A stretch of DNA of 42,852 nt from an uncultured Candidatus Saccharibacteria bacterium. GTDB lineage: Bacteria > Patescibacteriota > Saccharimonadia > Saccharimonadales > Saccharimonadaceae. Below the pieces are notes generated by a model, which was given only the letters and a program-made list of their open reading frames with translations, was not told the origin of the DNA and ran no database searches. Both the position numbers and the translations under genes were made by a program. Where the stretch lies: positions 1 through 42,852 of the forward strand of contig CANDYU010000007.1 of assembly GCA_947425245.1 (NCBI GenBank), read 5' to 3'. Of this stretch, positions 1 through 42,852 are shown piece after piece; within the stretch, counting starts at the first letter, position 1, and each line of letters starts with the position of its first letter.

Positions 1-55
1 ACGCCAAGATACCGGGCAGAGCCGTCGTGGCGATGGACGTACCCGCTACGGACGA

Positions 56-1417
<1,362 letters not shown>

Positions 1418-1427
1418 TTATCCTTTC

Positions 1428-1456
1428 ATTATAGCACAGATTTCTTAAATTGTCAA
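1428..1456 (-). promoter_or_regulatory. obg promoter
   Basis: On the minus strand, TTGACA (1456-1451), a 17-base spacer ending ATCTGTGC, and TATAAT (1433-1428). It has a perfect -35, an ideal spacer and a TG-extended -10. The predicted start gives a leader of about 13 bases. Confidence 0.85.
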
Positions 1457-1474
1457 TAGGATAGCTGTTTAGTA

Positions 1475-2608
1475 TTAATGGATGTAATTAAAGCTACTGA
1501 CGGCGTTGGCGGGAATAATACCTTCCGTAAGTGTACCAGCACCACGGCTATCGAGGTTCATCTCGCGAACCAAGAGGGAGCCGTCAGAGTTCACGGCGAG
1601 TACAATACCTACGTGACCGTAGTACCCGGCGGTGGTCTGAAAAACGTCACCAGCACGCGGCACATTGTCGACTGCATAGCCCATCGTAGCAGCACGAACC
1701 GCCCAGGTACGGGCGTGACCTAAAGTGCTACCGCCTGGTAAAGGGTTGCCGTTGATAGCTCGCCAATACCAAGCATACCAAGTACATTGACCACGAGTCA
1801 TAGGGTTGCCGTTGATACCGGCCGGGTTGTCATAGATAGCGGCATAGGCTCCACGAGAAATAACGACGAGATTTTGGCGAGCATACGAGGAACCGCTGTA
1901 GGTATAGGTTGCATAGGATGGGGTTGGTGCGACATATTCGGGGCGTTCAGTATTTGGCAAGACTCCGCCAGGAAGCACAATCTGCATACCTTCAACAATT
2001 TGCGTTCCCTCAAGGTCGTTTTGGGCAATAATCCGTTCTGCGGACGACCCATATCTAGACGCAAGGCTCTCTGGAGTGTCGCCGGCCTTAGTAGTATAAA
2101 CAATACCCGAAGTTGCAGGGAGCTTCAAGATTTGTCCGACTGTAACATTGGTAGTCTTGAGGCCATTTGACCAACGGATTTGATCAGTAGATAATCCGTA
2201 ATAATAGGCAATCCATTCCATAGTCTGCCCCTCTTCAACAATATGGGTCTGAACGCCACGGGAGTTGACCGTGGCAATCATGCTGGGCTTCTCGATCTTA
2301 TCGGCCGCTGTCTGGCTAATTTCTTTCATTGCGGAAACAACAACATAGTTGCTTGCTACAGTATCAATACTGGCTAGATCAAAACTATCAGAAAGACTGG
2401 CAACGATATATAGAGCAGAAAGTTGATCGGTCGAAACATTGTAGTCGCTGGCGGCCATAGCATCCATGCTTAAACTACCCAAAGCAAGCTCATTTTTGCT
2501 CTCAGAGCCAACCTTCGCGATACCAACAATCGTCAAAAACATAACCGCATAAGGTAATAACTTACCTACGAAGTTGCGAAACTTATGTTCTGTACGTCTT
2601 TTCTTCAT
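1475..2608 (-). CDS. Secreted LysM-CHAP peptidoglycan hydrolase
   Basis: A 377-residue exported wall enzyme. A basic N-terminus and hydrophobic segment (about 17-31) look like a signal or anchor. Two LysM repeats follow (about 121-164 and 170-213), then a Tyr/Ser/Pro linker and a CHAP domain (about 263-377). The CHAP catalytic Cys is in GQCTWYAW (Cys275) and the His in GHVGIV (His332), with an acidic/Asn candidate in REMNLD. CHAP enzymes cut peptide or amide bonds in peptidoglycan, and LysM binds the glycan; the exact bond cannot be read from sequence. It follows the RuvX-MltG gene by 64 bases with no clear promoter of its own, so co-transcription with that wall enzyme is likely. Confidence 0.9.
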   Translation of the reverse strand: MKKRRTEHKFRNFVGKLLPYAVMFLTIVGIAKVGSESKNELALGSLSMDAMAASDYNVSTDQLSALYIVASLSDSFDLASIDTVASNYVVVSAMKEISQTAADKIEKPSMIATVNSRGVQTHIVEEGQTMEWIAYYYGLSTDQIRWSNGLKTTNVTVGQILKLPATSGIVYTTKAGDTPESLASRYGSSAERIIAQNDLEGTQIVEGMQIVLPGGVLPNTERPEYVAPTPSYATYTYSGSSYARQNLVVISRGAYAAIYDNPAGINGNPMTRGQCTWYAWYWRAINGNPLPGGSTLGHARTWAVRAATMGYAVDNVPRAGDVFQTTAGYYGHVGIVLAVNSDGSLLVREMNLDSRGAGTLTEGIIPANAVSSFNYIH

Positions 2609-2667
2609 AATTAGAGTAAAATTACCGCCAAAACCCAGAATCCTGTTAGTAGACTCCTATTTTGCAC

Positions 2668-2681
2668 GCACTCTAGAGTGC
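2668..2681. repeat. Perfect 14-bp palindrome over the stop codon of the RuvX-MltG gene
   Basis: GCACTCTAGAGTGC is self-complementary and contains the stop codon of the upstream gene. There is no U-tract, so it is not a normal terminator. It could be an RNA stem limiting read-through, or chance. Confidence 0.4.
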
Positions 2682-4238
2682 TACGGCACAGAGTTCCTGA
2701 CAATGCTCATGGATATTAGCATTATGCTCATCCTCTGTGATACTATAATACATCACACCATCGTCTCCTGTCAAGAAGAATAAGTGGTTTGACATGGATT
2801 CGTCAGGGGTGGCAGTACTAAGCAGAGCGTCGATGCCAGGGTTAGAAATTGGTCCATAGGGGAGTCCGGGGTACTTACGGGTATTGTAGGGGCTATCAAT
2901 GTCAAGAGCGAGGAGATTATTAGTATAAATCTCGCGATTAGGATCAACGAGATCGACAGCGTATTGAACGGTAACATCGCTGCCCAAAGAGATTCCTGCG
3001 GCAATTCGGTTGTAGAAGACTTGAGCGACTTTTGCGTAGTCAACTGTATTATTAGCTTCTTTTTGGACAACTGAAGCGAGCGTGATTCCCTGGTAGAGGT
3101 TTAGGCCGTGGGAGGCGAACTTAGAAATCAGATCATTATCCTTAATCTGTTCAGCCATCGCTTCCATCATTGCACTGAAGATATTCTCCACTTCTTCGCC
3201 GACGTAGAACTCGTAGGTATCACCAAGCAGATAACCTTCAAGTGAGGCGTCAGAGGGGCGACCGTCAAAAATCCAGCTAAAGGGTTTTTTGCTATAATCG
3301 GCCCTGAGTGCGGCATTGATTTCCGCTTCGTTATAACCACAATCTATAAGTTTGCGGCGAATGTCCATGGTAGTTTCGCCTGGAAAAACTGTAAAGGAAA
3401 AGACGTTGCCGCCCTTGCCGCTGACAATCTCGGTAACAATCTCCTCAACGGTCATGGTTTTTAGTAAGTCATATTCACCAACTTTGATAGTAGCATCACC
3501 GTGATTGAGGCGATAGTAAACCTGGAAAACGATTGAGCTGCGAATGAGACCAGCACTTTCGAGTTCATTGGCTACTTCACTAATGCCAGCTCCGGATTCG
3601 ACGGCAAAAACGACGGGCTTACAGGCACCTTCGCCAGTATTTTCAGGATCTTCACAGTCAATGTCGGTAAAAACGGCTTGGAGTCCTTGCTGGTAATAAA
3701 AGTAAGCACCGCCAGCAGCTAAGCCAAGTAACACCAATAAAACTAGAAGAGTCGAAAAAAAACGATTTGGCTTATTGGCTTTAACGGAGCGATTTCTAGC
3801 CGTGCTGGCTTTAGTCTTATTCTTGGGTTTAACTTTTCCTCCTTTTTGTTCGAGAAAGTCCTGCAAGATAATTGTAGCGGCTTCTGAGTCGATATCACCT
3901 TTTTTATAACCCTTTTTGCGATTTTTGAGACGTTTTTCGGCTTCAACTGAGGTTAAACTTTCGTCTTGAAAACAGATTTTTGCATCAGGGATAGTACGCT
4001 TGATGACTTTAGCAAATTCACGGACGTAAAGACTTTGATTAGTTTCCTCGCCTTGATTATTGCGAGGTAAACCAATGACAAAACAATTAATATCCCAAGC
4101 TCGAGCAAGCGAAGCAATCTTGTTAAACTCATTGCCGTCCACCTCGATAGCTGAATACGGGACCGCGATACGGACAGCCGAGTCGGCTTTTGCGACGCCG
4201 ATACGTTTTGTACCGACGTCGAGTGCAATAAGCTTCAT
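2673..4238 (-). CDS. RuvX (YqgF) - MltG fusion protein
   Basis: One uninterrupted 521-residue frame carries two normally separate proteins. Residues 1-134 are YqgF/RuvX, the RNase H-fold family linked to Holliday-junction resolution and 16S rRNA processing: LDVGTKRIG with Asp7, DESLTSVEAE with Glu93, and a late Asp in DIDSEAA. A Lys/Arg-rich linker leads to one membrane helix (about 160-182). Residues 190-515 are MltG/YceG, the endolytic murein transglycosylase that ends glycan strand growth, with catalytic Glu394 in ASVVQKEA and the GLPYGPISNPG motif. The topology puts RuvX in the cytoplasm and MltG outside. It overlaps the upstream gene as TAATG, so translation is coupled. Each half is clearly recognisable; the advantage of joining them is unknown. 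Confidence 0.93.
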   Translation of the reverse strand: MKLIALDVGTKRIGVAKADSAVRIAVPYSAIEVDGNEFNKIASLARAWDINCFVIGLPRNNQGEETNQSLYVREFAKVIKRTIPDAKICFQDESLTSVEAEKRLKNRKKGYKKGDIDSEAATIILQDFLEQKGGKVKPKNKTKASTARNRSVKANKPNRFFSTLLVLLVLLGLAAGGAYFYYQQGLQAVFTDIDCEDPENTGEGACKPVVFAVESGAGISEVANELESAGLIRSSIVFQVYYRLNHGDATIKVGEYDLLKTMTVEEIVTEIVSGKGGNVFSFTVFPGETTMDIRRKLIDCGYNEAEINAALRADYSKKPFSWIFDGRPSDASLEGYLLGDTYEFYVGEEVENIFSAMMEAMAEQIKDNDLISKFASHGLNLYQGITLASVVQKEANNTVDYAKVAQVFYNRIAAGISLGSDVTVQYAVDLVDPNREIYTNNLLALDIDSPYNTRKYPGLPYGPISNPGIDALLSTATPDESMSNHLFFLTGDDGVMYYSITEDEHNANIHEHCQELCAVAL

Positions 4239-6010
4239 TAGTTATCCTCCACGGTAAGATCGATAGTCACCTTGGCTGGATCAGTCGGCACGGACCAGAC
4301 CCAGAAGTAGGATGGGGTAATAGTAACAGAGCTGACACCGTTGATGGAGCGTAGTAAGGACTGAACTTCGCCAATTTTACGCCCTTTGGCCTTCTCGAGG
4401 ATATTTTCTTCAGTGACGGTCGGACCGGTTTTCATTACAGTCTTGAGCCTTGCAGCCTCTTCAATGCTGGTAAATCGCTCAATGTATGGCTCACCAATTG
4501 AATAGATGTGCTGGTCGTCACTAAGGCTAGTCTTAGCCTTAATATACTCTTCGACGTCGGTGCGGCTGATGACATAGACGGAATAGATTGCCTTCACAGT
4601 GGCTTCAGGAGTAGTACCACTACTCACTTCAGCATTAACTTCTGGTTTTGAGGTCACCTCTCCGGATTCGGAAGCGAAGCTAGATTCAATGATGATATAC
4701 TGGTCAGAAGCTCGAATTTGGGAAAAGAGCTGGCTTTTTCCTTCAATCTGATTGTTGGAGAGGATAGTCTCTTTAGCCTTATCGAGGTCTTCTTGGCTGA
4801 CAAAAGTAACTTCATGGGTAGTGCCGCCGGTGAAAGCATTAGTATTAGAAACGGCTACACTAACAGCAGCATTGTTGGCGTTACTTTCAATACTATTCCA
4901 AGTGCGACCCGAGCCGATATTATAGTCTTCACCAGCCTTTTCGGCGGTTACGTTAATATTTTCGGTCTTAGAGAGAGTACAAGACGAAGCTTTACAAGCA
5001 CCAGATGTGCTAGTATTGCCATCCCATGTCAAGGTTACTGCTTCATCAGTGATAAATTTTACACTGTAACCGTCAGCATTAGTAGCTACTAGTGTAGAGT
5101 TGGCGGTCAAAGTATAGCTATAGCCGTTTTCGTGTTCGCTGGGGACAAAGCGAGCGGTGATTTGAACCCTTACCGTTCCAGTAGCACGTTCACCTCGGTC
5201 TTCGCGACCAGTAGCAGTAAACTCGCCGTTATAATTTTCTTCAAAAGTGCGTTTTTCAGCGTAAAGGAGGCCGGTTTCTGGAGTGGCGGCGTTTTTATCG
5301 GTAGTAAAGCGGACTTCTTCTGAGAAGTTGCTGGCGGAAGTATTCATGGCAACCGTAATATTAACGGCTGGAGCAAAGACGAAGGCCCAAACGCCAACTA
5401 TAATCAGGGCGACCAAGGCGACAGCACCGACAGCGATCCATTTGCGATATTTGGCAATTCCAGCCAATTTTTCGCCCTTTGACGTCTTTTCGCCCTTCTT
5501 GCGACTATTTTTAGGTCCTTTAGAGTCGTTTTCAAGGCTTTCTTCACTTAAATCAAAAGTATGAGCATTTTTGTCTTTCCGGCTCTCCTCGGCCTTGCTA
5601 GAGGCCTCTCCGGGCAAATCTGAGGATTTTTTCTTGTCCTTAAGCTCACCCAATTCGGCTTTTTCGGCGGTAGACTCCGTAAGATCTTCATCGATCACCT
5701 GCTCGCTTTGGCTGGCGTCTTTGACGGATTCGGGCGTCGGAACCATCGGTCGAGATTGGAGGGTCTTAGCGACCGGAATACGAGCAGCCATAGCAAGTTT
5801 AATAATAGCTGGATCCGCAGTTACAATCACAGCGACTTTCTTGCACTCTTTTGCTGCACGTGCCACCAGTTTCATATTCACCGCACTACGAAGCATAGTA
5901 GCTTTTTTGGGCGGCACAAGGGCCACCAGTTTTTGTTCAGCCCGCTGGAGCTTCGTCAAGATGTCGGTGATATCATCCTCCGGCTCCAAATAAATAACTT
6001 CCTTATTCAT
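4238..6010 (-). CDS. Single-pass envelope protein with small N-terminal cytoplasmic domain (Patescibacteria-type)
   Basis: A 590-residue protein not assigned to a characterised family. From MNKEVIYLEP, residues 1-90 form a compact alpha/beta domain. A charged Ser/Glu/Lys linker leads to a membrane helix (about 190-213, WIAVGAVALVALIIVGVW), then about 375 extracytoplasmic residues rich in Thr/Ser/Val beta-type sequence. Similar CPR proteins are sometimes labelled baseplate J-like; I do not see enough to adopt that. The start at 6010 is preferred over an ATG 18 bases upstream because the -10 TATATT ends only 8 bases before it, which places the upstream ATG inside the promoter. It is the first gene of a run into RuvX-MltG and LysM-CHAP, so a wall or envelope role is inferred. 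Confidence 0.75.
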   Translation of the reverse strand: MNKEVIYLEPEDDITDILTKLQRAEQKLVALVPPKKATMLRSAVNMKLVARAAKECKKVAVIVTADPAIIKLAMAARIPVAKTLQSRPMVPTPESVKDASQSEQVIDEDLTESTAEKAELGELKDKKKSSDLPGEASSKAEESRKDKNAHTFDLSEESLENDSKGPKNSRKKGEKTSKGEKLAGIAKYRKWIAVGAVALVALIIVGVWAFVFAPAVNITVAMNTSASNFSEEVRFTTDKNAATPETGLLYAEKRTFEENYNGEFTATGREDRGERATGTVRVQITARFVPSEHENGYSYTLTANSTLVATNADGYSVKFITDEAVTLTWDGNTSTSGACKASSCTLSKTENINVTAEKAGEDYNIGSGRTWNSIESNANNAAVSVAVSNTNAFTGGTTHEVTFVSQEDLDKAKETILSNNQIEGKSQLFSQIRASDQYIIIESSFASESGEVTSKPEVNAEVSSGTTPEATVKAIYSVYVISRTDVEEYIKAKTSLSDDQHIYSIGEPYIERFTSIEEAARLKTVMKTGPTVTEENILEKAKGRKIGEVQSLLRSINGVSSVTITPSYFWVWSVPTDPAKVTIDLTVEDN

Positions 6011-6061
6011 ATGTATTAAATATAGCACATTTTTTCATGCTTGTGGTAAAATGTATTGTAA
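6010..6061. promoter_or_regulatory. Divergent, near-abutting promoters giving two leaderless mRNAs
   Basis: Minus strand: TGTGC-TATATT (-10 at 6024-6019) followed 8 bases later by ATG at 6010. Plus strand: TGG-TAAAAT (-10 at 6047-6052) followed 8 bases later by ATG at 6061. Neither start has a Shine-Dalgarno sequence, and both predicted transcription starts fall on or beside the A of ATG. The -35 boxes are weak; both promoters rely on TG-extended -10s. Confidence 0.75.
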
Positions 6062-7518
6062 TGGGTTTATTTAGGAAGAAAGAAACTAGTGTTGTCGCAA
6101 CACCAGCCATGGTGCCACAGATGAATGATGGTAACTACTCGGCGATGGCGGAGTTAACTTTGAATGCTATCACGGATGGCGTTTTTCTGGTTGATGGGAC
6201 TGGTACGATTAAATTCGCCAATCCGGCCGCGGCGACCATGGCGGGATATGGCAGCCCGTCCAATGTGATTGGACTTAATTATCAACTGATTCTGAAATTA
6301 ATGACGGTTGATGGGGTCGAGGTAATGCCTGACCAGAGTAAGTTAGCACAGGCTTTCAATACAAACCAACCACTGACAACGCGAGATTATGTCCTACTTT
6401 CTGCACAGGGTGAACGTAAAGTTGCGGTGGCTTTAACTTTGATTCCGACCGGTGGGCCACACGCGAATAAAATTATCACCTTCCGGGATATCGCAAAAGA
6501 ATTGGAGGAAGAAGAAAAACAGAGCGAGTTCATTTCGACCGCGAGCCATGAGATGCGAACTCCAGTAGCCTCGATTGAAGGGTATCTAGGTTTAGCGTTG
6601 AACCCTCAGACAGCGACGATTGATGCACGAGCTAGACAATACTTAGATGCGGCACACTCAGCCAGTAAACACCTTGGGCATCTGTTTAAGGACTTGTTGG
6701 ACGTGACGAAGATTGATGATGGGAGACTGAAGACGAGACTGGTGCCGGTCGAAATGACCGCAGTAGTGAAAGAAATGGCCGGAAGCCACGAGAAGGAGAT
6801 GCAGGCTAAGCACCTGAAATACAGTTTTGGAACTAATGCAGCAGTGACAAGTGACCGTCGGCTAGATCAGCTAGTTTACGCAGCAGTGGATCTGGACTTT
6901 TTGCGGGAGATTCTAGATAATTTGATAGAGAATGCGATTAAATATACTCCAGAAGGCGGGGCAATTTGGGTGAATGTACGAGGGGATGGCGACAAAGCTT
7001 TGATTAATGTAACTGATACAGGAATTGGAGTGTCGCCGGACGATGCTAATCATATTTTTCAGAAGTTTTATCGGGTGGATAATTCGCAGACACGACAGAT
7101 TGGGGGGACTGGATTGGGGCTTTATTTAGTCAAACAACGCGTGGAAGCGATGGATGGACGAGTTTGGGTGGAGAGTGCATTTGGGGATGGCTCGACGTTC
7201 TATGTTAGTTTGCCGAGGCTGAGTCCAGCGGATTATGAGAAGCGGCGTATCGCCTTCCAGAATGAGCAACTGGTGCAGAGCTTTGCGAATACAGGGGTCG
7301 GTGTAAGTGGTCAGCCGACGGGGGCGGTGCAAGCGGCGACTACGGCGGGGATAGCTAAGATGGAAGCTCCAGTAGTGGTGCCGGATGGACCACTGGCAGA
7401 CGCCATGCGACAGGCACAAGCAGCAGCGAAACCAGTAGCTCAGGCAACTGGGGTTGCTAACCAGAGTAATCAGGTAGTGGGAGTTGATAATAATGAAATC
7501 CAGAAAGGAGCTTTATGA
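6061..7518 (+). CDS. Soluble PAS-type sensor histidine kinase
   Basis: A 485-residue two-component kinase without membrane helices, so it senses something in the cytoplasm. Residues about 27-145 form a PAS-like domain (AITDGVFLVDGTGTIKFANPA). HisKA follows with the phospho-acceptor His163 in STASHEMRTP. HATPase_c has N box LDNLIENAIKYTP (285-297), G1 VTDTGIG and G2 GGTGLGL (349-354). The last 100 residues are an Ala/Gln/Val-rich tail of unknown role. The ATG at 6061 is chosen because an upstream in-frame ATG at 6037 lies before the -10. The stop overlaps the receiver gene (ATGA), marking them as a cognate pair. Confidence 0.93.
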   Translation: MGLFRKKETSVVATPAMVPQMNDGNYSAMAELTLNAITDGVFLVDGTGTIKFANPAAATMAGYGSPSNVIGLNYQLILKLMTVDGVEVMPDQSKLAQAFNTNQPLTTRDYVLLSAQGERKVAVALTLIPTGGPHANKIITFRDIAKELEEEEKQSEFISTASHEMRTPVASIEGYLGLALNPQTATIDARARQYLDAAHSASKHLGHLFKDLLDVTKIDDGRLKTRLVPVEMTAVVKEMAGSHEKEMQAKHLKYSFGTNAAVTSDRRLDQLVYAAVDLDFLREILDNLIENAIKYTPEGGAIWVNVRGDGDKALINVTDTGIGVSPDDANHIFQKFYRVDNSQTRQIGGTGLGLYLVKQRVEAMDGRVWVESAFGDGSTFYVSLPRLSPADYEKRRIAFQNEQLVQSFANTGVGVSGQPTGAVQAATTAGIAKMEAPVVVPDGPLADAMRQAQAAAKPVAQATGVANQSNQVVGVDNNEIQKGAL

Positions 7519-8048
7519 GCAAAATCATGCTGGTCGAGGACGACAATAGCCTGCGTGAGATTTACAGTATTCGTTTAACAGCCGAGGGCTACACGATCGT
7601 GTCGGCTAGTGATGGTGAGGAAGCCCTAGCGGTGGCGGTTCGGGAAAGGCCAGATTTGATTATTTCGGACGTGATGATGCCAAAGATTTCTGGGTTCGAC
7701 ATGTTGGATATTTTGAGATCGACGCCGGAGACGAAAGATATTAAGGTGATTATGATGACAGCATTATCCAGCGATGAACAAAGAGAGCGAGGAGAGAGCT
7801 TAGGGGCAGACCGCTATCTTGTGAAGTCGCAGGTAGGAATCGAGGATGTAGTGAATGTTGTTCATGAAGTTTTAGCTGATCAAGCAAGCGACGGAACGAT
7901 AGTGACGGATGCCGGAACGGCAAATAGCGTCGGTGTTGGCGATGGAATGCCAGTGTCAAATCTGGGGAGCGAAGAGCTTGAGCTAGGGAGCTTAGATTTG
8001 CGACCCGATGTGCCGATGGATGGTCAAACTCCGACCGGCGTGTTATAG
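7515..8048 (+). CDS. Stand-alone response-regulator receiver
   Basis: A 177-residue CheY-like receiver: acidic pocket Glu8-Asp9-Asp10, phospho-acceptor Asp52 in IISDVMMP, Thr82 and Lys104. After about residue 122 there is only an acidic, Gly/Ser-rich tail with no DNA-binding or enzymatic output domain. It probably works by protein contact. The start overlaps the kinase stop by four bases, so it is the kinase partner. Confidence 0.92.
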   Translation: MSKIMLVEDDNSLREIYSIRLTAEGYTIVSASDGEEALAVAVRERPDLIISDVMMPKISGFDMLDILRSTPETKDIKVIMMTALSSDEQRERGESLGADRYLVKSQVGIEDVVNVVHEVLADQASDGTIVTDAGTANSVGVGDGMPVSNLGSEELELGSLDLRPDVPMDGQTPTGVL

Positions 8049-8059
8049 TTTATAGTACG

Positions 8060-8812
8060 ATGACAGATGATAATGCGGTGCGGCTGAACAAGTTTTTGGC
8101 GGAAAGGTTAGGGATTTCGCGTCGCGAGGCGGATGATTGGATTGCGGCTGGTAAGGTTTTAGTAAACGGAGGGACGCCGGTGCTGGGGGCTAGGATTGAC
8201 AAAAGTGACGAGGTCTGCTATAATGGAAGTATGGAGTCACTCAGGAAGACTGGGATGACGGGTGATTTTGTTCGGTCAAGTGATGGAAAAGTAATAATTC
8301 CCTCCGGGGTGGATTATGTGTATTTGGCTTTAAATAAACCGGTGGGCTATGTTTGCTCACGGAGAAGCCAGGACGGAGTCCCGACGGTCTATGAGCTTTT
8401 GCCGGAGGGGTTTCGGGAGTTGAAGACAGTAGGGAGGCTAGATAAGGATTCGTCGGGTTTGATTTTATTGACGAACGATGGGGATTTTGCTTATCGGATG
8501 ACGCATCCGAGTTTTACGAAGACGAAGTTATATGAGGTGGAATTGGATCGGGGGCTAGAGCCGCTGCATCAGCAGATGATTGCGGATTTTGGGGTTGATT
8601 TGCCAGATGGGAAGTCACAGCTGGGGCTGGAGCGGGTGGATGAGAGTCGAAAACGGTGGCGGGTGACGATGCATGAGGGGAGAAATCGACAGATTCGGCG
8701 GACTTTTGGGGCTTTGGGATATGCAGTTGTGCGGCTACATAGAGTAAGGTTTGGTAAGTACGAGCTGAGTGGGCTAGGCGAGGGGGAGTTTACGGAGGTA
8801 AAAAGAGCGTAG
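8060..8812 (+). CDS. RsuA/RluB-family rRNA pseudouridine synthase
   Basis: A 250-residue S4-type pseudouridine synthase. The S4 RNA-binding domain occupies about 7-55 (RLNKFLAERLGISRREAD). The catalytic domain carries GRLDKDSSGL with nucleophile Asp128 and the family KPVGYVCS stretch at about 93-100. The C-terminal EGRNRQIRR motif is typical. It isomerises a uridine in rRNA, but whether in 16S (RsuA) or 23S (RluB) cannot be settled here. It starts 11 bases after the receiver gene without a clear ribosome site; a TG-extended TATAGT (8044-8049) could give an extra near-leaderless start. A terminator follows. Confidence 0.92.
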   Translation: MTDDNAVRLNKFLAERLGISRREADDWIAAGKVLVNGGTPVLGARIDKSDEVCYNGSMESLRKTGMTGDFVRSSDGKVIIPSGVDYVYLALNKPVGYVCSRRSQDGVPTVYELLPEGFRELKTVGRLDKDSSGLILLTNDGDFAYRMTHPSFTKTKLYEVELDRGLEPLHQQMIADFGVDLPDGKSQLGLERVDESRKRWRVTMHEGRNRQIRRTFGALGYAVVRLHRVRFGKYELSGLGEGEFTEVKRA

Positions 8813-8840
8813 AAATGCCCGGAGAGGATTTGGGTACTAG

Positions 8841-8889
8841 AGCTGCTTTGTAATTCGACAAAGCAGCTCCGCTAAACAGCGGAGCTTTT
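8841..8889 (+). terminator. Terminator with two overlapping stem-loops
   Basis: Stem 1 is AGCTGCTTTGT (8841-8851) with ACAAAGCAGCT (8858-8868). Stem 2 is AGCTCCGCT (8865-8873) with AGCGGAGCT (8878-8886), followed by a short T run. The stems share 8865-8868, so they cannot both be complete. Confidence 0.8.
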
Positions 8890-8898
8890 AAATTGGAG

Positions 8899-9519
8899 CT
8901 ACCAGAACTGGTAGTTTAGAGGACTAAAAATTATCCTCGGATTTCTCCGGACTTTAATCGTAGCAAAACAATTAGAGTCCGGAGCATAGCTCCCACAACC
9001 GGCCGTAATCCAGCTTTTGCTGATTGTAAGCTCCGAATCAGGGATACTTATTCCTTCAGGGTACAAGGCGTTATACAACGTGAAAGACTCCGGGACATAT
9101 TCAAGTGCCATTACCCCGGCGTCACTAGGAATGCCAAATTCAATGGCAACATCCCTTTGCCATTGAGTACTTGTGTTGACGTATTGTACTGTCACATCAA
9201 ATACATCATCAGTACCGGGATCAACGACGACGGTGCCGGATTCGCTATACCCGACTGTGTCATCGTTGGGCGAGATACGAACTCTGGAATCAATTTTTAT
9301 GCCAGATTCCGAAACTGCGTCCTCGGCAATATCCTTTCGGATGCGTGCGACCCTAGCCTTATGGGCATCCCAGTTAAGCCCAGAATATAGCCTACCGAGA
9401 TCCGACTCGCTTGGCATAATACTAAGAACTCGCTCAATGCCGAAGGCTATTGAGCCCAGGATGATAAGTCCCAGAATATTGTCAATGATTATCTTGGTTA
9501 CTAAGTTGGTTTTCTTCAT
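8899..9519 (-). CDS. Membrane-anchored extracytoplasmic protein, unknown function
   Basis: A 206-residue orphan. One N-terminal hydrophobic helix (about 10-32) is followed by an extracytoplasmic region dominated by beta-strand-like Val/Thr/Ser sequence (VTVQYVNTSTQWQRDVAIEF), resembling Ig-like or adhesin-type folds; two Cys near the end could form a disulfide. I do not recognise the family. The start has a strong GGAGGG site, and a good promoter about 100 bases upstream makes this a single-gene unit. The long leader contrasts with the leaderless housekeeping genes. Confidence 0.65.
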   Translation of the reverse strand: MKKTNLVTKIIIDNILGLIILGSIAFGIERVLSIMPSESDLGRLYSGLNWDAHKARVARIRKDIAEDAVSESGIKIDSRVRISPNDDTVGYSESGTVVVDPGTDDVFDVTVQYVNTSTQWQRDVAIEFGIPSDAGVMALEYVPESFTLYNALYPEGISIPDSELTISKSWITAGCGSYAPDSNCFATIKVRRNPRIIFSPLNYQFW

Positions 9520-9614
9520 AATTCCCTCCTATTATGAGACCAAATTTTGCAGATACCTAAGGTGTTTTAGCCCATCAAAAACATGATATAAGCTGTTTTA
9601 CACCTTGTCTTTTC

Positions 9615-9643
9615 AGTATAGCACAGATTCTCCAAAAAGTCAA
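9615..9643 (-). promoter_or_regulatory. Promoter of the secreted orphan at 8899-9519
   Basis: Minus strand TTGACT (9643-9638), a 17-base spacer ending AATCTGTGC, then TATACT (9620-9615). It matches the window's common promoter form. The leader is about 90 bases. Confidence 0.8.
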
Positions 9644-9695
9644 TGCTTATATACTATTTTGGGGGCTTTTTGCTGATTTTGGTATTTTCACTTTG

Positions 9696-9713
9696 GTATT
9701 TTCGCGAAAATAC
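9696..9713. repeat. Perfect 18-bp palindrome GTATTTTCGCGAAAATAC
   Basis: The 18 bases are fully self-complementary. A partial direct copy of the left arm (TTGGTATTTTC) lies at 9679-9689. It sits between the end of the FtsA-like gene and the promoter at 9615-9643. There is no U-tract, so an operator-like site is as likely as an RNA hairpin. Confidence 0.55.
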
Positions 9714-9745
9714 TTTAGGTCTGGACATCCTTTGGGTGGCTTACG

Positions 9746-11140
9746 CTAATTTTGGAGCAGCTTGGCGAGTTTAGACCGGATTCCGCCTTCGTCGGGAGAG
9801 CCAGCGAGTGTATCCATGGCAACACGGAGAAGCCCGAGGGCGGTAATATAGGAATGGTCAAGCGAAGCGGTAGTTTCGTTATGAATGCCGGGGATATCGG
9901 AACTCTCGACGAGATGGATAATTGGGCGGCGAGCAAACGGTAGACCTTTAAACCAGTCGGTAGTCGAGAGAACATCTTGGAGCTCGGCCAGCCCAGCACC
10001 ACCACCACAGAGAAGGATTTTATTGGGAAGCATGTCGCTAAGATTGAACTCTTCTAGGGTAATCTCGACGCCAGAGAGCCAAACGGCAAGATTGCGACGG
10101 ATAGCTAGGAGCATTTTCTCACGCATGTCGTTAGTAACCTTGGCGGGATTGCGGATGGCGAGTTTCAATTTCTCGGCAGTGTCGAAGTCGATATCGAGCG
10201 TTTCGGCGATCTGGTGCGTAAAGCTGCGACCGCCGATGCCGAACATCTTAGTTCCCTCAACCCCGCCATCATCGACAACTGCAATATCGGTCGTACCACC
10301 ACCAATATCCATCACGATACCGGAGAAATTATTATCAAGATCATCACCAAGGCAAGCACGACAGACCGCGAAAGGCTCTACGGCAACCGCAAGGAGGTCG
10401 AGGCTAAGCTCGGCACAGACCTTTTCGATGGCGGAAATATGGACCAGCGGAGCAAAGGCGGTATAGAACTGAATAACCACATCGGTACCCTTGAAGCCGA
10501 TAGGATTGCTGATTTTATATCCGTCGATTGCGATGCTAACGATTGCGGAGTTAATTAGGCGAACTTCGACATTCGGATTGTTAGTTTCGTCAGCAATCTC
10601 CTTGCGAGCATTCTCGCCAGCACGGTCTTGGACCCGCTTGATAATAAGGGCCATTTCTTGCTCGGAGAGTGGCTTGTTGCCGTTCTTGCGACGATAGCGA
10701 ACAGTGCTGGTGTTTCCTTTGATTAGCTCTCCAGCAATACCGACTACGGTGAGCTTGCTAGTGGTGCCGGACATTTTTTCGGCCTGACTAAGGGCGTGCT
10801 CACAAACACCGACGACGGCCGGAATATCGGCGATTGCACCAGAGTACATATTGCTAGAGTTTTGATGAGCCCTACCAATACCAATAATGTCTAGCCCCCC
10901 AGTCTTCGTGGGCTTCGCGATGACGGCCTTAACATACTCTGTACCGATATCCAGAGCCAAGATTGTGTCATGATCTTTTTTGAGCTGGGTCTCCTGTTCG
11001 TGATAAATCTTCGAGAGTTCATCAAGCTTCGATTTTTTAGCGTCCTGCGGACGACTCTTCGCTTTTGACCTTGAATCCCTCTCGGCCTCGCCAACCTTTT
11101 CTTGCTTTTTAGTTTCTTTATTGTTTTTAAAAAATCCCAT
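9746..11140 (-). CDS. ftsA: FtsA-like actin-family ATPase (cell division)
   Basis: A 464-residue actin/Hsp70-fold protein. After a Lys-rich N-terminal extension of about 55 residues come phosphate 1 (ALDIGTEYVKAVI, from 62), the FtsA-type 1C region (AEKMSGTTSKLTVVGIAG), NPIGFKG, phosphate 2 (MDIGGGTTDIAVV, 277-289) and an adenosine motif (LLCGGGAGL). Order and motifs fit FtsA, the membrane tether of FtsZ, better than the pilus protein PilM, but the families are close. The last residues (RSKLAKLLQN) could be a short membrane-binding helix. It starts 11 bases after the upstream membrane-protein gene, so the two are one operon. No ftsZ is in the window. Confidence 0.8.
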   Translation of the reverse strand: MGFFKNNKETKKQEKVGEAERDSRSKAKSRPQDAKKSKLDELSKIYHEQETQLKKDHDTILALDIGTEYVKAVIAKPTKTGGLDIIGIGRAHQNSSNMYSGAIADIPAVVGVCEHALSQAEKMSGTTSKLTVVGIAGELIKGNTSTVRYRRKNGNKPLSEQEMALIIKRVQDRAGENARKEIADETNNPNVEVRLINSAIVSIAIDGYKISNPIGFKGTDVVIQFYTAFAPLVHISAIEKVCAELSLDLLAVAVEPFAVCRACLGDDLDNNFSGIVMDIGGGTTDIAVVDDGGVEGTKMFGIGGRSFTHQIAETLDIDFDTAEKLKLAIRNPAKVTNDMREKMLLAIRRNLAVWLSGVEITLEEFNLSDMLPNKILLCGGGAGLAELQDVLSTTDWFKGLPFARRPIIHLVESSDIPGIHNETTASLDHSYITALGLLRVAMDTLAGSPDEGGIRSKLAKLLQN

Positions 11141-11151
11141 ACCTTGTTTTC

Positions 11152-12522
11152 CTAAATCAAATCCTCACCATAATGACACGTATCGCTAAGCGTGCAAGAC
11201 TCCAAGTCATCGTCATAGTAGTCGTAAGGAATCGTTCCGACTATAAACTCGATTATTTCGTCTATCAAATCAGTAATCGGCCGATAGTTGTTCGGAGCGT
11301 TAACAGTAATATCCTCGTATCTCAGATCAAAGGCTCCGACCGTCACATAGGAGTTCTCTTCGTAATAGAAATGAATGGTTTGAACCTGATGACTGAATCG
11401 TGAAATCTCGAGGTAGAGGCACAAATCGTCGTCTATATCGATGTCGCTAGCGTCAATCTCGTCGAAATCAGTTGCATCAATGTTGCTTGAGCCAAATTGA
11501 GATGGATATTTATCAACCACGCCATTATAACAATCGAAGAACGACTCGGCGACGTCAGTTTCCGGCAAAGCGTTGATGAAGCCGGCCAAATTAGCCTTGT
11601 TTAAGCTAATTTCATATAGCCCGTTTCCGGATTGAGGATGGTAGGCGGAGATTTTAGACTCAACACTATCGTGATTAATAGTAAATGTGTCAAACTCATC
11701 AATCTCGACAACCTTAATAAATGGCAACTTGCGATATAAGATAGCAAGCTCGTCACCCAGGTCGGCGTTCAAGGCATTAACCGTACAGGTATAGATTTCT
11801 TTAAAACCGTTTGCTTGACTATCACCTAATTCAAGACTGTCAACAATTTCCGGAACTGAGATACGCCACCACTCATTATCGATAACTTCTAACAGACCGA
11901 GTATCTCCTCGAGCTCAGCATAATCGTCCTCACTTAAGCCAAGATTATTGATAGCCTCCATAACCTTGCTGACCTGTAAATATATAACACCGTCCGAGAG
12001 CTGTACTAAACCCAGATCAAGCTCAACAGAACGATTGTTATCGAGAGAGACAGATAGACTGGCGGTTGTAGAGTTGGGGAGATGGTTCGACGAAGAATCT
12101 AAACTCAACCAAAGTCGAGGAGAAGGTATGCCGTCACCAAGAGGTAAAACGGCAAGATCGCCCTGCACGGATACATTGGAGGCAGACATCAGGTTTGTTA
12201 CTGCATCAAAAGCGACTTTGTCTGGACTGCTGTAAAACCCGAAGAACCAAATGCCGACACAGCCGAGAATCAATATAATTGCGGCAAGAATTGAGAGGAC
12301 GATAATCGGAACATGGCTAGTTTTTTGGTAGCATTGATCTGGCGTGGTGGCTACTTTCGACGATTTGCTAGGTGACACTGATGGAGTCTCTGGCTGCGGC
12401 GTATCACTTTGTGTATTTTGGTCAGTGTTTTGATTTTGGCTTGGCTCCTGCGGTGCAATATTTTGTGCATTATCGCCCGCGTCACCAACGTTGGATGGAT
12501 CTTGGTTTGGGTCTTGGTCCAT
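11152..12522 (-). CDS. Single-pass membrane protein with large extracytoplasmic domain
   Basis: A 456-residue orphan. Residues 1-65 are a Gln/Asn/Pro/Ser-rich disordered cytoplasmic tail, about 71-96 are a membrane helix (VPIIVLSILAAIILILG), and the rest is extracytoplasmic with a strongly acidic Asp/Glu stretch near the end and several Cys. I recognise no family. It precedes the FtsA-like gene in the same operon, so a link to division or envelope assembly is possible but only inferred. An AAGGAGG site fixes the start. The promoter is shared, back to back, with enolase. Confidence 0.65.
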   Translation of the reverse strand: MDQDPNQDPSNVGDAGDNAQNIAPQEPSQNQNTDQNTQSDTPQPETPSVSPSKSSKVATTPDQCYQKTSHVPIIVLSILAAIILILGCVGIWFFGFYSSPDKVAFDAVTNLMSASNVSVQGDLAVLPLGDGIPSPRLWLSLDSSSNHLPNSTTASLSVSLDNNRSVELDLGLVQLSDGVIYLQVSKVMEAINNLGLSEDDYAELEEILGLLEVIDNEWWRISVPEIVDSLELGDSQANGFKEIYTCTVNALNADLGDELAILYRKLPFIKVVEIDEFDTFTINHDSVESKISAYHPQSGNGLYEISLNKANLAGFINALPETDVAESFFDCYNGVVDKYPSQFGSSNIDATDFDEIDASDIDIDDDLCLYLEISRFSHQVQTIHFYYEENSYVTVGAFDLRYEDITVNAPNNYRPITDLIDEIIEFIVGTIPYDYYDDDLESCTLSDTCHYGEDLI

Positions 12523-12549
12523 GGGCCTCCTTGCTTAAGCTTTAAATCT

Positions 12550-13870
<1,321 letters not shown>

Positions 13871-13890
13871 GATAGCTTGGGACTCCAAAA

Positions 13891-13917
13891 AATCCCCAGA
13901 TTCTGGGGATTTTTATT
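13891..13917. terminator. Bidirectional terminator between eno and dnaE
   Basis: AATCCCCAG (13891-13899) pairs with CTGGGGATT (13903-13911). A T run follows on the plus strand and a T6 run on the minus strand, so it can end both convergent genes. Confidence 0.9.
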
Positions 13918-14023
13918 ATGGTGTTTTCGCTATTTCTTAGTGTGACCCGACACCTTTGGGGTTAATTAGAATTAGAGACGGCCTAGTAGCACTATACGGC
14001 AAGACGATACAAACTGTCGCAGC

Positions 14024-17000
14024 CTATTTAACCTTGACGCAATCCTGACCAAGCAAAGCAATGAGCGGTTTTACAAGTTCATCATTCACATCGATCCGGA
14101 AGGGCAAACGTAAAGGCCGCTTACCATTTTCATCCTTGAGGACCATAATAATCTCTTGGACGCCGGGGTTCAACTCGCAGAGATGCCGAATTTCGCTTAA
14201 GGTATCTGTGTCATTAGGGTTTTCGACGAGAACATAAAGTCGCTCGTGACGGGGGTCCTTCGGGGGTGCAACGGGAGGACGAGGAGCTGCTTCGGCGACC
14301 GGAGCGGAATCAGCTGGGCGGCGATAGCCTCCACCTCCGCCACCAACGCCCGCAGCACGACTACGACGGGTGGGGCGAGGAGCGGGGGCAGCAGGAACTG
14401 GGAGTTTCTGGCCAGTGGATTGATAACTTTCTAGAACTTCATCTGGAATAATCTCGACGCTTTCAGCAATAATCTTTATGTCAGTAGAAATGTTACCGTC
14501 TTTGTCCTTAGCATTAACACGGCCGGTAACTTTAATGACATTATCTTGTTCGAGTTTACCGCCAACTTCCTCAAAGAGGTTTGGAAAGACGATAATTTCT
14601 ACTTCGGCAATCTTGTTTTCCAGCTTGACAAAAGCCATACGAGTGTTACTCTTAGTCATTATTGTGCGTACCGCACTGACGATACCGCCAATACTGAGCA
14701 CTTTACCGTCATGCTCGGCAGCAACAAGATTATAAGGATGGGTTTGTTCATCGAAATAGGTTTCGTAGCGATCGAGCGGGTGACTGGAAATATAAAGACC
14801 CATGAGATCACGCTCCCAGAGCAACTGTTCTTTTTCAGGGAAGCGGGTCGGGCTAGGCTTAATATCAGGCTCAGGAACCGCACCAGCATCACCCATGGCT
14901 CCGAAGAGGTCGGTTTGGCCACTGGCAGCATCTTTTTGGCGTTTCGCCCCATAGGCTTGGATACTCTCCAAGTTAAAGAGTAAGTCACTACGATCAGCAA
15001 AACGATCAAAGGCTCCGGTCTTAATGGCAGCTTCCCAAGATTTCTTATTGAACTTTCCAGAGTTCACGCGAGCGGCAAAGTCGCAAACGCTCTTGAACAG
15101 ACCGTTCTTGTCTCGCTCGGGGATCACATATTCTTCGACTAGGGCCTTGCCCATACTCTTGATACCAGAGAGACCAAAGCGGATCTTCCCTTCCCCACCG
15201 ACGATACCGAAGTCACCATAAGACTCGTTAATGTCGGGGCCGAGAACCTGAATCCCCATACGCTTACATTCGGTAATTTCGATCGCTAGACGGTCGGTCC
15301 AACGCATATCGGCAGTCATTAAGGCAGCCATAAAGGCGTCGGGGTAGTGTGCCTTGAGGTATGCTGTCCAGTAGGCCACCAGCCCATAGCAAGCAGCGTG
15401 AGATTTATTAAAACAGTAGTTCGCGAAGTCGAGTAGCTCGACCCAGAACTGCTCAGCGATCTCTTCGGTGGCACCGCCGACTTTAATTGCACCCTGGATA
15501 AACTCTGGCTTCACTTTATTCATGAGGTCGACTTTTTTCTTACCGACCGCCTTACGCAAAGTATCAGCCTGACCACCAGTGAAACCGCACCATTCACGCG
15601 AAATCTGCATGAACTGCTCCTGGTAAATCATAATTCCATAAGTGCTTTTTAAGGAGCTTTCAAGACCAGGATGAAGATAGGTAATCGGCTCCTCACCATG
15701 CTTACGGCGAATAAATGAATCGATGAACTGCATTGGCCCAGGACGATAGAGGGCCACCATAGCAATAATATCTTCAAACCGGTTAGCCTTGAGATCGCGA
15801 AGATATCGTTTCATGCCAGCAGACTCCAGCTGAAAAACGCCAGTAGTTTCAGCCCGTTGGAGCAGTTCGTAAGTTTTTTCGTCGTCGAGCGGGACTTTTA
15901 CAAGGTCGATATCATTATGGTAGACTTTACGAATCATACGCAAGGCATTATTAATAACGGACAAGTTGCTGAGGCCGAGAAAGTCCATCTTGAGAAGTCC
16001 TAGTTCCTCAACCTGAGTCATAGGAAACTGAGCAGCAATTGGACCTTTGGCGGAGACTTCAAGAGGGAGAAACTTCTCTAGCTCGTCGGGGGCGATAATT
16101 ACACCACAAGCATGCACGCCGTGGTTACGAACAGTGCCTTCAAGTTGACTAGCAAAATCAAGCACCTCCTTAGACACGGGATTCGTTTCATACTCATGTT
16201 TTAAATCAGGAACATCTTTAATGGCGTCATTCAGATGGACATGGTGACCCTGCACCGGGTCTGGAACAAGCTTAGCAAGACGATCAGCCTCGGCATAAGG
16301 TACCTCCAGAACACGAGCCACATCACGCACGGCGTTTTTGGCCATCATTTTACCGAAAGTGGCAATATTGGAAACTCGGCCAGCACCGTATTTACGCGTA
16401 CAATATTCAATCACCTCATCACGTCGGGTATCCTGAATATCAGTATCAATATCAGGCATGGAAATACGATCAGGATTCAAGAAACGCTCAAAGAGTAGGT
16501 CGTATTTCAGAGGATCGAGTTCAGTAATCCTCAGAGCGTAAGCCAAAATGCTACCGGCCGCCGAGCCACGACCTGGGCCAAAGATAATACGCTGCGATTT
16601 CCCCCAGTTGATGAAGTCTTGGACGATGAGGAAATAACCATTATAGCCCATTTTGTCAACCACTCCAAGTTCATAATCAATTCGGGGCAGAATCTTCATC
16701 TTCTCTTCAGCACGCTCGGGCTTTTTATCCTCCTTTTCCAGCATCTTGCGACATTCCTCAACGGATAACTTAGTCGTCTCTTCTAGATCATAGCCAGCGT
16801 AGCGATAAACAAGGCCCTGAAAAACCAGCTTGTCAAGATAGGTCTTATCAGTTTCACCCTCCGGGACTGGAAACTCCGGAATCAAAATACGACCGAGGTG
16901 TAGGTCAACATTACAGCGGTCAGCAATACGTCGAGAATTACGAACAGCTTCAGGATAGTCTTTACCCCAGCGATTAATGATTTCTTGGGGAGGTATAACA

Positions 17001-17785
17001 TGGAGCTCGAAGTCTTTGAGCGACATGCGGTTCGGATTTGAGAGGTTCGAGGCGGTACCGACACAGAGGAGAACTTCATGCGTGTCCTGGTCGTCATGAT
17101 GAAGGTAATGAGCGTCACAGGTCACTACGAGTGGTAGGCCAGTTTTGTCATGGATTTTGACTAGTTCTTGGTTAATTTCATTCTGGACATCCCAGTGAGT
17201 AGGAGAGTCGGGATGGCCGTGATCTTGCATTTCAAGGTAAAAACGGTCTTGATAAACGGTGGAGTACCAATCAATGAGATCCTGAGTGCGTTTTTCGTCG
17301 TGGTCGCGGATCGCCATGGAGATTTCGGAGCCAGCACAGCCCGAAAGGCAAATGATTCCCTCGTTGTACTGCTCCATGATACGATGATCAATGCGGGGTT
17401 TATAGTATTTACCATGAATCTCAGCTTCTGACATAAGATGACAAAGATTCTCAAAGCCCTTATCGTTCATAGCAAGCAGAGTGATATGGAAGCGTTGCTT
17501 ATCGTGAGCAGGATCGTGATCCTCCATATGACGAGCAGCCACATAGGCCTCAAGACCGAGCACCGGCTTAATCCCAGCGTCATTACAGGTCTTATAAAGC
17601 TCGACTAGGCCGCTCATGGTGCCATGATCCGTGACGGCTACGGCTTCCATGCCTTGATCCTTAACGAAGTCGACCAACTGAGGTATCTTAGTTAAACCGT
17701 CAAGAAGCGAGTAGTGGGTATGGTTGTGTAGATGGACAAAATCGCTAGGCTTGAGCGGTTCTGAATCTTTGGTTACCTCGGTCAT
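14024..17785 (-). CDS. dnaE: DNA polymerase III alpha subunit
   Basis: Replicative polymerase, 1253 residues. Order: PHP domain (HLHNHTHYSLLDG, AVTDHGTMSG), palm with the metal-binding aspartates in MPDIDTD and the third in LKMDFLGLS, GRGSAAGS and ALYRPGPM motifs, helix-hairpin-helix region, OB fold (VLSIGGIVSAVRTIM onward), and a C-terminal domain. Before the C-terminal domain is a Pro/Ala/Arg/Gly low-complexity linker containing six consecutive Gly. There is no intein or split. The ATG comes 6 bases after TATAAT, so the mRNA is predicted leaderless. It is a single-gene unit ending at the terminator shared with eno. Confidence 0.98.
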   Translation of the reverse strand: MTEVTKDSEPLKPSDFVHLHNHTHYSLLDGLTKIPQLVDFVKDQGMEAVAVTDHGTMSGLVELYKTCNDAGIKPVLGLEAYVAARHMEDHDPAHDKQRFHITLLAMNDKGFENLCHLMSEAEIHGKYYKPRIDHRIMEQYNEGIICLSGCAGSEISMAIRDHDEKRTQDLIDWYSTVYQDRFYLEMQDHGHPDSPTHWDVQNEINQELVKIHDKTGLPLVVTCDAHYLHHDDQDTHEVLLCVGTASNLSNPNRMSLKDFELHVIPPQEIINRWGKDYPEAVRNSRRIADRCNVDLHLGRILIPEFPVPEGETDKTYLDKLVFQGLVYRYAGYDLEETTKLSVEECRKMLEKEDKKPERAEEKMKILPRIDYELGVVDKMGYNGYFLIVQDFINWGKSQRIIFGPGRGSAAGSILAYALRITELDPLKYDLLFERFLNPDRISMPDIDTDIQDTRRDEVIEYCTRKYGAGRVSNIATFGKMMAKNAVRDVARVLEVPYAEADRLAKLVPDPVQGHHVHLNDAIKDVPDLKHEYETNPVSKEVLDFASQLEGTVRNHGVHACGVIIAPDELEKFLPLEVSAKGPIAAQFPMTQVEELGLLKMDFLGLSNLSVINNALRMIRKVYHNDIDLVKVPLDDEKTYELLQRAETTGVFQLESAGMKRYLRDLKANRFEDIIAMVALYRPGPMQFIDSFIRRKHGEEPITYLHPGLESSLKSTYGIMIYQEQFMQISREWCGFTGGQADTLRKAVGKKKVDLMNKVKPEFIQGAIKVGGATEEIAEQFWVELLDFANYCFNKSHAACYGLVAYWTAYLKAHYPDAFMAALMTADMRWTDRLAIEITECKRMGIQVLGPDINESYGDFGIVGGEGKIRFGLSGIKSMGKALVEEYVIPERDKNGLFKSVCDFAARVNSGKFNKKSWEAAIKTGAFDRFADRSDLLFNLESIQAYGAKRQKDAASGQTDLFGAMGDAGAVPEPDIKPSPTRFPEKEQLLWERDLMGLYISSHPLDRYETYFDEQTHPYNLVAAEHDGKVLSIGGIVSAVRTIMTKSNTRMAFVKLENKIAEVEIIVFPNLFEEVGGKLEQDNVIKVTGRVNAKDKDGNISTDIKIIAESVEIIPDEVLESYQSTGQKLPVPAAPAPRPTRRSRAAGVGGGGGGYRRPADSAPVAEAAPRPPVAPPKDPRHERLYVLVENPNDTDTLSEIRHLCELNPGVQEIIMVLKDENGKRPLRLPFRIDVNDELVKPLIALLGQDCVKVK

Positions 17786-17797
17786 GTATATATTATA
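17786..17797 (-). promoter_or_regulatory. dnaE extended -10, leaderless start
   Basis: TGTGC-TATAAT (-10 at 17797-17792), then six bases, then the dnaE ATG at 17785. There is no ribosome site, and no good -35 at normal spacing. Confidence 0.7.
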
Positions 17798-17839
17798 GCA
17801 CAGGATGTCGAGCGAATTTGGTAGTTTTCGAGACAGAAA

Positions 17840-17900
17840 TTGACAAGCGGAGAATATCTCTATACTCTATCTTGACATTTTTGGCTAAACGTGCTATTAT
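17840..17900 (+). promoter_or_regulatory. Tandem promoters of a short RNA
   Basis: P1: TTGACA (17840-17845) with a TATACT/TACTCT-like -10 near 17861-17868. P2: TTGACA (17872-17877), 17-base spacer ending GTGC, TATTAT (17895-17900). P2 closely matches the window consensus. Confidence 0.75.
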
Positions 17901-17906
17901 AGTAAT

Positions 17907-17962
17907 AATAGGGTACTAATGTCTTCGTAAACCTTAGAGGCGGCCTTTCGACCGCCTTTTTA
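17907..17962 (+). ncRNA. Candidate very short RNA (about 55 nt)
   Basis: Transcription from P2 would start near 17907 and reach an intrinsic terminator (GGCGG 17939-17943, loop, CCGCC 17952-17956, then T5) within about 55 bases. No meaningful coding frame lies between (only Met-Ser-Ser-stop), and downstream the strand is antisense to the coiled-coil gene. No Rfam-type family is recognised. Confidence 0.45.
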
Positions 17963-17966
17963 TGCT

Positions 17967-18422
17967 TTATTTCTTGGTTGCCTTTTTCGTCTTTTCGGCC
18001 GCATTAGCTTTCGAGCGAGCGGTCTCAGCGTTCCGCTTCGCTCGGCTACTGGCACGAGAGGCCGCCCGAGCGTTACTCTCGGCCCGATCAGCTTCGCGGC
18101 GAGCAATTTCAGCTTCGTCAACAATATTAGCACTAGCTTGTTCCTCAGCACGACGCTCGGCATCTTCCTCGGCATAGCGTCGCTCTTGGTTTTCGACAAC
18201 ATGGTTTGCAAAGGTCTTCACGATGCCTCCGATTGAGGTCATACCTTTGACATTATCGACAATATCATCAGCTTTGGCGGCAATTCCTTGGCCGGTGGCG
18301 ATGATTTTTTGGGCTTCTCCAGCTAAGCCGATAAGCTTAATGATCAAGACAGTGGCGAGAATGAGAAAGATTAGCAACGCCGCTGACAACATGATGACAA
18401 GAACCCACTCTGCTATATTCAT
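17967..18422 (-). CDS. Small membrane protein with charged coiled-coil tail
   Basis: 151 residues. One N-terminal membrane helix (about 6-31, LVIMLSAALLIFLILATVLIIKL) is followed by a long Ala/Glu/Arg/Lys-rich helix with a coiled-coil look (RRYAEEDAERRAEEQAS onward), ending in a Lys/Ala-rich tail. The layout resembles DUF948-like proteins, but the match is weak. It has an AAGGAGG site and starts 25 bases after the galU-like gene, so they form an operon. Function unknown. Confidence 0.7.
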   Translation of the reverse strand: MNIAEWVLVIMLSAALLIFLILATVLIIKLIGLAGEAQKIIATGQGIAAKADDIVDNVKGMTSIGGIVKTFANHVVENQERRYAEEDAERRAEEQASANIVDEAEIARREADRAESNARAASRASSRAKRNAETARSKANAAEKTKKATKK

Positions 18423-18447
18423 AATATGATACCTCCTTTTTTGAAAA

Positions 18448-19323
18448 TTATTTATTTAATAACTCGCGAACATCACCGGCATAATCTTCGTAGTCGAGAA
18501 CATATTGCAGCTGGGCAAGGAAATAATTCTTGGGGTCGCCGGTAGTCATCCAAGTTCCCTTAGTACGCTCAACATAGACTGCATTGTCGACGGCCAGCTT
18601 AGTAATTGCGTCAACGGTCCAGAGTTCCCCATCAAGGCCAGTTTCGCGAGGGTTAAGATATTGGAAGACGTCAGGAGTGAGTAGGTAGCGTCCGTAACTG
18701 GTCAAATTAGATGGGGCATCCTCAATTCTGGGTTTCTCGACGATGTTTAATAAGGTCATGGCTTCCTCATTAGCGAGTTTGATGATTCCATAACGACTGA
18801 GAACTTCACGAGGCATTTCTTGAGCAATAATGATAGCACTGGCGTCAGTATGCTTTTTATAAGAATCGATAAGGGTTTTTACATCAGATGAGCCAAAAAC
18901 TACATCGTCGGAATACATTACGATGAAGGCTTCGTCGTCGCAGATAAAATCTCGAGCTGAGGCTACAGGGGAACCATTGCCGTAAGGATAGGATGGATCT
19001 TGTTCAATCACAGTAATCTTCGGCAGATCAAGGACTTCTTGGACCGGTTTATAGCGATCGGATTTTCCTTGGGAACGCAAGAGCTTACGAATACGATTAG
19101 AGCTGTTGTTAAAATAGTCCTCATAGATAGCCTTGCCTTCCCTGGTGGCAACAATAATAACTTCTTCAATGCCAGCCTCGGCACATTCTTCGACGACTAA
19201 TTGCATAATTGGCCGATTGCCGAGAGGCAGCATAGCTTTTGGGACAGTCTTCGTAATCGGTAAGAAGCGACTGGCAAAGCCAGCATCAGTAATGATAGCT
19301 TTAGTGGGTTGACGATATTTCAT
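18448..19323 (-). CDS. galU: UTP--glucose-1-phosphate uridylyltransferase-like nucleotidyltransferase
   Basis: A 291-residue nucleotidyltransferase of the GalU type, which makes UDP-glucose for envelope glycans. FLPITKTVPKAMLPLGNRPI (20-39), VEECAEAGIEEVIIV and the late VEKP stretch match GalU. The nucleotide-binding loop is DAGFASRF where GalU proteins usually have AAGLGTRF, so substrate or efficiency may differ. The start at 19323 is preferred because AAGGAG sits 5 bases upstream, while an earlier in-frame ATG overlaps the -10 (TGTGG-TATAAT, 19348-19343). It is first in an operon with the coiled-coil gene. Confidence 0.85.
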   Translation of the reverse strand: MKYRQPTKAIITDAGFASRFLPITKTVPKAMLPLGNRPIMQLVVEECAEAGIEEVIIVATREGKAIYEDYFNNSSNRIRKLLRSQGKSDRYKPVQEVLDLPKITVIEQDPSYPYGNGSPVASARDFICDDEAFIVMYSDDVVFGSSDVKTLIDSYKKHTDASAIIIAQEMPREVLSRYGIIKLANEEAMTLLNIVEKPRIEDAPSNLTSYGRYLLTPDVFQYLNPRETGLDGELWTVDAITKLAVDNAVYVERTKGTWMTTGDPKNYFLAQLQYVLDYEDYAGDVRELLNK

Positions 19324-19328
19324 AAAAT

Positions 19329-19348
19329 CTCCTTGAGTCTTCATTATA
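19329..19348 (-). promoter_or_regulatory. galU-like gene promoter and ribosome site
   Basis: Extended -10 TGTGG-TATAAT (TATAAT at 19348-19343), predicted start near 19336, and AAGGAG (19334-19329) just before the ATG at 19323. This excludes the in-frame ATG at 19344. Confidence 0.65.
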
Positions 19349-19410
19349 CCACATAGATGTTCCGGTATAAAGTGCGGGCAAACCGTTAAAGATATAAATC
19401 GCGTTAGGGC

Positions 19411-20061
19411 CTATTTTGAGGCCTTTTGAGAGGTTTTGGCCGTTTTAGGCTGTGGTTGGGCGGTTTTTAGCTTTCGGCCCTTCTTGGCGGCCTCACGACG
19501 GGCTAAACGGTCTTCGTGTTGTTGTTCACGGTTATGAATACTATAAATAAGGCTACAAATCCCCAGAATAAGCAAATAAGCACCGAAGAAGCGGACAAAA
19601 TCGACATTGGCTAAGTGACCAGAGTTAAAAATTGCAACGCCAAAAATGAGACCACAAACACCGCAGAGAGCCCAAATAAAGCGATCTGTTGGGTCAACCG
19701 TAGTGTGGAAGGCAATGAGAATCTCAAAAATGCCGCGTAGTAAAGTATAAGCAGCTACCGCGACGAGATGCCAGGTCATCCCTTCGTTAAGAACAAAAAG
19801 TAGCAGCATCCCAAAGAAGGCGTCAAATACCGCTACGCCGGTCGAAACGGCCCAACCTTGGTGGGAATAGCTACGATAGATTGAATTAGCAAACTCGACT
19901 ACCGAGAGAAACAATAAAGTAACGCCAATCATTGGCATGAGACTGCGTGAAATTGAGTCCGAAGTAAAAAGCATCATGCAGCCAAAGCCAAGAGTAATGA
20001 GACCTTGAAAAATGAAGACTAGCCAGTGGCTGTCGATATATTTACGTTTAATATGTGCCAT
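19411..20061 (-). CDS. HdeD/DUF308-like multi-pass membrane protein
   Basis: 216 residues with about six membrane helices arranged as repeated hairpins (WLVFIFQGLITLGFGCMMLF, LLFVLNEGMTWHLVAVAAYT, FFGAYLLILGICSLIY), the layout of the HdeD/DUF308 family. E. coli HdeD is tied to acid resistance; no function is certain here. The tail is strongly basic (Lys/Gln/Ala/Pro), so it is cytoplasmic. TATGC-TATACT (20089-20084) and an AGGAGG site (20071-20066) give it its own promoter, separate from the FemAB operon upstream. Confidence 0.75.
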   Translation of the reverse strand: MAHIKRKYIDSHWLVFIFQGLITLGFGCMMLFTSDSISRSLMPMIGVTLLFLSVVEFANSIYRSYSHQGWAVSTGVAVFDAFFGMLLLFVLNEGMTWHLVAVAAYTLLRGIFEILIAFHTTVDPTDRFIWALCGVCGLIFGVAIFNSGHLANVDFVRFFGAYLLILGICSLIYSIHNREQQHEDRLARREAAKKGRKLKTAQPQPKTAKTSQKASK

Positions 20062-20109
20062 AAAACCTCCTAAATATGTTTTTAGTATAGCATAAAGACT
20101 ACTAGGCGA

Positions 20110-21126
20110 CTAGACATGACGTTTTTTCTTGCGGACGGTTTCGATAAGTTTGGTGACAAGATATTTACTAGGGCTAATGATTAAATCGTGGGCAGGAACA
20201 TACTTAAGCTCTTGGACGCCAAAGCCACGCTTGAACTGGGAAACACCATAAAAACGATGCCAGGTCTCGTCTTCGCCGACGATGCCCCAGAAATTATAAC
20301 GCTTGATTCCCCGCTCGCGGGCATCCTGCATGGCGGCCATATGGAGCAAGGGAGCTCCGGAAAGTTTAGTGCCGAGTTCGGAACTGACACCATAATGGTA
20401 AGAGGCTTCGTTGCCGTAAAAAATCATGAAGTTTTGGGCTAGGATTTCGCCTTGGTATTTTGCAGTATAGAGAACAGCTTCGCCGTGGGGAGCAAAGGCG
20501 GCAAACTGTTTAGTGAGAAAATCCTCAGAAAAGGCGATAAAATGATGGCGACCGGCGGTTTGAAGTTCGATCTGGTAAAATTCATGAATATCGTCGGGGT
20601 TAGTGGAGGTCTCAACTTCGATATCATTTTTCTTGGCCTTACGCAAGGCACGACGAAGACGCTGACGCATGCCAGCAAGGATTTCCTCTTCAGATTTTTC
20701 AAGATTCAAAATACCGGCAAATTCAACTGACAGGTACATTGGGGCGGGCTTCAGACCACAGTTCTGGACAAGTTTCAGGTTCTTTTCTGTACGCTCAAGT
20801 TGAGGGCGGACACGAACGAAGACGCAGTGATTTTGCTCGCCCTGGAGCTTCATGTCGGCGAAAATCGATTGGATAAGCTCGGGGTTTTGCCAGTCGAGAA
20901 TCGGCCCACCAGCAATCGCGAGATGTCGTCCACGCTTGGCGGCCTCGACTACCCCGGCGTAAGCTCCAATAATTCTATCGCCTTCAAGAGCAATACGCCG
21001 AACAACGGTATTGCCACGGCTGCGATAAAACTCATAAAAATCCCAAGATTGCAGAAAATTAGCTTCGGGGTGGCCAGTGATAAAGGTATCCCACTCAGTA
21101 CGATCCTTAGCATCAATGATTTTCAT
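20110..21126 (-). CDS. FemAB/FemX-like peptidoglycan bridge peptidyltransferase
   Basis: A 338-residue two-GNAT-fold protein. FemABX enzymes add amino acids from aminoacyl-tRNA to the lipid II stem peptide. Visible family features: HPEANFLQSWDFYEF, KRGRHLAIAGGPILDW, VFVRVRPQL, a paired-helix arm (AGMRQRLRRALRKAKK), and the C-terminal GIKRYNFWGIVGEDETWHRF block. It is clearly a paralogue of the C-terminal half of its upstream neighbour. The start at 21126 has AAAGGAGC in front and avoids overlap with the upstream gene; an earlier start at 21192 would run into it. The amino acid and acceptor position cannot be predicted from sequence. Confidence 0.88.
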   Translation of the reverse strand: MKIIDAKDRTEWDTFITGHPEANFLQSWDFYEFYRSRGNTVVRRIALEGDRIIGAYAGVVEAAKRGRHLAIAGGPILDWQNPELIQSIFADMKLQGEQNHCVFVRVRPQLERTEKNLKLVQNCGLKPAPMYLSVEFAGILNLEKSEEEILAGMRQRLRRALRKAKKNDIEVETSTNPDDIHEFYQIELQTAGRHHFIAFSEDFLTKQFAAFAPHGEAVLYTAKYQGEILAQNFMIFYGNEASYHYGVSSELGTKLSGAPLLHMAAMQDARERGIKRYNFWGIVGEDETWHRFYGVSQFKRGFGVQELKYVPAHDLIISPSKYLVTKLIETVRKKKRHV

Positions 21127-21151
21127 GATTTCAAGCTCCTTTCCTGTTGTT

Positions 21152-23365
21152 TTATAAATGTCGAATCTTTTTTCGCAAGGTTTCAATGGCAAGATTTAAG
21201 AGGTAGCGACCACGCCGCAAGACAAGATCCTGGGCCGGCAGATATTCAATAATGTCGCCGCCAAAACCAGTTTTAAAAGTGGTCACACCGGCATAGCGGT
21301 GGTGTTTTTGGCCGAGCGGGGCAATCCCCCAAAGGTTATAGCGTTTAATTCCTTGGGCCTTTAGGTCGCGAATCACCTGCCACTGCAGGGTATAAGCTCC
21401 TGGCAATTTGCGTCCCAAATCGGTGGAGGCAGCCTCAAAATATTCAGCTTCCAACCCTGAGACGAGTATAAGTCCATAAGCAATCGGTTCATGTTCACTA
21501 CTTCGAGAGAGATAGATAGTGGCTTGGTCGCCAAAAGCAGTACGCTCTGCCATCAACATGTCTAAGTTTGGTGGAACAAAACCTTGACGCCGAGCAGTGT
21601 CGAGCTGAACTTGATGGAACTCTTGGAATAGCTCCTGAGAATTATTATGTTCGACCGTAATACCAAACTTGTCCTGGCGACGGACTTCGTAACGGGTTTG
21701 GCGACGCATGGCCGCGAGCAGGTCAGTCTCGGATTGCGTAAGATCAAGCATGACGGTATGTTCGGCGTGGAGATGCATGGGTGCAGGCCGTGTTCCAAGA
21801 GTGAATAGCAGTTGCTCATGGTGCTGAGTACGGTTAAGCTGCGGCCGTAGGCGGATAAAGACGCATTTTTCCTGTCGGGCTAGATCGCGAAGACAAGAGA
21901 AGAGGCGTTGGGTGGCTTGATAGTCCTGCCAATCTGTCAGCGGTCCACCAGGAAGCTCAAGATAGCGTCCACGCTTAGCGTTTTTTACAATGGCTAGACA
22001 CCAACTATGCGAACTTTGCAACAGAAAAATTCGGTGTCCGACAAGACGGTTAGTTTCGCCCCAGTTGGGCGACTGGAGAAAATTGGCTTCGGGGTGCTCC
22101 TCGACCATGGCCCGCCAAGCCGTCTGAAGCTTTGGCGAGGTTAGCTCCTCCGAAGAGAGTGGCCCGAGACATTCAATGGCGTCTGGGGCAGAATCTATCA
22201 TATAAGGCTCAATAATCCGGCGAGCCCGATCGAGTTTTCGGGGCGGATACCAAGTCGGCAAATTGATGATTTGTTTAGCAAGACGCACAGTCTCGGGGCA
22301 TTCGCTGTCAGGAAAATTAGCCTCCTTCGCATAGCGGACAGGAGAAACTGGGGTATCATACCAAATTTCATCTAGACGATAACCGGCTTTCCTCAGTTTT
22401 CTTAGTACCTCGTCACGCCGATCTACGAGGTAGAACTCACGCAAAGGACCCAAAGGAGGGTTCTGGAAAAGCTGCTGAAGCTGACGATTGACTAATCCGG
22501 CCTGCCAACCCGGTAATTTTTCGTCAATGTCCAACTTAGCGTCGGCTGACTTCGTAATCCAGTGAAACTTCAAGAGAAGGCCTGTCATAATTTTTTCTAG
22601 CTTGACATGGGCGGCTCCTCGCATCATAGCACCAAAAACTGGATACCAGCGATCACGAAGACGATCGGGGAGCTTAGGGGTATGCTGGGGTTCGGCTAGT
22701 TCCCCCTCAGTTCTCAAGATTGCTGCACCACCTTCAATAGTATCAATAGCCTTACCCTTGCCAAAGGACAGCACCGTAGCATCACCAACTGTACCCATCT
22801 CCCGTCCATCACGATAGAAACGTCCAGCACAGTGAGCAAGATCTTCGACGATACGAATATGGTGCTTCTGGGCGATTTCTTGAAGCTTGGACATGTCAAG
22901 CGGTAGCCCGAGAGTATTCTGGGCTACTATTATACTTACATTGTAGCACAGATTTATTGTTTTGTCAAGACTTTCAAAGTCATATTGAAGAGTTTTGGGG
23001 TCAATATCAACAAAAACTGGGGTGCAGCCAGCAGCTCGGACGGCACGAACTACGGCGATGCAGGTCAGACCGGGGACGATAATGTTAGTTCCCTCTGGGG
23101 CGAGTGCCTTAAAAGCGGCGGCGAGAGCGGAACGGCCGGTATGATAGAGCTGCACTCTTGAAGCTGGATCAGAATTACAATTAAAAGCCAGCGGCTCTTG
23201 ATTCTGATTACCCTCTGCGGGTTTCACTTGAGGTAGATAATGCTCAGCTAAGGTCTGGCGAAGCTGCTGACGTTTTTGTTCGCCGCGTCGTCGACCGTTT
23301 AGAGAAAAGAGGTGACGCAAAGTCTGGCGGGCGGAATAATTTGAGGCTTGGCCGAGAAAAACCAT
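21152..23365 (-). CDS. DegT/DnrJ-type PLP aminotransferase - FemAB fusion
   Basis: 737 residues in one frame. Residues about 60-390 are a DegT/DnrJ/EryC1/StrS fold: YHTGRSAL, PGLTCIAVV, Asp175 in VEDLAHCAG, and the PLP lysine Lys205 in LSFGKGK followed by IEGGAA. These residues suggest an active aminotransferase. Residues about 410-737 are a FemAB-like lipid II peptidyltransferase (HPEANFLQSPNWGE, RGRYLELPGGPLTDW, IRLRPQL, GIKRYNLWGIAPLG), paralogous to the next gene. A soluble PLP enzyme joined to a bridge-forming enzyme suggests that it makes or modifies the residue or sugar used; that is inference. It starts at a TAATG overlap with the hydrolase gene. A promoter-like sequence lies within the DegT domain. 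Confidence 0.9.
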   Translation of the reverse strand: MVFLGQASNYSARQTLRHLFSLNGRRRGEQKRQQLRQTLAEHYLPQVKPAEGNQNQEPLAFNCNSDPASRVQLYHTGRSALAAAFKALAPEGTNIIVPGLTCIAVVRAVRAAGCTPVFVDIDPKTLQYDFESLDKTINLCYNVSIIVAQNTLGLPLDMSKLQEIAQKHHIRIVEDLAHCAGRFYRDGREMGTVGDATVLSFGKGKAIDTIEGGAAILRTEGELAEPQHTPKLPDRLRDRWYPVFGAMMRGAAHVKLEKIMTGLLLKFHWITKSADAKLDIDEKLPGWQAGLVNRQLQQLFQNPPLGPLREFYLVDRRDEVLRKLRKAGYRLDEIWYDTPVSPVRYAKEANFPDSECPETVRLAKQIINLPTWYPPRKLDRARRIIEPYMIDSAPDAIECLGPLSSEELTSPKLQTAWRAMVEEHPEANFLQSPNWGETNRLVGHRIFLLQSSHSWCLAIVKNAKRGRYLELPGGPLTDWQDYQATQRLFSCLRDLARQEKCVFIRLRPQLNRTQHHEQLLFTLGTRPAPMHLHAEHTVMLDLTQSETDLLAAMRRQTRYEVRRQDKFGITVEHNNSQELFQEFHQVQLDTARRQGFVPPNLDMLMAERTAFGDQATIYLSRSSEHEPIAYGLILVSGLEAEYFEAASTDLGRKLPGAYTLQWQVIRDLKAQGIKRYNLWGIAPLGQKHHRYAGVTTFKTGFGGDIIEYLPAQDLVLRRGRYLLNLAIETLRKKIRHL
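22940..22968 (-). promoter_or_regulatory. Consensus promoter inside the DegT coding region
   Basis: Minus strand TTGACA (22968-22963), a 17-base spacer ending AAATCTGTGC, TACAAT (22945-22940); a further TATAAT lies just downstream. It encodes residues 133-142 of the fusion protein and faces the FemAB half and the next gene. Confidence 0.65.
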
Positions 23366-24681
23366 TAGCGTTCCCTCTTTTTTGATGTCGCAGGGGATGC
23401 CTTACGGCCACGAACCTTACGCTTGGCCTTTTCGAGTGGGCTGATTTTCGGAACAGAGGCGGAGGTGATAGCTCCCGACACAATGGGGGCAGGGTTGACG
23501 GAACTTGGCGGTATCGGACTAGCCAGGAACTCGGCCGATGCACCGAGATCAAAAGTATTATGATGCTCTGGCTCAGAAGAATCTTTAGAGGTGGATTTTT
23601 GTTTCAAGGAAAGCGAAGCCGAAGTGATAGCGAGACTAGTCGCGTTCTCTTTCCGGGGCGAGGACTTCAAGCTAGCGGAGGCAGAGGATTTTGTTACATC
23701 AATGTCCGGGACTACGGAGCGTCGGACTTTCTTGAGGTTGGCAGAGGCAGATACCTTAGTAGCATTAGTAGTGCGAGTGACAATCTCTGGTCGCTTGGGC
23801 GAATAGCGGACCGCGGCACCTTCGGCATCAGAAACCACTAGTCCGGTAGTGGGCGTTTTTTCGTCGTTGCGTAAAACTAGCTTTGTCGGCACATTGGGAG
23901 CGACGGAGCTATGCGGACCTTTGCGTTCGAGAACCGGCTCGGGAGCTTTCTTAAGGGCAAGCGAGGCAGAGACGGCAGCAGCGTCGGCGGTGGTAGGCTT
24001 AGGCGGCTTGCCAACAGTGCGATAGATAGCACGAGCCAACTCGGCAGGATGGGAGATGTAAGGGGCGTGCGTCCAACCGGGGAAAAGTTCGAGGGTGCTA
24101 CCAGGGATTTTGGCGTGCATCACCTCGGATTGACGCGGGGGGGTTACGGTATCCTCCTTGCCCCAGAGGATGGAAGTCGGGGTCGTAACACTGGACAAGT
24201 CGAGGTTCTTATCGGAATCAAGCATGTTGGCGAGAGTGCGTTTCATGTTCTCGGGAGCCTTAGCATAGTCGGTAGCTCCGGTGAGCTTATGCCAGACCTT
24301 AGTAAGACCGGGAACTTTCTTCAGGAAGCCGAGACGCTTAGAGATGCTACGCGAGAGGTCGCGTTTGCTATTGTTTTCGTAAACTCCGGCCGCATCAAGC
24401 AGAATTAAGTGTTTGAGCTTGGCGGGATTTTTACTACAGAGATTAAGAAGGATACGACCGCCATTGCTATGCCCCAAAGATACGCTACCATCGGGGATAT
24501 GGCGATCGGCCCATTTAACATATTCCTCGATTGTCCAGACCTTTTTTGAGGGAGAAGTCAGGCCGGGGACATGAAGCATTTCGATTTTAAGACCCTTCTT
24601 TTCGAGATCGGCGATGGTTTTTTCCCAAGGCGAGACCGTATAGGTCCAGCCGTGAATAATGTAGAGCGTAGTTTTTTTCAT
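23365..24681 (-). CDS. Alpha/beta hydrolase with long Ser/Ala-rich repeat tail
   Basis: 438 residues. Residues 1-225 are an alpha/beta hydrolase fold: oxyanion region IIHGWTY, nucleophile Ser72 in GHSNGG, Asp177 in GKEDTVTP, His205 in GWTHAPY. No membrane segment or signal is seen. The remaining 210 residues are low-complexity Ser/Ala/Lys/Pro with recurring SASxxLK motifs (near 238, 312, 335 and 354) and a Lys/Arg-rich end (KRKVRGRKASP). Substrate unknown. The ATG at 24681 overlaps the upstream Mur-ligase-like stop (ATGA); an earlier in-frame start at 24693 is less likely. The position between Mur-ligase-like and FemAB genes suggests a cell-wall role. Confidence 0.8.
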   Translation of the reverse strand: MKKTTLYIIHGWTYTVSPWEKTIADLEKKGLKIEMLHVPGLTSPSKKVWTIEEYVKWADRHIPDGSVSLGHSNGGRILLNLCSKNPAKLKHLILLDAAGVYENNSKRDLSRSISKRLGFLKKVPGLTKVWHKLTGATDYAKAPENMKRTLANMLDSDKNLDLSSVTTPTSILWGKEDTVTPPRQSEVMHAKIPGSTLELFPGWTHAPYISHPAELARAIYRTVGKPPKPTTADAAAVSASLALKKAPEPVLERKGPHSSVAPNVPTKLVLRNDEKTPTTGLVVSDAEGAAVRYSPKRPEIVTRTTNATKVSASANLKKVRRSVVPDIDVTKSSASASLKSSPRKENATSLAITSASLSLKQKSTSKDSSEPEHHNTFDLGASAEFLASPIPPSSVNPAPIVSGAITSASVPKISPLEKAKRKVRGRKASPATSKKRER

Positions 24682-25949
24682 GATAACCCCCATTTCGCTC
24701 GGCGTTTAACGGCGGCTTTTTCGCGTCGAGGCAAGCGTTTGGCGTCTTCTGGGTTTTCGAGGAGCTGTTCAATAATCCATTCGAGATATTGGCTCCCCTT
24801 AAAGATGAGAGTCTCGTCACCAGTCGTATGTTCTTCGATATATTTTAGGGCTTTTTTAGGGTCGATTGTAGTACGAGTCTCAATCCCTAGATCCTTAAGC
24901 CTCGGTGCGGTGTATTTTTTGGTACGACGACCAACCAGGATAACCATCTCGGGCTGGGCTTGAGCGATTAAGTCGGCCAACTTACGATGCTCTTCGCCTT
25001 CGATAGAGCCTTGATCGACAATATCGCCAATAATAAGCCATTTATGGCCGGCATGGAGATTCGCTACCATTTCAAGAATGCTAGTGACGCTGATAATATG
25101 AGCATTATAGCTACTGTCGATGAGTTTAAGACCGTTTTTTCCCTGGAAAAACGAACTGCGGCCTGGAGGCATAGGCAGGTTAGAAAGATCAGTCTTTAGC
25201 GGCACTTCGAGATACTGTAACAAGTCCTCAAGCATCAGGAGCTGGATGGTCAGGTCTTTGGGCTGAGGTTCGGCAAAATGAAAACTTGCGGTATCGAAAA
25301 CAAAATCGGTCCGAGTAGGGTAAACATTATAACGCTTGAGGCGATGACGGTCAACGGCAACGACCTCAGCTTTAATTCCCTTCGTAGCCTCAACCATTAC
25401 CTCGGAGCTAGCATCAATATAGACGCGTTTTTTCGTGTTGGCCGGAATAGTAGAGAACTCATGAGCAATAGCGGCGTCGAGGCTAGGGTACTCACCGGAG
25501 GCGACTTGCGATTCGAATTGTACGGCATGTGAAAGACCGAAGGAAACCCAGAGGGTAACTTCCGGCTTTAGCCAAGTAGCTAAGAACTCAGCTTCATGCG
25601 GGCGCTCGCCATCAATTTCGACTACATAAAACTCGCCCCGGCGTCGATAATAACAGGCACGGATAGGGGCGAGGAGAAATAGTTTTATCCAGCGTAATTT
25701 CGAGCCACGAATACCGGCCATGCCGAGAAGATCGAAGGCGACACCGTAGGCCGAGTTGGCATCATGAGAATAGTGAGCCCGATCGCCAAGTTCAAATTCG
25801 ACGAGATGGAGCATGGTAGTCTTACCAGCTGAGCCGGTAAGAGCAATAATTCGCGGGTGCCAGCGATGCAGGGCAAAACCAGCGAAGAACCGGAAATATC
25901 CGGCCACCACAAAGTAAAATCGTTTTTTGAACTTCGCCGCCAATGTCAT
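24678..25949 (-). CDS. MurF-like Mur ligase lacking the N-terminal substrate domain
   Basis: 423 residues. The Mur-ligase ATP-binding loop TGSAGKTT is already at 38-45, whereas MurF has about 100 residues before it. Here the N-terminus is a short basic, aromatic-hydrophobic helix (YFVVAGYFRFFAGFAL) that may associate with the membrane. The central domain and a MurF-type C-terminal domain follow (PGRSSFFQ, LIDSSYNAHI, IIGDIVDQGS, HRKLADLI). It probably joins an amino acid or peptide to a wall precursor by acyl-phosphate chemistry, but the missing UDP-sugar domain argues against canonical MurF. It is the first gene of the operon, with a leaderless start 6 bases after TATAAT. Confidence 0.85.
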   Translation of the reverse strand: MTLAAKFKKRFYFVVAGYFRFFAGFALHRWHPRIIALTGSAGKTTMLHLVEFELGDRAHYSHDANSAYGVAFDLLGMAGIRGSKLRWIKLFLLAPIRACYYRRRGEFYVVEIDGERPHEAEFLATWLKPEVTLWVSFGLSHAVQFESQVASGEYPSLDAAIAHEFSTIPANTKKRVYIDASSEVMVEATKGIKAEVVAVDRHRLKRYNVYPTRTDFVFDTASFHFAEPQPKDLTIQLLMLEDLLQYLEVPLKTDLSNLPMPPGRSSFFQGKNGLKLIDSSYNAHIISVTSILEMVANLHAGHKWLIIGDIVDQGSIEGEEHRKLADLIAQAQPEMVILVGRRTKKYTAPRLKDLGIETRTTIDPKKALKYIEEHTTGDETLIFKGSQYLEWIIEQLLENPEDAKRLPRREKAAVKRRAKWGLS

Positions 25950-25961
25950 GTATGTATTATA
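25950..25961 (-). promoter_or_regulatory. Extended -10 of the envelope operon, leaderless start
   Basis: ATGC-TATAAT (-10 at 25961-25956) with the ATG of the Mur-ligase-like gene six bases later at 25949. No ribosome site and no good -35. Confidence 0.65.
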
Positions 25962-25989
25962 GCATGCCGGGGCGAGATAAAACAGAAAA

Positions 25990-26020
25990 CTGAAAAGAAA
26001 TGCCCCTGGTTAACAGGGGC
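25990..26020 (-). terminator. Terminator after the GNAT gene
   Basis: On the minus strand GCCCCTG pairs with CAGGGGC around a short TTAAC loop (26020-26002), followed by a T-rich ATTTCTTTTC. Confidence 0.8.
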
Positions 26021-26031
26021 GGTAAAGAAGG

Positions 26032-26661
26032 TTAGTCGGCATACTCCATGATATATGGAGAGTACCGACTGCCGACTTCAGCAAGGGCTCGATCGAGGTC
26101 GACGATGTACTGCTGCATTAAGTCGTCCGGCCGATCGGGCAAGGAGAACTCGCAGAGGAGTTTGCCACCGAGCTTGCGAGAGATATGAGCAGCGGCGATA
26201 TTTGAGGCGTAACAGTTCAGAAGAGCTGCCTCGAGACCACGATCCAAACAAACTTGCAAAGCTAAGAAAAGCCCGATTTGGGCGAAGCCTTGACGGCGAT
26301 AGTGAGGGTCGATCATGTAGCCAATGTGACCGCCTCGCATTCGCAGGGTGCGATTGAGGCAAAGCCGAATGTTGAAAATACCAATAATTTGCGTAGGCTT
26401 CCCTAACCAAATGCGATACTTTTTGGGTAACTGTGCAACCAAGAAGTAAGTCTCACTGGGAACTCGCTTTCGATTAGGGGTGCGATGGAAGTCTCCATTG
26501 AGCTTCTCTAGCCATGCGGGATAATTATACTGGTAGATGTCTAATCCATTAGCCCCATGAATCTCACCGGCTTGTATGCAGGTACGAATAAACTCTACTG
26601 CCTCCTGTTCGTGACAGAGGCTAGGAACAGCAAAATAACATGAATTGTCTGTGGCAATCAT
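26032..26661 (-). CDS. GNAT-family N-acetyltransferase
   Basis: A 209-residue acetyltransferase. The acetyl-CoA signature is GGHIGYMIDPHYRRQGFA (110-127), followed by LNCYASNIAAAHISRKLGGK, typical of RimJ/RimL-like or small-molecule GNATs. The substrate cannot be assigned. The start at 26661 has AAAGGAGG 6 bases upstream; an earlier in-frame start at 26724 lies within the leader. It has its own promoter and terminator. The leader of about 80 bases begins with a strong hairpin. Confidence 0.87.
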   Translation of the reverse strand: MIATDNSCYFAVPSLCHEQEAVEFIRTCIQAGEIHGANGLDIYQYNYPAWLEKLNGDFHRTPNRKRVPSETYFLVAQLPKKYRIWLGKPTQIIGIFNIRLCLNRTLRMRGGHIGYMIDPHYRRQGFAQIGLFLALQVCLDRGLEAALLNCYASNIAAAHISRKLGGKLLCEFSLPDRPDDLMQQYIVDLDRALAEVGSRYSPYIMEYAD

Positions 26662-26722
26662 CTTTTCCTCCTTTCTAAGGTGCGGGTTTTGAGTTACTGA
26701 CAAGGTTAATACCTGCCGAACC

Positions 26723-26739
26723 ACCCATCTTAGATGGGT
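26723..26739 (-). promoter_or_regulatory. 5'-end hairpin in the GNAT leader
   Basis: ACCCATCT and AGATGGGT are perfect inverted arms around one base, starting a few bases after the predicted transcription start (near 26742). It could stabilise or control the mRNA. No known riboswitch fold is recognised. Confidence 0.5.
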
Positions 26740-26748
26740 TATGTCCTC

Positions 26749-26777
26749 AGTGTAGCATAGATTATTATTTTTGTCAA
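26749..26777 (-). promoter_or_regulatory. GNAT gene promoter
   Basis: TTGACA (26777-26772), a 17-base spacer ending AATCTATGC, TACACT (26754-26749) on the minus strand. Confidence 0.8.
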
Positions 26778-26828
26778 GTGCATGGGCTGGGTAGAACTGG
26801 ATTCCCGACCTAGCGGCGGTTTACAATA

Positions 26829-26858
26829 ATCAAAAATCCGGAGCTTGAACCCCGGATT
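26829..26858 (-). terminator. rpsJ terminator
   Basis: AATCCGG (26858-26852) and CCGGATT (26841-26835) pair on the minus strand and are followed by TTTTTGATT. It lies 60 bases after rpsJ and ends it as a single-gene unit. Confidence 0.8.
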
Positions 26859-26918
26859 CCCATGCAATCACCAATGTTCGTCAAATGCTTGCCGAAGCAA
26901 GCCCTGTTAGCATCTTCC

Positions 26919-27245
26919 TTACATCTTGATTTCAGCATCAACGCCAGCCGGTAGGGCAAGATTCTGGAGAGAATCGATAGTTTTCGGAGTAGCATTAGAG
27001 ATGTCGATAAGACGCTTGTGAACTTTCATTTCGAAAGCTTCCCCACCAGTTTTGTAGACATGTGGAGATTTAACGACAGTAAAAGTGCTACGTTTAGTTG
27101 GTAGTGGGACTGGGCCAGAAACGGTAGCACCAGTGCGGATTGCGGTGTCGACGATCTGCTTAGCACTCTGGTCGATCACGCGGTGGTCATAAGCTTTGAG
27201 GCGAATGCGAATTTTCAAGCCTTCGTCCTTCTTGGCTTCGGTCAT
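26919..27245 (-). CDS. rpsJ: 30S ribosomal protein S10
   Basis: 108 residues. The S10 signature is clear: [35 protein letters not shown] and [16 protein letters not shown]10 sits in the 30S head and, with NusB, in antitermination. It normally begins the large S10 operon (rplC, rplD and so on). Here a terminator and then a GNAT gene follow, so it stands alone. A GAAAGG site precedes the ATG, and its promoter overlaps the end of the CDF gene. Confidence 0.97.
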
Positions 27246-27336
27246 GTTTTGCCTTTCTTCGCCCTATAACCTCAGATAGCCTCTAGACGGGTTGTCAATG
27301 AGTTTTTAGAGCAATATTTATTAATTATATGGTCTT

Positions 27337-27365
27337 ATTGTATCACGATTTCTATCCGAGGTCAA
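27337..27365 (-). promoter_or_regulatory. rpsJ promoter
   Basis: Minus strand TTGACC (27365-27360), 17-base spacer ending GTGA, TACAAT (27342-27337). It overlaps the last codons of the CDF gene. The leader is about 85 bases. Confidence 0.7.
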
Positions 27366-28452
27366 TGTCAATCTCGATTAAGCACTTGTAACCAGGAAAG
27401 GTTTTGCGGATTTCACGCGAGAGTTGCTGTTTAAGGCTAGGCTTGCGAGAGTAGTGAGCGGGCAGAACAAGGTCAAAAGTAATCAACTTCGTTTCATCAT
27501 CAATATAAAGACCGTGAACTTGGTGGATTTCGGGATAGCGGTTAACAAGATTCATGACAAATTCGCGGATTTCGCGATGGGCCGGTTTTGTGCTGTTGTC
27601 AGCATAGATGCCAATGGTGAGGCTGACGCTATATTTAGTATAAATGCGGTGGGAGATTTCTCGAGTGAGGCGGTGGATTTCCTTCGCGGTAAGATTGTCG
27701 GGGATTTGGATGCGTACGGAGCCGATTAGCTCGGTGGGACCGTAGTTATGGAGGATTAAATCATAAGCACCGCTGACTTCGGGATAGGTGCAAATCAGGC
27801 TCTTTAATTTCGAAGTAAGCTCACGATCGGCAGCTTGGCCTAGGATTTCGTTGGAGGCCTCAAAGAGGATTTCGAGGCTGGTTTTGATAATGAAGAGGGA
27901 GATAATAGCTCCGAGGATGCCGTCAATGCTAACATGAAAAACGAGAGTAACAATGATACCAACGAGAGTACCAAAAGATAACACGGCGTCAAACAGGGCA
28001 TCAATACCAGAGGCGATAAGGCTACTGGAGGAGAAGCGTCGGCCGGCGTGGCGAACGTAAAGACCGAGAATAAGCTTAACGACGATGGCAGCTACGACGA
28101 CAACGATTGTGTTCCACGAATAGTCGGCTAGCTCGGGGTGGAGGATTTTCGGGATTGACTCAACCATGGCCATGATACCGGCCGTGAGGATAATTACGCC
28201 AACTAGGAGCGTAGTGAGATATTCGATGCGACCATGCCCATAGGGGTGACCTTCATCGGGTTGACGGGCGGCAAGTTTAGTACCGATAATGGTGACTACC
28301 GAGGAGAGGACATCGGTGAGATTATTGACGGCGTCCAAGATAATCGCAATCGAACCGGAAATGAGGCCGACCAACATCTTAAAACCAACCAAAACAACAT
28401 TGGTGATAATACCAATAACACTAGCCCAGACGATGGCGGTTTGTCTATTCAT
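27352..28452 (-). CDS. Cation diffusion facilitator (CDF) metal exporter
   Basis: A 366-residue CDF-type divalent metal/proton antiporter with about six membrane helices. The metal-site aspartates lie in DAVNNLTD and DALFD, and the HPYGHGR motif follows helix 2. The cytoplasmic C-terminus is longer than usual and looks like two successive dimerisation domains (about 205-285 and 290-366). Zn, Fe or Mn specificity cannot be read. The start is chosen at the ATG before NRQTAIVWAS: TATGC-TATAAT ends 6 bases upstream, giving another leaderless mRNA. A TTG-initiated extension to 28626 would cross the promoter and the divergent gene's leader. Confidence 0.9.
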   Translation of the reverse strand: MNRQTAIVWASVIGIITNVVLVGFKMLVGLISGSIAIILDAVNNLTDVLSSVVTIIGTKLAARQPDEGHPYGHGRIEYLTTLLVGVIILTAGIMAMVESIPKILHPELADYSWNTIVVVVAAIVVKLILGLYVRHAGRRFSSSSLIASGIDALFDAVLSFGTLVGIIVTLVFHVSIDGILGAIISLFIIKTSLEILFEASNEILGQAADRELTSKLKSLICTYPEVSGAYDLILHNYGPTELIGSVRIQIPDNLTAKEIHRLTREISHRIYTKYSVSLTIGIYADNSTKPAHREIREFVMNLVNRYPEIHQVHGLYIDDETKLITFDLVLPAHYSRKPSLKQQLSREIRKTFPGYKCLIEIDIDLG

Positions 28453-28504
28453 TATGATATTATAGCATGTTTTGTTGATGGGTTTGATGAGAGATGTGTA
28501 AGTG

Positions 28505-28533
28505 TTGACAGAATGTCTAACCTGTGCTATAAT
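28505..28533 (+). promoter_or_regulatory. Promoter of the two-gene orphan unit at 28.7-29.3 kb
   Basis: TTGACA (28505-28510), a 17-base spacer ending CTGTGC, TATAAT (28528-28533). Both hexamers are perfect. Predicted start near 28540, exactly at an ATG. Confidence 0.88.
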
Positions 28534-28539
28534 GGAGGT

Positions 28540-28587
28540 ATGGGGTGGATTTACCTCATTGCATTTTACAAGGTAGTCGGTTTTTGA
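28540..28587 (+). CDS. Candidate leaderless leader peptide (15 codons)
   Basis: The ATG lies 6 bases after TATAAT, the same geometry as the leaderless genes dnaE and CDF. It would encode MGWIYLIAFYKVVGF, hydrophobic and aromatic, then TGA. It lies about 100 bases before the ribosome site of the downstream genes, with a stem-loop between. A regulatory leader peptide is possible, but so is a short non-functional frame. Confidence 0.4.
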   Translation: MGWIYLIAFYKVVGF

Positions 28588-28620
28588 TTCATAGCAGTAA
28601 GTCTTTCTGGGGACCTTAAT

Positions 28621-28662
28621 GGGCAAAATGGGAATGGTTTAGATAATCAATCCATCTTGCCC
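28621..28662 (+). promoter_or_regulatory. Leader stem-loop upstream of the 28689 ribosome site
   Basis: GGGCAAAATGG (28621-28631) pairs with CCATCTTGCCC (28652-28662) with one mismatch around a 20-base loop. It ends 13 bases before the AGAAGGAGG site, so it could influence translation or transcript stability. Confidence 0.45.
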
Positions 28663-28688
28663 ATGAAGGTAGAGAAGGAGGAAATGAT

Positions 28689-28733
28689 ATGATGAAAATG
28701 AAAGAAAAAGCAATACGGTGGCAGAGTTTATGA
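28689..28733 (+). CDS. Short ORF (14 codons) translationally coupled to the next gene
   Basis: It begins at the ATG best placed after the strong AGGAGG site (28677-28682) and encodes MMKMKEKAIRWQSL, ending TGA within ATGA at 28730-28733. The next gene's ATG lies in that overlap. It may be a coupling leader peptide, or the original N-terminus of the next gene cut off by a frameshift. Confidence 0.4.
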   Translation: MMKMKEKAIRWQSL

Positions 28734-28918
28734 GTAGAGCTGCCGAGGTATTTGCCCTGGACGGGCAGTTTATGCAGGGCGAATCTGGAGTGGAGATCTA
28801 TTTCCCCGACTGGTCTCCGAAGCGTTTTATCTACAAGAAGGGCGTTGATTTACTGGATCAGTATATCAACAAGTGGAGAGCTCATTACTTCAGGAGCACT
28901 CTAAACAGCATGTTGTAG
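28730..28918 (+). CDS. Small orphan protein (62 aa)
   Basis: Encodes MSRAAEVFALDGQFMQGESG onward, with aromatic and basic residues in the second half (DWSPKRFIYKKG, INKWRAHYF). No signal, membrane segment or known domain. The ATG overlaps the stop of the preceding short ORF; GTG at 28718 in the same frame is an alternative start, but its ribosome site is poor. It shares promoter, leader and terminator with the following gene. Confidence 0.6.
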   Translation: MSRAAEVFALDGQFMQGESGVEIYFPDWSPKRFIYKKGVDLLDQYINKWRAHYFRSTLNSML

Positions 28919-28933
28919 AAAGGGGGTATAAGT

Positions 28934-29293
28934 ATGAGGCGAAAAGCCCATAGGGTCGGTTACAATGTCGCTGTTACCAAGTGCCGTGCTACTCAGATAG
29001 CGGAGAATCTCATTTCCGCTTCCAAGGAGAAGCGAATAGATATCGAGAACGCCCTGATTGCCGAAGCACTCAGTGAGCAGTATAATCAAGACAAGATGAA
29101 CTCGACGCCTGAGCTAAAGTTGGAGTGGACGATGTTTATGAGCGTCGTACGGTCCGGTAATGGACACGCGTCTGTTAAGGAAAGTCGGACATACTATGTC
29201 TTAGTGATTGGACATAAATCCGAGTTTCATTTGCCATACTCAAAGGATGGCATTTTGGTGGGCAAAGCCCTAATGACCGCCCTGACGCCCTGA
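28934..29293 (+). CDS. Orphan protein (119 aa)
   Basis: A soluble 119-residue protein of no family I recognise. The N-terminus is basic (MRRKAHRVGYNVAVTKCRAT), the middle helical and mixed-charge (ASKEKRIDIENALIAEAL), and the C-terminal part beta-like (ESRTYYVLVIGHKSEFHLPY). An AAGGGGG site precedes the ATG, 15 bases after the previous gene, so the two are co-translated from one mRNA. A strong terminator follows. It lies between housekeeping genes on the opposite strand, as do the window's other plus-strand orphans. Confidence 0.7.
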   Translation: MRRKAHRVGYNVAVTKCRATQIAENLISASKEKRIDIENALIAEALSEQYNQDKMNSTPELKLEWTMFMSVVRSGNGHASVKESRTYYVLVIGHKSEFHLPYSKDGILVGKALMTALTP

Positions 29294-29330
29294 GTTAATA
29301 GTGAAAGCTCTGGGTTAAGAACCGACTTCG

Positions 29331-29356
29331 ACCCCTGATTAGTCAGGGGTCTTTTT
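29331..29356 (+). terminator. Terminator of the orphan pair
   Basis: ACCCCTGA (29331-29338) and TCAGGGGT (29343-29350) form a perfect stem with loop TTAG, followed by CTTTTTC. Confidence 0.9.
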
Positions 29357-29420
29357 CTTGTTCTCGTTGGAGAATATATCACACCGGCCGGATCCCGGTC
29401 TAGCTGGGGTTTAGGAGGAC

Positions 29421-29449
29421 AAAAAGAGCCCCTCGAGGAGGCTCTTTTT
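29421..29449 (-). terminator. tuf terminator
   Basis: AAAAAGAGCC (29421-29430) and GGCTCTTTTT (29440-29449) flank a short loop. On the minus strand the GAGCC stem ends in T5; the reverse strand also has a T tract. Confidence 0.9.
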
Positions 29450-29464
29450 CTAGTAGCTTCTAGA

Positions 29465-30649
29465 TTATTTAACGATAGAAGTTACAACACCAGAACCGAC
29501 GGTCTTGCCACCTTCGCGGATAGCGAAACGGTCGTTGTTATTCATGGCGATTGGGGCGAGTAGCTTCACCTTGAAGGTGACAGTATCGCCAGGCATGACG
29601 ATTTCCTTGTCGGCTGGAAGTTCAACTTCGCCGGTCACATCGGTGGTACGGAAGTAGAACTGTGGCTTGTAGCCCTTGGAGAATGGAGTGTGGCGACCGC
29701 CTTCCTCTTTCTTCAAGATGTAAACCTGAGCCTCAAATTCGGTGTGTGGGGTAATGGTGCCTGGGGCAGCAATCACCTGACCACGCTCGATCTGTTCACG
29801 CTCAATACCGCGAAGCAAGAGACCAGCGTTGTCACCAGCACGACCTTCGTCAAGAGTCTTGTGGAAGGCTTCGATACCAGTAACGACTGATTTCTGGGTG
29901 TCTTTCAAACCAACGATTTCGACTTCGTCGTTCAACTTAACGATACCCTGTTCGATACGACCAGTAGCGACGGTGCCACGACCTTTGATGGAGAAGACAT
30001 CTTCGATTGGCATCAAGAATGGCTTATCGAAGTCGTGTTCAGGAACCTCGAAGTATTCGTCCATAGCTTTGACGAGGTCCATGATAGCTTGCTCGTTTTC
30101 AGCATCACCTTCGAGAGCCTTAGTAGCGGAACCCTTGATAATTGGAGCGTTGTCGCCATCGAAGCCATATTTGTTCAAAAGTTCGCGGACGTCCATCTCG
30201 ACGAGCTCGACGAGTTCAGGGTCAGCGAGATCCATCTTGTTCAAGAAAACAATGATTTTTGGAACGTTCACCTGGTGGGCCAAGAGGACATGCTCCTGGG
30301 TCTGTGGCAACGGACCATCGTTTGCTGCAACGACGAGGATAGCACCATCAACCTGAGCAGCACCGGTGATCATGTTTTTAATGTAATCGGCGTGGCCTGG
30401 CATATCGACGTGAGCGTAGTGGCGGTTGTCGGATTCGTACTCTTGGTGAGAGGTAGCGATGGTAATACCGCGAGCACGCTCTTCTGGAGCGTTGTCGATT
30501 TGATCGTAAGCAACAGCTTTGTTAACTTCAGATGGGAGTTTCTTTGCGAGAACATTAGTAATCGCAGCAGTGAGGGTGGTTTTACCGTGGTCAACGTGGC
30601 CCATCGTACCGACGTTGATGTGTGGCTTGGAACGGTCAAAATTTGCCAT
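29465..30649 (-). CDS. tuf: Elongation factor Tu
   Basis: 394 residues, standard length. G1 GHVDHGKT, switch [13 protein letters not shown]3 [13 protein letters not shown]4 NKMDLADPE and G5 GSATKAL are all present, as are domains II ([13 protein letters not shown]) and III ([12 protein letters not shown]). It carries aminoacyl-tRNA to the ribosome. The start at 30649 ([12 protein letters not shown]) has AAAAGGAG before it; an in-frame start at 30706 falls near the promoter and is rejected. It has its own promoter and terminator, separate from any str operon, although rpsJ lies about 2.2 kb downstream on the same strand. Confidence 0.98.
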
Positions 30650-30718
30650 TCTTTCTCCTTTTATATTATTATTCGTTGTCAGAGCACTAATATCAACCAG
30701 CTCCAACTCTACTGCTTA

Positions 30719-30747
30719 ATAATATATGATTTCCCTAGAGTTGTAAA
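30719..30747 (-). promoter_or_regulatory. tuf promoter
   Basis: TTTACA (30747-30742), 17-base spacer, TATTAT (30724-30719) on the minus strand. The leader is about 60 bases with an AAAAGGAG site. It lacks the CTGTGC extension of other promoters. Confidence 0.65.
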
Positions 30748-30793
30748 GTGTTTTTCAGTGCATTAAATAAAAATACATCATCGCCTAGACTAA

Positions 30794-30824
30794 GCGAAAA
30801 ATAAAAGGTGACCGTAGGTCGCCT
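30794..30824 (-). terminator. Terminator of the frameshifted small gene
   Basis: AGGCGACC (30824-30817) pairs with GGTCACCT (30813-30806), one mismatch, followed on the minus strand by TTTATTTTT. Confidence 0.75.
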
Positions 30825-30868
30825 ATCTATTAGTGGCACAAATCCATCATCTGGGTAAGCTTTGTCGA

Positions 30869-31218
30869 CTACTCTTTTGGAGCATAAATAACGATCTCCG
30901 GGTACTGACGATTGAAACTACCGTTGTTGCCGTCCAAATCACACCATTCATGGACCCACTTGATAAAGCAGAAGGCACGACTGGCATTGAATTTTCCATT
31001 TTTAATAAAATCTTCTTGAACGCCAGTAGTACCGTTATGGTAAGAGTAGTTTTCGCCAAACTGTACTTGGCCGAAAACAGTACGCTTGCAGGAATCCTGG
31101 ATTGTATAGAGACGGCGATTCTCCGCAACATCTCTGGTTCGACATGAGCATGATTTGCTCTCAATTCTCTGCGAACTGCTCCTATAACGCCAGACTTTCT
31201 CTTGTCCAGGTTGATCAT
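30869..31218 (-). pseudogene. Small orphan gene with an apparent -1 frameshift
   Basis: The start with a ribosome site (GAGGGG, ATG at 31218) opens one frame: MINLDKRKSGVIGAVRRELR onward. The protein-like C-terminal part lies in the -1 frame and ends at TAG 30871-30869: VAENRRLYTIQDSC, then VFGQVQFGENYSYHNG, KFNASRAFCFIKWVHEWC and QYPEIVIYAPKE. That frame is open for 130 codons up to 31261 but has no ATG or GTG start. So the gene is either decayed, hit by a sequence error, or uses a programmed frameshift near 31130. The start frame itself runs on to 30847 but becomes an unnatural Ser/Val-rich string. No family is recognised. A terminator follows. Confidence 0.5.
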
Positions 31219-31264
31219 ATTTCTTCCCCTCTCTAAGTATAGGACTTCCCTGTCCGACACTTTA

Positions 31265-31295
31265 TATGTTTTTGCATATTTTGCAAAAAAACATA
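31265..31295. repeat. A/T-rich inverted repeat upstream of the frameshifted gene
   Basis: TATGTTTTTGCA (31265-31276) and TGCAAAAAAACATA (31282-31295) are imperfect inverted arms about 50 bases upstream of the ATG. Possible operator or promoter element. Confidence 0.45.
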
Positions 31296-31370
31296 CTAAG
31301 TATTGAGTAGATTACGGGCTATTTATAACTCTATGAATTTGTGTTTTATGGCGATTCTTGGATTTTATGC

Positions 31371-31399
31371 TTGACATTTTTGATAATCTGTGATACAAT
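31371..31399 (+). promoter_or_regulatory. Promoter of the four-helix membrane orphan
   Basis: TTGACA (31371-31376), 17-base spacer ending AATCTGTGA, TACAAT (31394-31399). Nearly identical to the promoter at 41881-41909. Confidence 0.85.
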
Positions 31400-31492
31400 G
31401 TAATAGTAGTACGAATGTTGCTAGCATTTTATCAGCTGAATAATGAATCTCGGGATGCTGAGTGCTGGCTTTTTGAAAAAGGAGGAAATGAA

Positions 31493-32113
31493 ATGAATGG
31501 AAAATGGAGAGAGCTGGAAGCAAGAGCGGCGTCAAGGATCAGCCCGGACATGGCAGCGTCAAGAGCTCAGGTAGTAACTATCATCACGCGAAGCTTGGCG
31601 TGGACGAAGTTACTGTCGATTTTAGCGGTGGTTGCCGTGGTGCGGTCGGCGTTTGTTGCTTATGTTGGCGGGCAGTCGATCGAATCTTCTTCCGTGTTGA
31701 TTGTTTTATCAATCATGATGGCGTCGATAGCTACCATAATTGAGTTCGGATGGGCAGCATGCTGTCTGTTCGAGAAAAAGGTACGCCCGTGGTACGGTGC
31801 TTGCGAGATCGAAGGCCTATGGCGACTGTTTGGCCAGAGCGGCAAGCGGCGAAACTGGGGGCTGGAACTGCTCCGGAAGTGCGGTATGCTTGCTGCAATT
31901 GTGATGGCAGTCGAGATTACTCTCGTGATTCCCTTAAATACGGAGACTTTGAGGGCTATCCTGATATCCTGTTTCGGAACCTTGGTAGGATGCTGCATCT
32001 TGGCTGGGACTTTCTTATGCTGCGAGGATATAGGGCACCGGAGAGCCATGAGAATCGAGCTTATCAGAGTCGAGACCACAAATAATGAGAGAGGGGATGA
32101 TTCAGTTGTTTAG
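31493..32113 (+). CDS. Four-helix membrane protein, unknown function
   Basis: 206 residues. About four membrane helices (SLAWTKLLSILAVVAVVRSAFVA, VLIVLSIMMASIATIIEFGW, KCGMLAAIVMAVEITLVI, FGTLVGCCILAGTFLCC) with a cytoplasmic-looking Arg-rich middle loop and several Cys in the helices. No family is recognised. The start at 31493 has AAAGGAGG 8 bases upstream. An in-frame ATG at 31415, close to the promoter, would add 26 residues (MLLAFYQLNNESRDAECW onward) and reads through the ribosome site, so two protein forms are possible. Single gene with its own promoter and terminator. Confidence 0.7.
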   Translation: MNGKWRELEARAASRISPDMAASRAQVVTIITRSLAWTKLLSILAVVAVVRSAFVAYVGGQSIESSSVLIVLSIMMASIATIIEFGWAACCLFEKKVRPWYGACEIEGLWRLFGQSGKRRNWGLELLRKCGMLAAIVMAVEITLVIPLNTETLRAILISCFGTLVGCCILAGTFLCCEDIGHRRAMRIELIRVETTNNERGDDSVV

Positions 32114-32136
32114 CCACCCAATTGGGTGGCTTTTTC
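32112..32136 (+). terminator. Terminator of the four-helix membrane orphan
   Basis: AGCCACCC (32112-32119) and GGGTGGCT (32124-32131) around AATT, then a T run. It overlaps the stop codon. Confidence 0.9.
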
Positions 32137-32161
32137 TTATGACAAGCAAACTAAACCGGGC

Positions 32162-32809
32162 TTAATTTAGTTCAAAGCTTTCGCTAGGTTGAAGGGCGAT
32201 GAGTTTTGCATCGGCTTCTTCGGCAGCCTTCGTGAGCAAGTTATTATTAAAACTACGACCCAGTTCGGACAGAACGGCGTCGTGTACGGGAATGGCAATC
32301 TCAGGCTTAACTTGTTTGATGTAAGCCATACCTTCGGGAACTTTGCACCAAGGGGCAGCACTGGGGACGCAAAGCACTTTAACGCGTCCAGGAAGATCAG
32401 GAGTATCGAAGGAGTCTCCAGGATTAACGATCTCGCCATTAATAATTACGCCAAGATTTCTGCAGGGGACAACGCCGGGGATAATTGAGGCATGGTCTCG
32501 GCCGAAGAAGGAGAGATGAAACTCAGGCAGCTTCCAAACCACATCGGCTGCGACTTTTTCGATAGGATGGCCGGCGATTTCGTCAAGCTCAATGTCTTCG
32601 GGAGCGAAGAGACGGGCCTGGGGATTGTCGGCAAGAATCTGAGTGATTTTTTCGGGCTGGAAATGGTCGTTATGCTTATGTGTAATGACGATTGCGATGA
32701 CCTGGTCAAGCTTTGGTAGTTGATGGGTGAACTCCACCGGATCGCAGACGATCTTTTGCTGATTATTCTCAATAACGAGGCCAGAGTGTTCAAGTTTAGT
32801 AATTTTCAT
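32162..32809 (-). CDS. Metallo-beta-lactamase-fold hydrolase (UlaG/YtnP-like)
   Basis: A 215-residue MBL-fold enzyme. The metal-binding motif THKHNDH (His44, His46, Asp48, His49) is intact, with later ligands likely in GRDHAS and IPVHDAV. The N-terminus KITKLEHSGLVIENN is typical of the UlaG-like subgroup, whose members hydrolyse lactones or phosphodiesters; the substrate here is unknown. AGGAGG precedes the ATG. It starts 12 bases after the ASCH gene, so they form a two-gene operon. Confidence 0.87.
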   Translation of the reverse strand: MKITKLEHSGLVIENNQQKIVCDPVEFTHQLPKLDQVIAIVITHKHNDHFQPEKITQILADNPQARLFAPEDIELDEIAGHPIEKVAADVVWKLPEFHLSFFGRDHASIIPGVVPCRNLGVIINGEIVNPGDSFDTPDLPGRVKVLCVPSAAPWCKVPEGMAYIKQVKPEIAIPVHDAVLSELGRSFNNNLLTKAAEEADAKLIALQPSESFELN

Positions 32810-32821
32810 AATCCTCCTAAA

Positions 32822-33130
32822 TTAGTTCTCGTCAAGTAACGAAATGATTTGGGCACCGTGTTGTTCAAAGGCGGCTTTTACATCGGGGCGGTTCAGCCAA
32901 TCAAAATCTTTAGTGTAGCCAACATAGCCAACTTTCTTGCGAATCGTACGGCCGGTGGGTCGGCGATTGGCGATATCATCGTCACTTTGGCCATACTCCC
33001 ATTCTTCAAGAACGAGAATATCGCCAGAATGACATTCGAAATCGTTGATACGATGCTCAAAAGTTTTTTGGCCGCTTTTAATTTGTTCAAAATATTCTTG
33101 GCTAATTTTTTTATGGATTTCTTGGGACAT
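32822..33130 (-). CDS. ASCH/DUF3850-like small RNA-binding-fold protein
   Basis: 102 residues with the DUF3850/ASCH pattern: HKKISQEYFEQIKSGQKTFEHRINDF followed by GDILVLEEWE and a conserved VGYVGY strand. ASCH domains are PUA-like and are thought to bind RNA or act on nucleosides; the function is unproven. A GAAAGG site lies before the ATG. It is the first gene of an operon with the MBL-fold gene. Confidence 0.8.
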   Translation of the reverse strand: MSQEIHKKISQEYFEQIKSGQKTFEHRINDFECHSGDILVLEEWEYGQSDDDIANRRPTGRTIRKKVGYVGYTKDFDWLNRPDVKAAFEQHGAQIISLLDEN

Positions 33131-33182
33131 AATTACCTTTCACTAACTAGATGTAAATGTTTTTGCCGAGTAACTTTATTTT

Positions 33183-33191
33183 ATTATAACA
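33183..33191 (-). promoter_or_regulatory. Extended -10 of the ASCH-MBL operon
   Basis: TGT-TATAAT (TATAAT at 33188-33183) about 50 bases before the ASCH start. The -35 is weak. Confidence 0.5.
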
Positions 33192-33238
33192 TAGAGAATC
33201 TCGGTCGAGAATGACCGGGATAAATTGCAGGATTTTGG

Positions 33239-35356
33239 CTATTTTTTGGGCTTTTTACTAGAGTTGACAGCGTCGCTAATCTCTTTGATTTGGTCACGGA
33301 GGAGAGCGGCCTGCTCAAAATCGAGGTTAGCGGCGGCAAGCTGCATTTGGGACTGGAGTTCTTTCAGGAGGCTGGGCAATTCTTCCTTCGGGACGCGTTT
33401 GAGGTCAAGTCTAGTGACCTCTTCTTTCTCGGGAATAATGGCACGGAGGCCAACGCTAATCTCTTTCTTGACGGAATGAGGAGTGATGTTGTGTTCGACA
33501 TTGTATTTGTGCTGGATTTCGCGGCGGCGGTTAGTTTCAGTAATGGCTTTTTCCATGCTTTCGGTAATATGGTCGGCGTACATGATTACATGGCCTTGCT
33601 CGTGGCGGGCGGCACGGCCGATGGTTTGAATCAGGGCGGACTCGGACCTGAGGAAGCCCTCCTTGTCGGCGTCGAGAATGGCAACAAGCGAAACTTCGGG
33701 CAGATCCAGACCCTCGCGGAGGAGATTAATGCCGACCAGGACATCGTAGACTCCGGCGCGCAGGTCACGCAGGATATCACCGCGTTCGAGCGTATCGATA
33801 TCAGAATGGATGTAGGCGACCTTAATATCGCGTTCCTTAAGAAAGTCAGTGAGGTCCTCGGCCATGCGTTTAGTAAGAGTGGTGACGAGGGTTCGCTGGT
33901 TTTTACTGATGCGGGTTTCGATTTCGGACATGAGGTCGTCGATTTGGCCCTCAGAGCCACGAACCTCAATCTCGGGATCAAGAAGACCGGTCGGGCGAAT
34001 GACTTGTTCGGCAGGAGCGGGCGAGTTCTCAAGCTCATAAGTACCGGGAGTGGCGGAGACATAGATGGCTTGGGAGATGTGCTTTTGGAACTCGCCGAAA
34101 GTTAGCGGGCGGTTGTCGAGAGCACTGGGGAGGCGGAAGCCATATTCGACCAAGGTGAGCTTGCGGGCGTGGTCGCCATTATACATGCCTCGGACTTGGG
34201 GCAGGGTCATGTGGCTTTCGTCCACCAGAAGGAGAAAATCCTTCGGGAAGAAATCGATGAGGGTCGCTGGGGGTTGACCAGCCTTGCGACCGTCGAGATG
34301 ACGCGAGTAATTCTCGATTCCCTTCACAAAGCCGGTTTCTTTCAACATTTCGAGATCGTATTTCGTACGCTGGCTTAGGCGTTGAGCCTCGAGGAACTTT
34401 TCGTGTTTCTCGAAGTATTTTAAGCGTTCGTCAAATTCGGCTTGGATACTGGTGATGGCAGTTTCAAGCTGGTCTTTTGGGGTGGCGTAGTGGGTGTTCG
34501 GGAAGATGTGGATACGATCGGGCTTTTCACGAGTCTCGGCAGTGAGGGGATCGATAATTCGGACGGCTTCAAGCGTATCGAAGCCAAACTCGAAACGATA
34601 TCCCCATTCCCCGCTGGCGGGAAAGAGGTCGACCGTGTCACCCATGACACGGAAGTTGCCGCGTTCGAAGGCGAGGTCGTTGCGATGATATTGCATGGCA
34701 ACGAGATATTTGATGAAGTTTTGTTGGCTGAGGGAATCGGTACCTTGGGTCGAAACATTGACGATCGGATGGGCGAGGTAGAAGTCAGCGTATTCCTCGG
34801 AGTTATGAATAGCGTCGTTCAGAAAGTCGGTCTTGCTTTCGCTGCCGACGATTTTCCAGATGCCGTCTTGTTTAATTAGCGGTAAGGACATTTCGGTGTA
34901 ATGATCGGGGGAACCGATACCATAGATACAAGAAACCGAGGCGACGATGATGGTGTCAGGGCGAGTGAGGAGGGCGACAGTGGCGGCATGACGCAAGCGG
35001 TCGATCTCATCATTAATGGCGGAGTCTTTTTCAATATAGGTGTCGGTCGAGGCGATGTAGGCTTCGGGCTGGTAGTAGTCGAAGTAGGAGACGAAATAGT
35101 GCACTTCGTTTTTCGGGAAGAACTCGCGAAACTCGGAGTAAAGCTGGGCGGCGAGGGTTTTGTTATGGGCGAGGATTAAGGTGGGCTTTTGGGCGTTTTG
35201 GATGAGGTTCGCCATGGTGAAGGTCTTTCCGGAGCCAGTCACGCCGAGTAAAGTCTGTTCGCGGACGCCAGCTTTAAGCCCTTCGGTAAGCTGCCGAATG
35301 GCAAATGGTTGATCACCGGTGGGCTGATATTTTGACACTAATTCAAATTTGGGCAT
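33239..35356 (-). CDS. uvrB: UvrABC system protein B
   Basis: Nucleotide-excision repair helicase-like damage verifier, 705 residues. Walker A GVTGSGKT (38-45), the beta-hairpin region with YYQPEAYI, the [17 protein letters not shown] motif II, the [13 protein letters not shown] and [22 protein letters not shown] helicase motifs, and a C-terminal UVR domain ([19 protein letters not shown]) are present. The start at 35356 is preferred to an in-frame ATG at 35374 because TACAAT (35370-35365) lies between them; the mRNA is then essentially leaderless. No uvrA or uvrC is nearby. Confidence 0.98.
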
Positions 35357-35370
35357 ATAATGACATTGTA
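35332..35370. promoter_or_regulatory. Interleaved divergent promoters of uvrB and the 35407 gene
   Basis: Plus: TTGACA (35332-35337), 18-base spacer, TATAAT (35356-35361); this lies in the first codons of uvrB. Minus: TGT-TACAAT (35370-35365) with the uvrB ATG 8 bases later. The -10 boxes are only a few bases apart, so use of one should block the other. Confidence 0.75.
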
Positions 35371-35406
35371 ACATGTTGTTAGCTCTTTGTCGTTGGAGGT
35401 GCGATA

Positions 35407-35763
35407 ATGCAAAGCAAAATGTATTTAGGCTTCAGTAACTTACTCGGAGCGAGAAGCCGGGCGTTGATTACGGCAATTTGCGTGATTGGGTGCGTGACAG
35501 GAGGTCCTAATGTTGCATGGGCAAGTGGCGAGCCAGGTGTAATACAACAAAGGTTTGAGGAGCTGTATCGGCAGTATGAGGCGGAGGTACGCGAGCGAAT
35601 TGATGCAATGACCTATGAGCCTAGTCATACTAAAGCTGAATCAAGAGAATATCATATAGCTTATCGAAGGATGAAGCTAGCGGACGATGAACTAAGGGAT
35701 GTTGATATCTTACAGTTGATTGATGAACTGAGGGCGGAGATGAACGCTGTCGAATCGTACTAA
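35407..35763 (+). CDS. Small secreted protein, unknown function
   Basis: 118 residues. A signal peptide is likely: basic N-region, hydrophobic core [12 protein letters not shown], and a plausible cleavage after VAWA near residue 39. The mature part is charged and helical ([20 protein letters not shown]), consistent with a short coiled coil. No family is recognised. GGAGG precedes the ATG. A 21-codon frame starting at 35373 (MLLALCRW...) overlaps the start, as seen at other orphan genes here. The terminator comes 10 bases after the stop. Confidence 0.7.
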
Positions 35764-35773
35764 GAATGAAGTG

Positions 35774-35803
35774 AGGCACATCTTGACGATGTGCCTGTTT
35801 TTT
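35774..35803 (+). terminator. Terminator of the small secreted orphan
   Basis: AGGCACATC (35774-35782) with GATGTGCCT (35788-35796), loop TTGAC, then GTTTTTT. Confidence 0.9.
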
Positions 35804-35831
35804 GGGGGGGCTTTTGAGCCTTTTAGATGAA

Positions 35832-36572
35832 TCACCCGACTCCGCCTGGCTCTGGCTGAAGGCTGACCTCAATCTCGTAAATAATGATCCGAGATTCGGC
35901 GAGACCGGACGGAACATTTCCTAACGTAATTTCAGCCTGAACTCGATCACTCTGGAACGAGGTGGAATAGCTAGCTTGATCACTAACATTCTCACCCATG
36001 AGATTAAGGGCAAGGAGATGCGGCTGAACCTTCTGGTTTACTTCATCCAGGTCGGTGACTAGGTTAATCGCCAGATTACTCTCGGCCACGACCGTGAGCG
36101 AGGTCGAGCAGGACGGAATAGCGGATCCATTAGCATAGCCACTCAGTTCGGCAGAGATAATATCCTGATTACCCGCCGACATTCGCATGGGATATTCCAG
36201 GCAAACTTTTACGAGCCTAGCGATATCGTTTTCGTCGTCAATAGCACGGGCCGTGTTGTGGCAGTAGATAACGAGCCGATACTTATGACCTGGAGATAGA
36301 ACAGATCCGTCTGGTAACTGAACAGGTTCGCCATCCACCTCCTCTAGCAAATAGAGGAAGTCTTTTTCGTCGCCGATGAACGGGTTGTTTTCCCAAGTAT
36401 TAAAGGCGACCTGGTCGCTAGATGGAAGCTCGGAGTCAAACTTGGCTGCTTCCTCCAGCGAAATGAGAGGCGGTTGGGCATTCTGGCAACCGGCTAGACA
36501 AGAGATGGCTAGCAGAATAGCCGTAAGGTGCTGGATTTTCAGTTTCCTCAGTTGCTTTGTTTGGAACATCAT
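35832..36572 (-). CDS. Lipoprotein, unknown function
   Basis: 246 residues with a lipoprotein signal: hydrophobic HLTAILLAISCLAGC, lipobox L-A-G-C with Cys29. The mature protein is Ser/Asp/Glu-rich with beta-type stretches and a few Cys; no domain is recognised. An AAGGAGGGG site precedes the tandem ATGs. It has a strong promoter about 80 bases upstream and an inverted repeat in the leader. Single-gene unit, convergent with the small secreted orphan. Confidence 0.78.
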   Translation of the reverse strand: MMFQTKQLRKLKIQHLTAILLAISCLAGCQNAQPPLISLEEAAKFDSELPSSDQVAFNTWENNPFIGDEKDFLYLLEEVDGEPVQLPDGSVLSPGHKYRLVIYCHNTARAIDDENDIARLVKVCLEYPMRMSAGNQDIISAELSGYANGSAIPSCSTSLTVVAESNLAINLVTDLDEVNQKVQPHLLALNLMGENVSDQASYSTSFQSDRVQAEITLGNVPSGLAESRIIIYEIEVSLQPEPGGVG

Positions 36573-36609
36573 TTAGTTCCCCTCCTTTTCATATTTTTAG
36601 CTCACAAGG

Positions 36610-36624
36610 AACTGACCGTCAGTT
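36610..36624 (-). promoter_or_regulatory. Leader inverted repeat of the lipoprotein gene
   Basis: AACTGAC (36610-36616) and GTCAGTT (36618-36624) are perfect arms around one base, about 20 bases after the predicted transcription start. An operator or a small RNA hairpin. Confidence 0.45.
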
Positions 36625-36643
36625 GCGACAGCCTTATCCCTTC

Positions 36644-36672
36644 ATTTTAGCACAGATTCTCAATTTTGTCAA
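36644..36672 (-). promoter_or_regulatory. Lipoprotein gene promoter
   Basis: TTGACA (36672-36667), 17-base spacer ending AATCTGTGC, TAAAAT (36649-36644) on the minus strand. Confidence 0.85.
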
Positions 36673-36690
36673 TAGGTTTATGCTAAAATC

Positions 36691-38736
<2,046 letters not shown>

Positions 38737-38776
38737 TTATTATGATAGTAGTATAGCATAAAAAGTTAAGACATTG

Positions 38777-39898
38777 CTACTGTTCTTTATAATCAAGCAG
38801 CCAGCGATAATAGAGAAAGAGATAAGTTGAGGCATAGATAAAAGCAAAACAGGTAACGATAATCAAGAAGAATGAAACAATCGGCCAGCCAGCCAGGGAC
38901 TCCCAAGTCGCTTTTAGCCAGAGGTCAAGCAAGATGACTGGCATCATGGTAATAACATAGACGAAACCGACCACAAAAATTAGATAAAGAATCCTAAGGA
39001 TAATACGGATGCGGCGGCCAGCAGCAAGATCCGAGGCGGCGAAAATAGCCGAGAGGGGATACATGCCGGGAGCAGTAACGGCGGCTAGGGCAAGCAGGGA
39101 GCTAGAGAAGAGATAGCTGCTGAGTAGAATCATTACGGCGGCAAAAATAAAGTAAATCAAAGCGTAAAACGGACTGGAGAGAAAATTAGTGGTCAGGGCA
39201 GCAGAATAGGTGATGATGACTAGAATAATCGGGATGGCTTGGATAAAAATAACGACAAATACTACAAAGGTCGATAGGAGTGGGCCGAGAGCATTGTAGA
39301 GGGCGTCACGCAGCTTTGGCTTTCTGCCGGCGAAGAAATGACGCAAGAGATAGATCGTAACGAGCCAGAGGATAAGAAAAAGAATCACGGTGAAGATAGT
39401 TTGGGTATCGTTCATACCTACGTTCAAACCACCAGTAGTGATAGTCGAGAGTAACAACATGCCGGCTTTGGCGAAATTGCCGATTTCGCCACCCGCGAGC
39501 TCCAGTCCGGCGTCATCGATTGTTTCTTGTACCTGCAAATAAAAATCTTCGCTCATTAAGCCTACCGCCACGATATAGCCCACCACCATCAGCCCAATGA
39601 GCAAGAAAAAAGTACGCCAATGCGAAAAGATGGTTTTAAAAGTTACCATGGCGTGCGATAAGAGGCCGGGGGTCGAAGTTTGACGCATGTAGTCCTCGCG
39701 GTAGGAGCGGCGGAAGGATTTGTGGAGATGGATATGATGGGAGCGAGCTTCGTGGATTTTAGACTTGAGGACCAGAACTCGCGAACGCAGTCTCAGCCAA
39801 GCCCGACGCAGAGCGGACGATCGGCGGCTGGTTCTCGGTTGGGTAGCTTTGGTGGATTTTGGGGATTTTGCGGAACTTTTAGAACTTGGTTTTGCCAT
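38777..39898 (-). CDS. Multi-pass membrane protein, unknown function
   Basis: 373 residues. The first 60 are Lys/Ser/Arg-rich and cytoplasmic (MAKPSSKSSAKSPKSTKAT). Six or more membrane helices follow (FFLLIGLMVVGYIVAVGLM, TVILFLILWLVTIYLL, FVVFVVIFIQAIPIILVI, LIYFIFAAVMILLSSYLF). The family is not recognised; similar layouts occur in uncharacterised CPR proteins. The ATG at 39898 overlaps the htpX end by 20 bases and has AAAGG in front; a TTG five codons upstream is the alternative. It is the third gene of the lemA-htpX operon, so a role in membrane quality control is possible. Confidence 0.78.
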   Translation of the reverse strand: MAKPSSKSSAKSPKSTKATQPRTSRRSSALRRAWLRLRSRVLVLKSKIHEARSHHIHLHKSFRRSYREDYMRQTSTPGLLSHAMVTFKTIFSHWRTFFLLIGLMVVGYIVAVGLMSEDFYLQVQETIDDAGLELAGGEIGNFAKAGMLLLSTITTGGLNVGMNDTQTIFTVILFLILWLVTIYLLRHFFAGRKPKLRDALYNALGPLLSTFVVFVVIFIQAIPIILVIITYSAALTTNFLSSPFYALIYFIFAAVMILLSSYLFSSSLLALAAVTAPGMYPLSAIFAASDLAAGRRIRIILRILYLIFVVGFVYVITMMPVILLDLWLKATWESLAGWPIVSFFLIIVTCFAFIYASTYLFLYYRWLLDYKEQ

Positions 39899-40757
39899 GT
39901 TCGAGCCTTTCAATGCGTTTTTCGATAGGTGGGTGAGTGCTGAAGAGATTATTAATTGCCCCTTTACGCAATGGGTTGTTAATGAAGAGGGCTTCAGTGG
40001 CGGGATTTTGATGACGCATCGGGCGGGCGTGGGTGTCGAGTTTTTTTAGGGCGGAAATCATGCCTTCTGGATAACGCGTTAAATGGGCAGCACTGGCATC
40101 GGCGAGATATTCACGTTCGCGAGACACGGCCATTTGGGCCAAGGAAGCAGCAATCGGGGCAAGGAGCGAGACAAGAATAACAACAATAATGCCGATTGGG
40201 CTATTGTCGTCCTCATCATGATCGTGAGTCAAGAGCATCATGCGGACGCCAAGATCGGAAATAAAACCAACAACACAAACTAAACCGAATGTAATCATCG
40301 ATACGCGAATGTCATAGTTTTTCACATGGGAAAGTTCGTGAGCCATCACGGCGGTTAGCTCTTTATTATCCATAATATCAAGCAAACCGGTCGTAGCGGC
40401 GACAATAGCATGCTCTGGATCGCGACCAGTCGCAAAAGCATTAGGAGCGGCATCATCAATAATATATACTTTCGGCATAGGCAAGCCGGCAGTAATGGCG
40501 AGATTTTCGACCGTATTATAAAGCCTTGGGCTATCTTTCTTTTTGATTTCTTTAGCACCAGTCATGGCGACCGCGAAGGTGCTGGCCGCAAAATATTGGA
40601 CAACCGCATAAATCGTTGCGATGATAAGCACCCAAGCAACGACCCACCAATCGTCGAGAAAATAAGCAAAAGCAGCACCGATGGCCGTAATAAAAATGAT
40701 AAAGCCCAAGATAATAAAGACTGTGTTACGCTTATTGGCAGCAATTTGTTTATACAT
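39879..40757 (-). CDS. htpX: HtpX-like M48 membrane zinc metalloprotease
   Basis: A 292-residue protease of the membrane quality-control type. Two N-terminal helices (VFIILGFIIFITAIGAAFAYF, VVAWVLIIATIYAVV), then the M48 catalytic site MAHELSH (His140, Glu141, His144), two more helices, and the third zinc ligand Glu in REREYLADA. It degrades misfolded membrane proteins. It follows lemA by 47 bases with a hairpin in the gap, and overlaps the next membrane-protein gene. The lemA-htpX pair is a well-known bacterial arrangement. Confidence 0.94.
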   Translation of the reverse strand: MYKQIAANKRNTVFIILGFIIFITAIGAAFAYFLDDWWVVAWVLIIATIYAVVQYFAASTFAVAMTGAKEIKKKDSPRLYNTVENLAITAGLPMPKVYIIDDAAPNAFATGRDPEHAIVAATTGLLDIMDNKELTAVMAHELSHVKNYDIRVSMITFGLVCVVGFISDLGVRMMLLTHDHDEDDNSPIGIIVVILVSLLAPIAASLAQMAVSREREYLADASAAHLTRYPEGMISALKKLDTHARPMRHQNPATEALFINNPLRKGAINNLFSTHPPIEKRIERLEHGKTKF

Positions 40758-40771
40758 AATGTAACAAAACT

Positions 40772-40797
40772 AGTGTTGCTTCCCCGCTAGCAACACT
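40772..40797 (-). promoter_or_regulatory. Hairpin between lemA and htpX
   Basis: AGTGTTGC (40772-40779) and GCAACACT (40790-40797) are perfect arms; on the minus strand they are followed by AGTTTTG. It may partly terminate transcription or protect the lemA 3' end, adjusting the lemA:htpX ratio. Confidence 0.55.
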
Positions 40798-40804
40798 GGA
40801 TAGA

Positions 40805-41380
40805 TTAATTATTGAACTTCACTTCTGGAGCGTTTTCAATCTTAGCACGCTCCGACTCAGGAACTTCGAAGTATTCACGCTTCTTGAAATGTCCAATCAT
40901 ATTGTTAATAATGTTGGACGGGAACATCTTGATTTTTGTATTGAGTTCCTTCGCACCGGCATTGTAGAAGCGGCGAGCGGCCTGAATCTTATCTTCGACA
41001 TCTTGGAGTTGAAGCTGGAGCTGTTGGAAGTTTGTGTTGGCCTTAAGCTCGGGATAAGCTTCGGCGATGGCGAAAATCTTAGAGAGAGCACCCTCGAGAC
41101 TACGTTCGGCTTCGGCGGTGTTTTTGACGCCTTGTGCACTCATGACGGCAGAACGAGCCTTCGTTACATCTTCAAAGGCAGATTTTTCGTGAGCGGCGTA
41201 GCCCTTAACAGTTTCGACGACGTTAGGGATGAGGTCGGCACGATATTTGAGTTGAACGGTGATATCCGACCAAGCTTCGTTGACACGTTCGTCGAGACGA
41301 ACGAGGCTGTTATAGGTCCCCCAAACGACCGCAATAAGAATTAGAACTACGGCGACAATAATAATACAGGCAATAAGCAT
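40805..41380 (-). CDS. lemA: LemA family membrane protein
   Basis: 191 residues. One N-terminal membrane helix (IACIIIVAVVLILIAVVW) is followed by the LemA helical bundle: YNSLVRLDERVNEAWSDI, YRADLIPNVVETVKGYA, HEKSAFEDVTKARSA, RRFYNAGAKELNTKI and the conserved FPSNIINN. The biochemical role is unclear across the family; it commonly accompanies HtpX. It has its own promoter (TATAAT 41419-41414) and an AGGAGA site, and begins a lemA-htpX-membrane protein operon. Confidence 0.95.
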   Translation of the reverse strand: MLIACIIIVAVVLILIAVVWGTYNSLVRLDERVNEAWSDITVQLKYRADLIPNVVETVKGYAAHEKSAFEDVTKARSAVMSAQGVKNTAEAERSLEGALSKIFAIAEAYPELKANTNFQQLQLQLQDVEDKIQAARRFYNAGAKELNTKIKMFPSNIINNMIGHFKKREYFEVPESERAKIENAPEVKFNN

Positions 41381-41413
41381 GATAGTCTCCTAAAATTATA
41401 AAGTTATGTATAT

Positions 41414-41419
41414 ATTATA
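41414..41419 (-). promoter_or_regulatory. lemA -10 element
   Basis: TATAAT on the minus strand, with a leader of about 27 bases containing AGGAGA. The -35 is not clear. Confidence 0.55.
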
Positions 41420-41439
41420 TAGGTAAGTGAGCGTTTTGG

Positions 41440-41482
41440 CTAGTACAAAACACTGGAGCACTGTAAATCATGGTACTCCAGT
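41440..41482 (-). terminator. Probable terminator of the 90-aa membrane protein gene
   Basis: On the minus strand ACTGGAG (41482-41476) pairs with CTCCAGT (41458-41452) around a 17-base loop with some internal pairing, followed by GTTTTGT. Weaker than the others. Confidence 0.5.
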
Positions 41483-41497
41483 TCGGCTAGAGACATT

Positions 41498-41770
41498 TTA
41501 GAAAGTGCCAGGGAAGACGCCGTGCAGCATAGAAACCATGAGACCAGAAGTAGCGGAGATGAGGAACAGAACTAGCCAGATAATCATAAGACAAAATTGG
41601 GAGCGAGCGAAGTTGCGGAGGTTGATGTTGCCGGCAGAAAGAGCGAAGATAATCAGGAAAATCCAGCCGATAATGGGGATTTGGAATAAGATTCCGTAGC
41701 CGAAGTACCCCCACATGGAGATTGGTTGATATTCGGGTGGAATGCGGTTCAGTTTTGTGTTTGAAGCCAT
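41498..41770 (-). CDS. Small two-helix membrane protein (90 aa)
   Basis: 90 residues with two or three hydrophobic segments (YFGYGILFQIPIIGWIFLIIFAL, FCLMIIWLVLFLISATSGLMV) around NINLRNFARSQ, a layout resembling short DUF4870-like or interphase membrane proteins. No function assignable. AAAGGATC precedes the ATG. It has its own consensus promoter and lies upstream of lemA, with a terminator between. Confidence 0.75.
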   Translation of the reverse strand: MASNTKLNRIPPEYQPISMWGYFGYGILFQIPIIGWIFLIIFALSAGNINLRNFARSQFCLMIIWLVLFLISATSGLMVSMLHGVFPGTF

Positions 41771-41800
41771 TTTGATCCTTTCTAAGAATTGTTTAATAAA

Positions 41801-41829
41801 AGCATAATCTCTTAACTAGATATTGTCAA
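41801..41829 (-). promoter_or_regulatory. Promoter of the 90-aa membrane protein gene
   Basis: TTGACA (41829-41824), 17-base spacer, TATGCT (41806-41801) on the minus strand. Confidence 0.7.
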
Positions 41830-41880
41830 TGTTCGTAATCAAGGCAATGAGGCTAGTTGGTTTAAAATGTGATAAGAAGC

Positions 41881-41909
41881 TTGACTTTTTTGATAATCTG
41901 TGATAGTAT
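41881..41909 (+). promoter_or_regulatory. Promoter of the 41.9-42.7 kb orphan unit
   Basis: TTGACT (41881-41886), 17-base spacer ending AATCTGTGA, TAGTAT (41904-41909). Closely matches the promoter at 31371-31399. Confidence 0.82.
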
Positions 41910-41915
41910 ATCAGT

Positions 41916-41993
41916 ATGGGGGTTTGTTTGGTGTGGCCAAAAATCTTTGGTGTTACCCGACAAACCTACTACCTTAAGGAGGTGGAGAAGTGA
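41916..41993 (+). CDS. Candidate leaderless leader peptide (25 codons) overlapping the next start
   Basis: The ATG lies 6 bases after the -10. It encodes MGVCLVWPKIFGV followed by TRQTYYLKEVEK, reads through the AAGGAGG site of the next gene, and stops with TGA overlapping that gene's GTG start (GTGA at 41990-41993). This is ideal geometry for translational coupling. Confidence 0.5.
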   Translation: MGVCLVWPKIFGVTRQTYYLKEVEK

Positions 41994-42721
41994 ATAGTAA
42001 GAAGTATTTTTTTGAGTGCGGAGAGCTGAGTTTCCGGCAGTATGAACGGACAGAAACCGCCTTGGTCTATGGGGTAGTTCATAACTTAGGAGAGGACTTG
42101 AAGTGGGCGAGGATGACGCTACAGTTTCTAGAACGCCGGTATGAAATCTATCGCCAAAATCGTCTTTGCTTAGCCGAAGAACCTAAAAGGTTTGACCGGT
42201 TCTTCCCTAGATTTGTTGAACAGAAGGCGGACTGTGAGTCACAACGAGAGTTGCTGGTTGAGGTCGTTAGCGATTCAGGGGAAGACGACAGGATAATTCC
42301 CTTGACGGATATCTTAGATGCTGACGTGAAGTTGGGAGCTGAGGATCTGGTTGAGCTGGCTTTACAAATGTTTAATCTGATGATGTTTGTACACATGGTT
42401 GACCTATGTCTGTCGTTCAGATTGGAGAACTTTGGGTTGGTTGTGTCTGAGCGGCGAATTGTTTGGCTCAATTGGCTAGAGGTGTCTGTCGGGATTAATA
42501 TTCTGGACGAGAAGCTAGTGGAAAAGCAGATTTGCGAGGCTGCCCATAATTTACTGCTGCTAGGCAGGGCTGAACTGCGGCTGGGTAGATGGGAAATTAA
42601 GAATCTACATTCAGAACTGGAGTTGAAAATTATCGAGACGCTGCTGGCAGGAGCTCAAGGTATTTTTCCAACTGCGACAGAGATTTATCTACACCTTTGT
42701 GGAGTGAGGACGTTGTTATGA
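41990..42721 (+). CDS. Orphan protein (243 aa), possibly a degenerate kinase-like fold
   Basis: 243 residues, soluble, Leu/Glu-rich, with no signal. It starts at GTG 41990, 7 bases after AAGGAGG. A stretch near residues 125-165 (LALQMFNLMMFVHM, FRLENFGLVVSERR, IVWLNWLEV) loosely recalls the catalytic-loop/DFG region of protein-kinase-like folds, but the catalytic Asp residues are not evident. This is a weak hint, not an assignment. The unit has its own promoter and a leader peptide, and its terminator overlaps the stop codon. Confidence 0.65.
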   Translation: MNSKKYFFECGELSFRQYERTETALVYGVVHNLGEDLKWARMTLQFLERRYEIYRQNRLCLAEEPKRFDRFFPRFVEQKADCESQRELLVEVVSDSGEDDRIIPLTDILDADVKLGAEDLVELALQMFNLMMFVHMVDLCLSFRLENFGLVVSERRIVWLNWLEVSVGINILDEKLVEKQICEAAHNLLLLGRAELRLGRWEIKNLHSELELKIIETLLAGAQGIFPTATEIYLHLCGVRTLL

Positions 42722-42732
42722 CGTCCTTTTTC
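42707..42732 (+). terminator. Terminator overlapping the stop codon of the 243-aa orphan
   Basis: AGGACGT (42707-42713) with ACGTCCT (42721-42727), then T5. The tRNA promoter begins right after it. Confidence 0.85.
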
Positions 42733-42761
42733 TTGACAGGCAGTATCGCCCGTGCTAAGAT
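42733..42761 (+). promoter_or_regulatory. tRNA-Gly promoter
   Basis: TTGACA (42733-42738), 17-base spacer ending GTGC, TAAGAT (42756-42761). The predicted start is a few bases before the tRNA. Confidence 0.75.
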
Positions 42762-42771
42762 TAATGCATAT

Positions 42772-42848
42772 GCGGGCGTAGCTCAGTTGTTTAGAGCGCT
42801 TCCTTGCCAAGGAAGAGGTCGAGAGTTAGAGTCTCTTCGCCCGCACCA
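42772..42848 (+). tRNA. tRNA-Gly(GCC) with altered elbow (U19, A56)
   Basis: 77 nt including an encoded CCA. The acceptor stem GCGGGCG/CGCCCGC is perfect. The D stem is GCTC/GAGC, the anticodon stem CTTCC/GGAAG with loop TTGCCAA (anticodon GCC), and the T stem GAGAG/CTCTT. The D loop reads A14 G15 U16 U17 G18 U19 U20 U20a A21, so the usual G19 is U. The T loop reads U54 U55 A56 G57 A58 G59 U60, so the usual C56 is A. The two changes still permit a Watson-Crick 19:56 tertiary pair. It decodes GGC and GGU. Confidence 0.95.
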
Positions 42849-42852
42849 CGAT

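Follow-up and report, generated by a model that had tools for sequence, protein, structure and literature searches.

The tRNA-Gly(GCC) gene that closes the window, as we call the whole 42,852-nucleotide stretch of DNA analyzed here, is an ordinary tRNA-Gly apart from a tertiary pair that is altered throughout the clade: U19:A56 takes the place of the usual G19:C56 elbow pair. The ARAGORN call was exact, and the GCC cloverleaf passed the gathering score of Rfam RF00005 with 69.3 bits (cut-off 29), the third highest score among the 49 tRNA matches of the genome. Direct reading gave the acceptor stem GCGGGCG/CGCCCGC, the D loop A14 G15 U16 U17 G18 U19 U20 U20a A21 and the T loop U54 U55 A56 G57 A58 G59 U60; pairing is intact in all four stems, and the gene encodes its CCA end. 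The canonical bacterial tRNA-Gly(GCC) is alike in cloverleaf, anticodon, position of the elbow pair, G18, U54, U55, A58 and encoded CCA, but has G19:C56, whereas the version of Saccharimonadia has U:A or A:U class-wide. A preliminary description of this DNA had reported the exchange with intact stems, and direct reading, ARAGORN and Rfam bear this out. A sequence or assembly error near the contig end was ruled out because relatives carry the same letters, and decay because the stems are all paired and positions 19 and 56 pair in 141/141 genes of the class. The proposals that both sides changed together with pairing retained, and that this reflects selection rather than decay, agree with the paired stems and the 19:56 covariation across the class.

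Table 1. Coordinates of the features discussed, in the numbering of the window.
Feature	Position	Strand	Basis or remark
tRNA-Gly(GCC), sole GCC copy of the genome; prophage attL	42772..42848	+	ARAGORN, Rfam, contig ends
U19, host side of the phage crossover	42790..42790	+	numbering by D loop AGUUGUUUA
A56, in the stretch common to the phage copy	42828..42828	+	T loop UUAGAGU
att identity segment, anticodon stem to CCA	42798..42848	+	repeated at the ends of C14, C17 and C18
CGAT, first four bases of the prophage	42849..42852	+	continues on contig C14, 55-base overlap
FemAB gene	20110..21192		
FemAB gene, 737-aa ORF	21152..23365	-	DegT/DnrJ aminotransferase-like part fused to FemAB domain
Mur-ligase-C-like gene	24678..25949		

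The altered elbow is a trait of the whole class Saccharimonadia (Candidatus Saccharibacteria), to which the clade was assigned by a named scan of GTDB contigs. We searched 147 genomes of the class for a pattern that fixed a GCTC/GAGC D stem but allowed any letter at positions 19 and 56; 140 of them matched, yielding 141 tRNA-Gly(GCC) genes with either U19:A56 (121) or A19:U56 (20). None of these 141 genes has G:C, C:G or a mismatch at 19:56; since seven genomes have no match to the D-stem pattern, the absence of G:C covers matching genes only. Other Patescibacteria with the same D stem outside the class mostly have G19:C56, and three genomes from two families have A19:U56; the comparison is partial because most genomes of other classes do not match the pattern. 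A Saccharibacteria-type tRNA-Gly with U19:A56 also turned up on a small contig of a genome assigned to a different class of the phylum (G477:C252, L086), through either contamination or transfer. In a further genome (G074, L498), the T loop of tRNA-Gly(GCC) is altered to TTAGGGT and the 3′ strand of its acceptor stem is mismatched, as though the 3′ half had suffered damage; the pattern search found no second GCC copy in that genome.

The genome of the window (882 kb, 22 contigs) yielded 47 extracted tRNAs, of which a single one has the GCC anticodon; the remaining glycine tRNAs are UCC and CCC. By Watson-Crick or standard G34 wobble pairing, GGC and GGU are readable only by this tRNA, which must therefore serve translation, as the preliminary description had foreseen for the case that counting gave one GCC tRNA. 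The same genome holds a second U19:A56 tRNA that had been overlooked, tRNA-Ala(UGC) on contig C20 (8949-9025, minus strand), likewise the sole copy of its anticodon and hence also required for translation. The other extracted tRNAs, read by eye, have G19 and C56, including the strong-codon tRNAs for Pro, Arg-CG, Ala-GGC and Ala-CGC. Across the class, tRNA-Ala(UGC) has G19:C56 outside genus g1 and parts of g11 and g15; in these groups it has A19:U56, or U19:A56 in some g1 members. This amounts to three independent exits from G:C and at least two further changes between A:U and U:A, with pairing never lost. Gene conversion from tRNA-Gly to tRNA-Ala was rejected, as the T-stem and anticodon-stem bases around the common letters differ, so that the two elbow changes look independent. 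Rarer altered elbows occur in Gly(CCC) copies of G041, G140 and G148, in Gly(UCC) of G509 and in Val(GAC) of G511. That tRNA-Ala(UGC), Gly(CCC), Gly(UCC) and Val(GAC) of the clade can carry one counts against the wall-dedicated or dual-use tRNA considered below. A comparable isotype-specific and clade-specific change of near-universal tertiary pairs is the eukaryotic Ala tRNA case, which concerns pairs 15/48 and 54/58, whereas in Saccharibacteria it is 19/56, with Gly(GCC) first and Ala(UGC) second.

The two FemAB genes of the window had led to the proposal of a wall-dedicated or dual-use tRNA-Gly. The genes are real, and one of them, fused to the aminotransferase-like part, adjoins the other, with the Mur-ligase-C-like gene near (Table 1); nothing links them to the tRNA. 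Glycine and alanine are among the commonest amino acids of peptidoglycan bridges (PMC9976931), and tRNA-Ala(UGC) is here changed alike, so that the elbow might mark a tRNA-Gly used by FemAB ligases. We consider this highly improbable, as the single-copy tRNA-Gly(GCC) is the translation tRNA and the ligases do not go with the altered elbow: FemAB (PF02388) has no match in three U:A genomes (G027, G049, G054) and five A:U genomes (G148, G461, G527, G543, G508) and is present in 16/16 G19:C56 genomes tested from other classes. Within genera g11 and g15, FemAB match counts likewise do not agree with the tRNA-Ala state. The non-proteinogenic tRNAs-Gly of staphylococci are also glycine tRNAs with non-standard letters at conserved places, but they are extra copies that evade EF-Tu via changes at 49-65 and 51-63 (PMC9976931). 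In contrast, the Saccharibacterial gene is the sole GCC copy, and 51:63 is G:C in 64/64 distinct genes. Pair 49:65 varies among these genes yet stays paired.

To place the two states on a phylogeny we used a quick one-gene (rpoB) tree of 76 genomes, which gives 14 interchanges between A:U and U:A, or 12 when long branches are left out, at least 9 of them forced by strongly supported branches; some could be transfers of the whole tRNA gene. No return to G:C within the class occurs on this tree. Some pairs of genes differ solely at 19 and 56, among them those of our genome (G000) and G565, and the 76-nt forms of G148 and G112. Among the 64 distinct tRNA-Gly(GCC) genes, four of which have U73 rather than A73 and may not be Saccharibacterial, G:C and A:U interchange freely at the stem pairs 28:42, 50:64, 52:62 and 7:66; all 64 have G:C at 15:48. 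AT pressure is thus no explanation for the elbow, given these stems and a GC content of 47.8% in the window. Were it only as easy to return as to flip, the probability of zero returns against 12 flips would be about 0.5^12 (2 in 10,000), a rough estimate rather than the outcome of a fitted model. An ancestor that happened to fix A:U, followed by neutral compensatory drift, would account for the constant retention of pairing and for A:U as the apparent first step in tRNA-Ala and other phyla. We disfavor such an accident and regard it as rather unlikely, because drift back to G:C takes two transitions and should be easier than the two transversions between A:U and U:A, yet there are 12-14 flips and no return; moreover, G:C is freely used in stems of the same tRNA, and the altered pair was acquired separately by tRNA-Ala and by other phyla.

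Altered elbows are also found beyond the class. The 80 named tRNA-Gly(GCC) hits without G19 and C56 comprise 45 A:U and 35 U:A, with no other combination among them, though nine letter combinations were permitted. U:A is confined among these hits to Saccharibacteria and to MAGs named just bacterium or Patescibacteria; A:U also occurs in uncultured Clostridia, Bdellovibrionota, Labilibaculum, SAR86, Flavobacteriales and Peregrinibacteria. In 25/26 altered-elbow genomes from the named hits it is the sole form found by pattern. A search of 199 genomes of the clostridial MAG's phylum for tRNAs with neither G19 nor C56 and a GCTC/GAGC D stem gave essentially none, only the query genome itself and one noise match, which argues that the altered elbow is not chance. 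tRNA-Ala(UGC) and the tRNA-Gly(GCC) of other phyla acquired the altered elbow independently. A literature search that covered few subscription journals found no A19-U56 or U19-A56 pair by name. On IMG/VR contigs (L171-L250), A19:U56 is common, above all in Arg (UCU, ACG, CCU) and Thr (UGU) tRNAs, and these tRNAs are nearly always Watson-Crick paired at 19:56.

The ribosome contacts the G19:C56 pair in each of the three tRNA sites, the L1 stalk included, and so do RNase P, RNase Z and T-boxes (PMC4810234). Both letters are removed by A:U as well as by U:A, so the change might be an escape from a reader of G19 or C56 such as a tRNA-modifying enzyme (TruB, TrmA, TrmH), an RNase or a T-box. To us this appears decidedly unlikely, since C19:G56 would serve equally and is absent both from the class sample and from the 80 named hits, and since Clostridia with A19:U56 have ordinary T-boxes. 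A T-box link was rejected: our genome has no T-box at E<=0.001 under stricter filters, and some relatives have weak matches below the cut-off.

What the genes show is that pairing at 19:56 is kept and G:C and C:G are avoided, with the letters free. We give about even weight to the reading that this is an ordinary essential translation tRNA in which 19:56 would be selected to stay a two-hydrogen-bond Watson-Crick pair; something seems to keep the elbow hinge weak. The two hydrogen bonds are the simplest property common to A:U and U:A, from which we infer that selection may favor a weaker, more easily opened elbow in tRNA-Gly(GCC). Such an elbow has probably been held since the ancestor of Saccharimonadia, what is conserved being pairing and weakness. 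The codon pairing of glycine and alanine tRNAs is strong, and their small amino acids are bound only weakly by EF-Tu. Given the general principles of tRNA tuning and of thermodynamic compensation in EF-Tu binding, this would make tuning of how these tRNAs are handled on the ribosome (A-site finger, L5, L1 stalk) or by EF-Tu the likeliest cause. Tuning by codon strength or EF-Tu leaves unexplained that phage Arg and Thr tRNAs are commonly A19:U56, and gives no reason why tRNA-Pro and other Ala tRNAs retain G:C. The flips may be neutral compensation inside the weak-pair constraint, or may be aided by phages that import nucleotide 56 while nucleotide 19 stays with the host. A class in which one translation tRNA is always A:U or U:A, with many flips and no return, constitutes a natural experiment on what the elbow gains from its third hydrogen bond.

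The contig stops 4 bases past the tRNA, the cause of which had escaped the preliminary description: the gene is a prophage junction. The last 55 bases of the window contig also open contig C14, C17 ends with the 55 bases that open reverse C18, and C17 and C14 overlap by 51. C14 (L499, 17.35 kb) carries terminase, head-protease and tail genes, and C17 (L500, 14.08 kb) carries portal, tape-measure and tail genes, along with a tyrosine integrase that lies next to a copy of the tRNA's 3′ end. A tailed prophage is integrated at the tRNA-Gly of the window and split over C14 and C17; the window gene is attL and C17/C18 is attR, with the 3′ tRNA end repeated at the far end of the element, as at a phage attB in a tRNA gene. 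The contig breaks in the k=55 assembly graph suggest that the circular form (attP) is also present. The segment common to host and phage starts near base 27 of the tRNA, so nucleotide 56 is phage-derived and nucleotide 19 host-derived. Copies at attR in U:A genomes have A56, and 3′ fragments beside A:U genes have U56. In IMG/VR we found five contigs with only the 3′ half of tRNA-Gly(GCC) beside a tyrosine integrase gene; all five have A56, and no U56-type attP or 3′ half was found there.

These junctions bring in a phage-host lock, which we judge unlikely. A crossover in the anticodon arm would give a tRNA with the host's nucleotide 19 and the phage's nucleotide 56, so that an A56 phage would leave a sound tRNA in a U19 host and A19.A56 in the single essential tRNA-Gly of an A19 host; hosts flipping the pair would escape, and phages would follow. 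The attL position of the window gene, the matching attR and fragment letters and the five A56 halves fit this scheme, and there is documented harm when integration disrupts an essential tRNA (PMC10865867). U:A hosts, however, make up 86% of the sample, so that five A56 phages out of five are expected anyway, and the lock does not explain the missing G:C, which would also shut out A56 phages. Many other tRNAs serve as phage attachment sites and keep G:C, and tRNA-Ala(UGC) was rejected as such a site, as no 3′ half of it was found in IMG/VR, where the one match is a full tRNA. A gene-for-gene form of the lock, in which the host owns nucleotide 19, the phage owns nucleotide 56 and their contest within the weak-pair constraint would drive the double flips, has in our estimate only a slim chance of being correct. 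Neither tuning nor the phage-host lock alone explains everything.

tRNA-dependent lysogeny (PMC10865867) likewise involves a tyrosine integrase, with attB located within a tRNA gene that the host cannot do without. In that system a complete spare tRNA comes with the phage, whereas the Saccharibacterial phage delivers the 3′ half and thereby restores the gene, each partner supplying one base of the tertiary pair. Phages that target tRNAs take over half of a tertiary pair, which would be a simple possible route to lysogeny incompatibility; if the lock were true, an A:U to U:A flip would make lysogeny by mismatched phages harmful.

Further 3′ or antisense tRNA fragments lie downstream of the tRNA at 19/199 distinct loci. 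Seven Saccharibacterial loci (L049, L054, L098, L291, L320, L332, L365) have a direct repeat of about 29-31 nt of the tRNA-Gly end (about bases 47/49-77), 34-135 nt downstream of the gene; such repeats look like scars of further integrations. A small structured element is found downstream of tRNA-Gly(GCC) in L485 (reverse complement, about 125-230 nt after the tRNA start), L491 (3420-3520) and L498 (reverse complement), in which an antisense copy of the variable and T arm is followed by a sense tRNA 3′ end broken by a GC-rich hairpin. Its base-56 letter agrees with the host gene in the A:U genomes G148 and G132. The prophage contigs carry tRNAs of their own: C17 has a long-variable-arm tRNA of class II shape with a CCA anticodon and A73 (about 11912-11995, minus strand), called Trp by ARAGORN and more like Leu or Ser in shape, and C14 has a second, divergent tRNA-Phe(GAA) (2697-2772).
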